A DNA stretch of 64,000 nucleotides from Candidatus Electrothrix scaldis (lineage in GTDB: Bacteria > Desulfobacterota > Desulfobulbia > Desulfobulbales > Desulfobulbaceae): positions 2,675,826 through 2,739,825 of the forward strand of contig CP138355.1 of assembly GCA_033584155.1 (NCBI GenBank), read 5' to 3'. Below are positions 1 to 64,000 of the stretch, piece after piece. Each line of letters starts with the position of its first letter. Within the stretch, counting starts at the first letter, position 1. The translations under genes and the position numbers were made by a program. Under the pieces are notes generated by a model. It was not told the origin of the DNA. It did no database searches and saw only the letters and a program-made list of their open reading frames with translations.

Positions 1-1
1 T

Positions 2-1030
2 ATGCATGGCGGGGCAATGGTCGGTAAGCTGAGAGTACTTGATATCTCTATTCCGCATCGGGTGACCAAGCAGGCTGAGCTCCGTGGCATGGTCCTTGAG
101 CATTGCGAATTTACTCAGCTCATCCGAGAGCGGCGAGCGGCCTCTCATAAGGGAACCTACGGGCATATCCTCATGCTGGCTGGTTCTGAGGGCAAGACTG
201 GTGCTGCCATTCTTGCTGCGCAAGCAGCCCTGCATAGCGGTTGCGGTCTGGTAACCCTGGGCGCTCCAGAAGGGCTGAACGCGATTTTTGAGACCAGTCT
301 GCCTGAGGCAATGACGGTTCCTTTGCCGAATTCGGGCAAAATACTCTCTGTTGCTGATTATGCTGTGATTGCAGATCTTCTTATTGGTAAAAGTGCTTTG
401 GTTATCGGACCAGGTATGGGAACAGCCCCGGAAACAGGGGCTTTGGTTCGGCGCTTGTACAGAGAGCTACGGCTGCCCATGGTTATTGATGCTGATGCGC
501 TTAATATGCTGGCTGAAAAACCGGAAACTTTTAAAAAGAGCGGCGGAGTACGGATCCTTACCCCTCATCCTGGAGAAATGGCCCGCCTGACCGGGAAAAC
601 GGTTGCGACTATCCAGAGAAATCGTCTGGAAGCGGCTCATGAGTTGGTAAAAGACTTGGCACATGACGATCATGAAATTATAGTGGTGCTTAAGGGGGCC
701 GGAACCGTGCTGAGCTCCTGCACAGGAGACTGGGCTGTGAACAGTAGCGGTAACCACGGGATGGCAACCGGTGGTATGGGAGATGTTTTGAGTGGGCTGA
801 TTGGTGGCCTTCTGGTCCAGGGATATAGCCCTTGGGAAGCCACTGCTCTAGGGGTGTATCAGCATGGTTTGGCAGGGGATATTCTAGCCGAAGATTGTAC
901 CCAGGGCTTCACAGCCTCTCAGGTGGCAGCTGCCTTACCCCAGGCCTTTATGCGGATGAAAAAGTCCGATTGCCGTGTATGTCTCCGCTGTAATGGTCCC
1001 TGTGTCTGTTCATGTGGTGAGCATCTGTAA
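2..1030 (+). CDS. nnrD: bifunctional NAD(P)H-hydrate repair enzyme, C-terminal (dehydratase) part; 5' end outside window
   Basis: ADP-dependent (S)-NAD(P)HX dehydratase, which repairs hydrated NAD(P)H in the cytoplasm. The signature GNHGMATGGMGDVLSGL is present, as is the upstream HKGTYGHILMLAGSEGKTGA block of the ribokinase-like fold. Before it, residues 9-16 read like the end of the NAXE epimerase domain, so the intact gene is probably a fused epimerase-dehydratase that starts left of the window; the first ATG here is not the true start. The protein ends with an unusual tail: six cysteines within its last 20 residues (C324, C327, C330, C334, C336, C338). That tail is not part of the catalytic fold as I know it. 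Function is secure; the start is unknown. Confidence 0.9.
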   Translation: MHGGAMVGKLRVLDISIPHRVTKQAELRGMVLEHCEFTQLIRERRAASHKGTYGHILMLAGSEGKTGAAILAAQAALHSGCGLVTLGAPEGLNAIFETSLPEAMTVPLPNSGKILSVADYAVIADLLIGKSALVIGPGMGTAPETGALVRRLYRELRLPMVIDADALNMLAEKPETFKKSGGVRILTPHPGEMARLTGKTVATIQRNRLEAAHELVKDLAHDDHEIIVVLKGAGTVLSSCTGDWAVNSSGNHGMATGGMGDVLSGLIGGLLVQGYSPWEATALGVYQHGLAGDILAEDCTQGFTASQVAAALPQAFMRMKKSDCRVCLRCNGPCVCSCGEHL

Positions 1031-1095
1031 ATAATGTCATCGGCAGATCGGTCACGATCTTGAGAAAATATCGAGAAAAAATAAGGATGAACTGA

Positions 1096-1551
1096 ATGTT
1101 GCGTGCGCAAGATCTGATGACGGAAAACGTCATTGCTGTTACAAAAAACACCGAAGTCCGTGAGTTGGCCAAAATCCTGACTGAGAATAAGATCAGCGGT
1201 GTCCCGGTGCTTGATGAGGCAGGGAAACTTGCCGGTGTGGTCACGGAAAGCGATCTTATCTTTCAGAATAAGAAGGTCCATATTCCCACAGCCGTTGCCA
1301 TTCTTGATGCCTTTTTCTTCCTGGAAAGCCCGGAAAAGATGGAAAAAGAGATGAAGAAAATGGCCGGAGTTACTGTTGGAGAAATTTATGCCTCCGAGGT
1401 CATCTCTGTCCAGATAGACACTCCCTTAGATGAAATTGCCACGCTGATGGCTGAGAAAAATATCCATACCTTGCCAGTCGTTGATCAGGGAAATTTGGTG
1501 GGAGTGATTGGCAAGCGAGATATTATTCGAACCATTGCCGAAGGAAGATAA
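1096..1551 (+). CDS. tandem CBS-domain protein
   Basis: A 151-residue protein made of two CBS modules: residues 5-60 (LMTENVIAVTKNTEVRELA, then GVPVLDEAGKLAGVVTESDL) and residues about 95-150 (EVISVQIDTPLDEIATLMAE, then HTLPVVDQGNLVGVIGKRDI). Stand-alone CBS pairs usually bind adenine nucleotides and act as energy or redox sensors for a partner. A short helical insert containing EKMEKEMKKM separates the modules. AAGGAT stands just before the ATG. It lies between the NAD(P)HX repair gene and a LivF-type ATPase on the same strand, so a common transcript is plausible. The partner is not identifiable. Confidence 0.85.
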   Translation: MLRAQDLMTENVIAVTKNTEVRELAKILTENKISGVPVLDEAGKLAGVVTESDLIFQNKKVHIPTAVAILDAFFFLESPEKMEKEMKKMAGVTVGEIYASEVISVQIDTPLDEIATLMAEKNIHTLPVVDQGNLVGVIGKRDIIRTIAEGR

Positions 1552-1586
1552 TCCTGTTCCTTTAGGATCATTCGCTCTTAGCACCT

Positions 1587-2294
1587 ATGCTTGAACTGCG
1601 TAACATCAACGCCTCCTACGGTAATATTCAGGTTCTCCATGATATCAGCCTCCATGTGGATCAGGGAGAGATCATTACCCTGATCGGGGCCAACGGAGCT
1701 GGTAAATCAACCATCCTGATGTCCATCAGTGGTATTGTTCCTCCCAGAAGTGGTGAGATCCTCTTTAAAGGTACCTGTATTAGCCGCATGGCTCCAGAAA
1801 AAATAGTGTCTTTGGGGCTTTGTCAGGTCCCGGAAGGACGTCATATTTTTCCTGAGCTGACAGTGGCGGAAAATTTGGATATGGGTGCCTTTCTTCGGAA
1901 AGATACAGCGCAGATCCGTCAGGATCTGGATCATGTCTATACCCTGTTTCCTATTTTGGCTGAACGACGTCATCAGCCGGGAGGAAACCTCTCCGGTGGC
2001 GAGCAGCAGATGCTGGCTCTTTCCCGTGCCTTAATGGCCCGACCGCAACTGCTCCTGCTGGATGAGCCCTCTATGGGCTTGGCTCCGCTGGTGACCAAGC
2101 AGATTTTTGATATTATCCGTAAGATCAATCGGGAAGATAATACCACGATTTTTCTTGTGGAGCAAAACGCTAATCTGGCGCTGAAAACAGCTGATAGAGG
2201 TTATGTCCTTGAGAACGGCAGAGTGACTATGCATAACCGGGCGGAGATCCTTCTGGGGGATACGGAGATCCAAAAGGCCTACCTTGGAATTTAA
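1587..2294 (+). CDS. livF: branched-chain amino acid-type ABC transporter ATP-binding protein (LivF-like), orphan
   Basis: A 235-residue ABC ATPase with all motifs: Walker A GANGAGKST at about residue 34, a Q-loop region, signature LSGGEQQMLALSRALM, Walker B LLLLDEPSMGLAP and the switch EQN (normally EQ-H/N). Order and spacing match LivF of the HAAT (branched-chain amino acid) transporter family, which pairs with LivG on two membrane subunits. None of livG, livH, livM or a binding protein lies next to it in the window, so either the partners are elsewhere or the protein serves another complex. It starts 35 bases after the CBS gene on the same strand. Family assignment is strong; the transported substrate is inference. 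Confidence 0.85.
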   Translation: MLELRNINASYGNIQVLHDISLHVDQGEIITLIGANGAGKSTILMSISGIVPPRSGEILFKGTCISRMAPEKIVSLGLCQVPEGRHIFPELTVAENLDMGAFLRKDTAQIRQDLDHVYTLFPILAERRHQPGGNLSGGEQQMLALSRALMARPQLLLLDEPSMGLAPLVTKQIFDIIRKINREDNTTIFLVEQNANLALKTADRGYVLENGRVTMHNRAEILLGDTEIQKAYLGI

Positions 2295-2371
2295 CAGTAT
2301 TTTAACAGTACTATAAGGGGACGGTTTCCTCAGGGACAGGGTGTTTTCCTGTGCCGGAGCCGTTACAAAGA

Positions 2372-3373
2372 ATGAGCAAGGAAAAATTACGAGTCGGTGT
2401 TATCGGAGTTGGCTATCTTGGTCGCTTCCATGCCCTGAAATATGCAGCTATGGATGATGTGCAATTGGTCGGGGTTGCTGATGCTGATCCCGAGCGTGCG
2501 CAGACGGTGGCAGAAGAGTGCGGCACCAAGGCCTTTGCAGATTACCAGCCCCTGCTTGAGCATGTGGATGCGGTTTCTATCGTTGTGCCAACCGTGTATC
2601 ATCATGCGGTGGCTATAGCCTGTCTGGAACATGGGGTGGATATCCTTCTGGAAAAGCCCATGACCACCACTCTGCAAGAGGCGGATGAGTTGATCGCCTT
2701 GGCAGACCGGAAAAAGCTACTGCTCCAGGTCGGCCATCTGGAACGCTTTAATCCGGCGGTTTTGTCCATGCAGCCCTTGTTGAATAACCCTCTCTTTATC
2801 GAGGCCCACCGTCTTTCAACCTTTAAGAATCGCGGGACCGATGTTGATGTTATTCTTGACCTGATGATTCATGATATTGATATTATACTTTCTATTATCA
2901 ATTCGCCGATTAAGGATATTCACACCGTGGGGGCACCTGTCATCACTCAGCTCACTGATATCGCCAATGCCCGGATTGTCTTTAAGAATGGGTGTACCGC
3001 AAATATCACCGTAAGCCGGATTTCTATGGAAAATATACGGAGAATGCGTATTTTTCAGCCAGGGAAATATCTTTCTGTTGATTTCGGTAAAAAGGAAGTC
3101 ATGGCGATTAAGCTGAAACAGAGTGAGCAGGGCAGCGTTCCGCTCCCGGATGTTTCCCGGCATGGCTTCAGCGATCAGGACGTGCTGGAAATGGAGATAA
3201 GGGAATTTATCAATAATATCCGGCATCGCCGGAAGCCCACGGTCTCAGGAAGGGAAGGGCGCCGCGCTCTTGCAGTCGCCCTTTCCGTGATTGGACAGAT
3301 TCAGGAAAATCAAAAGCAGTTCAAACATCTCCTTGGCACGGGAGGAAATTTTGGGTTGATAGATCAACCTTGA
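2372..3373 (+). CDS. Gfo/Idh/MocA family NAD(P)-dependent oxidoreductase
   Basis: Rossmann-fold sugar-type dehydrogenase: the GxGxxG-like VGVIGVGYLGRFHA at the N-terminus binds NAD(P); the family motif EKPMTTTLQEADELI follows near residue 93, and LMIHDIDIIL carries the active-site HD of the C-terminal domain. The short substrate-domain form (about 333 residues) resembles oxidoreductases near lipid A or UDP-sugar pathways, but no such genes adjoin it. I chose ATG 2372; an in-frame GTG at 2351 would add seven residues (MPEPLQR) that are not conserved-looking. The stop is one base from the stop of the convergent parC gene, with no terminator between them. Substrate unknown. Confidence 0.85.
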   Translation: MSKEKLRVGVIGVGYLGRFHALKYAAMDDVQLVGVADADPERAQTVAEECGTKAFADYQPLLEHVDAVSIVVPTVYHHAVAIACLEHGVDILLEKPMTTTLQEADELIALADRKKLLLQVGHLERFNPAVLSMQPLLNNPLFIEAHRLSTFKNRGTDVDVILDLMIHDIDIILSIINSPIKDIHTVGAPVITQLTDIANARIVFKNGCTANITVSRISMENIRRMRIFQPGKYLSVDFGKKEVMAIKLKQSEQGSVPLPDVSRHGFSDQDVLEMEIREFINNIRHRRKPTVSGREGRRALAVALSVIGQIQENQKQFKHLLGTGGNFGLIDQP

Positions 3374-3374
3374 G

Positions 3375-5408
3375 TTATTGTCCCATCCCCGGTAGGGAAG
3401 CCACCACCGGCCCGGTTTTTTTCGGCTTCCCAGTCACATCTGTCACTCGTCTCACCACTCGGCTGCTGATTCGTTTTCCCTTGGCAGCAACTCCCTTGAT
3501 CAGGTAATCATCCATTTCGATTTCCAGCGAGTTATAACGAGCTCGGGAGGAGGGAACTAGGCTGATCCTGGCTCTGATCTCCTTTTCCCCGGTCCGTAGC
3601 AGGTGGATCGTGGATCGCTTATGTTCTTCAAACAGGCGATACTCCCGGTTGAGGATGAATTTGGGTGTCTTGAATCGCTTGGCATAGCTCAGATTCTCTG
3701 CTCCTACCCGATAGATCAGGTTAAAGACCAGGCTCTCATCGACCACGCCCACCCAGGCAACATTGCTGCCGATAAAAAGTTTGTCCGGCACGTTGATTAC
3801 CTTGTAAAGGCCATCATTGAAAATGATCAGGATGCGATCCAGCTCTGAACAGGCGAATTCAACGTCCTTTTTCTCGTTTTCCACTTTGATCTTATGACCC
3901 AGGAAGCCGGAGTCTCGCTGATAGGCAACCTGGATGTTTGATAAGGCAGCCTCACGAGCATTAACCTCATCAAATGATTTCAGTTCGCTCCGACGCGGGA
4001 AGGTCTCGCCGTAGGTATCCAGCACACTTTGAAGGTAGTTCTTGGTGAACAGCACCATGTCCTTCAAGTTTTTTTCAATAGCAGTTATCCCTTTTTCCAG
4101 CGTCCTGATTTCCTTCTGCTGCTTATTAATATCATAACGGGAAATGCGTTTTATGCGGATTTCAAGCAGTCGTTCAATATCTTCTTTCGTCACCTTGCGA
4201 ATTAGCTCGTCGGCAAAGGGAATGAGGGAGTCGCGTACGGTGGCGGTTACGGCCTTGTACGAGGTCTGTTCCTCAATCGACTTATAGAGCCGCTCTTCAA
4301 TAAAAATTTGTTCCAGTTTGCGGGCATGGAGTTTGTCTAGTAGGCGGCCTTTTTCGATATTGAGCTCTGTTTCCAGGTCCCGCTTGAGCTTGTCCGTGTT
4401 ATGGCGGAGCACCTCCTCAACCGTGACAATGCAGGGCATATTATCCTTGATCACTACCAGATTCGGGGAGATACTCACCTCGCAATCGGTAAAGGCGTAC
4501 AGGGCGTCAATGGTCTCCTCAGCATACAGCCCACGCGGCAGCTTAATCTCCACCTCCACCTTTTCCGCAGTGTAATCATTGATGGAGGCAATCTTGATCT
4601 TGCCTGACTTGGCTGCCTTTTCCACCGAGTCCATCAGGTTCTGGGTGGTCAGGGTATAGGGCAACTCGGTAATGGTGATGGTCTTTTCGTCCGTCACCTC
4701 AATCTTGGCCCGGCAGCGGAGCCGACCGTTACCGTGGTCATAGTCCGAGGCATCGACAATGCCGCCTTTGGGGAAATCCGGGTACAGGGTAAACTCTTCG
4801 CCCTCAAGATACTTGATCTGGCCTTGCAGGAGTTCCCGGAAATTATGGGGCATGATCTTGGTGGCCATGCCCACAGCAATACCCTCGGCCCCGAGGAGCA
4901 AGAGCATGGGAAGCTTAGAGGGCAGGGTGACCGGTTCCTGCATACGTCCGTCATAGGAATCAACAAACTCAGTCAGGTCCTTATTGAACAGTGTCTCTCG
5001 GGCCATCGGGGTGAGGCGACATTCGATGTATCGGGCCGCTGAGGCCTGGTCGCCGGTGTAGATATTACCGAAGTTACCTTGGCGGTCAATGAGGTAGCCC
5101 TTATTGGCCAGATTGACTAAGGCCGCAAAGATAGACTGATCCCCGTGGGGGTGGAGCTTCATGGTCTCACCCACCACGTTGGCCACCTTATGGTAACGAC
5201 CGTCGTCCATATTATGGAGGGTCTGGAGGAGGCGTCTCTGCACCGGCTTCAGGCCGTCATCAATGTCCGGGATGGCCCGCTCACGGATGACATAGGAGGT
5301 ATAATCGAGGAAGTTATCATCAAAGAGCTTATGCAGCTTGCCTTGACGTTCTTCGTTTTGCTCTTCCAGAGCTGGTACTTCAGTGTTGTCTTGTGCTTCG
5401 CTCGTCAT
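3375..5408 (-). CDS. parC: DNA topoisomerase IV subunit A (type IIA topoisomerase A subunit)
   Basis: Breakage-reunion subunit of a type IIA topoisomerase, which cuts and passes DNA duplexes during decatenation or supercoil control. The N-terminal part has the expected SYVIRERAIPDIDDGLKPVQ block, then GDQASAARYIECRL, with Tyr127 as the DNA-linking tyrosine, and the quinolone-region HPHGDQSIF. A coiled-coil tower follows. The protein is 677 residues, shorter than a typical GyrA (about 800 or more), with a reduced C-terminal region, so ParC fits better than GyrA; no parE partner is in the window. It may be cotranscribed with coaX, whose stop is 212 bases upstream. Confidence 0.9.
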   Translation of the reverse strand: MTSEAQDNTEVPALEEQNEERQGKLHKLFDDNFLDYTSYVIRERAIPDIDDGLKPVQRRLLQTLHNMDDGRYHKVANVVGETMKLHPHGDQSIFAALVNLANKGYLIDRQGNFGNIYTGDQASAARYIECRLTPMARETLFNKDLTEFVDSYDGRMQEPVTLPSKLPMLLLLGAEGIAVGMATKIMPHNFRELLQGQIKYLEGEEFTLYPDFPKGGIVDASDYDHGNGRLRCRAKIEVTDEKTITITELPYTLTTQNLMDSVEKAAKSGKIKIASINDYTAEKVEVEIKLPRGLYAEETIDALYAFTDCEVSISPNLVVIKDNMPCIVTVEEVLRHNTDKLKRDLETELNIEKGRLLDKLHARKLEQIFIEERLYKSIEEQTSYKAVTATVRDSLIPFADELIRKVTKEDIERLLEIRIKRISRYDINKQQKEIRTLEKGITAIEKNLKDMVLFTKNYLQSVLDTYGETFPRRSELKSFDEVNAREAALSNIQVAYQRDSGFLGHKIKVENEKKDVEFACSELDRILIIFNDGLYKVINVPDKLFIGSNVAWVGVVDESLVFNLIYRVGAENLSYAKRFKTPKFILNREYRLFEEHKRSTIHLLRTGEKEIRARISLVPSSRARYNSLEIEMDDYLIKGVAAKGKRISSRVVRRVTDVTGKPKKTGPVVASLPGMGQ

Positions 5409-5620
5409 ACAATCCTCGACCAGGTGGTTTATCAGTGGGATGAAGGGGCTTCACTCTTTGTTTTTGCTTTGTTGATTATAATGATTCTCAGGAAACTTGC
5501 AATGGCAGAGTCGGGGGATCTGGCACGAGGCATTGCAAGGCAAAAATGTTGCGCTGGGAGGTTGGGCCGGGTTTTATCTGAAGAAAGGATAGGGCTTCTT
5601 TCCAGGCAAGCGCAGGATCG

Positions 5621-6418
5621 TTACTCTGCGCCCAGATTCGACTCGTAGATAAGGCGAAGGCCGGTCAGGGTCAGGAGGGGATCAATGCTTGCAATAGATG
5701 AGCAGTAGGGGGCTATCAGCTCTGCCATGCCGCCTGTGGCAATAATATTGATCTTCTCGTTATTTTTTCGCAGCATTTCAGCGCGCAGGAGGCGAGTCAT
5801 GCGGTCAATCATGCCGCCGAAGCCATGCAGCATGCCGGAAGAGATGGCATCCACCGTGTTAGTGCCAATGACCACGCCGGGCCTGCGGTTCAAGTCTATG
5901 CGAGGGAGCTTTGCGGTCCTGCCTGCTAAAGCATCCAGTGAAATACCGATGCCCGGATGAATGGTCCCTCCGAGATACTCGCCTTTTTTACTGACACAGT
6001 CAAAGGTAATAGCGGTGCCAAAGTCGATGGCGATCAGGGCGGTTTTGAAATGGTCCCAGGCTGCCACAGCATTGACTATCCGGTCTGCGCCCACCTCAGC
6101 AGGATTATCAGTACGAACAGTAATGCTGGTGTTTGTTCGGTGGGAAACAGAGATCGGGGCGGTGATGCAGCCGCTCAGGTATTTTGCCGCAAAGGCCAAC
6201 CAGCTGGTTTCCAGGGTGGGGACAACTGAGCAGAGGATAAAGGCTGTGATGTCTTCCTTATGGATGGCCTCCATCTGAAAGAGGGAGTGGTAGCGGATGG
6301 CCAGCTCATCAGCGGTCTTGTCCCGGTCTGATTTTAAGCGCCACTGATGGAGCAGTTTTTTGCCATCAAATACGCCACTGACAGTGTGTGAATTTCCGAC
6401 ATCAACAGTGAGGAGCAT
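5621..6418 (-). CDS. coaX: type III pantothenate kinase
   Basis: Catalyses the ATP-dependent first step of coenzyme A synthesis. Seen in sequence: the ASKHA phosphate-binding motif DVGNSHTVSGVFDG at the N-terminus, PAEVGADRIVNAVAAW, the second phosphate motif DFGTAITFDCV, and GGTIHPGIGISLDAL. I start at the internal ATG at 6418 because the protein then begins MLLTVDVGNSHT, as the family does, giving 265 residues; a longer frame to 6532 adds a 38-residue extension unlike the family. It is followed downstream by parC on the same strand. Confidence 0.92.
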   Translation of the reverse strand: MLLTVDVGNSHTVSGVFDGKKLLHQWRLKSDRDKTADELAIRYHSLFQMEAIHKEDITAFILCSVVPTLETSWLAFAAKYLSGCITAPISVSHRTNTSITVRTDNPAEVGADRIVNAVAAWDHFKTALIAIDFGTAITFDCVSKKGEYLGGTIHPGIGISLDALAGRTAKLPRIDLNRRPGVVIGTNTVDAISSGMLHGFGGMIDRMTRLLRAEMLRKNNEKINIIATGGMAELIAPYCSSIASIDPLLTLTGLRLIYESNLGAE

Positions 6419-6753
6419 AGGGTATGCTTTGGTCTTATTGGATATTATGTGGTGTAGGTGAATGGTGTTGCTCTCTTTACCTGTGGGTAAGATTATTGCA
6501 AAGTGATTAGCAAAAAAAACTTCTTCTGTCAAATCATGTTGTTCTTTCTCTTCATTTCGTGCGTGTCAGATTGGTTGTGAAACTAAGGGGGAGAATTGGC
6601 CTGAGCTGTTGCGAGTGAGCAGATTCTCCTTGTTTTGCCAAGGTAATATTGGTAGATATGCCTCGCAAAGAATATGGGGAGATAGTCGCGCAACTTCAAT
6701 CGTTGTGGAATCCCAGAAGGAGGAAGGGAGGGACGGGTGCAGGTGTATATCGT
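6419..6753. other. gene-free stretch between coaX and the Uma2 gene
   Basis: 335 bases lie between the start of coaX and the stop of the Uma2-type gene, both on the minus strand. Any coaX promoter should lie in its left part. I see no convincing ORF, strong hairpin or repeat. Confidence 0.5.
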
Positions 6754-7215
6754 TTAAGTAGCCGGGATTTCCGAGGACTCGGCGATTTCGCCTTGTGCGG
6801 TGTAAAAGCGCATTTTACCGTCATCGTTGACAATCCAGACTTCGTGCGCGCCCTGAGAAAGGTATAATTGAATTTTCTCTTCAATTTCACCTTTTGAGTT
6901 GGAGGGAGAGATGATTTCAACGCAGATTTCCGGTGCAATTGCATACGGGGTGGTAAAGCCGTGTTCTTGAATGAACGTATCGCTGACCCAGGCCACATCC
7001 GCCACTTTGACCCCTTGATCGGTTTGGATAGAGCATTCCATGATAACCTGACCTTGCCCCTTTTTTCCGGTCTTTATCCTGTCGCCGACGTTGAACTGAT
7101 GTCGCCCGTGGTTGTTGCTTGCCGGGCTCATCAATATCTGCCCCCATTTATTGAGTTCGATCTTGAAGGGCAGGTCTTTCAGGAAGGGGTTGTTAAGAAC
7201 GGCGGCCCAATCCAT
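6754..7215 (-). CDS. Uma2-family (DUF820) PD-(D/E)XK nuclease-like protein
   Basis: 153 residues. The family core is visible: VADVAWVSD with the catalytic-type Asp, then EICVEIISPSN with the Glu/Ser motif typical of Uma2 proteins, and a C-terminal AHEVWIVNDDGKMRFYT strand pair. Uma2 proteins are very abundant in cyanobacteria and other bacteria with many mobile elements; their cellular role is not settled. The N-terminus NPFLKDLPFKIELNKWGQIL matches the usual entry of the domain, so the gene looks complete. It is a single gene transcribed away from the KAP-type NTPase gene to its right. Confidence 0.8.
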   Translation of the reverse strand: MDWAAVLNNPFLKDLPFKIELNKWGQILMSPASNNHGRHQFNVGDRIKTGKKGQGQVIMECSIQTDQGVKVADVAWVSDTFIQEHGFTTPYAIAPEICVEIISPSNSKGEIEEKIQLYLSQGAHEVWIVNDDGKMRFYTAQGEIAESSEIPAT

Positions 7216-7490
7216 GAGGTTTCTCCTTTTATCCGTTATTGAGGCTTGTTGTATTTTTTCTACTGTAGAATTATGTTACTGATCTTGGCTTTGTTGCGCA
7301 ATAAATATTTCCTCAAAGGCCGGGGGCGGGTTGGATAAGCAAGGAGTATATGAGGACTGTCCGGTCTCTGGGTAACCTGTAGGAACGTATGAACAGATTG
7401 TCAATTGAGTTTGTGGGTTGTATATAGATACGAAAAAATCATAGTGTGTTCCTTGGGCTCATTACACCCCTTCTGGAGAAAAAGCGCTTC

Positions 7491-8873
7491 ATGAATGATG
7501 TAAACTACAAACTCAAAGAGCTGGATGTTCCGCCGGATGATCCGTTTAGCTGCGATGCCCTAAACAGGGAGTCTTCGGTGGAGGCGGTTTCTTCTCTGAT
7601 TGGGGAGTTAAGCGGCCCTTTTGTTCTGGCGATTGATTCGCCTTGGGGAACCGGTAAGACGACCTTTGTGCGGATGTTAAAGGCGGTGTTGGAGAAGAAA
7701 GAGCATTCTTGCCTTTACTTCAACGCTTGGGAGACCGACTTTTCCACAGATCCGTTAGTTGCTTTTCTTGGGGAGATTACAAAGCTGATTTCTGATGAAA
7801 TCGACAATTCCTCAGAAGCTAAGAAGAAAATTAACAAGGTAAAGAAACTGGGAACTCTTCTTGTAAAGAAGGCAATCCCTGTCGCCGCTAAAGTTACAAC
7901 TGGCGTAACCCTTGATTTGGATTCTTTCACCGAAAAGGCTATTACCGATTATGTTTCCAGTGCGGCAACTGATGCAGTTGATAAATATCTGAAGGAAAAA
8001 GAGCTGATTGATGAATTTCATAAGGAACTCGCGAAGGTCATCAAGCAGCTTAGCAAGGAAGGAAAGCCGTCACAAATCGTTATCTTTGTTGATGAGATAG
8101 ATCGTTGTCGGCCAACCTATGCGGTGGAATTGTTGGAGCGGATCAAACATCTGTTCAATATCGAGAACGTCATCTTTGTTGTTTCCCTGGATAAGCAGCA
8201 GTTGCGCACCAGTCTTGGGGCTATCTATGGACAGGGAATTGATGCGGATGAGTATCTACGGCGCTTCATTGATCTGGAGTTTCTGTTGCCGAAGCCGGAT
8301 GCGGAGGCATTTACAAAGAGCCTTTTTGATCGATTTGGATTCGAGGCATTTTTTAAAGATCGAACGAATAGTGATTTTCAATATGAAAAAGAAGATCTTT
8401 TAGAGATTTTTATTGCTTTATCAAATTTGTTTAATCTGAGTCTCAGAGCCAGAGAGCAATGTTTTACCAGAATACGGGTAGCAATGATGACAACATCAGG
8501 AGAACATTATTTTTCCCCTATGTTAACTATATTAACGCTACTTAAGGCAGGTGCTCCGGATAGTTATCATCAATATATTTTGACAGAGGGAACCGCAAGA
8601 GAAGTGGTTGAATATTTGGAAACCCAAAAGGGTGGTTCTGAGATGCTGCTATCGGATGTTGGCATAAATATTGAGGCGTATTTGATTATGTTTAAAAGTA
8701 TCTTGCAAAGATCTGAAGAATTGGAAGCATATAAAGCAGTATATAAAAATGAAGAATTGGAAGATGCACAAAGAGAGCGTGCGGAACGCCTTCTTCATTT
8801 TGTAACTTACATAAGAAATTATTCTCTATCTGATGTAGTTAAAAAACTGGAGCTGGCAGCCCAATTCAAGTAA
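7491..8873 (+). CDS. KAP-type P-loop NTPase
   Basis: 460-residue NTPase of the KAP/STAND-like group: Walker A DSPWGTGKTTFVRML at about residues 49-63, then LYFNAWETDF, typical of KAP proteins, and Walker B IVIFVDEIDRCRP at about residues 195-207, followed by VIFVVSLDKQQL. KAP NTPases are often membrane-associated; a weakly hydrophobic stretch (about residues 113-130) may be a short membrane insert, but I see no clear transmembrane pair. Some relatives act in phage exclusion; that role here is inference. Start chosen at ATG 7491 (GGAGAA about ten bases upstream) over GTG 7446. From about 8340 the base composition becomes clearly AT-rich, unlike the first two thirds. Confidence 0.8.
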   Translation: MNDVNYKLKELDVPPDDPFSCDALNRESSVEAVSSLIGELSGPFVLAIDSPWGTGKTTFVRMLKAVLEKKEHSCLYFNAWETDFSTDPLVAFLGEITKLISDEIDNSSEAKKKINKVKKLGTLLVKKAIPVAAKVTTGVTLDLDSFTEKAITDYVSSAATDAVDKYLKEKELIDEFHKELAKVIKQLSKEGKPSQIVIFVDEIDRCRPTYAVELLERIKHLFNIENVIFVVSLDKQQLRTSLGAIYGQGIDADEYLRRFIDLEFLLPKPDAEAFTKSLFDRFGFEAFFKDRTNSDFQYEKEDLLEIFIALSNLFNLSLRAREQCFTRIRVAMMTTSGEHYFSPMLTILTLLKAGAPDSYHQYILTEGTAREVVEYLETQKGGSEMLLSDVGINIEAYLIMFKSILQRSEELEAYKAVYKNEELEDAQRERAERLLHFVTYIRNYSLSDVVKKLELAAQFK

Positions 8874-8893
8874 GGGCAATTCATGAATTGCCC
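8874..8893. repeat. perfect 20-bp palindrome after the KAP gene
   Basis: The 20 bases directly after the KAP stop codon form an uninterrupted perfect palindrome (GGGCAATTCA and its complement). It could act as a transcription terminator for the KAP gene, but no T-run follows, so a protein-binding site is equally possible. Confidence 0.55.
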
Positions 8894-8929
8894 CTTCAGT
8901 TTTAAAAAAGGACGACTTCTATTAACGTT

Positions 8930-9143
8930 GCAAGCTCTCGCAAGAAAGAAGTGCGCCTCCGCAATTAACTTGCAAGAACATACTTTTTAATAGCGCGGAC
9001 AGGATGTCTCATTGCCAGGCCTCGCAACAAAACATCCAGCCCTTGCTTTCTTTCATCCACAACCCGCAACAAGAAAGCAAGAGGCCGCAAGGTAATTGCA
9101 AGCCTTGGCTTTTGAGAAGCGAGGCAATATTTTTTTTCTGCAA
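8930..9143. repeat. helically phased GCAA array in the gap before the radical SAM gene
   Basis: The tetramer GCAA occurs at 8930, 8940, 8961, 8972, 9024, 9066, 9077, 9087, 9098, 9124 and 9140, far more than the roughly one expected by chance in 210 bases. Intervals are 10, 21, 11, 52, 42, 11, 10 and 11 up to 9098, that is, multiples of about 10.5 bp, so the motif stays on one face of the helix over 168 bp. The last two copies are half a turn out of phase. No credible coding frame explains it. Role unknown; an operator array or the relic of a 21-bp repeat are options. Confidence 0.6.
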
Positions 9144-9212
9144 CGGCCCGCATGAAGATTGCGCTGGCCCGCTTGTAAAACCACAGAGACCGTTATTTTA
9201 CCCAAAGAGTTC

Positions 9213-11762
9213 ATGACAACAAAAGTACCTCTTGATAGCATTCTGCCCCTGGTGCAAAAGCCGGGACGATATATAGGCGGCGAACTGAATTCCGTCCACC
9301 CGGATTACAATCAGGTTGATCTCTCCTTTGCCTTGGTCTTCCCGGATCTCTACGAGATCGGGATGTCCCACCAGGGCCTGCAAATCCTTTATCATATCAT
9401 CAATCGTCAACCCGGCCTGGCCGCAGAGCGTTGTTATGCCCCGGATGTGGATATGGAGGCGCAGCTGCGCCAGCAGAAGCTCCCTCTCTTTTCCCTGGAA
9501 TCACGGCGACCTTTGGCCGAGTTCAACGTTATCGGTTTTACTTTGCCTTATGAGCTCTGCTACACCAATATCCTGACCGTGCTGGACCTGGCCGGAATTC
9601 CTTTTCGCTCAGAGGATCGGAACGAGGACTTCCCCTTGATCATCGGCGGAGGAGCCTGCGCCATGAACCCGGAGCCGGTAGCGGATTTTTTTGACCTGAT
9701 CGTGCTGGGAGACGGTGAAGAAGCCCTGCTGGAGCTGATCTGGGCCCTGCGTGCTTCCCGTGAGCAAGGCTTTTCCCGGGCCGAGACCCTGGAATGCTGT
9801 GCTGAAATTGAGGGCGTCTATGTTCCCTCCCTGTTTAAGCCCCACTATACAGACGGTCAATTGACCGCTATTGAGCCGCTCAAGAAGGATTACCCGGCTG
9901 TTACCCGCCGCATTATTGCTGAACTGCCCCCGGTGGAACTCCTGACCCGCCCCTTGGTGCCCATAGTTAAACCGATTCATGATCGCCTCGGGGTAGAGAT
10001 CGCCCGTGGCTGTACCCGCAGCTGCCGCTTCTGTCAGGCTGGGATGATCTACCGTCCGGTGCGGGAGCGCAGCAAAGAGCAGATTATGCAGCTGGCTGAA
10101 GAGGGGATAAACAACTCCGGTTTTGATGAGCTGGCCATGCTGTCTCTGTCCACCGGTGATTATTCCAGTCTTCCTGAGCTGCTCAAGGACTTGATGGATC
10201 ATTTTTCCGAGGAACATGTCTCGGTGGCCCTGCCGTCCATGCGGGTTGGTACGCTGACCCCGGAGGTTATCGAACAGATCCGGCGGGTGCGCAAGAGCGG
10301 TTTCACCGTTGCACCGGAAGCGGGCACAGATCGCCTGCGCGAGGTCATTAATAAGGGCATCACTGAAGAAGATTTGCTGGCCGGTTGCCGGGATGCTTTT
10401 GCTGCGGGCTGGAACGTGATCAAGTTTTACTTTATGATCGGCCTGCCCACTGAAACCCAGGAAGATCTGGAGGCGATTATTGATCTGGCTCTGCGGGCAA
10501 AAAGAGAGGCCAAAGGCGGCAGGACCCAGATCAATGTGTCGGTGTCCACCTTTGTCCCCAAGCCCCATACCCCCTTTCAATGGCACGGCCAGCTCTCCAT
10601 TGCCGAGACCAAGGAGCGGATTGATTTCTTGAAGCGGAAGCTACCCCGCAAGGGTTTCCGCCTGAAATGGCATGAGCCCTATCAATCCTTCCTGGAAGGG
10701 CTCTTTTCCCGAGGAGACCGCAGGCTGGCTCCTTTGATTGAGGCGGCTTGGCGTGCCGGGGCCCGTTTGGACGGTTGGTCCGATCATTTCCTCCTGGAGC
10801 GCTGGCAGGAGGCTGCGGAGCAGCTGGGCTTGGATCTTGATGCCTATCTGCGCCCAAGGAATCAGGACGAGCTGCTGCCCTGGGATCATCTCCATTGCGG
10901 GGTGAGTGCAGATTTTTTACGCCAGGAGTACCAAAAGGCTCTGGATCAGGTCTATACCCCGGATTGCCGGGTTAAGGGTTGTCAGAAATGCGAGCTCTGT
11001 GATTTCAAGACCATTAAGCCGCTTATCCAAAAGAAAGAAGCGTCTGATCAGGCTGCTGAGCCGCAGGCTGAGGCACAAAAAGCTTCCTGGGAACGGACTG
11101 AGCAGGGGCAACAGCCGGTGTTTCGTTATCGGGTCCATTATTCCCGTTTAGGTGATGGCCGCTTCCTGGGGCATTTAGAGGTCCTGCAATTGGTTTTCCG
11201 TGGTCTGCACCGGACGCGCCTGCCCATTCTCTTTTCCCAAGGCTTTAATCCATCACCCAAAGTTTCCTTCAGCCCGGCCTTGCCGGTTGGGGTTGAGAGC
11301 TATATCGAGTATTTTGATGTCGATTTGGCTACGCCGATTAAGGATCTTCAGGAGACAGCTGAGCTGCTGAATACCAGTCTGCCCGCATTTCTTGCAGTCC
11401 AGGAAATTACGACGATTAAGAAAAAGGCCCCAAAGGATCAGATCATCAGTTATCAATGCACCTTGCCGGAATCGGTTGATATAGATCAGCTTGCCCTCAG
11501 CAGCCAAGCTTTCCTGGCAGCAGATGAGTTCATTATTGAGCGGATACGTAAGCAGAAGCGACGCGAGCTTGATCTCCGGCCCCTAGTAAAACGCCTGGAG
11601 ATGGATGTAGAGCAGAGTGGTATGCTCCTGCTTGATTTGCTTCATCCCCACGGAGCTGCTGGCACCAGCCCACGCGAAATCCTGGAAAAGGTTCTGGGGT
11701 TGAGCGAGGAGCAGAGTCAGTTGGTGCGGATTGTGAAGTGGAGGGCGGAAGAGGTGGCGTAA
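9213..11762 (+). CDS. B12-binding-type radical SAM protein fused to DUF2344 (TIGR03960/TIGR03936-like)
   Basis: 849 residues. The N-terminal about 240 residues resemble the cobalamin-binding-like domain of TIGR03960 proteins (LVFPDLYEIGMSHQGLQILY, then GGGACAMNPEPVADFFDLIV). The radical SAM domain follows, with the 4Fe-4S motif RGCTRSCRFCQAG (Cys at about 267, 271 and 274). From about residue 636 the DUF2344 domain begins (YRVHYSRLGDGRFLGHLEV), here fused rather than a separate gene; a Cys-rich CRVKGCQKCELC linker precedes it. The substrate is unknown; in the fused form it is often suggested to be an RNA- or tRNA-modifying enzyme, which is not shown here. I prefer ATG 9213 over TTG 9159. Confidence 0.85.
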   Translation: MTTKVPLDSILPLVQKPGRYIGGELNSVHPDYNQVDLSFALVFPDLYEIGMSHQGLQILYHIINRQPGLAAERCYAPDVDMEAQLRQQKLPLFSLESRRPLAEFNVIGFTLPYELCYTNILTVLDLAGIPFRSEDRNEDFPLIIGGGACAMNPEPVADFFDLIVLGDGEEALLELIWALRASREQGFSRAETLECCAEIEGVYVPSLFKPHYTDGQLTAIEPLKKDYPAVTRRIIAELPPVELLTRPLVPIVKPIHDRLGVEIARGCTRSCRFCQAGMIYRPVRERSKEQIMQLAEEGINNSGFDELAMLSLSTGDYSSLPELLKDLMDHFSEEHVSVALPSMRVGTLTPEVIEQIRRVRKSGFTVAPEAGTDRLREVINKGITEEDLLAGCRDAFAAGWNVIKFYFMIGLPTETQEDLEAIIDLALRAKREAKGGRTQINVSVSTFVPKPHTPFQWHGQLSIAETKERIDFLKRKLPRKGFRLKWHEPYQSFLEGLFSRGDRRLAPLIEAAWRAGARLDGWSDHFLLERWQEAAEQLGLDLDAYLRPRNQDELLPWDHLHCGVSADFLRQEYQKALDQVYTPDCRVKGCQKCELCDFKTIKPLIQKKEASDQAAEPQAEAQKASWERTEQGQQPVFRYRVHYSRLGDGRFLGHLEVLQLVFRGLHRTRLPILFSQGFNPSPKVSFSPALPVGVESYIEYFDVDLATPIKDLQETAELLNTSLPAFLAVQEITTIKKKAPKDQIISYQCTLPESVDIDQLALSSQAFLAADEFIIERIRKQKRRELDLRPLVKRLEMDVEQSGMLLLDLLHPHGAAGTSPREILEKVLGLSEEQSQLVRIVKWRAEEVA

Positions 11763-11792
11763 GGCCAGAATGATTTGCTTTTTTATCTGGTT

Positions 11793-11879
11793 CCCAAGCT
11801 CCTGCTTGGGAACTGTTTTGCTGAAGCTCTGCTTCATTTCCGGCAATCTGAGTTTAAGGTGCCCGAGCAGAGCTTGGGT
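11793..11879. repeat. three-hairpin dispersed repeat, copy A
   Basis: Three short hairpins in a row: CCCAAGCTCCTGCTTGGG (11793-11810), TGAAGCTCTGCTTCA (11822-11836) and GCCCGAGCAGAGCTTGGGT (11861-11879). A second copy with the same order of the same three hairpins lies at 44930-45003. Two copies in unrelated gaps indicate a REP/MITE-like mobile or processed element. Confidence 0.75.
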
Positions 11880-11950
11880 ATCAGCAATCCTGAATGGATT
11901 CAACATATAGAGCCCAGGGTAACTCCTGGTATATAGGAAGACAAATACAT

Positions 11951-12283
11951 ATGAGTACAAAAAAAAAGAAGCCGCAGATCAATCTTAATGGCAGACAGAA
12001 TAAATACCTGCGTGGCTTAGGTCACCATGTTGATCCCACTGTGTATGTGGGCAAAGAAGGGATCTCCGAGAATGTGGTGCAGTCAGTGCTTGATGCCCTA
12101 CGGACCCGAGAGTTGATCAAGGTCAAGCTAGGCCAGAACTGTGAAGTGCCCAAGAAAGAGGCAGCAGAGCACTTAGCGAAAGATAGCGGTGCTGCCCTGG
12201 TTCAGCTCATCGGCAAGATGGTGTTACTCTATATGCCGAATAAGAAGCTGGATAGAGAACAGCGGATTGTTCTGCCAAAATAA
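11951..12283 (+). CDS. yhbY: YhbY-family (CRM domain) RNA-binding protein
   Basis: 110 residues with the full CRM domain: LNGRQNKYLRGLGHHVDPTV, GKEGISENVVQSVLDALRTR, ELIKVKLGQNCEVPKKEAAE and the end IGKMVLLYMPNKK. YhbY proteins bind the large ribosomal subunit precursor and assist its assembly. ATG 11951 is chosen because GGAAG lies about ten bases upstream and the extension from 11894 encodes no domain sequence. The basic N-terminus (STKKKKPQ) fits RNA binding. The neighbour arfB, 22 bases downstream, is also ribosome-related. Confidence 0.92.
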   Translation: MSTKKKKPQINLNGRQNKYLRGLGHHVDPTVYVGKEGISENVVQSVLDALRTRELIKVKLGQNCEVPKKEAAEHLAKDSGAALVQLIGKMVLLYMPNKKLDREQRIVLPK

Positions 12284-12304
12284 AGCGAACGGCAGGGAAA
12301 GAAT

Positions 12305-12745
12305 ATGGATAAGCAAGATCAGTATCGGATAACCACATCCTGCATCATTCCTGCCGCAGAGCTGTTTTTTAGCTATTCGCGCAGTAGCGGCAAGGGCGGC
12401 CAGCATGTCAATAAGGTCAATACCAAGGTCTCGCTTATCTTTGATCTTGAGGCATCACCGAGCCTGACTGAGGAACAGAAAACCCTGCTCAAGCAGCGAC
12501 TCGGTAATCGTCTCAATAAGCAGGGAATCTTACGCCTGGATGGGGACCGACAGCGCAGCCAGCGGGGTAATCAGGAAGAGGTGATCCAGCGCTTTATAAG
12601 TTTATTACGCGATGCCTTGTACATCCAAAAGTCTCGAAAGAAGACTAAACCCTCGCGCAATGCCAAGCAGCGGCGTTTGCAGCAGAAAAAACAGCGAAGC
12701 CAGCTCAAGCAGCAGCGGGCAAAACGAGGCTTTGATAAAGAATGA
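12305..12745 (+). CDS. arfB: alternative ribosome-rescue factor ArfB (YaeJ-type peptidyl-tRNA hydrolase)
   Basis: 146 residues with the release-factor GGQ loop in SSGKGGQHVNKVNTKV, which hydrolyses peptidyl-tRNA, and a basic, Gln/Lys-rich C-terminal tail (KQRRLQQKKQRSQLKQQRAK) of the kind that enters the empty mRNA channel. No stop-codon recognition domain is present, so it is ArfB rather than RF1/RF2. It follows yhbY and overlaps the next gene by four bases (ATGA). Confidence 0.92.
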   Translation: MDKQDQYRITTSCIIPAAELFFSYSRSSGKGGQHVNKVNTKVSLIFDLEASPSLTEEQKTLLKQRLGNRLNKQGILRLDGDRQRSQRGNQEEVIQRFISLLRDALYIQKSRKKTKPSRNAKQRRLQQKKQRSQLKQQRAKRGFDKE

Positions 12746-13488
12746 ATAAGCAAGAATGCGCCATCAACCCGGAGCGGGGCAGGGGAGAACCACTTCTCCC
12801 GGAGATCGGCATCCTAGCCGTTAATCCGACCGAGGCCCCTGTCCTGGCAGCCTATGCCAAAGAGGCCGGGATGCAGCGTGCCTTTCTCTTTCACTCCAAT
12901 TTGTATTATTCAGAGCAGTTGTTTCTTGCCGGACCTGCTGTGGGTGCGCCAATGGCTGCTATGTGTTTGGAAAAACTGATTGCTCTGGGTGCTAAAAAGA
13001 TCATCCTCTATGGCTGGTGTGGTTCCTTGCAGGAGGACCTGCGGGCCTTGGATGTCTTGCTCCCTACGGAGGCGCTCTCAGAAGAGGGGACCAGTCCTCA
13101 TTATGGGAAGGAAAGCGACCTGGGAGAAGGAGAAAAGAAAATCTCTGCCTCTCCAGAGCTGCACCGGCATCTTCGTGATACTCTCAGTGCGGCAAATATT
13201 CCCTACCAGACTGGAATAATCTGGACTACGGATGCACCATACCGGGAGACCCGAACCAAGATTGCTGACTATGCTGATCAGGGGATTTACGGGGTGGATA
13301 TGGAATTTTCCGCCCTGTGTTCAGTTGCCGCTTTCAGGGGTGTTGAGCTGGCTGCTGCCATGTTGGTTTCCGACGAAGTTTGGCGTCAACCCTGGCAACC
13401 GCAGTTCTCGCGAAAAGACTTTAAAAGGAAGTCCCGCCAGCTCTTAAAGCTTTTTTGCAACACATTGTGGGATAAAAAGTTGACATAG
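12742..13488 (+). CDS. nucleoside phosphorylase family protein (PNP/UDP type)
   Basis: 248 residues of the PNP/MTAP/uridine phosphorylase superfamily. Seen: GPAVGAPMAAMCLEKLIALG, the phosphate/sugar region IILYGWCGSLQEDLR, and near the end GVDMEFSALCSVAAFRGVEL, in which the Glu of the VDMEFSAL motif binds ribose 2'/3' hydroxyls. SDEVW is the acid position of the purine/uridine site. It probably cleaves a nucleoside with phosphate; which base cannot be told. Start ATG overlaps the arfB stop (ATGA), so translation is likely coupled. Confidence 0.85.
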   Translation: MNKQECAINPERGRGEPLLPEIGILAVNPTEAPVLAAYAKEAGMQRAFLFHSNLYYSEQLFLAGPAVGAPMAAMCLEKLIALGAKKIILYGWCGSLQEDLRALDVLLPTEALSEEGTSPHYGKESDLGEGEKKISASPELHRHLRDTLSAANIPYQTGIIWTTDAPYRETRTKIADYADQGIYGVDMEFSALCSVAAFRGVELAAAMLVSDEVWRQPWQPQFSRKDFKRKSRQLLKLFCNTLWDKKLT

Positions 13489-13508
13489 GACACATTATGG
13501 GATACTTT
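13480..13508 (+). promoter_or_regulatory. possible sigma-70-type promoter
   Basis: TTGACA at 13480-13485 is followed after 17 bases by TACTTT (13503-13508), at the end of the phosphorylase gene and pointing toward the first small secreted protein. An imperfect direct repeat of 15 bases (CACATTRTGGGATA core, at 13461 and 13491) surrounds it. The -10 match is weak. Confidence 0.35.
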
Positions 13509-13810
13509 TCCGCAAATGTAGTGAAGAGCAAGTTCTTTTGGAGAAGAAAAAACACTTCCTTTCGTAGTATTAGCTAGTTGCGAGTGGCGTTATTTGCTGA
13601 CAAAAGGAGAAAAATATTCTATATTGCCGCTTGCTCTCCTGGATGGTGCAAAATAGTGTAGAGGATGGAGTTAGGTGGTTTCCGGCAAAGAAGCAAGGAA
13701 AGCGTAAGTTTCTTTTTCGGCAATCGCCTGAGCGAGGTGATCAAAGGGTCTCCGTTGTGGATGCCTTTTGTGTAATGTACCACAGTTTTAATGCTAAGGA
13801 GTTTTTTCTT
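13489..13810. other. gene-free stretch, probable long leader
   Basis: 322 bases between the phosphorylase gene and the small secreted protein gene. Apart from the candidate promoter at its left end and a ribosome-binding site (AAGGAG) just before 13811, I see nothing in it. If the promoter is real, the mRNA has an approximately 290-nt leader. Confidence 0.4.
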
Positions 13811-14137
13811 ATGAAGAGCGTAAAAGGTATTCTTTCTCTTGTCATACTGGTCTTGTTTTCTCTCTGTCTCAGCATGACAGCTTTTGCCGCTGATGATGTT
13901 CTCAAGGCTGTTGGCGATGCTGCTTCCGCAGTTGTAGACAGTGCAAAGGACTCTGCTGTAGATACTGCCAAGGAAAAGGCCGGTGAGGTTATGGCAAATG
14001 CTATGGGTGAGGAGAAGAAAGAGGAAGTAGCTGCCGAGGAAACAAAAGAAGAAGCTGCTGGCGAAGAAGCAAAAGAAAACGCAAAGGCTACTGAAGAAAC
14101 AAAAGAAGAAGCCGCTGCTGACGAGGAAAAGGAATAA
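13811..14137 (+). CDS. small secreted Ala/Glu/Lys-rich acidic protein
   Basis: 108 residues beginning MKSVKGILSLVILVLFS, a clear Sec signal peptide with probable cleavage after TAFA. The mature part is low complexity: first an amphipathic helix (AVGDAASAVVDSAKDSAVDT), then repeats of the type EETKEEAA. I choose ATG 13811 (AAGGAG upstream) over the longer frame from 13631, whose first 60 residues precede the signal peptide. No family recognised. It is paired with a similar small acidic exported protein 161 bases downstream, suggesting a duplicated or co-acting set in the periplasm or outside. Confidence 0.7.
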   Translation: MKSVKGILSLVILVLFSLCLSMTAFAADDVLKAVGDAASAVVDSAKDSAVDTAKEKAGEVMANAMGEEKKEEVAAEETKEEAAGEEAKENAKATEETKEEAAADEEKE

Positions 14138-14298
14138 TCCGATAAACAGATCGGATATTCTTGCAGGACAATACGTTGCATCGTTTCTGTTTTTTACGGC
14201 AATTGCCTGGTAAGGGCGTGAATGGTGGGTTTTATAGTGAAAATCCGGTTGCCGTTTTTTTAAAGCAGGATTTATCCTGAGAAGGAGTAGGAGAGATT

Positions 14299-14571
14299 AT
14301 GAAAAGTAATGCTATTAAAATGATGATTCTTTTGCTTGCCACTGCGCTGCTTTGCTTCGGCACAACCATGACTGTTTCTGCGTCTGTGGACGGTGCTGAC
14401 TCTGATGAGCCTGCAATCGAGGCTACTGATGATGGTAGCGGAGCTGAGGAAGCAATCGAAGCAACAGACGAGGAGACCGATGAGGAATCCTCTGATGATA
14501 TGGCAGGTGAGGAAGAAGGAGACGATGGTGAAGCTGAAGACGAGGCTGCTGACGAGGCACCTGCTGAGTAA
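14299..14571 (+). CDS. small secreted Glu/Asp-rich protein
   Basis: 90 residues: signal peptide MKSNAIKMMILLLATALLC up to about VSA, then a strongly acidic, disordered tail composed almost wholly of E, D, A, S, T and G (for example DEESSDDMAGEEEGDDGE). GAGAAGGAG stands upstream of the ATG. It shares the MKS start, signal and acidic mature part with the gene before it, although the sequences are not clearly alignable. Function unknown; a cation-binding or spacer role is only a guess. A strong terminator follows at 14617. Confidence 0.65.
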   Translation: MKSNAIKMMILLLATALLCFGTTMTVSASVDGADSDEPAIEATDDGSGAEEAIEATDEETDEESSDDMAGEEEGDDGEAEDEAADEAPAE

Positions 14572-14616
14572 GTTCTGTTGATAGCTGTTTGCCCCCTCAA
14601 ACAGCGCTCCTCAGAT

Positions 14617-14664
14617 AAAAAATCCCCTGGTTAGAGCCTCGGCTTTGATCAGGGGATTTTTTTT
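14617..14664. terminator. bidirectional rho-independent terminator
   Basis: AAAAAATCCCCTG (14617-14629) pairs with CAGGGGATTTTTTTT (14650-14664), leaving a 20-base loop. Run of A on one side and T on the other lets it end both the small acidic gene (plus) and the converging PhoH-like gene (minus). A second hairpin, GCTGTTTG and CAAACAGC, lies just before it (14583-14604). Confidence 0.9.
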
Positions 14665-14771
14665 GCCTGCTTGTCAGAGAAGAAAGGAAATGCCCGTTCA
14701 CCAGGGGAGAGAGGAGAACGGCGAACGGGCGGAGGTGGTACATTGTTACAACAGCGTTTGCACTCAGGCGA

Positions 14772-16112
14772 CTACAGCAGCTCGCTGGCCAGCATGGACA
14801 GAGTAGAGCGTTCACCCTTTTGCAGAGTAATATGGGAGTACAGGTGCTGGCCCCGCATTTTCTCGATCAGATAGCTCAGGCCGTTGGACTGAGAATCCAG
14901 GTAGGGATGATCTATCTGATGTACATCACCGGTAAAGACAATCTTGGTGTCCTCACCAGCACGGGTGATAATGGTCTTTACCTCATGAGGGGTCAGGTTC
15001 TGGGCCTCGTCTATAATAATATACATTTTGACCAGGCTCCGACCCCGGATATAGGCCAGGGGCTCAATGATCAGCTTCTTTTCCTCCAGCAGGTCATTTA
15101 TTTTTTGATGCATCTTGCTCTTCTCGTCAAACTGGCTACGGATGACTGCCAGGTTATCATAGAGCGGCTGCATATAGGGGCCGATCTTAGACTGGATATC
15201 TCCGGGGAGAAAGCCTAAGTCCTTATTGGAGAGAGGAACAACAGGGCGGGCCAGCATGATCTGGCGGTAATTCCTCCGCTGCTCCAGGGCTGATGCCAGG
15301 GCCAGCAGGGTTTTACCGGTTCCGGCCTTGCCACTGATCGTTACCAAGGGGGCCCCGGTATTGCACAGGGCATGGATGGCAAAGGTCTGCTCCGCATTGC
15401 GCGGCGTAATGCCGCAGGCCTTTTCCTTGCGAACGAGCTGGACTTTGTTTTCCCCGGAATGATAGGTTGCCAGGGCGGATTTATTGGCCTCCCGCAGGAT
15501 GATAAATTCGTTGGAGGTTAACGGATGATCCTGAGGCACATCCAGGTCATTTGCCGGGATCTCTCCGCTGGTATGCAACTCATCAATCAGGCCGAAAGGA
15601 CTGTCGTCAATAATGCGGGTCCCGGTGTACAGGGCGCCCAAGTCCTTGACATGATCTGAGATATAGTTCTCTGCCATCAGGCCCACAGCCCTGGCCTTCA
15701 TCCGCAGATTCACATCCTTGGTGACCAGGATAAAGGACCGGGACTTATCGCCCTTATACAGATGATAGCAGATATTCAGGATCCGATGATCCGGTTTTGA
15801 AAAGGCCGGGAAATGGCGCTGAAGCTCGGGGTGGGGTTCCTGTTCCAGCTTGATGGAGAGATTCCCTTTATCTTCTCCTAAAGGGACACCGCCATTGAAC
15901 AGCTTTTTGGCGCTCAGATCATCCAGAGAGCGAACAAATTCACGGGCATGGAAGTTGACACTCTGGTTCCCTTTCTTGAAATGGTCCAGCTCTTCCAGCA
16001 CGGTGATGGGCACGATAATATCATGTTCATCAAAATGTCTGATGCAGGCTGAGTCATGCAGGATCACGTTGGTGTCCAGGATGAATGTCTTTCGCGCTTT
16101 TTGTTTTGTCAT
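14772..16112 (-). CDS. PIN-PhoH family ATPase (YlaK-like)
   Basis: 446 residues with two domains. N-terminal PIN nuclease fold: TFILDTNVILHDSACIRHF, VLEELDHFKKG and LVTKDVNLRMKARAVGL carry the acidic residues. C-terminal PhoH ATPase: Walker A TISGKAGTGKTLLALASALE and Walker B MYIIIDEAQNLTPHEVKTII. Such PIN-PhoH proteins are RNase/helicase-like factors of RNA turnover. The ATG at 16112 is preceded by a strong GGGGGAGG; the frame is open to 16385 but that 91-residue extension is low-complexity and unlike the family. Converges on the small acidic gene across a shared terminator. Confidence 0.88.
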   Translation of the reverse strand: MTKQKARKTFILDTNVILHDSACIRHFDEHDIIVPITVLEELDHFKKGNQSVNFHAREFVRSLDDLSAKKLFNGGVPLGEDKGNLSIKLEQEPHPELQRHFPAFSKPDHRILNICYHLYKGDKSRSFILVTKDVNLRMKARAVGLMAENYISDHVKDLGALYTGTRIIDDSPFGLIDELHTSGEIPANDLDVPQDHPLTSNEFIILREANKSALATYHSGENKVQLVRKEKACGITPRNAEQTFAIHALCNTGAPLVTISGKAGTGKTLLALASALEQRRNYRQIMLARPVVPLSNKDLGFLPGDIQSKIGPYMQPLYDNLAVIRSQFDEKSKMHQKINDLLEEKKLIIEPLAYIRGRSLVKMYIIIDEAQNLTPHEVKTIITRAGEDTKIVFTGDVHQIDHPYLDSQSNGLSYLIEKMRGQHLYSHITLQKGERSTLSMLASELL

Positions 16113-16490
16113 GATGAACCTCCCCCGGTTCTGTTTCCTTTGCGGCGGAATCCATCCGCCTTCCTCTTCTCTTATGATACTTGTTCTCAAATGATTTGTA
16201 CAATAAAGAGCGCGTGAGAAGGGCGTTTGGGGCGGATTCCGCATTCGATATGATGGTGAAAATAAGGAGATACCTTGCGGTGGGGAGGAGACGTTTTTTG
16301 GTGGTTGAGGAGATGAAGAGATGGACGGTAGGGAAAAAGCTTGATCTTCTGCACTGATGCGGTAAACAGGTATTGTGCGTTGCAATACAGGTGTTTTTTG
16401 GGCAAGGAGGGAGTATGGATGTGCAGGATATCCTCGTGAAGGCGGGGCATTGGGTTGTGGCGAATAAGGAATGGCTGTTCAGTGACCCGT
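16113..16490. other. gene-free stretch upstream of the PhoH-like gene
   Basis: 378 bases between the PhoH-like start and the left end of the IS3 element. It should hold the promoter of the PhoH-like gene. No ORF with a plausible start, no strong repeat and no clear hairpin were seen. Confidence 0.45.
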
Positions 16491-17772
16491 CCTGAATATA
16501 GTTGACACATTAATGACCATTCAGGAGGGGAATAATATGAAAAAAAAACCTGTCAAACGTTACAGCCAGGCGCTTAAACAACAGGTTGTCAGAGAATACG
16601 AAGAGGGCGTCAGCATCTACAGTTTGCGTCAGAAATATGGCATTGGCGCTCATGGCACCGTAGAGCGATGGATTAAGAAGTTTGGCCGTTCCGGTTACCG
16701 CGCCGAGGTTGTGCATATCCAAACGGTTGAAGATCAGCTTGAATTTAAAGCAATGAAAAGCCGGATCAAGGAGCTGGAATCGGCATTGGCACAAAGCGTC
16801 CTTGAAAACCGGATGCTGGAAACCACGATAGAAGTAGCCGATCAATCATTGGGTACTGATATTAAAAAAAAATTTCGGGAGGAAATTATAACCCGGGCAG
16901 TAGCTGTAAGGCAGATCAGCAGGCAGGTGGCCTGTAACTGGTACGGTATCAGTCGGCAGGCATATTACCAGGCATTGCAGCGACAGATGCTCCAGGCAGC
17001 CGAAAACCAACTCATCGTGGAACTGGTCAGGGCCATCCGCCAGCGTCACCCACGTATGGGCGGACGAAAACTGCATTACGAACTACAGGATTCCATGGCC
17101 GCCTTGGGAATTTTCAGGGGCAGAGACGCATTTTTCAAGCTGTTGTCAGCACATAACCTGCTGGTTCCAACCAGACTCAGCCGTCGCAGAACCACACATG
17201 CAGGCCTGTGGCGATGTCCCAACCTGTTGATTGATTTAACCATTACCCACGTCCATCAGGCCTGGGTTGGTGACATCACCTATATCACGACCGAGACGGG
17301 ATTTGTTTATCTGGCTTTACTGACCGATGTTTTTTCTCGCTTTATTGTCGGCTTCGATCTCTCGTCGTCGCTTGCGGTTGAAGGGTGTGACCGGGCGTTG
17401 AAACAGGCGATAGCACAGGCTGACGGTGCTAATTTGCGTGGCCTGATCCATCATTCGGATCATGGGGTGCAATACACCGCCTGGCTGTACCGGGAGCGAT
17501 TGCAAAAGATGGAGATACGTTCCAGCATGGGAGAAGTGGGCAACTGTTACGAAAACGCCTTAGCTGAACGAGTGAATGGAATCTTAAAAGGCGAATATGG
17601 CCTTGACGACCTTTTCATTGATAAGGAACATGCTCAGAAAGCTGTCCGGGAAGCTGTATGGCTATACAATTATGAAAGGCCTCACCTGGCACTCAACTAT
17701 GGAAAGCCTGCAGAGATTTATTTTGAGAAAATTGATGTGAAGTAGTTACTATTTTGGTGTCAACATATTTCG
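16491..17772 (+). mobile_element. IS3-family insertion sequence
   Basis: About 1.28 kb bounded by imperfect terminal inverted repeats: left CCTGAATATAGTTGACAC (16491-16508), right, read inward, CGAAATATGTTGACAC (17757-17772). It contains one transposase gene. Its right end abuts or overlaps by about two bases the terminal repeat of the next element, so one probably inserted at the edge of the other. I could not identify a target-site duplication. Confidence 0.75.
16537..17745 (+). CDS. IS3-family transposase (single ORF)
   Basis: 402 residues. N-terminal helix-turn-helix (KRYSQALKQQVVREYEEG), a leucine-zipper-like segment, then an HTH_21-like region (RQRHPRMGGRKLHYEL) and an rve integrase core with DDE residues in WVGDITYITTETGFVYLALL, HHSDHGVQY and YENALAERVNGILKGEYG. 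The end NYERPHLALNYGKPAE is typical. Unlike most IS3 elements, the orfA and orfB parts form one uninterrupted frame, so no frameshift is needed. AGGAGGGG precedes ATG 16537; another ATG at 16513 is upstream of it. The gene looks intact. Confidence 0.9.
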   Translation: MKKKPVKRYSQALKQQVVREYEEGVSIYSLRQKYGIGAHGTVERWIKKFGRSGYRAEVVHIQTVEDQLEFKAMKSRIKELESALAQSVLENRMLETTIEVADQSLGTDIKKKFREEIITRAVAVRQISRQVACNWYGISRQAYYQALQRQMLQAAENQLIVELVRAIRQRHPRMGGRKLHYELQDSMAALGIFRGRDAFFKLLSAHNLLVPTRLSRRRTTHAGLWRCPNLLIDLTITHVHQAWVGDITYITTETGFVYLALLTDVFSRFIVGFDLSSSLAVEGCDRALKQAIAQADGANLRGLIHHSDHGVQYTAWLYRERLQKMEIRSSMGEVGNCYENALAERVNGILKGEYGLDDLFIDKEHAQKAVREAVWLYNYERPHLALNYGKPAEIYFEKIDVK

Positions 17773-17798
17773 ACCTGTGCGGTTAGCCGTTTTTTAGT

Positions 17799-19085
17799 CT
17801 ATGCAGCCAGTTTAAAATCAATATCCTTTTCCTCAAACCATTTTCTGTATTCATTATTGTGCGCAAGAGCAGTAATCGTGGCCAAGGCCACTGTTCCTTT
17901 GTTAGTCCAGCTCATTCCATTATGTTTTTGTCGTTCTGACACAATGAGATCATTCGCCTTCTCACCGGCAGCACTTGAATTACAAAGTCCGAGTTCTTTT
18001 CGGGCAGCATAACAGGGAATATAAGGTCGGTTCCTTTCCAGATAGGCGATAAGTTTTTCTAATAATTGACTGTTCTTTATATCCTGCTCTGGAATTTCAC
18101 GCAAAAACTCAATTGCTTTATCGGTGAGACCGTACCAGAGCAAAGGTTTGATTTTATTGAGAACTTCATTGCGTGGTTTCCGACCATTCATTGTTTGACT
18201 CAGCAACTCCCCACACTTCTTACCAAGATGGTACCAGTCCAATATTATTCCCATATTTTTTTTCCAAGAGCAGGACTTCATGATTGCTGTATTCAAGGCT
18301 GTATGGCCATCAGTAAAAAACTGGAATCGTTTCCCGGAAAGACCGTTAGCAAGCAAAAAAGACATTATAATGGGAAGTAGAGAGGTTGTGGACGCCCCAT
18401 TTAAGACATATTTTGTCCCGTTGTGAGAAAGACGAGCGATTGTGTTATGTGCGTATTTCCGTTTATGCGTGGTTCTTTTTTGCCCCGGAATCCTGTTGTC
18501 TTCCTGTCTTTTTACATTAACATCATCGACCGCTATGTTGACTGTTTCAGAAGGATTCTCGTAGCCTATCGGATTGTCTATGTAACCATCAGAAAAGGAA
18601 TATCCTTCTGTACAAACAGAGAGTGCTTCGTCAATCCTGGACTGAGGCAGAAGGACGGGGCGGGATTGAGTATACTGTGGATTCCGTCCTCGGTATATCC
18701 CGGTCTCTTCAAAGCCGTGATGAGATAATATCTGTTTAGATTTTCTTGTAATATGCTCAAGAAGAGAAGTACCTTCCCGCTCTGTAACTTCATGAAGTGT
18801 ACGAGATGGAGTGCCGTCTTTTTCCTGGTACCGGATGCGATTGATCAATCGTGTTGTCTTTCTGTATGATTCTTTCGTATCACCGTAAATCAAAGCTATT
18901 TCTTTGAAACCTGCGGTTAGATAATACTCTTTTCCGTGCAGGCACGAAAAAACATCTCGACCGGTGTTGTATTGCACGTCGCCATTCTTCAGGATACTAT
19001 GAGTAAGGAATGTAAATCGTCCGGCTTCACCATCAACTTTGTATGGACAACTATTTTGAATTACTTGTTCTCCTGCTTCACTCAT
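17799..19085 (-). CDS. DDE-type transposase, UPF0236/ISLre2-like or related
   Basis: 428 residues. Candidate catalytic positions: AVDDVNVKRQ, FFTDGHTALN and GIILDWYHLGKKC, in the order Asp, Asp and a DWYHL signature found in several DDE transposase families; near the end SSAAGEKANDLIVSERQKHN followed by GMSWTNKG gives the Glu/Arg block that binds the ends. It starts one base after the stop of the 75-residue ORF, so reinitiation or coupling is likely. No inactivating break seen. The family name is tentative. Confidence 0.7.
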   Translation of the reverse strand: MSEAGEQVIQNSCPYKVDGEAGRFTFLTHSILKNGDVQYNTGRDVFSCLHGKEYYLTAGFKEIALIYGDTKESYRKTTRLINRIRYQEKDGTPSRTLHEVTEREGTSLLEHITRKSKQILSHHGFEETGIYRGRNPQYTQSRPVLLPQSRIDEALSVCTEGYSFSDGYIDNPIGYENPSETVNIAVDDVNVKRQEDNRIPGQKRTTHKRKYAHNTIARLSHNGTKYVLNGASTTSLLPIIMSFLLANGLSGKRFQFFTDGHTALNTAIMKSCSWKKNMGIILDWYHLGKKCGELLSQTMNGRKPRNEVLNKIKPLLWYGLTDKAIEFLREIPEQDIKNSQLLEKLIAYLERNRPYIPCYAARKELGLCNSSAAGEKANDLIVSERQKHNGMSWTNKGTVALATITALAHNNEYRKWFEEKDIDFKLAA

Positions 19086-19086
19086 T

Positions 19087-19314
19087 TCACCAGCTTTTTT
19101 TTTGAGACACCCTGGTAAGGTGCTCGGATAAAGCAGACCGTATTGTCGGATATGCGGTTTGTAAAATCGTTTTTTCGCACTTGTCTATACTTACAGCATC
19201 TTTCTCGTTGATAACCATACTGAAACTTCCATCTTGCTGCTTTGTCGGGCTATCGCTAATAGATTCGTTACACTCTACAAGTTCAACGCTTACTTTCACT
19301 TTATACCCAGTCAT
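19087..19314 (-). CDS. small ORF upstream of the transposase, same element
   Basis: 75 residues; stop TGA and the ATG of the transposase are separated by one base. Content includes SFSMVINEKDAVSIDKCEKT followed by a helical LQTAYPTIRSALSEHLTR, which reads like an N-terminal accessory or DNA-binding segment of the transposase made as a separate protein. GGAGGGATC stands before its ATG. It lies inside the terminal repeats. I do not recognise a family. Confidence 0.55.
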   Translation of the reverse strand: MTGYKVKVSVELVECNESISDSPTKQQDGSFSMVINEKDAVSIDKCEKTILQTAYPTIRSALSEHLTRVSQKKSW

Positions 19315-19454
19315 TCTGATCCCTCCGCATGAAATATAAGTCCTGTCCTTCTATAATTTTAATCACATATCACGCGTGAGGGTAGTAAAAAATAATCTAA
19401 CCGCACAGGTCGACATATTTCAGGACTTGACACTCAACAGAGTTCTACAAATCA

Positions 19455-19475
19455 GCCCAGGGAACAACCCTGGGC
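19455..19475 (-). terminator. hairpin after lysC
   Basis: GCCCAGGG and CCCTGGGC with a five-base loop, 33 bases beyond the lysC stop. It has no strong T-run, so termination strength is uncertain. Confidence 0.5.
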
Positions 19476-19507
19476 ATCAAGCATCCAAGCATCAACTCCT
19501 TATACGT

Positions 19508-20752
19508 CTACAACGTCTCTTCTTTGGGCGGATGTTCCTTATCCAGGTTAAAAGCCGCATGCAGAGCCCGAACTGCCAGCTCGGTGTACTTCTCCTCAAT
19601 CACGCAAGAGACCTTAATTTCTGAGGTAGAGATCATCATAATATTGATACCCTCTCTGGACATAATCTGGAACATGGTAGAAGCAATACCGGAGTGGTTA
19701 CGCATGCCCACCCCCACGATGGATACCTTCACGATACCTTCATCGCCGTGTACAGATTCGGCCCCGATCTCCTCAGCAACCTTCTGGACAATCTCCATCG
19801 TCTTGGCATAATCAGTTCGCATGACAGTGAAAGTCATGTCGGTCATCTCCCCTTGCCTGGTGTTCTGGAGAATCATATCCACCAGAATACCTGCATCAGA
19901 GATGGGCTGAAAGATCTTTGAAGCTACTCCCGGCTGATCCGGCACCTTGGTAATGGTGATACGAGCCTCATTCTTATTATAGGTAATACCGGAAACCTGC
20001 ATGGATTCCATCATAATTTTATCCTCCTCAACGACCCAGGTGCCCTCGTTTTCTGAAAATGTGGAACGAACATGTAACGGAACGTTATAACGCTTGGCTA
20101 AACCAACCGAGCGGATCTCCAGTACCTTGGCACCAAGACTGGCGAGCTCCAGCATTTCGTCATAGGTTATTTTGTTAATCTTACGTGCCTGGGCACAGAT
20201 ATTGGGATCTGTAGTGTACACCCCCTCAACATCAGTAAAAATCTCGCAGGCATCAGCCTTGAGTGCAGCAGCCAGGGCCACTGCGGTGGTGTCAGAACCA
20301 CCACGCCCCAGGGTGGTGATATCGCCCTCATCATCCACACCCTGAAAGCCCGCAATCACCACGACCTTCCCTTCATCAAGATGTTTATGAATCAGCTCGG
20401 TATCAATATCCTTGATACGGGCCTTGGTATGCATGGCATCAGTGTGGATATGCACCTGATCTCCCAACAGGGAAATCGCATCACTTCCTGCATCTTTCAC
20501 GGCCATAGCAAAGAGCGCAATGGTCACCTGCTCTCCGGTGGAAAGCAGCATATCCATTTCCCGGGGATCGGGTATTTTCTGCATCTCTGCCGCCATGGTG
20601 AGCAACTTATCGGTCTGGCCGGACATGGCAGAAAGCACAACCACCATCTGGTGGCCCTGCCGTTGCTGCCTGAGTACCCGCTCAGCCACGTTTTTTATTT
20701 TATCGGTGGAGCCCACTGAGGTCCCGCCGAATTTCTGCACTATGAGCGCCAT
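19508..20752 (-). CDS. lysC: aspartate kinase
   Basis: 414 residues. Phosphorylates aspartate, first step toward lysine, threonine and methionine. Seen: ALIVQKFGGTSVGSTDKIKN at the N-terminus, MVVVLSAMSGQTDKLL, and LGRGGSDTTAVALAAALKAD for the kinase domain. Two ACT domains follow (ITYNKNEARITITKVPDQPG and VSIVGVGMRNHSGIASTMF), the feedback-regulatory part; length and layout match the single-chain monofunctional enzyme. I looked upstream for a lysine riboswitch and did not see one. The large beta-helix gene lies upstream on the same strand, separated by about 250 bases with a hairpin. Confidence 0.95.
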   Translation of the reverse strand: MALIVQKFGGTSVGSTDKIKNVAERVLRQQRQGHQMVVVLSAMSGQTDKLLTMAAEMQKIPDPREMDMLLSTGEQVTIALFAMAVKDAGSDAISLLGDQVHIHTDAMHTKARIKDIDTELIHKHLDEGKVVVIAGFQGVDDEGDITTLGRGGSDTTAVALAAALKADACEIFTDVEGVYTTDPNICAQARKINKITYDEMLELASLGAKVLEIRSVGLAKRYNVPLHVRSTFSENEGTWVVEEDKIMMESMQVSGITYNKNEARITITKVPDQPGVASKIFQPISDAGILVDMILQNTRQGEMTDMTFTVMRTDYAKTMEIVQKVAEEIGAESVHGDEGIVKVSIVGVGMRNHSGIASTMFQIMSREGINIMMISTSEIKVSCVIEEKYTELAVRALHAAFNLDKEHPPKEETL

Positions 20753-20912
20753 AATAATTTTGATCCCTTTGAATTCAGTCTGATTGCTTTTTTTTCGTCC
20801 GCCCTTTCAGGCTATCCCAAAGGACAGCGGGCAGCACGCACATAGGACCGACATTCTAAAAACGTCTCGGTAAATTTGCAAGTCTAATCGGAGGGGATAT
20901 TCCGGTGGGAAT

Positions 20913-20943
20913 GATCAGGACACTGCCTGTCCAATGCCCTGAT
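20913..20943 (-). terminator. hairpin after the beta-helix protein gene
   Basis: ATCAGG (20913-20918) and CCTGAT (20938-20943) with further pairing inside (GGACA and TGTCC), about 60 bases beyond the stop of the minus-strand beta-helix gene. No T-run is evident. Confidence 0.4.
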
Positions 20944-20999
20944 CCGTTAAGGTGCGCGGTGCATGGAAGTTACGATGCCAGCAAGTTACATCAATCTTC

Positions 21000-23900
21000 T
21001 CAAAGCAGGAGAGAATAAATAGCAGGCAGGAAGGCTCTTGTATCCTGCGGGCTAATGCTCAATTCAAAGGAGCCCGCGTCACAGCCGTTTCCAACCGGGC
21101 GAGACTCACCACGTTGATCCAGCAACTCTTTTCCTGCTTCCTGAAGGGCACTGCAGGATGCGTCCAGATCCAGGGCCGGGCTCCCCGGAACCAGGGTATG
21201 GGTCATGGTTGGTCCACCGTTGTCGCCCAATGGGTGAAGAATAGCGGACTGAGCGGTCGGGATAAGGATACCATCAATGCCGCCATTGGTCGCATTGACA
21301 TCACTACTTCCAGGTATGAAGCCATAAAAGGCCTCTGCATTATTTTCACCACTGTGACCAAAGAGGTTATAGCTGTCTGCAACGATATTGCTGCTTTGAT
21401 AATTATAGACTTCATTACCGCCGTCAGAAGCTTGGTTCCCGCTAATAATCGAGCTAAATAATGTGGCCTTGTTCCAAGAATTATTGTAAATCCCTCCCCC
21501 AATGCCCTCTACCGAATTTTCACTGACTGTGGAGTTGGTCAGAGTAAGTGCTGTTGAGTTATAAATCCCCCCACCTTCTCCCAAGCTCCCTGATGTACTG
21601 TTGCCTGTGACTGTAGAGTTGGTTAAAAACATCACCCCACCACCATTATAAATTCCTCCCCCCCTCATGTCTGCCGAATTACCGCTGACTGTGGAATTGG
21701 TTATCGTGATCTGATTGCCTTTATTGTAAACCCCTCCTCCCACACCTGGCATCCCACCAGTATTATTACTACTGACCGTTGAGTCGATCAGAGTGACTGT
21801 GCCATTACTATTATTAAAAATACCCCCTCCAAAGTTGGCCCAGTTGTCTCTGATTGCAGAATGAGACAATGTAATACCCCCTACATTATAAATCCCACCA
21901 CCATATTGCTCGGTTGAATTACCGCTGACAGTAGAGCGGTTCAGAGTGACGGTACCACCATTGAAAATACCCCCGCCGAAGGGGGTGGAGAAGGAGAGCT
22001 TGCCGTCTTTGACTGTGGTTTCATTCAGCGTCAGGTTACCGGCACTGGTTACGTACAGCACACTGCCTATGCTTTCGTCTTTATTGCCGCTGATGAAATG
22101 TCCGTTACCCTCAATAGTAATGATGCTGCTGATCTGCGGCAGTGCAGCTTCAAGAGTGACATCCGTCTCCAGGATGATAGTATCAGCCCCGCAACCATCA
22201 GCACAGCCGTTTCCGTCGGCATCGTCATTATTGGCCGAATTAATAGCTTCGACCAAGGTACAGATACCGCCTGCATCCACAATAATATTTGATGTGCAAC
22301 TAATTTCAAACGAACCGGCATCGCACCCCTCTCCGACCGGACGAGGTTCACCTCGTTGATCTTCGGTTAGGCCGGTGCTGCATGTTGCATCTAAATCAAT
22401 GGCCGGGTTGCCTGCAACAAGGGCATGGGTCTTGGTCGGGCCGCCGTTGTCGGCCAAGGGGCTGAGGATAGCGGACAGGGCTGTCGGATTCGTACCGTCA
22501 CAGGTAGCAGTAGTATCGTTGAAACCGGGTGTAAAGCCTGCAATGGCTTGTACATCAGTAATGCCGCTGTGCCCAAAAAGGTTGTAGCTATTTGCAGTGA
22601 CGGTACTGCTACTGTCATTGTATATTTCGTTAGCGTGACCAGAAGCGGTTGCTGTGTTGCCGCTGACAATTGAACTCTTGAGCGTAAGTGCGGCTCCGCC
22701 TATGTTCTCAATCCCTCCACCGTTGCCACTGGTCAAGTTGTCGGTGATCGTGGAGTTGCTCATAATAACTTCCGCGCCCCAGTTCGCAATTCCGCCACCA
22801 CTACGGTATATACTTGACTCCGGTAATGTTACATTCCCGCTAACCGTAGAATTGGTCAAGGTAAGTGTAACTGGCAAATCCCCACCTTCAACATTTGCAA
22901 TTCCACCGGCAGCTGCATAACCGTTACTGCAAGATACTGAATTACCATTAACTGTAGATGCATCCATGATGAGGGTGCCACCAACTGACCATCCGTTCAC
23001 AATTCCCCCACCAAGGGCATACCCTCCTTGCTCGCTACATGATACTGAATTGCTGGTGATCGTAGAATTACTCAAAGAAGCTGTTGCTTCCTCTCCACCG
23101 TTTACAATCCCGCCACCAAGAGCATATCTTCCCGGCTCACTACATGATGCAGAGTTGTCGTTAACAAGAGAGTTGCTCAGGGTAAGAGACCCTTTGTTGT
23201 AAATCCCCCCGCCAACGGCGTCTGTTTCGCTATCCAGGCATGAGACAGAATTATTTTTTACTATGGAGTTTATGAGAGCAAGCTCTCCTTCATTGTTAAT
23301 TCCTCCTCCCCAAAAACTTTTCCCGCCCATAACTGTAGTGTTATACAGCGTCAGATTGCCGTCTGTGCCTATCCTTAACACGCTGCCAACAGCCGGGTCG
23401 TTGTTACCGTCAATTGTATGATCCTGGCCTTTGATAATAATTGAGGTGACAAGCTCCGGCAACGGGGTATCCAGAGTCACATCAGTCTCCAGGTATATGG
23501 TATCCTCGCCAGAACTAGCTGGGCAGCCGCCACTGCCCGTATCTGTGTTAGCCGCAGTGATGGCATCATGCAAGGTGCAGTTGCCGTTACTGTCCACCGT
23601 GATTGAACTGGTCGAATTACCCTCAACGGTAACCGTCGACGTTTCCATGCCGCTATTGCCATTGCTGTCCGTAGCCGTTAGAGTTACTGTATTCTCTCCG
23701 ATATCGGCACCAGTAAATTCGGATTTATCAATGGAAAGAGTTACGCCGCAAGCATCATGTGAACCGTTGTCGATATCGGCAGGCGTAATTGAAGCATGGC
23801 CGGAGGCGTCAAGCTGCACGGTGATGTCTTTGGTCAGAACTGTCGGAGCGATATTGTCCTCAAATACCGATATTGCGAGGGTTTCACTGTCAGACAGATT

Positions 23901-25598
23901 TCCCTGATCTCTTACCTCAATAACAGAGCTATAATCACCTGTTTGGCTGCATGTCGGTGTCCAGCTCAACACAGCCGTTCCGTCACCGTTATCCGCAAGC
24001 GATGCCCCTTGAGGTAAATTCAAGTTTTCAGTCGGATAATGAAGTGTGCCGTTATCTGGATCCGATGCTGTGATGTTTAGGGATAACAGCTCGCCTTCAG
24101 TCACTGTTTGCGGCTGTATCTCTGCTATTACCGGCACAAAGTTTTTTGCAAAAAAAGATAAATCCTGTCCGTCAACATCTCCGTCTGCATCAAGGTCCGC
24201 CCCGGTATTATACGTTGGGTCTCCTTGAACTGAACCGAATGCTCCTGACAGGAGAGCTAAATCATCACTGTCAACATCGCCATCGCCATCAATGTCCCCT
24301 AGGATATTGCTGAATTCAAACGAGCCGGCATCGCAACCGTTTCCGACCGGGCGGGGTTCGCCGCGCTGGTCTTCTTGCTGGTACCAAGGACGATCTGGGT
24401 CGGGATTATCCTCGGTGCCGCATGAAGTATCCAGATCAATAGCGGGGCTGCCCGGAACAAGGGCATGGGTCCCGTTGTCGGCCAAGCCCGATACAAGAAT
24501 AGAGGATAAGGGGGTAGGTTTACAGTTGTCTTTCTCGGTATCGCAATCTATGGCATTAGTGGTGGCATTTATATCGTTGGGGCTAGGAGAAAAATTATAA
24601 AAAGCATCATCATGGTCCTCGCCGCTGTGTCCGAAGAGGTTAGAGCTGTCCGCATTGATGTTTCCATCAAGATCGGAAGAACCATCATACTGTCTATAAA
24701 TTTCATTACCTTGATTAATAAGGGCTGTATTACCGCTGACAATGGAACTCTTCAGCGTAACGTAGTGATCCGCGCAGAAGAATGTAGATACGTTGTTGCA
24801 GGCTTCATAGTATATCCCGCCGCCTGTACTTTCAGCTATGTTGCCGCTAACAGTGACATTATTTAAGTTAAGTTTAGAATGCTTAGAATTGAAAATACCA
24901 CCGCCCTCGTCTGCTGAGTTGCCACTGATCGTAACGTTATTCAAAGTAGCACTGGTACTGTTGCCGGGACCACTAGGGTCGTCATTAAAGGAAAAGGAAA
25001 TTCCTCCACCATCACCTTCCGCAGTGTTTCCGCTAATTGTAACGTTGTTCAACGTAAGTTTACCGTTCGGAGAATTAAAAATCCCCCCGCCGTTACCTGC
25101 AGCAGTATTTTCAGTGACCGTAACATTATTCAGCGTGAGTTCGCCATTGCACGCATTGACAATTCCCCCGCCGTTACCCGGCATGTTTTCGTTATAGTAT
25201 GGATGGTTTCCACCGGTAATCGTAGCATTATTCAAGGTTAAGTCACCTCCAGAACAGGAGGGAGATTCTGTGCTTATTTTCAGCACATACCCAGTCTGAT
25301 CTTCATCAGCACCACCATCAATTATGTGACCATTGCCTTCAATAGTTATCTCGCTAAGAATCGGCGGTCGATTTATGTGTCCATCTTCAAGAATAACATC
25401 AGTCTCCAGATAGATAATGTCATCCCCGGAACCATCAACACAGCCGTTCCCGTCTGCATTATTATTATTGGCCGAGTCAATAGCTTCAGCCAAAGTGCAA
25501 ATTCCATCCGCATCTACAATAATATTAGCTGCAAATACCCAGTCTGGTGCCAGCATAAGCAATCCAAACAGCACCCCAAAATATGTTACTTTTTTCAT
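21000..25598 (-). CDS. very large secreted parallel beta-helix protein with dockerin-like and CSLREAI-type repeats
   Basis: 1532 residues. Signal peptide MKKVTYFGVLFGLLMLAPDW, cleaved near VFA. Three CSLREAI-type modules begin at about residues 24 (ICTLAEAIDSANNN), 663 (CTLHDAITAANTD) and 1103 (ICTLVEAINSANND); each is followed by right-handed beta-helix rungs with the recurring forms LTLNNVTVSGN and GGGIYN, and by a choice-of-anchor-Q-like end (THALVPGSPAIDLD, then DQRGEPRPVGNGCDAGSFE). At about 432-490 is a dockerin-like pair of calcium loops (DIDGDGDVDSDDLALLSG, DLDADGDVDGQDLSFFAK), then cadherin/HYR-like Ig domains. Probably a cell-surface or released adhesin. The coding sequence itself is highly repetitive. 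No sortase or T9SS tail recognised. Confidence 0.8.
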   Translation of the reverse strand: MKKVTYFGVLFGLLMLAPDWVFAANIIVDADGICTLAEAIDSANNNNADGNGCVDGSGDDIIYLETDVILEDGHINRPPILSEITIEGNGHIIDGGADEDQTGYVLKISTESPSCSGGDLTLNNATITGGNHPYYNENMPGNGGGIVNACNGELTLNNVTVTENTAAGNGGGIFNSPNGKLTLNNVTISGNTAEGDGGGISFSFNDDPSGPGNSTSATLNNVTISGNSADEGGGIFNSKHSKLNLNNVTVSGNIAESTGGGIYYEACNNVSTFFCADHYVTLKSSIVSGNTALINQGNEIYRQYDGSSDLDGNINADSSNLFGHSGEDHDDAFYNFSPSPNDINATTNAIDCDTEKDNCKPTPLSSILVSGLADNGTHALVPGSPAIDLDTSCGTEDNPDPDRPWYQQEDQRGEPRPVGNGCDAGSFEFSNILGDIDGDGDVDSDDLALLSGAFGSVQGDPTYNTGADLDADGDVDGQDLSFFAKNFVPVIAEIQPQTVTEGELLSLNITASDPDNGTLHYPTENLNLPQGASLADNGDGTAVLSWTPTCSQTGDYSSVIEVRDQGNLSDSETLAISVFEDNIAPTVLTKDITVQLDASGHASITPADIDNGSHDACGVTLSIDKSEFTGADIGENTVTLTATDSNGNSGMETSTVTVEGNSTSSITVDSNGNCTLHDAITAANTDTGSGGCPASSGEDTIYLETDVTLDTPLPELVTSIIIKGQDHTIDGNNDPAVGSVLRIGTDGNLTLYNTTVMGGKSFWGGGINNEGELALINSIVKNNSVSCLDSETDAVGGGIYNKGSLTLSNSLVNDNSASCSEPGRYALGGGIVNGGEEATASLSNSTITSNSVSCSEQGGYALGGGIVNGWSVGGTLIMDASTVNGNSVSCSNGYAAAGGIANVEGGDLPVTLTLTNSTVSGNVTLPESSIYRSGGGIANWGAEVIMSNSTITDNLTSGNGGGIENIGGAALTLKSSIVSGNTATASGHANEIYNDSSSTVTANSYNLFGHSGITDVQAIAGFTPGFNDTTATCDGTNPTALSAILSPLADNGGPTKTHALVAGNPAIDLDATCSTGLTEDQRGEPRPVGEGCDAGSFEISCTSNIIVDAGGICTLVEAINSANNDDADGNGCADGCGADTIILETDVTLEAALPQISSIITIEGNGHFISGNKDESIGSVLYVTSAGNLTLNETTVKDGKLSFSTPFGGGIFNGGTVTLNRSTVSGNSTEQYGGGIYNVGGITLSHSAIRDNWANFGGGIFNNSNGTVTLIDSTVSSNNTGGMPGVGGGVYNKGNQITITNSTVSGNSADMRGGGIYNGGGVMFLTNSTVTGNSTSGSLGEGGGIYNSTALTLTNSTVSENSVEGIGGGIYNNSWNKATLFSSIISGNQASDGGNEVYNYQSSNIVADSYNLFGHSGENNAEAFYGFIPGSSDVNATNGGIDGILIPTAQSAILHPLGDNGGPTMTHTLVPGSPALDLDASCSALQEAGKELLDQRGESRPVGNGCDAGSFELSISPQDTRAFLPAIYSLLL

Positions 25599-25997
25599 CC
25601 TCTCCTCCCAACAGGTTTCCAGCGATAAAACTTTCTGATCTACCGCAATGTTATCAGTTCACGGCAATAAACATTACATTTATGCAAAAAGTCAAGTTCT
25701 TTCGATCTTTTCATTATCTTAAGCAACAATCCCTCTTACCCCATTACTCATCATGAAATTGGTTCAAAAATTTATCTCGTCCCATTTTCTTATGATAAGA
25801 GGTGTCACAATTCGTCCGCAACTGACTATTTTTGTCACAACACATTAGCGAGATAAGAAAAAATCGAGTATTTCTTTCTCACTTCCCCAGGACAGAATAA
25901 AACTTATTCACTATAAGGAATAATTATTCTTTTGAGTAATAAATAAATACGACTGCCCGGCAAGATAAAATTTTGAACGAGTTTAATTTTTTATACT
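25599..25997. other. gene-free stretch between divergent genes, with candidate activator sites
   Basis: About 400 AT-rich bases between the beta-helix gene (minus) and the sigma-54-type promoter. The octamer TGTCACAA occurs at 25803-25810 and 25833-25840, 30 bp or about three helical turns apart and 165-195 bp upstream of that promoter, the usual place for an enhancer-binding activator. Nothing else stands out. Confidence 0.4.
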
Positions 25998-26014
25998 TTG
26001 GCATAGTCTCTGCA
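25998..26014 (+). promoter_or_regulatory. sigma-54-type (-24/-12) promoter
   Basis: TTGGCATAGTCTCTGCA: GG at 26000-26001 and GC at 26012-26013 are separated by exactly ten bases, and flanks match TTGGCA and the TGCA side of the RpoN consensus. It lies 28 bases before the first structured leader and points at the envelope operon. Sequence match is seen; RpoN use is inferred. Confidence 0.6.
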
Positions 26015-26041
26015 TCCATAAAAGCAAAAGGTACTGCTTTT

Positions 26042-26180
26042 AACCAAGCGGGTTCAAAGCTTTCTGGTCAACGTCGATCAAGGGAGTCGACACAAGAAAC
26101 TTGAAAACAGCCACAGCCGTCGTGAGGCGGTGTCGGAAAGCCACGGGTCTCATGGAGAGATAGCCGGGTTGCCTGCTTCT
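26042..26180 (+). promoter_or_regulatory. structured RNA leader, copy 1 (GEMM-like 3' half)
   Basis: About 140 nt, homologous to 27711-27850. Elements in order: a hairpin with ACCA/TGGT and AGC/GCT; a stem GTCGA (26073-26077) with TCGAC (26087-26091); CAAG-AAA-CTTG; a stem GCCGTC-GTGA-GGCGGT with a GNRA tetraloop; then GGAAAGCCACGGGTCTC and GATAGCCGGGTTGCC. The last part strongly resembles the 3' half of c-di-GMP-I (GEMM) riboswitches, and the GNRA hairpin fits P1, but the usual GACGCAAAG is GTCGGAAAG here and the 5' strand differs. So it is either a divergent GEMM or a different RNA with the same core. Ends 21 bases before the ATG. Confidence 0.6.
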
Positions 26181-26201
26181 GCTATAATCAGGAGGAGTTC
26201 T

Positions 26202-27059
26202 ATGAAAACTCACGGAGGATTACACACACACAGAGGACTGATTGCATTAACCGGTGCGTTTTTTGCTGCTTTTGCCCTTTCCGGGTGCGGCCACGAAAAA
26301 CCGATTGATCCGCAGGCCGAGCTCCTGCCAGAACAAAACATCGAGCGTGCTTTCCAGAAACAAGAAACCTTAACAGCCGGACGCACCTTTATTGCTCCGG
26401 TATTGCGGGAGTCAGCACCTGCTGAAGAAATCCATTTGGATCCGCCAACTCCCGTTGCCCCCCCCAAGGCAGAGACCGAGTTAACACTCTCTGCACCTCA
26501 TCCGAGCCAGTGCTGGATGGGCGACGTCACAAACCCGCTCCGCGAAGTCGTCACCTCACTGGAAGAGCAGTCACTGCTGTATAACACAGGCCCTCTGACA
26601 GACTGCTCCGGCATTTTTCATCGCGTTCTTCAGGGACTGAAAGAGCAATGCCCAGGCCGGGACTTCCCCACCGTAGAAAAAGACAGAGATTCCCGCGCAC
26701 TCGCCCGTTGGTACCATGAACGAGGCAAATTACAACTTATCGATAACGCAGAAGAAAGTGCGGCCCTTCTCAAACCAGGAGCCATCATCTTCTTTGGTCG
26801 CAACGGTTCCGTGTACGAGGACTTCTCCGTCGATGATCTGCTGACCCCGCGTAAAGGCATTGCCCATCTCGGCGTTGTGGTCAAGGTCCATAAAGACAAA
26901 TCCGGCAAAGTGCTCCATTACGAGCTGTTTCACGGATACGGCAGAAAAGGGATAACCGCAGCTTCTGTCACTGATTGGCATAAACGAACCCCGACCAGAA
27001 ACGGCTACCCGCCTTTTGGTAATGGTCGCCAGCAATGGGTCGCGGTTGCCCGCATCTGA
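26202..27059 (+). CDS. NlpC/P60-like lipoprotein, probable cell-wall peptidase
   Basis: 285 residues. Lipoprotein signal MKTHGGLHTHRGLIALTGAF with lipobox ALSGC. The C-terminal half has the NlpC/P60 order: Cys in LTDCSGIFHRVLQG, then a His in GIAHLGVVVKVHKD, the catalytic pair of a Cys/His peptidase that cuts peptidoglycan stem peptides. A proline-rich linker (PPTPVAPPKAE) joins the two. ATG 26202 has AGGAGGAG just upstream; the longer frame from 26130 only translates the leader RNA. Genes after it encode a DUF882 peptidase and a CAP-domain lipoprotein, so an envelope-remodelling operon is likely. Its signal sequence resembles that of the CAP protein. Confidence 0.75.
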   Translation: MKTHGGLHTHRGLIALTGAFFAAFALSGCGHEKPIDPQAELLPEQNIERAFQKQETLTAGRTFIAPVLRESAPAEEIHLDPPTPVAPPKAETELTLSAPHPSQCWMGDVTNPLREVVTSLEEQSLLYNTGPLTDCSGIFHRVLQGLKEQCPGRDFPTVEKDRDSRALARWYHERGKLQLIDNAEESAALLKPGAIIFFGRNGSVYEDFSVDDLLTPRKGIAHLGVVVKVHKDKSGKVLHYELFHGYGRKGITAASVTDWHKRTPTRNGYPPFGNGRQQWVAVARI

Positions 27060-27092
27060 TCTCAAGCAGGAAATAACTCAGGAGAGGAAATC

Positions 27093-27653
27093 ATGAAACG
27101 CCGATCTTTTCTGCTCTTAGGAGCCAAAACAGCTGCCGGTATCCTGCTGGCGCAGGCAACCCCGGTATGGGCAGGTATTGCCCGAATATCTGGAGTCACA
27201 GAAGAAAGTACATCAAGAACCCTGTCATTCTATCATACCCACACCCGTGAGCAGCTGGATATTACCTACGCCATTGGTGAGACCTATAACCAGGAGGCCT
27301 TAGATGCACTCAACCTCTATCTGCGGGATTTCCGCACCGCTGAAGTCCATCCTATTGATCCGGCCTTACTGGATATCCTTTGGACTATCCAGCAAAAAAT
27401 GGGCTGCACTAGCTGCTATGAGGTTATCTCAGGTTATAGGTCTCCAGCAACAAACAGCCAACTGCGCAGCAAAAGTAAGGGTGTTGCCAAGCGTAGCCTG
27501 CATATGCAAGGCATGGCCATTGATGTGCGGTTAACAGGTCAGCAAACCAACGAGCTGCGGGACTGTGCGATTTCGCTCAAGGCCGGAGGCGTGGGCTATT
27601 ACGCTGCTTCCGATTTTGTCCACATCGACACAGGTCGGGTACGTACCTGGTAA
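27093..27653 (+). CDS. DUF882/YcbK-family (M15-type) murein endopeptidase
   Basis: 186 residues beginning MKRRSFLLLGAKTAAGILLA, a twin-arginine-like export signal. The M15/DUF882 metal site is visible as SGYRSPATNSQLR, SLHMQGMAIDVRL (His and Asp ligands) and the late YYAASDFVHIDTGRVRTW (His ligand, typical end). E. coli YcbK/MepK cuts meso-DAP cross-links. Ribosome site AGGAGAGG before ATG 27093, 33 bases after the NlpC/P60-like gene, so same operon. Length is normal for the family. Confidence 0.88.
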   Translation: MKRRSFLLLGAKTAAGILLAQATPVWAGIARISGVTEESTSRTLSFYHTHTREQLDITYAIGETYNQEALDALNLYLRDFRTAEVHPIDPALLDILWTIQQKMGCTSCYEVISGYRSPATNSQLRSKSKGVAKRSLHMQGMAIDVRLTGQQTNELRDCAISLKAGGVGYYAASDFVHIDTGRVRTW

Positions 27654-27710
27654 TGTTGCCCCAGAGAAGAGAAGAAGAAAGCAAAGAACGAACAAAGCAA
27701 GACAGCTTTC

Positions 27711-27850
27711 AACCAAGCGGGTGCAAAGCTTCTGGTCAGAGCCGGACAAGGATGTTCCGGCTCAGGAAACTTGAACACAGCCACAGCCGTCGCGAGGCGG
27801 TGTCGGAAAGCCACGGGTCTCTACAGGAGAGATAGCCGGGCCGCCTGCTT
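27711..27850 (+). promoter_or_regulatory. structured RNA leader, copy 2 (GEMM-like 3' half)
   Basis: Second copy of the leader at 26042-26180, inside the same operon between the DUF882 gene and the CAP gene. The second stem has changed on both sides: GAGCCGGA (27739-27746) pairs with TCCGGCTC (27756-27763), where copy 1 has GTCGA/TCGAC; the loop keeps CAAGG. The GNRA loop is GCGA instead of GTGA. The block GGAAAGCCACGGGTCTC is identical. Paired changes support a conserved RNA structure. No promoter of its own is obvious, so it likely acts on read-through transcript. Confidence 0.6.
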
Positions 27851-27870
27851 CTCACACCAGGAGGAGAATC

Positions 27871-28542
27871 ATGAAAACACAACAAAGAGGAACAAACCAA
27901 CACAGAGGATTGATCACACTGACGACTACCGCCTTTTTGGCCGCTGCTGTCCTGACAGCTGGATGCGTTAACACAGGAAACACAGGAAGCACAGGGACTA
28001 CAGGAGCAAGTGGACCACTATCAAGACATAACATTCTGTCCGCTGGACAAAGCGAAGTCTCACTCCAGCAGAACGAGCGTCACTCAGGTGGGGAAAATCT
28101 GATTAATCCAGCGGCCATCACAGCAGAACATAATCGCTGGCGTTCTCAAGTCGGTGTCCCTGAGCTTAGGTGGTCAGACAAACTGGCCAATGCAGCACAG
28201 GACTGGGCTGACACCCTGAAAGAAAAGGGCTGCGGATTTTACCACAGCAATAACGGCTACGGGGAAAATCTCTTTATGTCCAGCGCACGGATCCGGTCTG
28301 ACGGTACCAGAGAAGTGATGGATGTCAAACCGCAGGATGCTGTTGATAGTTGGGGAAATGAAAGCAGGGATTATAACTATGCAGAAAACAGCTGCTCTGG
28401 TGTCTGTGGTCATTACACCCAGGTGGTCTGGAAAGAGACCCAGGAAGTGGGTTGCGCCAAAACGGTCTGTGATGACAAGTCCCAGGTCTGGGTTTGCAGT
28501 TACGCACCAGCTGGAAATCGTATCGGCAAAAGACCCTATTGA
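27871..28542 (+). CDS. CAP-domain (SCP/PR-1) lipoprotein
   Basis: 223 residues. Lipoprotein signal with lipobox LTAGC after MKTQQRGTNQHRGLITLTTT, then a Gly/Thr-rich linker (NTGNTGSTGTTGAS), then a CAP domain: AEHNRWRSQVGVPELRWSDK, YGENLFM, CGHYTQVVWKE and the end WVCSYAPAGN, with His/Glu/His cavity residues. CAP proteins bind lipids or act on the envelope; bacterial function is often unclear. AGGAGGAG precedes ATG 27871. Its first 30 residues resemble those of the NlpC/P60-like lipoprotein, as does its RNA leader. Confidence 0.88.
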   Translation: MKTQQRGTNQHRGLITLTTTAFLAAAVLTAGCVNTGNTGSTGTTGASGPLSRHNILSAGQSEVSLQQNERHSGGENLINPAAITAEHNRWRSQVGVPELRWSDKLANAAQDWADTLKEKGCGFYHSNNGYGENLFMSSARIRSDGTREVMDVKPQDAVDSWGNESRDYNYAENSCSGVCGHYTQVVWKETQEVGCAKTVCDDKSQVWVCSYAPAGNRIGKRPY

Positions 28543-28821
28543 TTAACTTTGCTTTCTCAGCAAGATAAGAAAAACTCCGTCGCAGCACCCGCCCTCTGTC
28601 GCCTCCTCCCAACCTCACTGGTACTCACTGGTACAGAGGAGGTGCTGCAAACTGAAGAGCGTTTTTCCCCGCCATCACGGTAAATCCTGTTTTTGCCTCT
28701 TTCCTTTTTCTCTTCGATCCGGTAATTTGAAAAATCACGTACTTCTAACATTCCGCACACGTATACGTAACCATACGCCATCGACGTTGTGCATCCACTC
28801 ATTTTAAATAACGGTGTGCAT

Positions 28822-29667
28822 ATGCGCTGGAAACAATTCCTTACCCCGGTAAAGTCCCTCAATGCACCGGAGACCAAAGAGTACCTGAAGAAATATTCCC
28901 TTGATGAGTATAATCTTATAGATGTTCGTCAACCCAGCGAATACAGAAGCGGCCATATCCCCGGTGCCAAGCTTATTCCCGTGGCTGAAATGACCGAGCG
29001 AAGCAAGGAGATTGACCCGACCAAGCCGACCATTGTCTACTGCGCTATTGGTGGACGAAGCCGGGTTGCAGCCCAGATGCTGGCAGGCAAGGGCTTTTCC
29101 AAGGTCATTAATATGGCTGGCGGGTTCAAAGCCTGGAACGACGACACCGCCTTTGGTGCCGAAGAGACGGGCATGACCCTCTTTTCCGGCAAAGAAAAGC
29201 TTGAGGATGTGCTTCTGACCGCCTATAGCCTGGAGGCAGGGCTTGAGGATTTTTACACCTCCCTGCAAGGACGAGTCAAACAGGAAGAGGTCAAGTCCCT
29301 GTTTAACAAACTCAGTAGCATTGAAGTCAAGCATCAGGAACGGATCTATGCCCAGTACCAGCAGATAAGCTCTGCCCCCCCGCTGGGGCGCGAGGAATTT
29401 GCCAGTAAGGCAGAAAAACAGGCAATGGAGGGCGGTCTGAGCACTGAAGAATACCTTGCTCAGTATCCAACAGATTTTGAGAATATCACGGATGTGGTTT
29501 CTTTGGCCATGGGTATTGAGGCCCAGGCCCTGGACCTCTATCTCCGGGCCGCTGACAACAGTACCCTGACAGATACCCGACAGGCGCTTTTGCGCATTGC
29601 CGAGGAAGAGCGCACCCACCTCAAACTGCTGGGCGACCTGTTGGATCAACAGGGAGACAACGTGTAA
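28822..29667 (+). CDS. rhodanese domain fused to a ferritin-like di-iron domain
   Basis: 281 residues. N-terminal rhodanese: DEYNLIDVRQPSEYRSGHIP and the active loop TIVYCAIGGRSRVAAQ (Cys nucleophile), probably carrying a persulfide. C-terminal ferritin-like four-helix bundle with iron-ligand-type residues: EAGLEDFYTSLQ, SIEVKHQERIYAQ, AMGIEAQALDLYLRA and AEEERTHLKLLGDLL, in the E/E-H/E/E-H order. Such fusions occur in sulfur-metabolising anaerobes and suggest a link between sulfane sulfur and peroxide or iron. The FAD oxidoreductase gene starts 12 bases after its stop, so the two are probably co-expressed. Start M28822 preferred to 28789. Confidence 0.85.
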   Translation: MRWKQFLTPVKSLNAPETKEYLKKYSLDEYNLIDVRQPSEYRSGHIPGAKLIPVAEMTERSKEIDPTKPTIVYCAIGGRSRVAAQMLAGKGFSKVINMAGGFKAWNDDTAFGAEETGMTLFSGKEKLEDVLLTAYSLEAGLEDFYTSLQGRVKQEEVKSLFNKLSSIEVKHQERIYAQYQQISSAPPLGREEFASKAEKQAMEGGLSTEEYLAQYPTDFENITDVVSLAMGIEAQALDLYLRAADNSTLTDTRQALLRIAEEERTHLKLLGDLLDQQGDNV

Positions 29668-29679
29668 CGAGGATATGTC

Positions 29680-30792
29680 ATGACGAAACGATTAGTGATT
29701 GCAGGCGGCGGTCATGCTCATATGCTGACTCTTGCCCACTTAGATGAATTTGTTAGCAAGGGATTCGAGGTCACGGTTATCGGCCCGGACATCCATCATT
29801 ATTATTCCGGCATGGGACCGGGCATGTTGGGCGGCACCTATCGCCCGGAGGAAATCCGCTTTGCCACCAAGGATCTGGTCGAGAAAAAAGGCGGGGTGTT
29901 CAAGCATGCCAAGGTCATCTGCATTCAGCCGGTTGAGCGAACTCTCCGACTCAGCACCGGGGAAGTGGTGCCCTATGATGTCCTCTCCTGCAATCTCGGC
30001 AGTCAGGTCCCGGAAGACCTGATCCAAGGTTCCCTGGACGATGTCTTCCTGGTCAAGCCTATCGAGCGACTCTATCGGGCCAGACAGCGTATCCTGGAAC
30101 TGGGGAGGAGCGAGAAACTGCGAATCGCAGTGGTGGGCGGCGGTCCCTCGGCAGTGGAGGTAGCCGGTAATCTCTGGCGGCTAGGCCAGGAGCCCGGCAT
30201 GCGGGCACCAGCGATTACGGTCTTTGCAGGACGTGACCTGATGCCCCATCATCCTGCAAACGTTCGTCAGAGGGCCAGGAACTCACTCACTACGAGATCT
30301 ATCGGGGTCATCACGAACAGCCAGATACAACGAATAGAAACCGGAGAACTAACCGATGCTACGGGAGTACCGCAGGAATTCGATCTCATCTTTGTCGCTG
30401 TGGGGGTCAAGCCGAATAAGCTGATCGAGGAATCCGGCATTCCTACTGGTCCGCAGGGGGGCCTACTGGTGAATCGCTATCTCCAAAGCGTCAAGTACGA
30501 GCGCATCTTCGGAGGCGGGGACTGCATAGACTTTGAGGAGCACCCCCTGGACAAGGTGGGGGTGTATGCGGTGCGGCAAAACCCTATCCTCAAGCATAAT
30601 CTCATGGCTACCTTGACTGGGGAGCGACTGCGCCCCTTTGCTCCGGGGGGCAAATACCTGCTGATCTTCAACCTTGGTGATGGCACCGGTATCCTGCGGA
30701 AATGGCCCATCGTGCTTAACGGACGGCTGGCCTTCTTTATTAAGGATTGGATTGACCGCCGCTTCATGCGGACCTTTCAGGCCTTTGAGTAA
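29680..30792 (+). CDS. FAD-dependent pyridine-nucleotide disulfide oxidoreductase family protein (SelD-associated type)
   Basis: 370 residues with FAD-binding KRLVIAGGGHAHMLTLAHL at the N-terminus and an NAD(P)-binding GGGPSAVEVAGNLWRL in the middle; the GGGHAH start and overall form match the oxidoreductase domain that elsewhere is fused N-terminal to SelD (TIGR03169-like) and related NDH-2-like enzymes. It lacks a CxxxxC redox-active disulfide in the N-terminal part. FGGGDCIDFEEHPLDKVGVYAVRQ is the second FAD contact. Downstream of the rhodanese-ferritin fusion with a 12-base gap, so electron transfer to that protein is conceivable (inference). Confidence 0.82.
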   Translation: MTKRLVIAGGGHAHMLTLAHLDEFVSKGFEVTVIGPDIHHYYSGMGPGMLGGTYRPEEIRFATKDLVEKKGGVFKHAKVICIQPVERTLRLSTGEVVPYDVLSCNLGSQVPEDLIQGSLDDVFLVKPIERLYRARQRILELGRSEKLRIAVVGGGPSAVEVAGNLWRLGQEPGMRAPAITVFAGRDLMPHHPANVRQRARNSLTTRSIGVITNSQIQRIETGELTDATGVPQEFDLIFVAVGVKPNKLIEESGIPTGPQGGLLVNRYLQSVKYERIFGGGDCIDFEEHPLDKVGVYAVRQNPILKHNLMATLTGERLRPFAPGGKYLLIFNLGDGTGILRKWPIVLNGRLAFFIKDWIDRRFMRTFQAFE

Positions 30793-30877
30793 CAAGAGAT
30801 CGTTGGGTAGAGAAGCACGGCAACGTGCCGGACAGGATAGAATAATACAGAACAAGCACATTAAGAAGGAAGAGAGC

Positions 30878-32287
30878 ATGCAGGGAAAACGCTACTTCAT
30901 ACGCACGCCAAAGCCACGCACCGTATTGCGTACCGTGGTAGTGGTTGTGGCGCTCATCGGCGTAAGCCTTGTCGCGTGGTATGGTCTGCCTCTGACAGAT
31001 GACAAATCACAGATCACCCCCCAGAGAGAGAATACTCCAGCTGCCCTAACTGAGCATGATGCCTCGGTGCCCGACAAGACGAAGGATACCAGCAATAACA
31101 CCAGCAGCAGCACCAATGAGCACAGCAGGACTGTCCCGGAATCCTTTACCAGCTATACAGAGGAACTGGATGTCACTGATGCAATGCTGGATGGCTTTTT
31201 GAGAATCCTGAAGGAGCAGCAGGTACCCCATAGTGACCTGGATACCAAGCTGAGGGAAATAACCAGGCAGTATCCAGAGCTGCTCACGCGCCTGGGGCAA
31301 GTCCCGTCCCCAGGCCCGGAGCTGCTACAAGTCAAGGCGCAGGCCCGACAAAGCATTGAGACAGGTGACTATGCCACAGCCGAACAGCTGCTGAAAGAGA
31401 TTGCTGAGCAAGACAATCTCGCCGTTGCCCCGGCCTATGCAGCGCTGGCCACCCTGCAGCGCATCCGCTTGCGCTATGCTGAGGCAGCCAAGTACTGGCA
31501 AAAGGCAGTCGCTCTGCTGCCTGAGAGCGAGAAGCAGACCCGGGCATCTTACCTGAACAAGGCAGGCTGTGACCTTTATCGCCTTGCCCGCTATAACGAT
31601 GCCCTCCCCCTGTTTGAGCAGAGCCTGGTCCTCAGTCGGGAGAGCAAGGACAAGCCAGGCCAAGGCCGCGCCCTGAATTCCATAGCCCATATCTATAATA
31701 CGCAAGGCGATTACGACACCGCCCTCAGCTACCTGGAGCAGAGCCTGGCCATCAGTAAGGAGCTTGATGATAAGGGCGTCAAGGAGCACACCTTGCTCGA
31801 CATCAGCCGGATTTACCAGAGACGGGGTGATTACGACACTGCGCTCAGGTATCTGGAGCAGAGCCTGGCAGTCTGCCGGGATATGGGCAACAGGGTCAAG
31901 GAGGGCAGGATCCTCAGCGATATCGGGCAGGTTTACCAGGAACTGAACAACAATGCCAAGGCCTTACAGTATTACCAGGAGAGCCTGGCCATCAGCCGGG
32001 AGATCAGCGATTGGGCCGGGGAAAGCAGGGCACTGACCAATCTCAGCCGCTTCTTCGGTGCCCGGGGCGATCATGGCACCGCGCTCAAGTATCTGGAGCA
32101 ATGCCTGGACGTAGCGCAGGAAAGCGGGGCCACAGAGGAAGAGCACGCCCTCAGGTGGAATATCGACATGTTCCTCAAGGGAGAGAGTGACCTGGACCAG
32201 GAGGAACAGTACATCAACCAGGCCGTGGAAGCTGCCGAGGCCGTAGGGTCTCCGAAGTCGGGAGAGTGGCGCGGGGAGCTGGAATAG
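30878..32287 (+). CDS. membrane-anchored TPR protein
   Basis: 469 residues. One N-terminal transmembrane segment (VLRTVVVVVALIGVSLVAWY, about residues 16-35), a low-complexity spacer rich in Ser/Thr/Asn, then TPRs from about residue 150: ATAEQLLKEIAEQDNLAVAP, then four close repeats of the form YDTALSYLEQSLAISKEL, like the Nephrocystin/kinesin-light-chain type. Nothing enzymatic is visible; TPR arrays serve as protein scaffolds, here probably facing the periplasm. AAGGAAGAG precedes ATG 30878; the longer frame to 30674 is in the preceding gene. Confidence 0.8.
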   Translation: MQGKRYFIRTPKPRTVLRTVVVVVALIGVSLVAWYGLPLTDDKSQITPQRENTPAALTEHDASVPDKTKDTSNNTSSSTNEHSRTVPESFTSYTEELDVTDAMLDGFLRILKEQQVPHSDLDTKLREITRQYPELLTRLGQVPSPGPELLQVKAQARQSIETGDYATAEQLLKEIAEQDNLAVAPAYAALATLQRIRLRYAEAAKYWQKAVALLPESEKQTRASYLNKAGCDLYRLARYNDALPLFEQSLVLSRESKDKPGQGRALNSIAHIYNTQGDYDTALSYLEQSLAISKELDDKGVKEHTLLDISRIYQRRGDYDTALRYLEQSLAVCRDMGNRVKEGRILSDIGQVYQELNNNAKALQYYQESLAISREISDWAGESRALTNLSRFFGARGDHGTALKYLEQCLDVAQESGATEEEHALRWNIDMFLKGESDLDQEEQYINQAVEAAEAVGSPKSGEWRGELE

Positions 32288-32430
32288 GCCCGGCGCAGGA
32301 GGAAGGCATGGCAGAGAACGAGTTCCAGAGCAGGGACGGCGGAGCAGTTACGAGCTGGAAGGATCTCCCCTGCCCTCCAGCATCATCCCTGCTGGGATAA
32401 ACCCGCGCATCGCTCTTGCAGAACAGGGAG

Positions 32431-32540
32431 TCACCATGCTGACTCGGCAGGTACCACCATGCTGACTCGCCGGGTACCAGCATGCTGACTCGCCGGGTAC
32501 CAGCATGCTGACACCCCAAGTATCACCATACTGCCAATAT
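32431..32540. repeat. 23-bp tandem repeat
   Basis: Five units with an exact 23-bp period (matching ATGCTGAC anchor at 32436, 32459, 32482 and 32505, degenerate at 32528). Each unit holds two small palindromes, GGTACC and AGCATGCT. The unit reads GTACCAGCATGCTGACTCGC plus three bases. There are no spacers, so it is not CRISPR. Lies in the gap between the TPR gene and a small degenerate ORF. Confidence 0.8.
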
Positions 32541-32641
32541 AACCGCACTGTTTGCTTGCTAAACAATGCAAGGAAAGGTAAAGTCAGAGCGTCAGTACCT
32601 GTGTGCCACCATCACCGCCCTCATTTCCAAGGAGAACAGAC

Positions 32642-32820
32642 ATGTCCATCCCGTACAAAATAGAGGAAAACCTGCTGACTACGCCCACAGACCTCGCCCA
32701 CAGACCTCGCCCGTGACCTCCCTGACCATCACCGTGCAGAACTATGCAGCCCTATTGGACTTGGTGCGCAACGAGTATAGTGGCAGACTGATAGACATCC
32801 TGGACATAACAACAGCCTAA
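32642..32820 (+). pseudogene. probable frameshifted small gene
   Basis: A good ribosome site (AAGGAGAA) precedes ATG 32642, opening MSIPYKIEENLLTTPTDLAH, which recalls the N-terminus of HU-like DNA-binding (DUF4469-type) proteins, but the frame stops after 24 codons. A 13-bp perfect tandem duplication (CCCACAGACCTCG, 32684-32696 and 32697-32709) sits at that point; the next frame runs on to TAA 32820 (SLTITVQNYAALLDLVRNEY). Removing one copy does not by itself join the two frames, so at least one more change is needed. Low certainty. Confidence 0.4.
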
Positions 32821-32888
32821 GCAATCTGGCACCAAACCTGAGAATCAACCCGCCACAGGCGGCAAACAAGGAGAACACAAGGAAGACA

Positions 32889-33488
32889 ATGGGAGAAAAA
32901 AAAGACTGGGATCAACGCTACGACGAGGAAGACATGCCCTGGGACACCGGCATGCCGGAGATCGCCCTGATCAACCTGATCGCCCACTGGCCCAAGTGTA
33001 TCAAGCGGGTCATGGATGTGGGCTGCGGCACCGGCTCCAATGCGGTCTGGATGGCTGAGCAGGGCATAGAGGTCACGGCAATGGATATCTCGGCCAAGGC
33101 ACTTGCCCTGGCGGAAAAGCGCTGCACAGAGCACGGGGTGAAGTGTCGTCTGGTCAAGGCGGATTTCCTCACCTGCACCCCCACGGGCCAATACGACCTG
33201 CTCTTTGACCGGGGCTGTTTCCATTGCACGGACGGAGCAGAGGCGCGCCTGCACTTTGCCCAACAGGCAGCAACCCACCTCAAGCCGGGGGGCTATTGGT
33301 TGAGCCTGATCGGCAATAAAGACCAGACCATGCCGGAAGGCAAAGGACCGCCCAGGCTCTCCGCCACTGAGGTCTGCACAGCGGTCGAGGGGGAGTTCGA
33401 GATCCTGAGCATGGAATCCGTGCTCAAGCCCTCTCCCCAACAGCCTGAGCCGCTGAGGTTCTGGCATTGCCTGATGCGGATGAGATAA
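32889..33488 (+). CDS. class I SAM-dependent methyltransferase
   Basis: 199 residues with the Rossmann-like fold: motif I VMDVGCGTGSNAVWMAEQG, motif II VTAMDISAKALALAE and KADFLTCTPTGQYDLLFDRG as motif III/IV. The opening WDQRYDEEDMPWDTGMPE and the 200-residue length resemble thiopurine S-methyltransferase/tellurite-resistance TehB-type enzymes; the natural substrate cannot be told. AAGGAAGAC precedes the ATG. Free-standing, followed 12 bases later by a small hypothetical gene. Confidence 0.85.
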   Translation: MGEKKDWDQRYDEEDMPWDTGMPEIALINLIAHWPKCIKRVMDVGCGTGSNAVWMAEQGIEVTAMDISAKALALAEKRCTEHGVKCRLVKADFLTCTPTGQYDLLFDRGCFHCTDGAEARLHFAQQAATHLKPGGYWLSLIGNKDQTMPEGKGPPRLSATEVCTAVEGEFEILSMESVLKPSPQQPEPLRFWHCLMRMR

Positions 33489-33500
33489 GGCTCATCCAGC

Positions 33501-34025
33501 ATGCCCAGGAAAAAGCCTATTACCTTACCGAGGGGGTGGGAGGAACGTATAAACAAGGCAAGTGAACGCTATCGCGTGCTCCCCTTTGAAAACGACTGGC
33601 CCCGCAGGATGTCATTAACCCTAAAGATCAGGGAACAGGGAGTTATCTTCACCCGGACAATAGCACTTGCCATGCCCGTGACGGACCAGGGTGACGAGGG
33701 AATGGACTTTACCGCCTGCATCATCAGGGAAAAGCGGATGACAGATTGCCTGATGACCAGAAAGGGCTACCTCAAGGTGCTGGAAGCACTCTCCTCCATA
33801 ACGCTTCCAGCTATCCAGCCCTCGCAATCCCCCTTCTGTACCATGAACAGAGACATCCTCTTTATCCTTGAAATCGGAGACCCCTTCAATCCCCAACGAT
33901 CCCGCTTCCAATGGAAGAATCCCGGCAGGGAGGCAACCCATTGTCTGGAGTATATATGGGAACTTTTTGTACGTGTTATCCGGGAGCGTAATCCTAGCGT
34001 CCGGCTTGATGACTTTATGGCTTGA
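33501..34025 (+). CDS. hypothetical protein
   Basis: 174 residues, no signal peptide or transmembrane segment, no motif recognised. Starts 12 bases after the methyltransferase stop, and its last 11 bases overlap the end of the converging SPL-like gene. Positively charged start (MPRKKPITLPRGWEERINKA) and a balanced, globular-looking composition suggest a real cytoplasmic protein. Translation coupling with the methyltransferase is plausible, but the ribosome site is weak. Confidence 0.6.
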   Translation: MPRKKPITLPRGWEERINKASERYRVLPFENDWPRRMSLTLKIREQGVIFTRTIALAMPVTDQGDEGMDFTACIIREKRMTDCLMTRKGYLKVLEALSSITLPAIQPSQSPFCTMNRDILFILEIGDPFNPQRSRFQWKNPGREATHCLEYIWELFVRVIRERNPSVRLDDFMA

Positions 34026-35151
34026 GCAGAGCGGCCTGATCTTCTTCCGACCGCACACTGCGATCCAACATGGCCCGTAAGCCCCCCTGCTCTGTCGGGG
34101 TAGAGCCAAAGACCTCCTGCCAGATATTCTCGCTCTCCATGCAGAAGTAGATGCAGGTCCGGGAATGGGCAAAGCGAGCCAGCTCATCAGCAATCAGCTT
34201 ATACATCTCCACCCGCTGGCTCCTGAAATAGCGGGACTTGCCATCCAGGCCTTCCACAAACTCCTCATAGAAAAAGTTCGACTGCGGAAAGCGCTCAGCA
34301 GCAATAGACTGCAAGGAGGGCAGATAACGCAGAGCACCCAAGCTAATCCAGGCGATGCGGTCCGCAGGTACGGTGGCAAAGAGCTGCCTGATGGTTGCCC
34401 GGTAGCCTTCCTGCCACCCCTCATGCCAGATAATGGGATCAAAATGAAAGGCGAGCTGATAGCCCCAGTCCGCGCAACAAACTGCGGCGGCCAAGCGCTC
34501 TTCCAGACTGGCAGTCCGGATCTCTTCCTTTTCCATAATAGGAGGACTATTCAGGGACCAGGCCACCAAGGTGCGCCCGCCGTGGTCCAGCCCTTCCAGG
34601 TTGTCAATCACCACGGATTTTGACTTCAGCTCCAGCACCGCATTCTGCTTATCCCGCATATACTCCACCAGCAAGGGGCTGAAGCGGGTCAGGCTGTCCA
34701 GGGCCAGGCTGTCCGTGAACTCACCGGTCCCGATCCGGAGAAAGGTCTGCGGGTCCGCAGCAAAGGCGGCATCCAGCTCTCCGAACAGGTCTTCGATATT
34801 CACAAAGAAGCTGATCCAGGGATTATTGAGATAGGCCTGGAGAATGCAATACACGCAGTCCATCGGGCAGCCCATGCCAATATTCAGGACCTGATATTCG
34901 CAGCAGGTGTACTCACGGGTGGCAGGACAGGGCTTGAAAAAGCGCCCCCTGTTCTTACAAAGAAGCAGGTGATGCTTGCCCTGACTCAGGTTACCAGGAT
35001 AGATTCCCCCAATCTCTGGGTGCTGGCGGTCCTCAATAACAGTGACTGGCAGCTTGCTCCGCTCCATGATCTCCTGGGCATAGGCATTCTGCCGACACTC
35101 CTCAGTGACATAGAGCTGGGTGATGTATTTTGCAGGGTCTCCGTAGGACAT
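34015..35151 (-). CDS. SPL-family radical SAM protein (spore photoproduct lyase-like)
   Basis: 378 residues. The 4Fe-4S motif is GMGCPMDCVYCILQAYL (CxxxCxxC), which with the preceding CCEYQVLN resembles spore photoproduct lyase homologues of non-sporulating bacteria. Further family marks: RIGTGEFTDSLALD, LELKSKSVVIDNL and WSLNSPPIMEKEE. True SPL repairs spore DNA; in non-spore formers its role (DNA lesion repair or other) is unknown. Tail overlaps the converging hypothetical gene. No strong ribosome site precedes the start. Confidence 0.85.
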   Translation of the reverse strand: MSYGDPAKYITQLYVTEECRQNAYAQEIMERSKLPVTVIEDRQHPEIGGIYPGNLSQGKHHLLLCKNRGRFFKPCPATREYTCCEYQVLNIGMGCPMDCVYCILQAYLNNPWISFFVNIEDLFGELDAAFAADPQTFLRIGTGEFTDSLALDSLTRFSPLLVEYMRDKQNAVLELKSKSVVIDNLEGLDHGGRTLVAWSLNSPPIMEKEEIRTASLEERLAAAVCCADWGYQLAFHFDPIIWHEGWQEGYRATIRQLFATVPADRIAWISLGALRYLPSLQSIAAERFPQSNFFYEEFVEGLDGKSRYFRSQRVEMYKLIADELARFAHSRTCIYFCMESENIWQEVFGSTPTEQGGLRAMLDRSVRSEEDQAALLKP

Positions 35152-35184
35152 GATAATGGGGGGATGGGAGGATGGGGAGAAAAC

Positions 35185-36462
35185 TTATAAGGTCCCGTCA
35201 GCCAGGCCCTTGGCCAGGACATTCTTAACATCATAGATCACTGCGCAGGAACGGGTGATACGCTTCAGTTCATCCTGATCAAAGCGGCTGAATTCCTGAT
35301 GAGCCACCGCCAGCACCACGGCATCGTAGCGATTCTCTTCCAGGGTCTCGGTCATGGTCACACCATAATACTGCTGCGCCTCCTGGGAATCTGCCCAAGG
35401 ATCATAAATCTCTACATCAGCCCCGTAGGTACTCAGCTCATCAATAATATCAGTCACTCGGGTATTGCGCAGGTCAGGGCAGTTTTCTTTAAAGGTCAGA
35501 CCAAGGACCAGGATCTTGGCATCCGCCACATGAATCCGCTTCATCAGCATCAGCTTCACTACCTCTGAGGCGATATAGCGGCCCATATTATCGTTGAGCC
35601 GCCGGCCAGCCAGAATCATCTCTGGATGATAGCCTACCTGCTGGGCCTTATGGGTGAGATAATAGGGGTCCACGCCTATGCAATGCCCACCCACCAGGCC
35701 GGGCCGAAAGGGCAGGAAATTCCACTTGGTGCCAGCAGCTTCCAGGACATCCAGGGTATTAATGCCCAGGCGATTGAAGATCAGGGCCAACTCATTCACC
35801 AGGGCAATATTAACATCACGCTGGGTGTTCTCTATGACCTTGGCCGCCTCAGCCACCCGGATACTGGTGGCCTTAAAGGTGCCTGCTGTGATAATAGTCT
35901 GATACAGTTGATCAACAAAATCAGCAATCTTTGACGTAGAACCGGAGGTCACCTTGACTATGGTGGGGAGGCGGTGTTCATGGTCACCAGGATTGATCCG
36001 CTCCGGGCTGTAGCCAGCAAAGAAGTCCTTATTATAGATCAGGCCTGAGGCTTCCTCCAAAATCGGGATACAGACCTCTTCCGTCGCTCCCGGATAGACC
36101 GTTGATTCATAGATCACCACATCACCAGGCTTCAGGACCAGCGCCACCGTGTGCGAAGCCCCTTGCAGCGGACGGAGATCAGGTTGCTTGCTCGCATCAA
36201 TAGGCGTGGGCACGGCAATAATAAAGACATTGCAGGTCCGCAGATCCTCTATCTGGGAGGTAAACTGGAGATCCTGGGCCCTGGCCAGCTCTTCCGAGCT
36301 TACCTCGCGGGTGACATCAAGCCCCTGCCGCAACTCAGCAATCCGCTCTTCTTTCAGATCAAAACCAACACAGGGGATCTGCTTACTGAACTCCACAGCC
36401 AAGGGGAGACCAACATAACCGAGGCCGATGACAGCTAATTTTGTTGAGTGAATATCAGGCAT
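35185..36462 (-). CDS. UDP-N-acetylglucosamine 6-dehydrogenase-type nucleotide sugar dehydrogenase (TviB/WbpA-like)
   Basis: 425 residues with the three UDP-sugar dehydrogenase domains: NAD-binding [20 protein letters not shown], central [15 protein letters not shown], and the catalytic Cys in [19 protein letters not shown], with [20 protein letters not shown] later. The spacing matches the TviB/VipA and WbpA group, which oxidises UDP-GlcNAc or UDP-GalNAc to the uronic acid for Vi-type or O-antigen polymers. No other polysaccharide gene adjoins it, so the pathway is incomplete here. Complete by length. Confidence 0.9.
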
Positions 36463-36516
36463 GATTTTTTCTCGGATTCAAGGAAGATAGCAGAATATCA
36501 GATCATTTAGATTTCC

Positions 36517-36628
36517 GACCTTGGTGCCCACCGCTAAAGCAGTGGGCTATGTTCGACCGGCCCCTCCGGGGCGACAGGAAGATAACGTCCTGCAAGGACT
36601 GTCGAAAATAGCCCGGTCTTTCAAGGTC
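36517..36628. repeat. cloverleaf-like palindromic element
   Basis: 112 bases with an outer stem GACCTT (36517-36522) and AAGGTC (36623-36628) enclosing CCCACCGC-TAAA-GCAGTGGG (36527-36546), GCCCC-TCC-GGGGC (36560-36572) and GTCC-TGCAA-GGAC (36587-36599). GGGCTAT (36544) and ATAGCCC (36607) also pair, giving an alternative fold. Lies between the UDP-sugar dehydrogenase and queE. It looks like an interspersed repeat, or a folded RNA; no coding frame. Confidence 0.55.
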
Positions 36629-36669
36629 GATACCTGGAAAGTTCATTTTATCCCGGTTGACGGCATACC

Positions 36670-37344
36670 TCATACTCCCCTCCTGATATCAGGCCAAATT
36701 CGGGTATGTAGTTGTAATTGTAACCTGACCGAAAGCTGCGCCTGCAGGATCAACTCTGCAAGGACATCAGGAGCCAAGCGATCTGCAACAGGAGAAAAAA
36801 GGACCGGCACCAGCTCGGTCAGCTTATATTGCCGGACAATATCTACAGCCCAAACAACATCCTCGGGAGAACAGAGGACAAACTTGACCTCATCGCGACT
36901 CCTCCCCTGTTGGCGTTGTTCCAATAGGGCAAGGTTGGGCCAGTAATTTCGCTCTGCCATCCCGGAACCTGGGGTTTTCACATCCAGGATAATACCCACT
37001 TCCGGTGGCACCCGTTCAATACTTAGGCTGCCACTGGTCTCCAGCAGGACCTCACGGCCCTCTGCCACCAGCTGCTCCATGAGCGGATACACCGCCTCCT
37101 GCAACAAGGGCTCACCACCGGTAAGCTCCACCATCGCTCCGGGAAAATCCTTGAGCCAGGAACGAACCTCGCCAGTGCTCATCTCCTTACCCTCTTCCTC
37201 CCAGGTATAACGGGAGTCGCAATAAGAGCAACGCAGATTGCACACGCAAAGGCGGACAAAAGCACAGGGAAGCCCGGCCCGGGTGGATTCACCCTGGATG
37301 GAGTAAAACAGCTCGGAAACGAGTAATGAACCGGAATCAGGCAC
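36670..37344 (-). CDS. queE: 7-carboxy-7-deazaguanine synthase
   Basis: 224 residues. Radical SAM enzyme converting 6-carboxytetrahydropterin to CDG in the queuosine/7-deazaguanine pathway. The cluster motif is CVCNLRCSYCDSRYTW (CxxxCxxC variant of QueE), preceded by LFYSIQGESTRAGLPCAFVR, the QueE N-terminal block, and followed by VELTGGEPLLQEAVYPLME. Its start overlaps the end of queD by eight bases, so both are co-translated in one operon. No queC or queF lies in the window. Confidence 0.93.
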   Translation of the reverse strand: MPDSGSLLVSELFYSIQGESTRAGLPCAFVRLCVCNLRCSYCDSRYTWEEEGKEMSTGEVRSWLKDFPGAMVELTGGEPLLQEAVYPLMEQLVAEGREVLLETSGSLSIERVPPEVGIILDVKTPGSGMAERNYWPNLALLEQRQQGRSRDEVKFVLCSPEDVVWAVDIVRQYKLTELVPVLFSPVADRLAPDVLAELILQAQLSVRLQLQLHTRIWPDIRRGV

Positions 37345-37708
37345 CGTAGTAGATCACACCGCTGGAGTCGGTCTCCCGAACCTGCACGGAATAGAGGGAA
37401 TAACGATCGGTCTTTAAGACCTCAGTAAGTTCTGTAAACAAGAAAGCAGCAATATGCTCGGAAGAGGGATTGCGTTCCTGAAAGGCGGGATGTTCGTTCA
37501 GGTCGCAGTGATCCAGCTCGTCAACCACTTTATTCACTTCTGATTTCAGTACCTTGAAATCTATACCCATGCCCAGCTCATCTAATTCCTGCACCCGGAC
37601 AGTCACCTTGACCTTCCAGTTATGACCGTGGGGTTTTTCGCAATTCCCAGGGTAATTGCGCAAATGATGACCACCGGAAAAATGGGTCTTTATAAAAATA
37701 TCATGCAT
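37337..37708 (-). CDS. queD: 6-carboxy-5,6,7,8-tetrahydropterin synthase
   Basis: 123 residues; makes CPH4 from 7,8-dihydroneopterin triphosphate. Zinc-binding His positions are seen in THFSGGHHLRNY and EKPHGHNWKVKV, a catalytic Cys in NCEKPHGHN, and the end NPSSEHIAAFLF carries the C-terminal His/Glu of the fold. I start at MHDIFIKTHFSG (37708), preceded by AAGGA; the frame is open to 37741. Operon with queE (eight-base overlap). Regulation not visible in the short leader; I did not find a preQ1 aptamer. Confidence 0.93.
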   Translation of the reverse strand: MHDIFIKTHFSGGHHLRNYPGNCEKPHGHNWKVKVTVRVQELDELGMGIDFKVLKSEVNKVVDELDHCDLNEHPAFQERNPSSEHIAAFLFTELTEVLKTDRYSLYSVQVRETDSSGVIYYGA

Positions 37709-37784
37709 AAAAAAATCCTTCTCGCTCGGCCCGCATCTCATGCAAAAAAATCATAAGTACAAAAGCGGGGTAAACTCAAAAAAA

Positions 37785-37816
37785 ACCCGGAGCGTCCTGA
37801 GCAGACAGCTCCGGGT
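37785..37816 (-). terminator. rho-independent terminator of the adenosine deaminase gene
   Basis: ACCCGGAGC (37785-37793) and GCTCCGGGT (37808-37816), with an A-run at 37778-37785 that becomes a T-run when read on the minus strand, about 90 bases after the deaminase stop. Confidence 0.85.
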
Positions 37817-37879
37817 GAATATACAACTTCTGTGAAATATACTCCAATGAGGGCGTCAGGGGAAGACCTGATTTCTTTC

Positions 37880-37901
37880 GGAGCAAGCCTTGGCTTGCTC
37901 C
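37880..37901. repeat. 22-bp palindrome at the deaminase stop
   Basis: GGAGCAAGCC and GGCTTGCTCC, separated by two bases, end exactly at the stop codon of the deaminase gene. Its GC-rich perfect stem could form an mRNA 3' hairpin; no second copy of this exact sequence was noticed. Confidence 0.6.
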
Positions 37902-39571
37902 TACTCCACAACCTGCTTTTCAAAGGCAGTAAGCTGTTCTTCCAGCTTCCACTGCATGGCCGCACGCTCACTTTTTTGCAGAAATCGTTTACAGGATGGA
38001 GAAAGACGGGTGGAACCGGCAACATCCTGAGCACAGGCGTTGCTTATCTTTTCATACCTGCTCTCCTCCTGCCAAAGACTTGCTCCGGGCAAAAAGCTAT
38101 GCTCCATGCTGGCGCGGGTCATCTGCTTCAGCTCAGGATAGCCAAGTTTCTGGTGGGTAATAGCGCGGACAAACTCATCAGTGATATCGATGCGCAAGAT
38201 ACCTTCATCATCTGTGGCCAAGGCAGCCGGTACATCCTGGGCCAAATAGGTATTCAGGGGGTGCGAATGACCTGTTTTACCGAGCAGCGTGGCATTGGAG
38301 GTCAAACAAGCCTCTACCAGTACATCCTTATCGCGCATGGTCTTCATGAGTTCTGCCGGGCTTTCCTCATCCAGCACATCACAGCCGTGCCCGATCCGCT
38401 CGGCATGCCCCATTTCCACGGCATGACGGATATGGAATTTCAGGTGCCACTGTCCCTCCATGCTGTCCGGCAAAATCTCCGGGATCAACTCACCAGCATG
38501 CAAGGCGATTCGGACTGGTTTCTTTTGCTTATCTGCCTTATACAAACGATGGAGCACATCCAGGGAAAACATCTCATCGTCGTAATACTTGAGGGAATTT
38601 TCATGCTCTTCCGGCGCAACCAACTCCACTCCCATAACCCAGGGAGATTTTTGTGTCAACTCGTAACCATAGACCCATTGAGCAAAAACACTCCGACGAT
38701 CCTTGGTCCGATTGGCGGACATGAGGAATCTAACCTCCACACCACAACCGGGATCAGGGCTTTCTGTCGAGCAGCCGAGCAATCCCCGAGCATCGCTGAC
38801 CCATTTTTCCAGGCTCGCACTGGTATCAGCCAGAGTCTTTTGAAAGACCGGATCAACTATAAGCTCCTGACGTTTTTCCAACAGCATGGCCTCTGTCCAA
38901 GGATCATCAGGCTGAATATACTTGGCAGCAAGTTTCCCCACCCGACTTGCATTAAAACCCCGCATCAGCTCTACGTAGACCTGATTATTTTTCCCGGTGA
39001 TGGACAGCACATCTGCCAAGCTATCGTCAGAGCGTTCATCAGAGATGACGGCATCGAATTTACCAAAGGCATCAAAGAAATGCTGGTGGGCTTCCAACAT
39101 ACTGCCTTGAAAATTCTCCATAGACCATGCCTCCAGGATCTTCTGCTGGAGGGCTGAATCGGACATGGCCTCTTGCATGGGCACAGCCTTATCTACACAT
39201 GGCGGAGGCTCGGCTTTCCAACTCTCTTGATTGATACAAAGACCATCAGCAGCACCCCATTCAATCAACCGTTCTGTGGTAACAGCACCGGAAAGATGAT
39301 TATGAAGATCAGCCCCCTTAGGCATGGGCAGGAGGAATTCCCGCAATTTTTCAGGATCATTTTTCAAAGAACGCAACTTCCAATCCACCAGCATCTCCCG
39401 ATACGAGGGATCATCCGTGTTCGGAGAAAATACAGCCTTACCCTGCTGTTCAACGCTTTCAACCGGAGCCTGTGCCTTATCATCACTTGGGCCTGGAGTA
39501 TGGGCAGGCAGAGTGCAGCTCTGAAGGGCCAAACTTATCCCCAGCATAAAAAGCCAAGATGTCCTTTTCAT
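37901..39571 (-). CDS. exported adenosine deaminase-family lipoprotein
   Basis: 556 residues, long for a bacterial Add (about 330), because an extra N-terminal segment follows the lipoprotein signal MKRTSWLFMLGISLALQSC. The metal and catalytic residues of the family are present: PKGADLHNHLSGA (HxH), ALHAGE, GHGCDVLDEES, ACLTSNATLLG, HPLN and ALATDDEGILRI. The size, export signal and N-terminal extension resemble ADGF-like deaminases, so it probably hydrolyses extracellular or periplasmic adenosine to inosine and ammonia. The N-terminal location outside the cytoplasm is unusual for this reaction. A terminator follows. Confidence 0.88.
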   Translation of the reverse strand: MKRTSWLFMLGISLALQSCTLPAHTPGPSDDKAQAPVESVEQQGKAVFSPNTDDPSYREMLVDWKLRSLKNDPEKLREFLLPMPKGADLHNHLSGAVTTERLIEWGAADGLCINQESWKAEPPPCVDKAVPMQEAMSDSALQQKILEAWSMENFQGSMLEAHQHFFDAFGKFDAVISDERSDDSLADVLSITGKNNQVYVELMRGFNASRVGKLAAKYIQPDDPWTEAMLLEKRQELIVDPVFQKTLADTSASLEKWVSDARGLLGCSTESPDPGCGVEVRFLMSANRTKDRRSVFAQWVYGYELTQKSPWVMGVELVAPEEHENSLKYYDDEMFSLDVLHRLYKADKQKKPVRIALHAGELIPEILPDSMEGQWHLKFHIRHAVEMGHAERIGHGCDVLDEESPAELMKTMRDKDVLVEACLTSNATLLGKTGHSHPLNTYLAQDVPAALATDDEGILRIDITDEFVRAITHQKLGYPELKQMTRASMEHSFLPGASLWQEESRYEKISNACAQDVAGSTRLSPSCKRFLQKSERAAMQWKLEEQLTAFEKQVVE

Positions 39572-39919
39572 AGTTTCCTCACTCGTAATATATTATTAAT
39601 CGTTGCTGATTCTATATGGAACGTTTATGAAACACAAGGAGATTGCAGAATATTTTGTTTTTCATGATCATCACAGGTCTCTTTTCCCTGAGGCTTAGAG
39701 TAAAATAATTTTGCCTGTGCCTTGTCGAAAAGAAAGAACAAAAGAGCAAGAGTTTCAGTAGCTGACTTGCTTGCAACCTGCTAGAGTGTCCCAAGATGTG
39801 AAATAAAGCCGTTCGGTGAAAAGCAAATTTCTTGGTATTCTCTCAGTTCTCTCCCTGGTATCCTTTCAAAAGAACTGACTTTAACCAGATCCTACATAAT
39901 ATCTACCTGGAGATCTCAG
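39572..39919. other. gene-free stretch between divergent genes
   Basis: 348 AT-rich bases between the deaminase gene and the metallopeptidase-like gene. It should hold both promoters. No clear ORF, hairpin or repeat seen. Confidence 0.45.
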
Positions 39920-40912
39920 ATGGCACAAACATATATGACACGGTTTATTATCATGGCGATCCTGCTGCTTCACTGTGTATCCGGCAACGAGTTAAACGCC
40001 GAGGAGCTTGAGGGGCCGCAGCCTCAGGTGCAGCAAGCCGATAAAATCCGGGTTATCTATTATACTGAGGGGCCGCATGCCATCTCTTTAGAGGACAAGA
40101 ACCTCAACAGCGTCCCCGATCAGGCTGAAGACATTCTTACCCAGACGATGGCCGCCTATTATCTTTTTGTCGAAACCCTGGGTTTTCCAGCCCCCTTGCA
40201 GAGCATACATTTCCACCCAGCAAAATTTCTTGATATCATCATATGTTCCCAAGAACTCCCTCTTGCGGAAGGCGGCCTTGAGGGGCTACCCGGAAAGGCC
40301 TTTGCCCAGCCCCTCCCCTCCCAGGCTCCGGGAGACCCAGCTGACACCCTCAGTATCGTTCTCAAAATCTCCTCAGCAATCAATGCAGAAGAGGATCAGA
40401 CACCTGCCCGTGAATTTTTTCACCTCATCCAATACGGGACCACCTTTTTTAAGAATAAATGGTTTACAGAAGGTACCTCTCGCTGGGCTGAATATGGTCT
40501 ACGCAATGAAAACCCGGAAGAATCCTCCCCTACCCCTGCAATCTGGCCCTTATCTGACGAGCAGACAACCGCCCTTTTCGAGATGGAAGAGCAGGCTGCA
40601 GAGAATTTCTGGACCCCCTTGGCAGCCAAAATGAACAATCGGGGTGTTATTCCTTTCACCCCGGCCCTTTATAAAATCATGCCCTTGTTATACAGCAATA
40701 AACAACCTGTTTTTAAGAGTATGCGTTTTCCTGGCTGGATGTTTATCCGCGACGTCCTGATTGAGCTGGGCAGGACCGACGATATTGCCCTGCGGGAGCT
40801 GGGATACCAGGAATGGACAAAGGACAATGAAGCATCACCGAAAAATAATAAGTACATCATGGAAGCTGTCAGCACCGTTGTAACGCGCTATAAAGCCGCC
40901 TTTCTCCTTTAA
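39920..40912 (+). CDS. exported metallopeptidase-like protein with degenerate zinc motif
   Basis: 330 residues. N-terminal hydrophobic segment (FIIMAILLLHCVSG) followed by EELE, a signal or anchor. The middle has a calcium-loop-like DKNLNSVPDQAEDIL, then the segment AREFFHLIQYGTTFFKNKWF and TEGTSRWAEYGL, which has the layout of a zincin active site (HEFFHxIQ ... EGxxxWxE), but the first His is Arg (REFFH). Such a change normally abolishes metal binding, so this may be a non-catalytic relative. No known family assigned; next gene is sixA, 112 bases on. Confidence 0.6.
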   Translation: MAQTYMTRFIIMAILLLHCVSGNELNAEELEGPQPQVQQADKIRVIYYTEGPHAISLEDKNLNSVPDQAEDILTQTMAAYYLFVETLGFPAPLQSIHFHPAKFLDIIICSQELPLAEGGLEGLPGKAFAQPLPSQAPGDPADTLSIVLKISSAINAEEDQTPAREFFHLIQYGTTFFKNKWFTEGTSRWAEYGLRNENPEESSPTPAIWPLSDEQTTALFEMEEQAAENFWTPLAAKMNNRGVIPFTPALYKIMPLLYSNKQPVFKSMRFPGWMFIRDVLIELGRTDDIALRELGYQEWTKDNEASPKNNKYIMEAVSTVVTRYKAAFLL

Positions 40913-41024
40913 CCAAGGACAACCTATAAAGTACCCAGCCCACCAAGGGGGCTGTGGGTATTAGAGGAAAAAATATTCTGCTGTTATGCCGCACGCAGCA
41001 GGATATCAAACTCGGAGCTTTGCA

Positions 41025-41540
41025 ATGAAAATAATCCATCTGATTCGACACGCAAAATCAAGTTGGAAAGACGGCACGCTGGCCGATATTGACAGGCCTC
41101 TGAACAAACGCGGCAAGAAGAGCTGCCGTGTTATGGTCAAACAGCTTGTGCGCTCTGGCTGCTGCTTTGAGCACATTTTTTGCAGTCCAGCGGTGCGGGC
41201 ACAGGAGACCATACAAGGCATCAACAAGATTCTCAACCTGGAGCTACGCTGGCAGACGAACAAGGAACTGTATACCTTTGACAGCGTCGTCCTGCTGGAA
41301 TGGTTCAGGACCCTGAATGATGCAGTGACCGAACCCCTGATTATCGGCCATAATCCAGCCCTAACAGAACTCTGTAACACACTCCGCAAAAACGATACCA
41401 TCAGCAACAACGACATCAGCAACATCCCCACCTGCGGCTATGTCCAGCTCTGCATGGACAAAGATCGTCCCTGGCGAAAGCTGGCTGAAGGGAGCGCTAA
41501 CCTAACGGTCTTTCTTCGCCCAAAGAAATTTATGAAATAA
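41025..41540 (+). CDS. sixA: phosphohistidine phosphatase (SixA-type)
   Basis: 171 residues of the histidine phosphatase superfamily: MKIIHLIRHAKSSWKDGTLA carries the catalytic RHA(K), DRPLNKRGKKSC the following Arg, CSPAVRAQETIQGI the second, and IIGHNPALTELC the second catalytic His. SixA removes phosphate from HPt His residues in phosphorelays or, in the PTS-Ntr, from NPr. I choose ATG 41025 over 40986 because the family begins at the RHG strand. The histidine kinase and hybrid regulator of this window are 8 kb away, so a functional link is only conceivable. Confidence 0.9.
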   Translation: MKIIHLIRHAKSSWKDGTLADIDRPLNKRGKKSCRVMVKQLVRSGCCFEHIFCSPAVRAQETIQGINKILNLELRWQTNKELYTFDSVVLLEWFRTLNDAVTEPLIIGHNPALTELCNTLRKNDTISNNDISNIPTCGYVQLCMDKDRPWRKLAEGSANLTVFLRPKKFMK

Positions 41541-41636
41541 AACCCGACACGCTAAAGCATCCTGAAAACAGGCAGAAGCACCCCTTCTGAGCACCCCCCG
41601 CTTCCAAGAAGAAGACGCCTCCCAGGAGTCTTAGGC

Positions 41637-42830
41637 TTATCTACCCGGACTTTTCAACAGCAGCGCAAAAATTATCAGCATAAACAACGCACATCCCACC
41701 CCGGCTAGAAAGGCTCCGTCTGTCCCCCAGAGAACAAAGAAAATCCCCATACAAATCGGCCCCAGGGTCTGCCCTAAGCGTAACACCATCCCGTTGACCG
41801 CCATAAAAGAGGCTCGGTATTCCAGCGGTGCCAGACCGGTCAGCATGGTCTGGACAGTGGGAATATTCAAGCCTTGTGCTATACCAAAGAGCACCACAGG
41901 AAAGAGCAGCACCGGAATGCTGGGAACAAAGGAAATCAGAGCCAGGGCCACAGCATAGAGGGTATAAGCCGCTATAAGGAGTTGTTTTTTTGTGTAGCGT
42001 TTTGCCAACTTGCCCATCTGCGAAGAGGTAAAAGCCATCGTGCAGGCCATGCCGGACATAATCAGGCCGATAAGCGGCGCTTTGGCTTGGAAAGTCTGGT
42101 GCAGTAGAAGGGGGAAATAGGTAAGGTAGGACCCATAAAGGATGATAAAGGTAACAAGGCTGGCGAGAAAGAGTACAGCCACCTCCCGTTGTTGGACAGC
42201 CTGCCAGATACCATTCAGATAGCCTTTGAAGGAGCGGGTATTTTTTGGCTCAGGATTTTTGAGGGAAAACAGAACCAGGAATCCCACAGGGAGGGCAAGC
42301 AGCGGCAGAAAAAACGGGTATTGCCAGCCAGCAGCCGCAAGCAGGCCACCTAGGGCGGGATAGCTGGCCACACCCAAACTCAAGACGCTGGTATTGTAGC
42401 CCATTGCTGTATCACGCTCCTGACCGATATACAGATCGCCGATTAGGGCGGTATTGATGGCAGGTAAGGCGGCTGCCCCGGCCCCCTGAATAAAACGGAG
42501 AATAAGGAGGAGATGAAAATCCCGAGTCAAGGCGCAGGCTCCGCCAGCTATGGCAAAGAGAAAGAGGGATGGCGCCAGGACCATTTTTCTCCCGAAGCGA
42601 TCCGCCAACATGCCGAGGCTAGGGGTAAGAAAAACGCCTGGTACTGTAAACGCGGTGATGAGTAATCCGATATCTTTAGGTAAGATATGCAGCTCCTGGA
42701 TGATCTTGGGAAAGGCTGGTGTAAGACTGGCCACACCCATGACGGCCATCAGGGTGACGGAGAAAATAATGTGCAGATTACGGTCGCGTAGGAGAGAACG
42801 GCTATCCTGCGACTCTTGGCTTGATTGCAT
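41637..42830 (-). CDS. MFS-family transporter
   Basis: 397 residues with about 12 hydrophobic segments in two halves. The loop 2-3 signature is LGMLADRFGRKMVLAPSLF and a motif-C-like GAGAAALPAINTALIGDLYI follows in TM5; the short QSSQESQDSRSLLRDRNLH start lies in the cytoplasm. Resembles drug/multi-substrate efflux proteins of the DHA1 type, but substrate is unknown. It is transcribed alone, convergent with sixA. Confidence 0.82.
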   Translation of the reverse strand: MQSSQESQDSRSLLRDRNLHIIFSVTLMAVMGVASLTPAFPKIIQELHILPKDIGLLITAFTVPGVFLTPSLGMLADRFGRKMVLAPSLFLFAIAGGACALTRDFHLLLILRFIQGAGAAALPAINTALIGDLYIGQERDTAMGYNTSVLSLGVASYPALGGLLAAAGWQYPFFLPLLALPVGFLVLFSLKNPEPKNTRSFKGYLNGIWQAVQQREVAVLFLASLVTFIILYGSYLTYFPLLLHQTFQAKAPLIGLIMSGMACTMAFTSSQMGKLAKRYTKKQLLIAAYTLYAVALALISFVPSIPVLLFPVVLFGIAQGLNIPTVQTMLTGLAPLEYRASFMAVNGMVLRLGQTLGPICMGIFFVLWGTDGAFLAGVGCALFMLIIFALLLKSPGR

Positions 42831-43111
42831 GGGATTATTGTGCTTAGGGAGCTTTGATGGAGATGATAGCGATTATTCTTTCTTCTTTAACGAACGTCAT
42901 TTCCCCAGGAAGTATTCGAAATCATTATAAAGGAAGGCTTACCAGAGAAGAATTCCTCTTTTACTCAATAGCATTTTTCGACTCTGAAATCTTGACTTCA
43001 TACATAACATCACTATACACTGACGGAATAATAATAGGAAGTTGATCTCATGACCATAATATTGAGTTCGTCAAGCCTTCCCTCCTTACATTCTCCAGTA
43101 ACCCAAGTACG

Positions 43112-43639
43112 ATGATGCGAAAAACGACAGTTTGTTTCTCGATATTTTTTGGATTCACCTTCCTGGGACAACTTCAAGCCGCCCCCCTTGTCGAGCTTAT
43201 TGACCTGAAATGGTGCAGTAGTATTGCAACCAGCGATGACCAGGAAAAAAATAGAGAGCCCGTTCGTGTTTATCAAAATGGAACTATCTTTAAGGGCTCA
43301 AGGCTCTACCTGTGGATGAAGGTAAAAGGCGATCAGGAGGCCCTGGACCTACTACGCAAAGGCAAAAAAATAGGCATCATCCAGAAATGGAAGTATCAGT
43401 ATTACGGCACCCAGACTGATCCTATTGATGTCTCCATCGGGACAAAGAAACTCAGCACCGAAGTTATCAATAAGCTTCAACAGGAGATCAATCAGAGGGG
43501 ATATTTTGACTGGAGGACCTGGGGGACTAAGGACAACCTGAAGGCAGAAAAATATACTGTCGAGTTTGTCGATGATTTTTACGACCCTCTGAACTGCGCG
43601 CAGTCTCTTTCCTGCACAATGAGTATCAAAATCAGATGA
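43112..43639 (+). CDS. exported hypothetical protein
   Basis: 175 residues with a Sec signal (KTTVCFSIFFGFTFLGQLQA) and a mature domain of about 150 residues rich in aromatic and basic residues: VELIDLKWCSSIATSDDQ, then YLWMKVKGDQEALDLL and a long C-terminal part. I do not recognise the family. The membrane-protein gene starts one base after its stop (43641 against 43639), so they are translated together and are likely partners. The next gene downstream encodes the caspase-lipase fusion. Confidence 0.6.
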   Translation: MMRKTTVCFSIFFGFTFLGQLQAAPLVELIDLKWCSSIATSDDQEKNREPVRVYQNGTIFKGSRLYLWMKVKGDQEALDLLRKGKKIGIIQKWKYQYYGTQTDPIDVSIGTKKLSTEVINKLQQEINQRGYFDWRTWGTKDNLKAEKYTVEFVDDFYDPLNCAQSLSCTMSIKIR

Positions 43640-43640
43640 T

Positions 43641-44735
43641 ATGGCGATGAGTACGATGATAAAAAATGTCTTTGCGCTGACACCAGAAGGAACCTATGAA
43701 GAGGTGTGCCTTAAGGAGCACGTTGAGAATGCCCAGTTGCTCCTGGCCTATGCCGCAGAAGAAGGCTTGCAAGTTGATCAGGAGATTGTCAAAGAAATTA
43801 TCAATGCGCGATACTATCTACAGAAAAACGATTTTGACCAGGAAAAAGAAGCGCAGTTCTGGACAGCCTTTAATACCTTATCGCAAATCATCCATCCGGT
43901 CTGCATTGAGAGCATTAGGGCCACACGGGTGCGCCAAAAGACTTTCTGGCGCTTTAAGCCTCTGGAACTTCTTCTCCCGAAGAACAAAAGCGAGGCAGCA
44001 CAGACCGTTCATGTCTATCAACGATGGACAATGTTTACCTTGATTCTCCTCCTGGTTGTCCAAATCTACTGGCTTGTCGGATCCGTTATCATCACCCAAG
44101 TTACCAATACGCAATCTTTTCAGGAAGAGATCAACCAACTGACAGCCCTCAAAGAGACCGCAAAAGAGCTGGGCAGCAGTGAGCTCGGTACCTTGGTCGG
44201 AGAAATCCGGGAAAAGTATCAGGACAAGGCAAATGATATACATAACAACAAGAAGATCTACTACGAGGCGCTCCATGATTGGCGCAGCAATATCTTTACT
44301 AAATGGATGTTCGACCAATATTCCGAAGAAATTCCTCAGGGGGACGACAAAGAATTTGCCAAAATTGGCTATATTGAGGCGCAGCAAGCAGCTCAACTCA
44401 TCCTGCAACCTATTCAGCAGTACATCTTGCCACTCCTCTACGGCTGGATAGGGGCACTGGCCTATGTATTACGCTGCATCAACAAAGAGATCAAAGAGAT
44501 AACCTACACCCGCCAGTCAAACGAACATTATCGCCTCCGCATCCAACTGGGAGCTCTCTCAGGACTGGCTGTCGGCTGGTTTCTATCGGTGGATCCTGAG
44601 CATTATACGGCACAGCCCTCTTTCTCATTCGGCAATCTCTCGCCGCTTGCTCTGTCTTTTCTTGCCGGATACAGTGTTGAATTATTATTTTCTGCGATGG
44701 ATAAAATCGTGTCTGCGTTTTCTTCAACAGATTAG
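43641..44735 (+). CDS. membrane protein of unknown function
   Basis: 364 residues. Cytoplasmic N-terminal helical part of about 130 residues, then one transmembrane segment (WTMFTLILLLVVQIYWLVGS), a periplasmic or loop helical region of about 100 residues, then three further hydrophobic stretches (YILPLLYGWIGALAYVLR, LGALSGLAVGWFLS, LSPLALSFLAGYSVELLF) near the C-terminus. Not a known transporter pattern. Coupled one base behind the exported protein gene; the caspase-lipase gene is 318 bases on, in the same direction. Confidence 0.6.
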   Translation: MAMSTMIKNVFALTPEGTYEEVCLKEHVENAQLLLAYAAEEGLQVDQEIVKEIINARYYLQKNDFDQEKEAQFWTAFNTLSQIIHPVCIESIRATRVRQKTFWRFKPLELLLPKNKSEAAQTVHVYQRWTMFTLILLLVVQIYWLVGSVIITQVTNTQSFQEEINQLTALKETAKELGSSELGTLVGEIREKYQDKANDIHNNKKIYYEALHDWRSNIFTKWMFDQYSEEIPQGDDKEFAKIGYIEAQQAAQLILQPIQQYILPLLYGWIGALAYVLRCINKEIKEITYTRQSNEHYRLRIQLGALSGLAVGWFLSVDPEHYTAQPSFSFGNLSPLALSFLAGYSVELLFSAMDKIVSAFSSTD

Positions 44736-44779
44736 TTTTTCAGGAAATCAGAGGTTCCGCTCAGCATCCCCATATTTCA

Positions 44780-44910
44780 ATCCTGCGACTACCGCTCACC
44801 GGAGCACACTATACGCGCCCATAGCTACTACAGAGCAGGGACTTTCTCGGTTGTACGAAGCCCCACCATGCCTTCGCGATATATCTTCAATGCCGTTACG
44901 ACGTTGTTGA
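44780..44910 (-). pseudogene. relic of a coding or intron-type repeat element
   Basis: In the gap before the caspase-lipase gene the minus strand contains a short open stretch reading ALKIYREGMVGLRTTEKVPA, then a stop, followed by a GC-rich tail with GAGCGGTAGTCGCAGG. It looks like the end of a multi-copy element that I have seen associated with group II introns, but I cannot confirm the identity; no complete gene is present. Confidence 0.3.
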
Positions 44911-44929
44911 TTGGAAATTTTTTCTGACT

Positions 44930-45003
44930 CCCAAGCTCCAGCTTGGGAGCTCTTATTACTGAAGCTGAGCTTCACGGTGTTTGTGCCCAAGCGGAGCTTG
45001 GGC
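44930..45003. repeat. three-hairpin dispersed repeat, copy B
   Basis: CCCAAGCTCCAGCTTGGG (44930-44947), TGAAGCTGAGCTTCA (44960-44974) and GCCCAAGCGGAGCTTGGGC (44985-45003), the same three stems in the same order as copy A at 11793-11879, 74 against 87 bases. It stands just before the caspase-lipase gene, so it may also sit in that gene's leader. Confidence 0.75.
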
Positions 45004-45053
45004 ACTAGAAAAAAAACAGTACGTCGAAAAAAATGAAAGGAGGGAACACTGTT

Positions 45054-48000
45054 ATGGGAAAGATTTATGCCTTATCGGTCGGGATAAACGATTATTCACC
45101 GACAGTGGGTAAGTTGCGTGGCTGCCTTAATGATGTTGAGGCTGTGACGGCCCATGTTAAAGATATGTTTAAGGATAGGCTTTACCTTGAAACATTGACG
45201 GACAGCGATGCCACCCGAGAGAATATCATCAAACTATTTCGATCCCATCTGGGGAAAGCTGGTGCGGATGATGTGGTTCTCTTTCATTATTCCGGGCACG
45301 GTGCCCGTTGCAAGGCTGCCAAAGAGTTTAAGCGTTTTTATCCTGACGGCTGGGACGAGGGCTTGGTCTGCTATGACAGTCGTGAGACTGGCGGTTTTGA
45401 TCTGGCGGATAAGGAATTGGCTGTGTTGCTTGCCGAGGTTGCCAGTAATTCTCCCCATATTGCCGTGTTGCTGGATTGCTGCCATTCCGGTTCTGCCACC
45501 CGAAGTGTGGGAGATTTTCTTGGTGCTCGGCCCCGCGTTACCCATGAGATCTATGATAAACGACCGCTGGACAGCTATCTGGACGGTCATTACAGCAAGC
45601 TACTACAACAGGGTGAGTCCCTGGTTCTCCCTGCCAGTCAGCATATCCTCTTGGCAGCCTGTGAGCGGGTGCAAAAGGCCTGGGAAGGGCAGAACCACCA
45701 GGGTGTCTTTACCCAAACTTTATTAGAGGCCTTGGCGGAATCGGGTCCAGATATCACCTATGCTGATTTGTTTATGCGGGTTCGCACGGTGGTCCGCCGT
45801 CATGCGGATAATCAGACTCCGCAGTTTGAGACCTATCAGCGGTTCAATGCATATAGCGGTTTTCTCGGTAGTGTAGCCACCACAAGTACTCGCAGTTATA
45901 ATGTGTATTTTAAGGATGATGCATGGAAGGCGGAATGCGGGGCTTTGCATGGCCTACCTAGTGACTCGGACAAGATGGTTGAATTCGCCCTGTATCGGGG
46001 AGATGAATTGATCGGACATGCTGAAACAGTGCAGGTCGGTCCGCAGGAGAGTGTGGTGGAGCTATTGGATGTTGCTGAAGTTAATCCTGAAGAGCAACTC
46101 CAAGCCCGGATTACTTCTTTGCCCGTGCCGCCTTTGCTGATCGGCCTGAGCGGAGACGAGAAGGGAGTCAAGATAGTGCTTGACTGTTTTTCCTCTATGG
46201 ATAATCGAACCTTCGGTTTTGTTTTCAGCACAGATTTGACTGTGGAGTATTCGTATACCCTGGTGGCGGAGAACGATAAGCTACTGCTGCGGGAGGGAAA
46301 AAACGGTCGTTTACTCCAGGGAGCAGAGGGCTATACCTTTCTTGCTGCGGAGTATCTCTTTTCAATTCTCCAGCGGATAGCCACTTGGGACCGCGCTGTT
46401 ACTTTGCAGAACAATTCGACCAGGATGGATAAGGGTGCTGTTCAATTCCAGTTGATTGAGGATGGTACGGATGCTCCTTTTACTAATGATGAGATAACCT
46501 TTGATATCATCAAGGAAGAGGATGAATGGCGGGAAATCACTTTTAAACTGCGGGCGGATAACCGAACAAAGCAGCCCCTCCATTTCACCGTAGCCTATTT
46601 TTCTAATGACTTCGGTGTACAGGTTCTCTACAACGAACGGATTGAACCGATCGACGAGTTGTTTGAACTTATCATGGAGGATGATTCATTAATTCTGGAT
46701 GAGGAGGAAGGCGACCAGGCAAGTCATGTTTTTCAATTGATTGTCAGTACCGAACAGATTGATAATTTTCTCCTGGAGCAGGAGGGGATAAAGATCGGTA
46801 ATTTCCAAAGTGGTTCATTTAAAGGACTGGGCAAAAGCAAGGAACGGAAGAAATATAAAAACGAGTGGTTCACCAAGACCATCCGCGTGAACTTGGTACG
46901 GCAACTTGATAAGGTGAGCAAAAAAGATTTCATCGTTGTAGATCAAAAGGTACCTGTGTCGAGCGGACAATCCGTACAACCAGCTGCTGGGCGCGGGGTG
47001 ATGCGCGATGGCAGTCGTATTGCGCAACCTGAAATGCCGCCTACCAGGACAGCCCATAGGACAACCCGTTCCGCCGGGATCAGCTCAACGGCGAATTTCA
47101 AACCGCAGAAAATCACCATCAAGGGGCATTCCTCCTTGACCGCTGATGTCAGTCTTACCGGAGTACAACCCGGCAGTCGCAGTACAGGCAGTGATTCTGA
47201 TTTCTGCCGTGCCCTTGAACGGCAGGGGCTGGAGCTGCTCAATTTTTCCCGAGGAGGCAAGACGCGAGGCGGGGCGGAAAGTATTCTGGAATTAAGCGAT
47301 ATTAAAGGGGATGAGGTACTTGCAAAAGATCCGCTGGAAATCGAGCTTGATTTCGGGTTGGCTGAGGAAGAGTATATCCTGCCGCTGACCTTTGACGGAG
47401 AGGATATTCTGCTGGCCGGGGATGCAGAAAAGGATGATGAAGGGAAAACCCTAATCCATATTGACCACATTCCAGAGGGTATCCCGGATCATCGCCGTAG
47501 TGTGGGTAAGGCTCTGAAACTCTACTTTTTCAAGACCTATTTAAAAAAAGATAATGTGAACCTGCTCCGCTGGGTTGAGTTCGGAAAAGACGGCTCGGTG
47601 ATTCGTCATAAAGAGGGGGTAGCTGACAAGGTCGCAGCAGCGCAGAATATTATCCTTCTGGTTCACGGCATCATCGGTGATACTGAAAATATTGCCCAGG
47701 GCATGACGCAGGCGCAGGATGGGGAAGGCGTATCGCTTGATAAGAAGTTCGATCTGGTGCTGGCCTATGATTACGAGAATCTGAACACCAATATTGAAGA
47801 CACGGCCCGGAAGTTAAAGGAACAGCTGCATGAGGTAGGGCTGCACGGAGAGGACGATAAGCGCCTGACCCTGCTGGTTCATTCTATGGGAGGCTTGGTT
47901 TCTCGTTGGTTTATTGAGCAGGAGGGCGGCAATGCGGTGGTTGATCATCTGGTGATGTGTGGTACGCCTAATGCTGGCTCACCCTTTGGTAAGGTTGATT

Positions 48001-48455
48001 TGGCCCGTAAGCTGACCAGTGTGCTGACCACCTGGGCCATGAACTACTTTGCTGCCTTTGCACCCTTTGGGGCTGGCTTGCTGACGGTTCTGGGGAGATC
48101 CAAGAAGGTTACTCCGACCCTTGAACAGATGAACCCGAGTTCCGAGTTTATTCAGAAACTGAACAGTGGTGATGATCCGGGAATTCCCTACACCATCCTT
48201 GCCGGAGATATCCGTCGCTATGATGATGGGCATGATAAGCTGATGGAAAAATTAGTGGCGAAGGTCGGCAAAGGAGGACTGTTCGATACCTTGTATCATG
48301 ATGCCGGGCATGATATTGCAGTGGCGCTGGCCAGTATTCAGGGCGTGGCGAATGCACGGCAGCCTGTGCCGGTGAAACAGGTGGTGGACTGCCATCATAT
48401 GAACTACTTCGTTTCTGAGGCTGGGTTGCGGGCTTTGGGCAAGGTGGAGTGGTGA
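45054..48455 (+). CDS. caspase-family (metacaspase-like) protein fused to an alpha/beta-hydrolase (lipase-like) domain
   Basis: 1133 residues. N-terminal caspase p20-type domain: YALSVGINDYSP, then catalytic His82 in FHYSGHGAR and Cys143 in LLDCCHSGSATR; ITYADLFMRVRTVVRRHADN closes it. A middle region of about 600 residues has no recognised fold and includes an SPVSSGQ-like proline/serine-rich spacer. The C-terminal about 220 residues form an alpha/beta hydrolase: ILLVHGIIGDTENIAQG, nucleophile Ser at about 944 in LLVHSMGGLVSRWF, CGTPNAGSPFG, and a His near residue 1083-1088 (HDAGHDIAVALAS). ATG 45054 has AAGGAGGG upstream; the frame is also open from 45033. A protease paired with a lipase in one chain suggests a lethal or stress-triggered effector (inference). 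Confidence 0.8.
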   Translation: MGKIYALSVGINDYSPTVGKLRGCLNDVEAVTAHVKDMFKDRLYLETLTDSDATRENIIKLFRSHLGKAGADDVVLFHYSGHGARCKAAKEFKRFYPDGWDEGLVCYDSRETGGFDLADKELAVLLAEVASNSPHIAVLLDCCHSGSATRSVGDFLGARPRVTHEIYDKRPLDSYLDGHYSKLLQQGESLVLPASQHILLAACERVQKAWEGQNHQGVFTQTLLEALAESGPDITYADLFMRVRTVVRRHADNQTPQFETYQRFNAYSGFLGSVATTSTRSYNVYFKDDAWKAECGALHGLPSDSDKMVEFALYRGDELIGHAETVQVGPQESVVELLDVAEVNPEEQLQARITSLPVPPLLIGLSGDEKGVKIVLDCFSSMDNRTFGFVFSTDLTVEYSYTLVAENDKLLLREGKNGRLLQGAEGYTFLAAEYLFSILQRIATWDRAVTLQNNSTRMDKGAVQFQLIEDGTDAPFTNDEITFDIIKEEDEWREITFKLRADNRTKQPLHFTVAYFSNDFGVQVLYNERIEPIDELFELIMEDDSLILDEEEGDQASHVFQLIVSTEQIDNFLLEQEGIKIGNFQSGSFKGLGKSKERKKYKNEWFTKTIRVNLVRQLDKVSKKDFIVVDQKVPVSSGQSVQPAAGRGVMRDGSRIAQPEMPPTRTAHRTTRSAGISSTANFKPQKITIKGHSSLTADVSLTGVQPGSRSTGSDSDFCRALERQGLELLNFSRGGKTRGGAESILELSDIKGDEVLAKDPLEIELDFGLAEEEYILPLTFDGEDILLAGDAEKDDEGKTLIHIDHIPEGIPDHRRSVGKALKLYFFKTYLKKDNVNLLRWVEFGKDGSVIRHKEGVADKVAAAQNIILLVHGIIGDTENIAQGMTQAQDGEGVSLDKKFDLVLAYDYENLNTNIEDTARKLKEQLHEVGLHGEDDKRLTLLVHSMGGLVSRWFIEQEGGNAVVDHLVMCGTPNAGSPFGKVDLARKLTSVLTTWAMNYFAAFAPFGAGLLTVLGRSKKVTPTLEQMNPSSEFIQKLNSGDDPGIPYTILAGDIRRYDDGHDKLMEKLVAKVGKGGLFDTLYHDAGHDIAVALASIQGVANARQPVPVKQVVDCHHMNYFVSEAGLRALGKVEW

Positions 48456-48872
48456 GGGAAGATTCTTGAGCCAAAAGTCATGAGGAAGAGCGGAGAATGT
48501 TCTGCTCTTTCAGCTGATTCTGAAGTTTTCTCCATAAAATAATATTCCTACCTTGTTATTCGTCCTGTTCTTGGGCCGCGTGAAGCTGAAATTTTACACG
48601 CCGTACCTTTCTCTTTTTTCGATGCGTTGTCCTTGATCAAACCACGACTTGTTGTATCGTTCATTATGAGGTACTCTTATTTGGTCGATTATTCAGGGCA
48701 ATGAATCTTTCCTCAATGCTCATTCTTTCATTGTACGGGACAGCAGGATCATATTCAATGTGAAAAAACGAGCGCCTGGACTCATCCCGGCTGATATTTC
48801 ATGATCGCTGGCCTGTCGTGGGCCCTGAAACATAGATCCTCCCCTTCTTTATAGTCAAACAAGGTGTACGGT
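48456..48872. other. gene-free stretch before the kinase gene
   Basis: 417 bases. AAGAGC and GCTCTT (about 48486-48509) form a weak hairpin after the caspase-lipase stop that may end transcription. The rest should contain the promoter of the histidine kinase operon; no ORF or repeat was found. Confidence 0.45.
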
Positions 48873-50681
48873 ATGAAGTTATCCAGGATTTCTCTTCGCA
48901 CCTATCTGGTTCTCATGAACTCTGTGCTGCTCTGTCTGTTGTATCCTATGCTGATGGTTATTTTTGTCGAAAAGACTATAGGGTACCGTGACGGTCAGTT
49001 ACAGGAAGATATCAATGAAATGCGCCAGGATATGCAGGATCGCAGTGCCGCCTTGGTGCGTAGTATCGGTCTGAGTGTACGGCAGGCAGCTGCTGGGTAT
49101 GACTTCACCTTTATTTCCGATCTAATGGCCGAGGTGGTGAAAAATGATCCGGAAATGGTGTATTGCATGGTCATGGATCATGATCGGCGGCTCCTGGCAC
49201 ATCCTGATAAAAATAAGTTGGGTATGAAGCTGGATGATTCTCTTGCGCGACGCAACACGACCCAACTGTGGCCCATTTTTCCGAAGACCTACTCGGGCGG
49301 CCAGAGTCTGGAAGTGTTTTTTTTAGAAGAAAAAGATGCGCTTGGTAATACTGCCCTCCTGGAGGCTATTCTACCTGTATATAATGGTGAGAAACTTTGG
49401 GGGGTTTTGCGTTGCGGCTATACTATGCATTTTTTGAACAGTAAGACGATTCAGAAATTCCTACGCTGGGAGGAGCAGTTACGCAGTTTGAAGCTGTATT
49501 TTATCAGTGTAATGTCGGTGTTTTTTACAGTCTCTGTTTTTATAGCTATTCTTTTTACCCGCCCCTTGCTCCGTGCCCTTGATGTCCTGCGGCGGGGTGT
49601 GCATAGAGTGCGGGAAGGCGATTTGGGACATGAAATCAGGAAAGACCTTGTTTGTCATGAATTTGCTGATCTGGCAGAGTCGTTTAATAGTATGACCGGA
49701 AGCCTAAGAATGAGCCGAAAAGATCTGGCTGATTATAATCGCTCCCTGGAAAAAAAGGTGGACGAGCGTACACTGGAATTGAAAGAAATTCACGATATGC
49801 TGGTCAAACAGGCCCATGAAGCTGGCATGGCGGAAATGGCTGTGGGGGTGCTCCATAATATAGGCAATGCTATTACTCCGGCAAAAATCAGTGCCAGCGC
49901 ATTAATCACTCGGCTAAAAAATAGCCCCTTGCGCAATAATCTGGTTCAGATTTTGCACTCTTTGGAAACTATGCTGGAGTCGTCTCAGACCTGTATTAGT
50001 GGCGAGCAAAGTAAAAGGATGCAGAAGATTATTCGCCTTATACCCGATTCTCTTTCGGAAGAGTATGGGCATATAGAAAAAAGTCTGGCGCAAATTTGCG
50101 ATAAACATCGTCATATTGAGGATATCATTCGCTTACAAAGGCAATATGCCCGGGTTCCTGTAGGAGATAATCAATACCTGGATATTAATCAGGTAGCCCA
50201 GGATGCCTTGAATATGTTTCAGGACTCCTTGCAACGGAGGGACATCGACGTGGAACTGGCATTTCAGGATGTTCCACCGGTTTGTCTTGAGGAAGTTCAT
50301 TTTTTACAGATCCTCGTCAACCTGATTAAGAACAGCTATGAATCCTTTGATAGCGTGGAGGTGGAAAATAAAAAGATAGTATTATCGTCAGTTTTAGAAG
50401 ACAGCGAGCCGTATAATGTGGTATTCTCGATTAAAGATAATGGTTGTGGGTTTACAGAAGCAGAGCGGATGAACTTTTTTCGCTTCGGCTACAGTACAAA
50501 AGCCAGAGGCTCAGGATTTGGCTTGCATTCCTGTGCCAATTATCTCATCGCGAACAACGGCTCCATTGATGCCACCAGTGCTGGTCCTGGCATGGGGGCC
50601 GAGTTCATTCTGCGCTTACCGACAGACACCTCCCGGAATAAACTAACTACGGAGAGTCCTCATAATGAAAAACGGCAATAA
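48873..50681 (+). CDS. membrane sensor histidine kinase
   Basis: 602 residues: TM1 (TYLVLMNSVLLCLLYPMLMV), a periplasmic sensor of about 150 residues, TM2 (YFISVMSVFFTVSVFIAILF), HAMP (RPLLRALDVLRRGVHRVREG), coiled coil, phosphoacceptor His in MAVGVLHNIGNAITPAKISA (HisKA variant), and HATPase_c with N-box NLIKNSYESFDS, G1 KDNGCGFTEAE and FGYSTKARGSGFGLHSCANY. The 17-base overlap with the next gene shows they form one operon. ATG 48873 preferred to GTG 48864. Signal sensed unknown. Confidence 0.88.
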   Translation: MKLSRISLRTYLVLMNSVLLCLLYPMLMVIFVEKTIGYRDGQLQEDINEMRQDMQDRSAALVRSIGLSVRQAAAGYDFTFISDLMAEVVKNDPEMVYCMVMDHDRRLLAHPDKNKLGMKLDDSLARRNTTQLWPIFPKTYSGGQSLEVFFLEEKDALGNTALLEAILPVYNGEKLWGVLRCGYTMHFLNSKTIQKFLRWEEQLRSLKLYFISVMSVFFTVSVFIAILFTRPLLRALDVLRRGVHRVREGDLGHEIRKDLVCHEFADLAESFNSMTGSLRMSRKDLADYNRSLEKKVDERTLELKEIHDMLVKQAHEAGMAEMAVGVLHNIGNAITPAKISASALITRLKNSPLRNNLVQILHSLETMLESSQTCISGEQSKRMQKIIRLIPDSLSEEYGHIEKSLAQICDKHRHIEDIIRLQRQYARVPVGDNQYLDINQVAQDALNMFQDSLQRRDIDVELAFQDVPPVCLEEVHFLQILVNLIKNSYESFDSVEVENKKIVLSSVLEDSEPYNVVFSIKDNGCGFTEAERMNFFRFGYSTKARGSGFGLHSCANYLIANNGSIDATSAGPGMGAEFILRLPTDTSRNKLTTESPHNEKRQ

Positions 50682-52476
50682 TCGATTACTCGTTATTGAT
50701 GATGATCATGATATATGGAAGGCGTACCAGCTTGTATTACAACCTGAACAGGAGAGTGAGGCATCCAGTATCAGTCAGCTGAGTGCCTTGTTGATGGAAG
50801 AGTATCAGGAGGAACCAGAGGAATCTGTTGATGGGGCGCCGGATTTTGACTTGACCTATGCTTCTCAGGGCCAGGATGGGTTTGAGATGGTGAAGCAGGC
50901 ACTTGAGGATGAACAACCTTTTGCTATCGCCTTTGTTGATATCCGCATGCCACCAGGTTGGGATGGGATGAAAACAGCTGCTCATATACGGGAAGTTGAC
51001 CCCAATATCGAGATCGTGATTGTGACGGCTTATTCTGATCGATCCAGGGAGGAAATTGCCCAGACCGTCGGGACGCTCCATAAATTGCTTTTTTTTCGTA
51101 AACCCTTTGACCCGGAAGAACTGATGCAGGTTGCGGTGTCTCTGTGCGAAAAGTGGAATATAGGAAAAAAAGAAAGCGAACAGCGAAGAGAACTAGAAAT
51201 TATTAACGAGCAATTAAAGGAAAAAATTGCCACCAACGAACGCCTACAGGAAGAGGGCTTGCAGTTGCAGCAGAAATTGCATCAAGCCCAGAAAATGGAG
51301 GCTATCGGGCTGATGGCCGGAGGCGTAGCCCATGATCTGAATAATATTCTGGCCTCCATTGTTGGCTATCCCCAGTTGATTAAATTTCACCTTCCTGAGC
51401 ATAAACTGCTCCACGAGCTTGCTCAGGAGATTGAAGAGGCAGGAGAACGGGCTGCTGCGGTGGTTGATGATCTTTTAACCGTGGCACGGGGCGTGGCTGT
51501 CGTGAAGCAGACCGTTGATCTGAATATGCTGGTTGAGGATTATCTCTCCTCCACAGAGGCAAAAGAGGCCTGTACTCGACACCCGGAAGTTCTGCTGTCT
51601 TCTGAGCTGGATCCGCAGACCCTGCCCATCAGCTGTTCACCGATACATATTGCAAAATGTTTGATGAATCTGGTGAATAATGCAGCTGAGGCTATTGATG
51701 GGGAAGGGCAGGTGATTATTGCTACGGGGAGGAAGGAGTTGACAGAAGCTCTGGATAACCCGGCTAATACGATAGCGCCTGGTCATTACGCAATTCTCCA
51801 GGTCCAGGATAACGGTCCTGGCATTTCGGAAGAAGACCAGGAACGAGTCTTTGAGCCCTTTTATACGAAAAAGGCTATGGGGCGTAGTGGAACCGGACTG
51901 GGATTAGCTGTGGTTTGGAATACGGCCTTAGATCATAAGGGCTTAGTTACGGTGCGTAGCGCGCAGGGGCAAGGGACGAATTTTACCCTGCTTTTTCCCT
52001 TGGTTGATGAGGAAATATCTCTGGGCGAGAAGATAGAGCCCGGGCTTGAAGAGCTGAGTGGAACCGGCACGATTATGGTGGTGGATGATGATGTTCGGCA
52101 ACTGAATCTTGCCGGTGGCATGCTGAAGATCCTTGGCTACGAGGTAATCAAGGCCACCAATGGTGAGGAGGCCCTGGAAATTCTGGCTGAGCAGCCTGTG
52201 GATCTCTTGGTTTTGGATATGATCATGCCGGATATGGGTGGTCGCCAAACCTATGAAGAGGTCACGAAACTCTATCCCGGCCAGAAAGCTATTATTTCCA
52301 GTGGTTTTGCCGCAGATAAAGATGTCCGTAAGGCTCAGGAAATGGGTGCGGGGAGTTTTGTAAAGAAACCTTATACATTAAAACAGTTAGGCCTAGCAGT
52401 TCGTCAGGAGCTGCAACCTTCCGATTCCCAGATAGAGGAGTCTTTGTCCGTAGAGAAAGAACAAGAGTATGAATGA
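50665..52476 (+). CDS. hybrid histidine kinase with N- and C-terminal receiver domains
   Basis: 603 residues in order: receiver-like domain (LLVIDDDHDIWKAY, then FAIAFVDIRMPPGWDG with the phosphoacceptor Asp, and a roughly 50-residue acidic insert between beta1 and beta2), coiled coil, HisKA with phosphoacceptor His in MAGGVAHDLNNILAS, HATPase_c (NLVNNAAEAIDGEG, DNGPGISEEDQE, GRSGTGLGLAVV), and a C-terminal receiver (IMVVDDDVRQLNLAGGML, LDMIMPDMGG with Asp). No DNA-binding output is visible. It overlaps the kinase gene before it and, by 8 bases, the S4 gene after it. Confidence 0.88.
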   Translation: MKNGNNRLLVIDDDHDIWKAYQLVLQPEQESEASSISQLSALLMEEYQEEPEESVDGAPDFDLTYASQGQDGFEMVKQALEDEQPFAIAFVDIRMPPGWDGMKTAAHIREVDPNIEIVIVTAYSDRSREEIAQTVGTLHKLLFFRKPFDPEELMQVAVSLCEKWNIGKKESEQRRELEIINEQLKEKIATNERLQEEGLQLQQKLHQAQKMEAIGLMAGGVAHDLNNILASIVGYPQLIKFHLPEHKLLHELAQEIEEAGERAAAVVDDLLTVARGVAVVKQTVDLNMLVEDYLSSTEAKEACTRHPEVLLSSELDPQTLPISCSPIHIAKCLMNLVNNAAEAIDGEGQVIIATGRKELTEALDNPANTIAPGHYAILQVQDNGPGISEEDQERVFEPFYTKKAMGRSGTGLGLAVVWNTALDHKGLVTVRSAQGQGTNFTLLFPLVDEEISLGEKIEPGLEELSGTGTIMVVDDDVRQLNLAGGMLKILGYEVIKATNGEEALEILAEQPVDLLVLDMIMPDMGGRQTYEEVTKLYPGQKAIISSGFAADKDVRKAQEMGAGSFVKKPYTLKQLGLAVRQELQPSDSQIEESLSVEKEQEYE

Positions 52477-52513
52477 ACAGAGCATGAATGAACAGAGCAT
52501 GAATGAACAGAGC
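52469..52513 (+). repeat. 15-bp tandem repeat carrying start codons
   Basis: ATGAATGAACAGAGC is repeated three times at 52469, 52484 and 52499, followed by another in-frame ATG at 52514. Each unit encodes MNEQS, so the S4 gene has four in-frame ATGs 15 bases apart. The first unit covers the stop codon of the hybrid kinase gene. Confidence 0.85.
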
Positions 52514-52723
52514 ATGAGCATTGCTATTAGGGATGAGTACATAGAGCTGTACAAGCTTCTCAAGCTGACTGATTTAGCGGCCAGCGGTGGAGAGGCAAAA
52601 TATATGATCAGCGAGGGCATGGTTTCGGTGAATGGTGAACCTGATACCAGGAAGCGGAGAAAGACCCGAGTGGGGGAGAAGGTGCAGTGCAATGGGGTGG
52701 AGGTAGAGATCATCGCAGGCTGA
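52469..52723 (+). CDS. S4-domain RNA-binding protein (YbcJ/RlbA-like)
   Basis: 84 residues as annotated from ATG 52469; starts at 52484, 52499 or 52514 would shorten it by up to 15. The S4 fold is visible: IELYKLLKLTDLAASGGEAK, YMISEGMVSVNGEPDTRKRR and KTRVGEKVQCNGVEVEIIAG. Related small S4 proteins (YbcJ type) bind structured RNA. The N-terminal MNEQS repeats are outside the domain and look like repeat expansion at the junction with the upstream gene. Confidence 0.8.
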   Translation: MNEQSMNEQSMNEQSMSIAIRDEYIELYKLLKLTDLAASGGEAKYMISEGMVSVNGEPDTRKRRKTRVGEKVQCNGVEVEIIAG

Positions 52724-52866
52724 TCGCTGATTCTTCCCCAGATTTTAGGATCGACTTTTAGGGCGTATTGCGCTAAATGTCCTGTTCGAAATGAAGAACC
52801 TCGATTTTGTGTGATCGTTTATTTTATTACCCGAGCAGGAGAGCTGGAAACAGCTGAGACAAGGAT

Positions 52867-54309
52867 ATGAACAGAGATATTTATCAGGAACCCCTGGTCA
52901 GTCGCTATACTTCCCCGGAAATGCAGGAGCTCTTTTCTGAGCGCTTTAAATTCACCACTTGGCGTCGTTGTTGGATTGCTTTGGCCGAGGCACAGCATGA
53001 GCTGGGCCTGGAGCTGGTGACCCAGGAAATGATCGACGAGCTCAAGGCCCATGCGACTGATATAGACTTTGATGTTGCCGCAGCCAAGGAAAAGGAGATC
53101 CGCCATGATGTTATGGCCCATGTTTATGCTTATGGTCTGCAATGCCCCAAGGCTGAGGGCATTATTCACCTGGGAGCTACCTCCCAATTCGTGGTCTGCA
53201 ATACCGACCTGATTATCCAGAAGAAGGCCCTCCAGCTGATCAAAAAGACTTTGATCAATACCATTGCCAATCTCTCTACCTTCTGTCGCAGTTATAAAGA
53301 TTTGGCTACCTTGGGCTTCACTCATTACCAGCCTGCTCAGCCCACCACAGTGGGGAAACGTAATACCCTGTATATTCAGGATCTGCTCATGGATCTGGAA
53401 TATATCGAGGCCTTGGAACTGCAAGTAAAAGCTCGCGGAGCCAAGGGGACCGTAGGCACCCAGGCCACCTTCCTGGAGTTGTTTCAGGGGGATCATGGCA
53501 AGGTGCGCGAGTTGGATACGCTGGTTTCACAAAAGCTTGGCTTTGATACGGTCTTTGCTGTCACCGGCCAGACCTATCCCCGGAAGCTGGATATGAAGAC
53601 CGCAGAGACCTTGGCAGGTATCGGAACCTCTGCCCATAAATTCGCGGTTGATCTTCGCCTCCTTTCCAACCTCAAGGTTCAGGAAGAACCCTTTGCCAAG
53701 AAACAGGTAGGCAGCTCTGCAATGGCCTATAAGCGTAATCCTATGCGTTCTGAGCGGATGACTGGTCTGGCCCGGAAACTCATGGGGCTGCCTGCTAACT
53801 TCGCTGCTACTGCTGGTAACCAGTGGTTTGAGCGTACTCTGGATGACTCTGCCATCCGTCGTATGGATATGGCCCAGGCCTATCTCCTCACCGATGCGAT
53901 CCTGAAGCTATACGTCAACATCACCAGCGATATGGTGGTTTATCCGAAACAAATAGAGCGATACCTCCGAGCCGAGCTGCCCTTTATGTCCACCGAGAAG
54001 ATCCTTATGGAATGCGTGGAAAAGGGAGAGAGTCGTCAGGATATGCATGAGGTTATTCGTGAGCATTCCGTGGCAGCTGGCTTGGCCGTCAAGGAGCAGG
54101 GCTTGGAGAATGATCTCCTTAATCGTTTGGCCGATGATGAGCGGGTGCCTTTCGGATTGGATGAGCTGGAAGGGATGATCAGCAATTATCAGGAATTTAC
54201 CGGCAGAGCTGCTGAACAGACCGTTGAGTTTCTGGATGAGGTTGTTGCTCCTGTCCTGGAAACATATCAGGATCAGCTTGGTGGGGTTGATGCTTCACTC
54301 AAAGTCTGA
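52867..54309 (+). CDS. purB: adenylosuccinate lyase
   Basis: 480 residues. Cleaves SAICAR and adenylosuccinate in purine synthesis. Seen: RYTSPEMQELFSERFKFTTW, HDVMAHVYAYGLQC (His, family motif), LGATSQFVVCNTDL, THYQPAQPTTVGKR with the catalytic His, and the signature SSAMAYKRNPMRSERMTGLA (S-SxMxxKxNP). The sequence is uninterrupted. Ribosome site ACAAGGATATG overlaps the start. Confidence 0.95.
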   Translation: MNRDIYQEPLVSRYTSPEMQELFSERFKFTTWRRCWIALAEAQHELGLELVTQEMIDELKAHATDIDFDVAAAKEKEIRHDVMAHVYAYGLQCPKAEGIIHLGATSQFVVCNTDLIIQKKALQLIKKTLINTIANLSTFCRSYKDLATLGFTHYQPAQPTTVGKRNTLYIQDLLMDLEYIEALELQVKARGAKGTVGTQATFLELFQGDHGKVRELDTLVSQKLGFDTVFAVTGQTYPRKLDMKTAETLAGIGTSAHKFAVDLRLLSNLKVQEEPFAKKQVGSSAMAYKRNPMRSERMTGLARKLMGLPANFAATAGNQWFERTLDDSAIRRMDMAQAYLLTDAILKLYVNITSDMVVYPKQIERYLRAELPFMSTEKILMECVEKGESRQDMHEVIREHSVAAGLAVKEQGLENDLLNRLADDERVPFGLDELEGMISNYQEFTGRAAEQTVEFLDEVVAPVLETYQDQLGGVDASLKV

Positions 54310-54325
54310 AAAAGGATCTGAAAAG

Positions 54326-54562
54326 ATGAATAGGGGTACGGCAAGCCGTGCCCCTGAGCCCATGTATACCTTTTATCTCAGGATACGACCTGAGCGGATC
54401 AGCCTGTTTCGTTTCCTGCTGGAGGGCTACGATGGGCTGGCTGTGCTTTCCACGATGGATGCCAAGGACGGGCTGGTCAGATTGATCGTACCTGCATCCA
54501 GATACACAGAGCTTTGGGATTTGTTGTTTGCTATTTGTGGGGATTTGTGTCCTTCTTCATAG
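54326..54562 (+). CDS. DUF4911-type small protein
   Basis: 78 residues: TFYLRIRPERISLFRFLLEG, LDAKDGLVRLIVP-like beta strand, and the end LWDLLFAICGDLCPSS. It matches the form I associate with DUF4911 proteins, which are common beside purB in deltaproteobacteria; function unknown. It begins 17 bases after the purB stop with AAAGGAT upstream, so co-translation is likely. A longer reading from 54224 would overlap purB and is not preferred. Confidence 0.65.
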   Translation: MNRGTASRAPEPMYTFYLRIRPERISLFRFLLEGYDGLAVLSTMDAKDGLVRLIVPASRYTELWDLLFAICGDLCPSS

Positions 54563-54585
54563 AAGGGCAAGATCGTATTGAGGTA

Positions 54586-54825
54586 ATGATGAAATGTATC
54601 CAATGTGGTTCTCCTGATATTGTGAGGGATGTAAAAGTTGTTGACCATGGCCATTATAATACGCCCATGGATTTAGGCTTTGAGGTACATGAAGCTCCTG
54701 AAGCGTGGGTATTTAAAGGTACTCATCGGGCCGTATTAAAAGGGAACGTATGTGTTGATTGCGGCTATGTAATGTTTTCAGTTTCTGTGAGCGATGCTCA
54801 GAAACTGAAGAAATATAAAAAATAG
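54586..54825 (+). CDS. small zinc-ribbon protein
   Basis: 80 residues. Two Cys pairs, MKCIQCGSPDIV near the start and GNVCVDCGYVMFSV near the end, form a zinc ribbon with a linker that contains HGHYNTPMDLGFEVHEAPEA. No enzyme signature. Frame is open upstream to 54514, but the ATG pair at 54586/54589 fits the start of a Cys-Cys domain. Follows the DUF4911 gene in the same direction, 24 bases on. Confidence 0.6.
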   Translation: MMKCIQCGSPDIVRDVKVVDHGHYNTPMDLGFEVHEAPEAWVFKGTHRAVLKGNVCVDCGYVMFSVSVSDAQKLKKYKK

Positions 54826-54841
54826 CTCGGCAGAACATTTA

Positions 54842-54905
54842 TCCCTTTCTCCGCTCCTTGGCCTGACTATCCCGCAGGGAACGATACAGTTGAAAACCGG
54901 TTCAC
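54842..54905 (-). pseudogene. relic of a glnS 3' end
   Basis: The minus strand aligns with the last codons of the intact glnS (57014 onward): PVFN, a one-base deletion, SLRDSQAKERRKG and a stop, against [31 protein letters not shown] is identical in both. Because the C-terminal residues differ (SQAKERRKG), it derives from a divergent glnS copy. A glnS 5' relic lies 4.6 kb away at 59488, same strand. Confidence 0.6.
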
Positions 54906-54909
54906 CCCG

Positions 54910-55038
54910 TCTGAAAAAAGGCGTAGGGTTTTGTCTATCAAAAGGCGTAGGTTTTACCTATCAAAAAACCTCCCTTCTATATATCAAAAAGGAGGGTTTT
55001 ATATCTCAAAAGGGAACCCTTTTGGTATATAGAAGGGT
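54910..55038. repeat. 23-bp-period repeat with nested hairpins
   Basis: TATCAAAA recurs at 54936, 54959, 54982 and (as TCTCAAAA) 55004, spacing 23, 23 and 22. Within it CCTCCC pairs with GGAGGG, AAAAGGG with CCCTTTT, and CCCTTCTATATA (54973) with TATATAGAAGGG (about 55026). The outer and inner stems are mutually exclusive, as in attenuators. It follows the glnS relic and precedes a small ORF. Confidence 0.65.
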
Positions 55039-55074
55039 AGGCTTTTGATTCGCGGGAAATTTGCAGTTCAAGGT

Positions 55075-55272
55075 ATGCAGCTCTCTCTTTTTCAGCTGCC
55101 GAAGAAATTACTGAACAGGATGAAAAAAATACTGGACAAGAACGAAAACAGTGTTAAGGTTTATTTGTTGTCCGGTACCTGCCCTGATGAAGAAGGAATT
55201 CAATCCTCCCGCACCGATTTATTTCCCATGAGCACACGCACACCGGTCCCCATGACAGGAAATCACCGGTGA
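55075..55272 (+). CDS. uncertain small ORF
   Basis: 65 residues from ATG 55075 (MQLSLFQLPKKLLNRMKKIL), basic amphipathic start then a low-complexity end. No family. It stops in an overlap (GTGA) with the next ORF, which suggests translational coupling, but no strong ribosome site is seen. Listed only because it is positioned before the small membrane protein. Confidence 0.3.
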   Translation: MQLSLFQLPKKLLNRMKKILDKNENSVKVYLLSGTCPDEEGIQSSRTDLFPMSTRTPVPMTGNHR

Positions 55273-55565
55273 GCCCGCCGCCCGCAGCTCTTATATGCAC
55301 GCTGTTCGGTGCTGTTTCAGCGACACTTCCCTTTATTATTATCCCCTATCTCAACCGTTGGAACCCTTCCGGTTGCACCCTCGGAGTGATCGCTGGCTGT
55401 ATCGCCGCGCTCAATATCTTTGGGTTTTACTTTCTACTAAAGAGGTCTGCTGATTACGGGCAATGGCCGACTGCGCTCGGACTGCTCGGCAACGGCCTGT
55501 CCCTGCTCATGATTGCTGGTCTCTCGGCAGTGTATATCTATTTTCAGTATTACTTCCGTATGTAA
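55269..55565 (+). CDS. small membrane protein
   Basis: 98 residues with three hydrophobic segments: AALICTLFGAVSATLPFIII, LGVIAGCIAALNIFGFYFLL and LGLLGNGLSLLMIAGLSAVY. Starts at GTG 55269, overlapping the stop of the small ORF before it. Not assigned to a family. It lies before the HEAT-repeat membrane gene, 35 bases away in the same direction. Confidence 0.5.
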   Translation: MSPPPAALICTLFGAVSATLPFIIIPYLNRWNPSGCTLGVIAGCIAALNIFGFYFLLKRSADYGQWPTALGLLGNGLSLLMIAGLSAVYIYFQYYFRM

Positions 55566-55599
55566 TTCACAGGTGCCGCACCTGAAAACACAAGCTGCA

Positions 55600-56259
55600 A
55601 TGAATTTTCTTTTCATGCTTCTGCACAAGATACGACCTGTTGCTGGTGTGCTGGCCGTTGTGGGTTTAGCCGCTGCCATCTACTATGCCTTTGACCTTAT
55701 ATATCCTAATCATTTTGTCGGGGATATGTACGGATTGGAAGTCATGTTTCGCGGATGCCTCTTGCTTACGGCAGGTCTGACCTTAATGAGTGGCCTGCTC
55801 ATGACCCTGATCGGGTGGAAAAAGGAAATGCCTAAGCTGATTGACGGCGGACTGTTGCTGGCCGATCTTTGTTCCGTGCTGCTTATTGTGCTGGCCTTTA
55901 ATGTGTATCGCTCCAGAGCAGTGGACGAGATACGGAAAACCTATCCGCAGAAAAGTACGACCGAGCTTATCAGGATCGCGGTGGAGGAAAAGGATCAGTT
56001 CGCGATTTACGAGATACTGGCCAGAAAGGACCATGCTGCTGTCCCGGCCCTGATTGATTTGTTGCTTGACGAGGAGCAGGATTCCGGGATTCGGCTTGAA
56101 GCCGCCCATGCATTAGGGCAGCTCGGCGGGGTGGAGGCGCGGGTCGCTCTGGAGAAGGCAGCGGCAATGCCCGGAGGAAATTCTTATCTGGCGGGCACCA
56201 TCAGGTATTCTTTAGAGCATATCGAGCGGCTAGAACAGAAAAAGAGGGAGGAGAGATGA
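55600..56259 (+). CDS. membrane protein with HEAT-like repeats
   Basis: 219 residues. Three or so N-terminal hydrophobic segments (VAGVLAVVGLAAAIYYAF, CLLLTAGLTLMSGLLMTLIG, LLLADLCSVLLIVLAFNVY) then a soluble helical repeat domain with HEAT-like rungs: AVPALIDLLLDEEQDSGIRL and EAAHALGQLGGVEARVALEK. ATG 55600 was chosen because the longer frame from 55513 overlaps the preceding gene. Function unknown. Confidence 0.6.
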   Translation: MNFLFMLLHKIRPVAGVLAVVGLAAAIYYAFDLIYPNHFVGDMYGLEVMFRGCLLLTAGLTLMSGLLMTLIGWKKEMPKLIDGGLLLADLCSVLLIVLAFNVYRSRAVDEIRKTYPQKSTTELIRIAVEEKDQFAIYEILARKDHAAVPALIDLLLDEEQDSGIRLEAAHALGQLGGVEARVALEKAAAMPGGNSYLAGTIRYSLEHIERLEQKKREER

Positions 56260-56312
56260 TTGAGTGTGATTGGGGAAGTGTGTCCAGTGATTTGATATTG
56301 ACTGGTTACCGG

Positions 56313-57013
56313 TTATGGACGGTGTGACAATTCTGCTGAAGAGGTTGACTTGTCGGTGGAATCCATTGACGCACCATGAGTTGTGTATCTCTGCTCTTTT
56401 TCCAACTTGTCCAAAGCATTGGATATTCCTTCTGCAAAATATTTATGGGTGATATCAGAACGGTCCAGATTTGCCAGAATCTGCCTGAGTTGCTCCTTAT
56501 TTTTTTTCGGCTCGGCAAGGAGCCGTTGTAGAACTATATGCCCCTGAGCTCCTCTCGATTGCAGGATAAAATCAGCATCGCTACGGGTGGATTTCGCATG
56601 TATACTGATAGCAAGACCTGTAGATATACAGATGAAGGCGATAACCGAGATCACTGTCATGGCGAATTGTGATCTCTTGGAGAATTTTTGCCGTTTCTTT
56701 GGCAGTGAAGTATCGATTGATGTGTAGAGAGCCATGCCGCCAAGAATGACAAAGGCCCAAGGCCCAATGAATGTCCCGGCGGCAATCAATGCCAGGAAGA
56801 TCCAGAGAACAGCTGAGGAAAGACGATCGAGAGCCGTCCTGATAGCGAGAAACCAGATGGTGATACCAAGGCACCACCACGCTGTATATGGTAAGTTGTA
56901 CTCAAACTGGGAATAGATGCAAACAGTACAGGCGAGCGCTGTCGTCGGCAGGCTTAAAAGAACAACGGCAGCAAGGGCTGTTTGTGCCGTTGTTCTTAAC
57001 ATAACTTTTTTTC

Positions 57014-57017
<4 letters not shown>
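56313..57017 (-). CDS. membrane protein of unknown function
   Basis: 234 residues, signal-like start ([20 protein letters not shown]), CTVC motif right after the predicted cleavage, then four hydrophobic segments ([62 protein letters not shown]) and a soluble tail with helices. Its start overlaps the glnS stop by four bases (TGA/ATG region), so it is the second gene of the glnS operon. No family recognised. Confidence 0.55.
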
Positions 57018-58711
<1,694 letters not shown>

Positions 58712-58759
58712 GTATATTATAGAATGGTTATGAATGTTGTTTCCTAATGAATGATCAAC

Positions 58760-59146
58760 TTATTGGAGCGTGTTGACAAGGTAGTTTCTGATTTTTTCAT
58801 CGACAGTGGCGAGCACCAAGTCATGCTCAAGGGCTTGACAGATCAGCATCCGGTCAAACGGATCACGGTGATGGGACGGTAGTGCGGAAAGATGCGTCAC
58901 ACATGCTTCGTCGACAGGAAGACTGGCAATATGATGACGCTTTCTCTGTCTGGGCAGATAGCTTTCAGGGGATTCCGGCAGGGGCAGTTTGCCCAGTTTG
59001 TATTTTATAACCGCTTCCCAAATCGATACAGCACTCAGATACACTTCGTTTTTGGTGCTTCGCACGGTACTTACAATATGCTCCGGCAACCGTCTGTCTC
59101 CACTGATAAACCAGAGAAATATATGTGTGTCGAGTAAAATTTTCAT
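58760..59146 (-). CDS. vapC: PIN-domain toxin, VapC-type
   Basis: 128 residues. Acidic residues of the PIN nuclease centre: LLDTHIFLWFISGD (Asp), SIWEAVIKYKLGK (Glu), DPFDRMLICQALEHD (Asp) and LVLATVDEKIRNY (Asp). Overlaps by four bases the antitoxin gene upstream (59143-59379), the normal order antitoxin-toxin. The pair lies immediately upstream of glnS on the same strand. A 48-bp copy of its 5' region occurs at 59616. Confidence 0.88.
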   Translation of the reverse strand: MKILLDTHIFLWFISGDRRLPEHIVSTVRSTKNEVYLSAVSIWEAVIKYKLGKLPLPESPESYLPRQRKRHHIASLPVDEACVTHLSALPSHHRDPFDRMLICQALEHDLVLATVDEKIRNYLVNTLQ

Positions 59147-59379
59147 TTTCCTTCAAACTCACTGAGAATATCTTCAGGCAGGGAATCGTCAAAATCGTCA
59201 GGGACAGTGAACTCGCCTGCGCAGAGACCGGAAGGTCTGAGTGCGTCCTCTGAAGACGGTGGATTGATCTCCGCTACAGGTTTACCTTCATGGAGTACAG
59301 TTATTGATTCTCCGTTTTGTGCGCGCCGGAGGTATTCCTTCAGGTTGCGCTGCATGATATCAATGGTGATCGTTGTCAT
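59143..59379 (-). CDS. vapB: Phd/YefM-type antitoxin
   Basis: 78 residues. N-terminal Phd/YefM-like DNA-binding fold: MTTITIDIMQRNLKEYLRRAQNG, with GESITVLHEGKPVAEI (beta strands) and a C-terminal tail for toxin binding, DDFDDSLPEDILSEFEGK. The gene symbol follows the VapBC convention of its partner; Phd-type fold with VapC toxin is a common mixture. Four-base overlap with vapC implies coupled translation; the operon should repress itself. Confidence 0.8.
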   Translation of the reverse strand: MTTITIDIMQRNLKEYLRRAQNGESITVLHEGKPVAEINPPSSEDALRPSGLCAGEFTVPDDFDDSLPEDILSEFEGK

Positions 59380-59487
59380 GATTGCCCTCCTTTTGCAGGA
59401 TTCATCTCTGATTTTCAGAAGTCTTTAGTCTCTATTATTCCGTATTTTTAGATTGTTTGGCAAGGAGGATTATGAAAAGGACGATGA

Positions 59488-59552
59488 TCGTCGGCAACGA
59501 TCTGGCGGACGAAGTCAAGGGGTTTGGATGGAGTATCTGGGGTGTTAGTCAT
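59488..59552 (-). pseudogene. relic of a glnS 5' end
   Basis: 59488-59531 is almost identical to 58644-58687, the segment that encodes the beginning of glnS (GGCAACGATCTGGCGGACGA core), and continues to a CAT at 59550-59552 like the glnS start codon. So the first 22 codons of a second glnS copy are left. Same strand as the intact gene. Confidence 0.75.
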
Positions 59553-59615
59553 ATTTATAAATTTGGAAATAGTTACTTGGTGATGGAAATGAATTGATTG
59601 TATTAGCAATTCCAA

Positions 59616-59663
59616 TGATAAACCAGAGAGCTTTCTGTGTGTCGAGCTGAATTATCCATTTTG
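59616..59663 (-). pseudogene. relic of a vapC 5' end
   Basis: TGATAAACCAGAGA and TGTGTGTCGAG match the start of vapC (59104-59150). The 48-bp relic follows the glnS relic in the order expected for a copy of the vapC-glnS block. The stop codon of the CHAT gene lies inside it. Confidence 0.65.
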
Positions 59664-60701
59664 CACAAAAACAACTTGCTCAGAATTATTTTTTAAAGCT
59701 ATTAATTTTGGAATCTCTTTTTTATCAAGTTTTTCTAAATCAATTTGTATGCAACCTAAATCAAAGGCGGTTTTTATATCTTTGCCATATCCTAATGCTT
59801 GATAAAAGGCTGTAGAAAAACTAATTGCTGACCTGTCGCCAATCGCCTCAGACATTGCAATCACGCAGTCAATATGTTCCGCAATAGCCAATGCTTGCTC
59901 CTCTGAATAGCAAGCATTGAGTACTACACAACGAATATTCTCTTTGAGAATATTAAACAGTAAACTTAAGGAATGAGCTGAAACCGTTTGGCTTTTTCCC
60001 TGTTGATCTTCAAATATAATTTCACGTTGTCCTGTCCCATGTCCGCTAAAATGCACAATGTCTGGTTGGTAGCGAAGCAAAAAGCTCTGTAAATCTATGA
60101 TACGAACCGCCCAATGTTGTTTTATGCTAAAAATGTCCCTAAATTCACTTTGTCGCAATGCTTGGTCTATTGTTCTGCTTTCCTCATCTATTCTTAGACG
60201 GACAGTATCCGCTGGATTAGCAGCAAGAAAGAGAACTTTTATTTTCTTGGATGTTTTAGATGTCCGGTTTAATACTGGATTATCACTGATAATCCGAGAC
60301 ATATTCCAATAATTATCCCATTGAGATAAAAAATAGTTCCTCCATTCATAAGCATGATGTGGGATTACAAAATGTGGACGTGACTCTTTTGGATACCAAG
60401 GTTTTGAAGTATATATTTCTACTTTAACAATTCCCTGCGCACTTTTTGAATCTGTAATAAAGAATCCTATAGCAGGTAAAATAGGAAGTAACCTATATTC
60501 AAAGTGTTGTGGAAATTGATTCTTTATATTTTGCAATTCCGATATAACAGTTCGCATTGAAATACCGAATTTTTTAGCAGTTTCAAATCTTGGATCAATC
60601 AAGGATAGCATTGCTGGAGCACTTGAAGTTGGATCTACTGCAAGGATTTTTACTTGAACACCACGTTTTAAGACATCTAGTACAGCACGGCGTAAATCAT
60701 C
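59652..60701 (-). pseudogene. CHAT-domain (caspase-like) protein, 5'-truncated by IS630
   Basis: The CHAT domain is present with His in IVHFSGHGTGQREIIFE and Cys in VVLNACYSEEQALAIAE. From ATG 60611 this gives 319 residues, but the frame stays open upstream to the IS630 stop codon (60702-60704) and reads DDLRRAVLDVLKRGVQVKIL, so the real protein began further up and was cut by the insertion. Upstream of the IS no matching 5' part was found. The gene is AT-richer than its neighbours. CHAT proteins are proteases often linked to signalling or immune systems. Confidence 0.75.
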
Positions 60702-61956
60702 CTATGCTTTTAGCGGCAACCCATTAAATGTCCATTTGTATGGTTTAGCCATTGTGGCATTAAAATAACAAATAAAGTCAAGAAGTTTTCTTTTAAGATC
60801 TTCTTTCGATGTAAAGTTACCTCGTTTGATGATCTTTTTGGTAAGGATACTGAACCAAATTTCTACTTGATTGAGCCATGAACAGTGTTTCGGCGTATAA
60901 ACGAAGCGAATCGGATGCTCTTTCATCCTGAGAAATTCAGCTCTGCTTTCCTTTGATTTCAATATACCTTTCTTTCCTTTGACACCCAAATCTTCTTTGA
61001 TCCCGCATAGCTCACTGACCAATTTCACAAGCGATTCCGATTGATGAGTATTGAGCTGGTCGGTCACAAACACCCACTCTTGAGCCTCTGGATCGCTTAA
61101 TATAAGATTTCGAATATGTTCGCAAAAATCATATTCGTTTCGAGTTTCTCCTATGCTGGGAGAGACGATTTTTCCAGTTACTACGTCAAAGTTTGCGATA
61201 AGTGAGAGGGTTCCGTGCCTGATGTATTCAAACTCAATCCTCTCCGGCTTTCCCGGCTCTATCTTTTTCGTAGGATTTTTTCTCTCAAGAGCCTGAATAC
61301 CGGTGTTTTCATCAACGCTCATAGTGCGTCTATTATTTGTCACAGCTTTTCGGGGAGCCTCGTGGTATGTTTCACAGACTTCTTTTGTTTCCGAAACAAA
61401 CTGTTCTTCATTATCATGATTGGGATTGAGCCAATATCGACTATGATGAGGTCGTACATCCGTTTCTTTTTAAAAATCTACCGACTTGACGGTCAGAAAT
61501 CCTAGAAGTTATCCCACGTTTGTTGCATTCATCCGCTAATTCCCGGCTGGTCCATTGAGAAATTGGACGACCGCTTTCTTCGGGATGTTCCAGTGCAACT
61601 GCCAGAATTTGGCAATATTGCTCTGAAGAGTATGTGGGCGGTGTCCCTGAACGCGGATTATCTTTCAAGATTTCTCGGATACTTTTTTCTAACTTCTTAC
61701 TATCCTGATGCTCATTTTCTAATTTTATTAAAGCATGTTGGTTATCCAACCACTTGTATCGCCAGTGTTTAACCTTGTCGATACTGCAACTCATAATTTT
61801 TGCAATTCTTGAGTTCGGTTTTCCTTTCTCAATCTCCAATATTAAAGAGGCTCGGCTCACTTCTCGAAAATCAGCTGTTGACTGCCGGGCTATTTTTGAC
61901 AGAATTTCTTCCTGTTGTTCAGTAACAGTAATCGGTGGTGATTTGGGTGCAGGCAT
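60702..61956 (-). pseudogene. IS630-family transposase, frameshifted
   Basis: Two pieces: 61441-61956 (171 residues, helix-turn-helix and linker with RVSRASLILEIEKGKPNSRI-type HTH order) and 60702-61343 (213 residues with DDE core, DENTGIQALERK, VTDQLNTHQSESLVKLV, YTPKHCSWLNQVEIWFSILT). The downstream piece is in the +1 frame relative to the upstream one; its frame is open well beyond 61343 and continues RPHHSRYWLNPNHDN. A T-TTA-AAA sequence near the break is in the wrong direction for a -1 slip. So it is probably inactivated. The IS ends in the CHAT gene. Confidence 0.8.
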
Positions 61957-62198
61957 TTTTTAATTTACCTAAATCCTGCAATTGATCTTTTTGGCTCAAA
62001 TGACTAACCATTTGGTGTTGTAGAAAACCAAAAATTCTGAAAATAGTTATCAGTTGATAGTAAAAAACACCGAAAAGTGCTGTTTCCAGATAAGCAGATG
62101 CCTCTTTAAGGCTGATCAAGTAGAATATTTTGCCCCACAAGACGCACTAATCCTGTTGATGGAAAAAAATATTTCAAAAAAAGAGGTAGTAGTGCTGG
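61957..62198. other. short gap between IS630 and IS1380
   Basis: 242 bases with no convincing gene; a 73-residue frame on the minus strand has no recognisable features. May contain IS ends, but I could not align terminal repeats. Confidence 0.3.
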
Positions 62199-63452
62199 TC
62201 AGTACAGCCCCACCGCCACCCAGTCATCCCACTGAGTGGAATACAGCATTCGTTCGGGAACAAATAGCTTTTGCTGCCGTCCACCAGTAGTATACTTCCC
62301 AGCCACCCGAACGAGAAATGTACGAATTGTACCTGGCTCCCAGCGACGTAATACAGCATTACCGCTCAATAAAGCCATCCATCGTATCGTGTTGTATGCC
62401 AGAATAGCAGTTTGAAACAACACACTATTTGCCCAGAAATCTTCTGTCTTGATATGTACCAACGCAGTCTGGTTTTTTGCTTCCTCAATCCAGGTTTCAC
62501 AAGTTGCTCGTTGGCCGTATCGTTTGTGGACCTGCCATGGATCAGCAATCTCACTGACCACATAACAGAAGTAATCGAACTCCTTCATCTCAAACAGGGT
62601 CGCTGGTTTTGCCGGGTCAGCCGGTTTCTCTCTGCGGACCGCAACAAAGAGTCGGGTCGAAGACCAGGTCGTACATTTATGAAAAAAGATACATTGTTCC
62701 CAACCGGCCTGCCCGGGGACCGGCTCCCAGGATTGTTTGGACAGAAGGGTGACCAGCCCCTTGAGCTTAACCTTGATCAGGTAACTATGACCATACTGAT
62801 CCAAAAGATCAAGCAGGGCACCAACAAAAAAACCGCTGTCGCCCCTGAACAAAATCCGGGTTCCATTGGGAAGGTGTGCCAGAAGTTGCTTGGTAAACTC
62901 GACAATACCATTACTTGTATAGGCATTGCCGCATCGAAGCCACCCTTGCAATATCTCTTTGCTTTCAGCGCAAAATGCAAGCAGAGGATGATACGATTTT
63001 GCACCGCGTTTATGTGGATTAAACCCTTTGGCCGCTCCTTGCTGAGAACCGTATACCGTCTTTTCTGTGGAATCCACATCAACAACCAGACAGTGGGCTG
63101 CACCGACTTTACTTTTCCCGGATCGCAATCCCTTACGCCACATGCGAGCACGCAACCGATGATTAAGAACTTCCAGGTTATTGATATGACGATAGCTGAA
63201 TGTTCGAAAAAGGCGGCCAAAGGTTGTTTCGTCCGGGATTAACCGCCATCCTGCTATCCGGCAAAGTACGCTATCTGCCCAGACTGTTGCAATATTGCTG
63301 ATAGAACGAGCTCCGCCGATAATAGCTATCAAAGGGAGAAATATTATATCAACTGCATCATAAGTGGCGGTGGCTCCGCGTTGATGTTCTAAAGTTTCCT
63401 GGATAAGCTGGCCAACATTATGTTTTTGCAGGAACTTTACGGCAGGAATCAA
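62199..63452 (-). CDS. IS1380-family transposase
   Basis: 417 residues from TTG 63452; the frame is open for about 20 further codons upstream (to a TAA), and no ATG is there. IS1380 DDE residues: LVVDVDSTEKTVYGSQQGAA, ILFRGDSGFF, and ETWIEEAKNQTALV. Typical GFNPHKRGAKSYHPLLAF block. Normal family length is a little longer, so the N-terminus may be slightly trimmed or begin at another start. Looks otherwise intact. Confidence 0.85.
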   Translation of the reverse strand: MIPAVKFLQKHNVGQLIQETLEHQRGATATYDAVDIIFLPLIAIIGGARSISNIATVWADSVLCRIAGWRLIPDETTFGRLFRTFSYRHINNLEVLNHRLRARMWRKGLRSGKSKVGAAHCLVVDVDSTEKTVYGSQQGAAKGFNPHKRGAKSYHPLLAFCAESKEILQGWLRCGNAYTSNGIVEFTKQLLAHLPNGTRILFRGDSGFFVGALLDLLDQYGHSYLIKVKLKGLVTLLSKQSWEPVPGQAGWEQCIFFHKCTTWSSTRLFVAVRREKPADPAKPATLFEMKEFDYFCYVVSEIADPWQVHKRYGQRATCETWIEEAKNQTALVHIKTEDFWANSVLFQTAILAYNTIRWMALLSGNAVLRRWEPGTIRTFLVRVAGKYTTGGRQQKLFVPERMLYSTQWDDWVAVGLY

Positions 63453-63518
63453 GCCTGCCTGTGCTGTAACCCCTTTTGCTCCTTTGGGTGCGGCTCTTTT
63501 CCTGCAATCTTCCAGCGA

Positions 63519-64000
63519 TTATATCATTGCCGGAACTGCATCACCATTCGGCATCCAGATATAGTTCCTGCACCGCTCCTTCCAAAAATGAAAGTTCAGG
63601 TATTTTTTCAGATCTCCGCTGGTTTTCAGCGCCCTTAGCTTCAGCACAGCATCCGCTGATTTCAGTCGCCAACGAGCACCGGTGAGATCCATACGATCCT
63701 TGACCAAGTGACGACAAGCTCCCTCTATTACACCGGTGGCGATAGGCAGTCCTTTCAAAAGAGCTTCTTCATATCTCAGTCGTTTCTGATTTTTCTTGAT
63801 ATAATTCGCAGCAGTATCCACAGGGATACGTTTATTTTCATCTAATTCTCTACGTGTAGCCGCACGACGCAATCCGCTCGCCACGCTTTGCGCGTTTCCT
63901 TTCAAAATCTCAAGCGTACGGCCCTGAACCCACTTTTCTCGTTTTTCAGCGTTCTCTTTCTCTGGATAAAGAGCATGAACCGCCTTCCACAGGTACTCGA
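63519..64000 (-). CDS. ISKra4-family transposase, C-terminal part; runs off the window
   Basis: The end contains the family signature LPIATGVIEGACRHLVKDRM and DLTGARWRLKSADAVLKLRA. The frame is open through the right edge of the window (EYLWKAVHALYPEKENAEKR at 64000), so the N-terminal part is outside. It stops at 63519, close to the IS1380 gene, which may have inserted beside it. Confidence 0.85.
   Translation of the reverse strand, partial: EYLWKAVHALYPEKENAEKREKWVQGRTLEILKGNAQSVASGLRRAATRRELDENKRIPVDTAANYIKKNQKRLRYEEALLKGLPIATGVIEGACRHLVKDRMDLTGARWRLKSADAVLKLRALKTSGDLKKYLNFHFWKERCRNYIWMPNGDAVPAMI

Follow-up and report, generated by a model that had tools for sequence, protein, structure and literature searches.

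Riboswitch expression platforms are usually looked for on the 3' side of the aptamer. Excerpts of two papers (PMC9262584, PMC7371385) present Vc2 (tfoY) of Vibrio cholerae as a translational OFF switch with the P1 helix as its key element, and the first of them also calls P1 crucial for ligand binding in Vc2, not in Cd1. Accessible parts of PMC4744006 and PMC11218506 name G20, A47, and C92 as the ligand contacts of Vc2, and an interhelical C-G pair is described in the former. PMC4744006 also notes that neither a terminator nor an anti-Shine-Dalgarno (anti-SD) sequence can be recognized between Vc1 and the gene that follows it. In the Geobacter 3',3'-cGAMP riboswitch, the pair equivalent to 21-46 of Vc2 is C15-G40, as excerpted from PMC6274999.

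The window, by which we mean the whole 64-kb stretch of Candidatus Electrothrix scaldis DNA that was analyzed, contains two leaders of about 140 nt, at 26042-26180 and 27711-27850. Ca. Electrothrix and Ca. Electronema are cable bacteria of the family Desulfobulbaceae. An Rfam 15 search of the window gave only two matches above gathering, both to RF01051 (53.8 bits, E 1e-7 and 47.7 bits, E 3.1e-6; gathering score 35). Both leaders are c-di-GMP-I (GEMM) riboswitch aptamers. Rfam families besides c-di-GMP-I and its variants produced chance-level matches only (E 0.3 or more). The host genome, a single contig of 5.09 Mb, holds 19 RF01051 aptamers and 17 GGDEF matches, the latter counted in favor of a c-di-GMP switch. 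The aptamers and their neighboring genes are arranged as follows.

25999..26014, + strand: sigma-54-like promoter element, GG-N10-GC, before the first leader (sequence).
26100..26176, + strand: c-di-GMP-I aptamer, copy 1 (RF01051, 53.8 bits; contact equivalents G26110, A26137, C26172).
26202..27059, + strand: lipoprotein with an NlpC/P60-like domain, 285 aa (C135/H222/H244; weak fold matches).
27093..27653, + strand: MepK-type peptidoglycan endopeptidase, between the leaders (NF053624, 206.5 bits, cut-off 185; PF05951).
27770..27848, + strand: c-di-GMP-I aptamer, copy 2 (RF01051, 47.7 bits; contact equivalents G27780, A27807, C27844).
27871..28542, + strand: lipoprotein with a CAP domain, 223 aa (PF00188, E 1.5e-25).

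A sequence-only reading had proposed two structured, related leaders with a GEMM-like core, joined to a lipoprotein signal as a cassette, and had suggested another ligand or a new class. The first part of this interpretation was supported and the second was not. The leaders align end to end with 80% identity, share an identical 3' core, and keep a GNRA tetraloop in P2 (GUGA in copy 1, GCGA in copy 2). Their likeness to GEMM is more than chance, as both score above gathering against RF01051. Ligand-contact positions G20, A47, and C92 carry G, A, and C in both copies. The interhelical Watson-Crick C-G pair between P2 and P3 is likewise intact, and all 123 copies parsed from cable bacteria have its C and G. 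P1 is paired in 90.5% of cells in a 51-row alignment, while the window copies show only a broken set of P1 pairs. Judged by these bases, c-di-GMP would be the ligand of the window copies.

The genes behind the leaders largely bear out the proposed cassette. The second lipoprotein does contain a CAP domain, and the N-terminus shared by the two lipoproteins is real though loose (MKT...HRGLI.LT..), supporting a leader-plus-signal cassette ahead of different domains. The NlpC/P60 assignment of the first lipoprotein was only partly borne out. Its residues C135, H222, and H244 are invariant in five orthologues, and VIA-align of a low-confidence model (pLDDT 54) found weak similarity to NlpC/P60 and autolysin domains (Z 7.4-8.0), the best being an autolysin domain (Z 8.0). 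Pfam and NCBIfam gave no match, nor did a Foldseek search with the model at E <= 0.001, and sequence comparison with solved structures gave chance matches only (E 1.2 or more). S24.Bin023 (L023) and Ca. E. gigas (L051) also have an NlpC-type gene followed by a CAP gene, each with its leader, but leave no space for an intervening gene. The leader pair of S24.Bin023 shares 95% identity, a hint that duplication or conversion was recent there. Duplication of the cassette is plausible, and the branching of the leader tree does not settle the orthology of the two leaders or when duplication took place. The sequence-only reading had mentioned neither the MepK-type gene nor the part of the leader 5' of the aptamer (anti-SD) as the likely site of switching.

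The GG-N10-GC element before the first leader is one that we take to be a sigma-54-like motif. None was seen by eye before the second leader, so that one operon with two riboswitches is likely. The second leader starts within about 60 bases after the MepK-type gene. Two riboswitches in one operon would suit translational control rather than termination. By eye, a similar GG-N10-GC was also seen at a like position in four orthologous NlpC-type leaders. Family-wide, the pattern occurred in 3 of 73 leaders against 29 of 2879 background windows, and a sigma-54 site is therefore not a general leader feature.

Immediately 5' of most aptamers in the host genome lies a hairpin, P0, of the form CUUUCYGG...CCRGAAAG (copies compared in one orientation). 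The 5' arm, CUUUCYGG, can pair either with the 3' arm of the hairpin or with the Shine-Dalgarno (SD) sequence beyond the aptamer, as in L018 (CUUUCCGAU/AUCGGAGAG), L006 (ACUUUCCGGUC/GAUCGGGAAGU), and L008 (ACUUUCUGG/CCAGGAGGU). The 3' arm extends into the P1 5' strand (GGAAAGUUG, facing CCURCUUU). This P0/anti-SD arrangement is found at 15 of the 19 aptamers of the host genome. L014 is without it, and the tandem array of L001, L002, and L004 has terminators in its place. In the window, the parts are these.

26046..26052, + strand: possible anti-P1 strand, copy 1, AAGCGGG (complementary to CCUGCUU at 26172-26178; tentative).
26060..26068, + strand: anti-SD / P0 5' arm, copy 1, CUUUCUGGU (nine pairs with 26187-26195; family swap test).
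26073..26091, + strand: P0 inner hairpin, copy 1, GUCGA/UCGAC (changes in copy 2 and related leaders keep the pairing).
26095..26103, + strand: P0 3' arm / P1 5' strand, copy 1, AGAAACUUG (placed by alignment; P1 weak here).
26187..26195, + strand: SD segment facing the anti-SD, copy 1, AUCAGGAGG (sequence, pairing).
27715..27721, + strand: possible anti-P1 strand, copy 2, AAGCGGG (sequence).
27729..27736, + strand: anti-SD / P0 5' arm, copy 2, CUUCUGGU (eight pairs with 27856-27863, -12.0 kcal/mol).
27739..27763, + strand: P0 inner hairpin, copy 2, GAGCCGGA/UCCGGCUC (sequence; compensated vs copy 1).
27856..27863, + strand: SD segment facing the anti-SD, copy 2, ACCAGGAG (sequence, pairing).

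The inner hairpin is the stem that had been described as changed on both strands while still pairing. Related leaders agree with this, carrying yet other letters that remain paired.

We propose that these are c-di-GMP-I riboswitches with an expression platform 5' of the aptamer, acting as translational OFF switches through exchange between P0 and the anti-SD helix, and we put the probability of this reading at about two in three. Without ligand, P0 (CUUUCYGG with CCRGAAAG) would fold and leave the SD accessible to the ribosome. Upon binding of c-di-GMP, the aptamer helix P1 would take over the 3' arm of P0. The released 5' arm could then lengthen P1 by pairing with the SD across the aptamer, which would stop translation. 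Each lipoprotein cistron would thus have its own switch, probably inside one operon.

The predicted strand exchange and direction of switching come from folding proxies in which P1 and the aptamer were favored ("bound"), P1 was penalized (soft penalties), or no constraint was applied. Mean anti-SD:SD pairing was 0.73 with P1 favored, 0.13 with P1 penalized, and 0.25 unconstrained, while the corresponding values for P0 were 0.03, 0.71, and 0.58. P0, in which the two arms pair with each other, is in part incompatible with P1, where the 3' arm is bound by the strand that follows the aptamer, and with the anti-SD:SD helix, which uses the 5' arm. Of the 73 copies folded (L005, L049, and L157 were lost from the set), 45 lost over 0.1 of their SD openness in the bound proxy, and closure in most copies predicts translational OFF control. 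In the window copies, the anti-SD:SD helix was not formed in the unconstrained fold (0.00 and 0.01) and rose to 0.63 (copy 1) and 0.75 (copy 2) when P1, weak in both, was favored. The predicted loss of SD openness was small: it hardly changed in copy 1 (0.27 to 0.23) and went from 0.37 to 0.22 in copy 2.

The same parts might instead work with the opposite sign or at another level: P0 would compete with P1, but c-di-GMP would raise expression, for example by breaking an apo-state AAGCGGG:CCUGCUU helix or through mRNA stability. We consider this unlikely. The bound proxy closes the SD in the 45 copies noted above, although it opens the SD in 5 of 73, and mean SD openness in the unconstrained fold is no more than 25%. 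An upstream AAGCRGG(U) stretch is complementary to the 3' strand of P1 and weakly coupled to it in a swap test described below (z -2.5, p 0.007, 76 copies); it may, tentatively, act as an anti-P1 strand. This coupling is nevertheless exceeded by that between anti-SD and SD. Relatives in which the aptamer 3' strand contributes to a terminator resemble ON switches acting on transcription, which would also favor increased expression.

The case for the anti-SD turns on whether each upstream arm matches the SD of its own leader. Starting sites numbered 62 (19 from the host genome and 43 pattern sites), of which 54 entered the first tests. Left out were L029 (contig end close), L001, L002, L004, and L041 (no parse), and L025, L028, and L039 (no start found). 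Alignment A1 comprised 51 rows, with L014, L021, and L045 excluded. A further 84 loci, 15 of them unparsed, brought the total to 123 copies, and removal of copies more than 0.92 alike left 76. Upstream arms were picked by a CUUUC-like motif, partly from a hand list and partly because they pair with the 3' arm. This choice biases absolute complementarity and leaves the comparison of own with swapped partners unaffected.

In the swap test, duplex energies were computed without fixing a register, and the value for an arm and the SD of its own leader was compared with those for that arm and the SDs of other copies. Own pairs averaged -11.28 kcal/mol in the first set of 54 and swapped pairs -10.01, with 0 of 2000 swaps as low. 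An unrestricted upstream stretch was likewise coupled to the SD (z -3.6, 1/2000), as were the arms of 16 diverged paralogues from the host genome only (p 0.003). The 76 non-redundant cable-bacterium copies gave -11.20 kcal/mol for own and -9.91 for swapped pairs (z -5.6, 0/5000), where copies are related by descent and swaps are not independent trials. The two P0 arms were coupled to each other (z -5.5), and the P0 3' arm (A3), used as a control, showed no coupling with the SD (z -0.1). The P1 strands also showed none (z -0.4) and no covariation, since P1 is nearly invariant.

These results bear on a simpler explanation, in which an ordinary c-di-GMP-I riboswitch has P0 as a stabilizer or spacer, and the arm is complementary to SDs simply because it is rich in pyrimidines and they are rich in purines. 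Any CUUUC arm does pair somewhat with GGAGG, but the mean of -6.1 kcal/mol against 117 SDs of other genes falls well short of the -11.2 reached with the own SD, and the own-versus-swapped difference with its null control makes a by-product improbable. Insertions are matched in L038 and L054, where an extra U in the arm accompanies an extra G in the SD. Leader SDs are also unusual, often being extended to CCAGGAGG-like forms; [CT]C[AG]GG is present in the SD windows of 44 out of 76 leaders versus 5 of 117 from other genes. Arm and SD can form at least seven pairs in 74 of the 76 copies (7 to 13 pairs). One pair changes from U-A to C-G in seven sequences, and another has A-U replacing G-C in two. 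The window leader family by itself (n=11) showed no significant coupling (p 0.30), because its copies are alike, and support for the anti-SD in the two window copies comes mainly from the wider family.

Pair counting in a MAFFT alignment was less informative. The anti-SD helix was paired in 95.1% of cells and the whole structure in 95.3%, against 38-54% with the 3' partners slid. Double-change pairs over the whole structure showed no excess (391 of 500 shuffles as high), and only one of the seven anti-SD pairs was changed on both sides. This weakness arises partly from misalignment of the P0 loop. The case for the anti-SD therefore rests on own-versus-swapped coupling, matched insertions, and the unusual leader SDs.

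The core that had suggested a different ligand (GUCGG vs GACGC) resolves, when aligned to the RF01051 family, into two changes. In the first, the 21-46 pair (Vc2 numbering) is C-G in place of G-C, a compensated swap of both strands that all 123 parsed copies of the cable bacteria share, as do many inspected Desulfobulbales copies. In the second, the P2 internal loop is ACA/GUC in place of AAA/GAC (122 of 123 copies). Outside the order, a GUC-type core was found at two loci, L200 and L202. The A at position 20 that marks cGAMP selectivity is absent from the window copies, which have G26110 and G27780. Copy 1 scored 61.1 bits with the Rfam c-di-GMP-I-UAU model (threshold 65.9) and copy 2 47.2 bits with the c-di-GMP-I-GGC model (threshold 59), both below gathering. 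Another ligand or a new riboswitch class is thus very improbable, and we dropped it for the window copies because their contact set is intact: the core letters do deviate from textbook GEMM, and A20 or U92, at positions that set ligand choice, occurs in 13 of 123 relatives, but the window copies are not among these, the plain GEMM model matches both with all contact bases in place, and the C-G swap is both common in the order and present in a solved GEMM-I relative, as given in the accessible part of PMC6274999.

To follow the preferred arrangement across genomes, we used a covariance model, R1, combining anti-SD, P1, aptamer, and SD. At E <= 1e-6 it gave 159 matches in 12 of 12 Electrothrix and Electronema genomes searched. 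Genomes of Electrothrix had 9 to 28 each, and those assigned by inference to Electronema had 1 to 4. Among the matches listed, five in the two genera scored below 86 bits. Across the order (257 genomes including these 12, up to 12 candidates scored in each), the best score outside the two genera was 81.5 bits. A phylum sample (395 genomes, eight candidates scored in each) had 78.5 bits as its best score beyond the host genome; 19 genomes had a match, the window's own being the only cable-bacterium genome among them.

Loci outside the cable bacteria differed in what follows the aptamer. At 35 of 42 parsed outside loci, which are best-scoring matches rather than a random draw, the aptamer is followed within 95 bases by a terminator-like hairpin and its U run. 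Of the 76 cable-bacterium copies, 3 have one (L009, L173, and L177); some of the 76 loci span only about 30 bases beyond the start, so that a late terminator could escape there. The 42 came from 48 inspected loci, six being unparsed, and represent 40 places (L075/L108 and L085/L119 are duplicates). These terminators often read GGYARYCCGGC-UUUUU, a sequence that again complements the 3' strand of the aptamer itself. Seven of the 42 lacked a terminator by this rule, and in the five of these with a usable start the upstream stretch was not significantly coupled to the SD (own -13.2, swapped -12.0, p 0.16).

The simplest history would be that the ancestors of the cable bacteria exchanged a terminator platform for an upstream anti-SD, after which copies of the whole unit spread. 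A fuller version is possible, though we hold it as doubtful. The platform would have moved before the sensor, with P1 formation on ligand binding pulling the 3' arm out of a preformed P0 so that the 5' arm locks an SD about 120 nt farther on, and the unit would have multiplied to wide c-di-GMP control of secreted proteins (up to 28 R1 matches per Electrothrix genome), and the few copies with A20 or U92, including those of two homologous small secreted proteins, would have been retuned to cGAMP. The arrangement also suggests that c-di-GMP controls the translation of many genes in these multicellular sediment bacteria. An anti-SD located before the aptamer might also explain orphan riboswitches that appear to have no platform, such as Vc1, and offers a simple test.

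A literature search, with most subscription papers outside its scope, found no report of such an upstream anti-SD arrangement, and none of the best 8 of 47 matches in a mostly non-subscription search dealt with cable-bacterium riboswitches. The sensor is known, and the anti-SD arrangement upstream of its aptamer seems to be new. Inuzuka 2018, the primary Vc2 paper, reportedly speaks in its title of an RBS masked far from the aptamer. Compared through later descriptions and that title, Vc2 resembles our proposal in being a translational OFF switch with a key P1. The Geobacter 3',3'-cGAMP riboswitch, a GEMM-I variant, shares the C-G pair of the window copies (C15-G40, in the text available for it) but has A at position 20 (A14 there) where these have G. 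Terminator-type c-di-GMP-I riboswitches of Thermodesulfobacteriota, including the triple tandem of the host genome, are close in aptamer sequence and in many cases carry the C-G swap; they differ in the terminator-like hairpin after the aptamer, often GGYARYCCGGC followed by a U run. With RF01051 itself the window copies share the aptamer, contact positions, P2 GNRA loop, P3, and interhelical C-G pair. They depart from it in having C-G rather than G-C at 21-46, ACA/GUC rather than AAA/GAC in the loop, a weak P1, and a proposed expression platform 5' of the aptamer.

Natural changes at the ligand positions were present among the 123 parsed cable-bacterium copies of the c-di-GMP-I aptamer. The usual bases are G20 and C92 (Vc2 numbering); A20 was found in 4 copies and U92 in 9, with some copies in these counts being the same place counted twice. 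The variant aptamer loci were listed in two groups:

First group of ligand-position variants: L011, also L040, L096 and L147
Second group of ligand-position variants: L015, also L031, L034 and L150

L011 (A20) and L015 (U92) stand before genes whose products are small secreted proteins homologous to each other, with 39% identity across 95 aa. A20 or U92, each by itself, could favor cGAMP as the ligand. The L036 homologue, with G20 and C92, and the U92 of two Electronema CAP leaders speak against a simple rule.

Many leaders (L012, L024, L030, L032, L046, L048, L056, and L058) lead straight into a short ORF. The starts of these ORFs are alike (M-S/R/K-x-L-F...), and in some cases a longer gene lies farther downstream. 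They are perhaps leader peptides, or else a dispersed leader cassette. A partial copy, L041 (~5714), retains the aptamer 3' half and the Shine-Dalgarno sequence, with unrelated sequence replacing the aptamer 5' half and the preceding P0 hairpin.

Two further elements lie upstream of the window's leaders:

25999-26014: sigma-54-like GG-N10-GC, 5' of the NlpC/P60-like lipoprotein leader
21000-25598, minus strand: 1532-aa ORF, opposite strand, just upstream of the leaders

By eye, the sigma-54-like element also precedes the four orthologues of that leader; it was no general feature of the leaders. The beginning of the ORF resembles a signal sequence, and SGN..GGGI-type repeats recur in it.

Elsewhere in the same genome, three aptamers form a tandem array:

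G000:C1:4046050-4046395: L001, L002 and L004, three c-di-GMP-I aptamers

Their spacing is 133 bp, and each is followed by a terminator-like U-run hairpin. Downstream are genes for Hcp (PF05638) and a VgrG-like protein with a Phage_GPD (baseplate hub) domain; this may be a type VI secretion operon under c-di-GMP control. A triple tandem has been described in Bacillus thuringiensis (PMC4759541).
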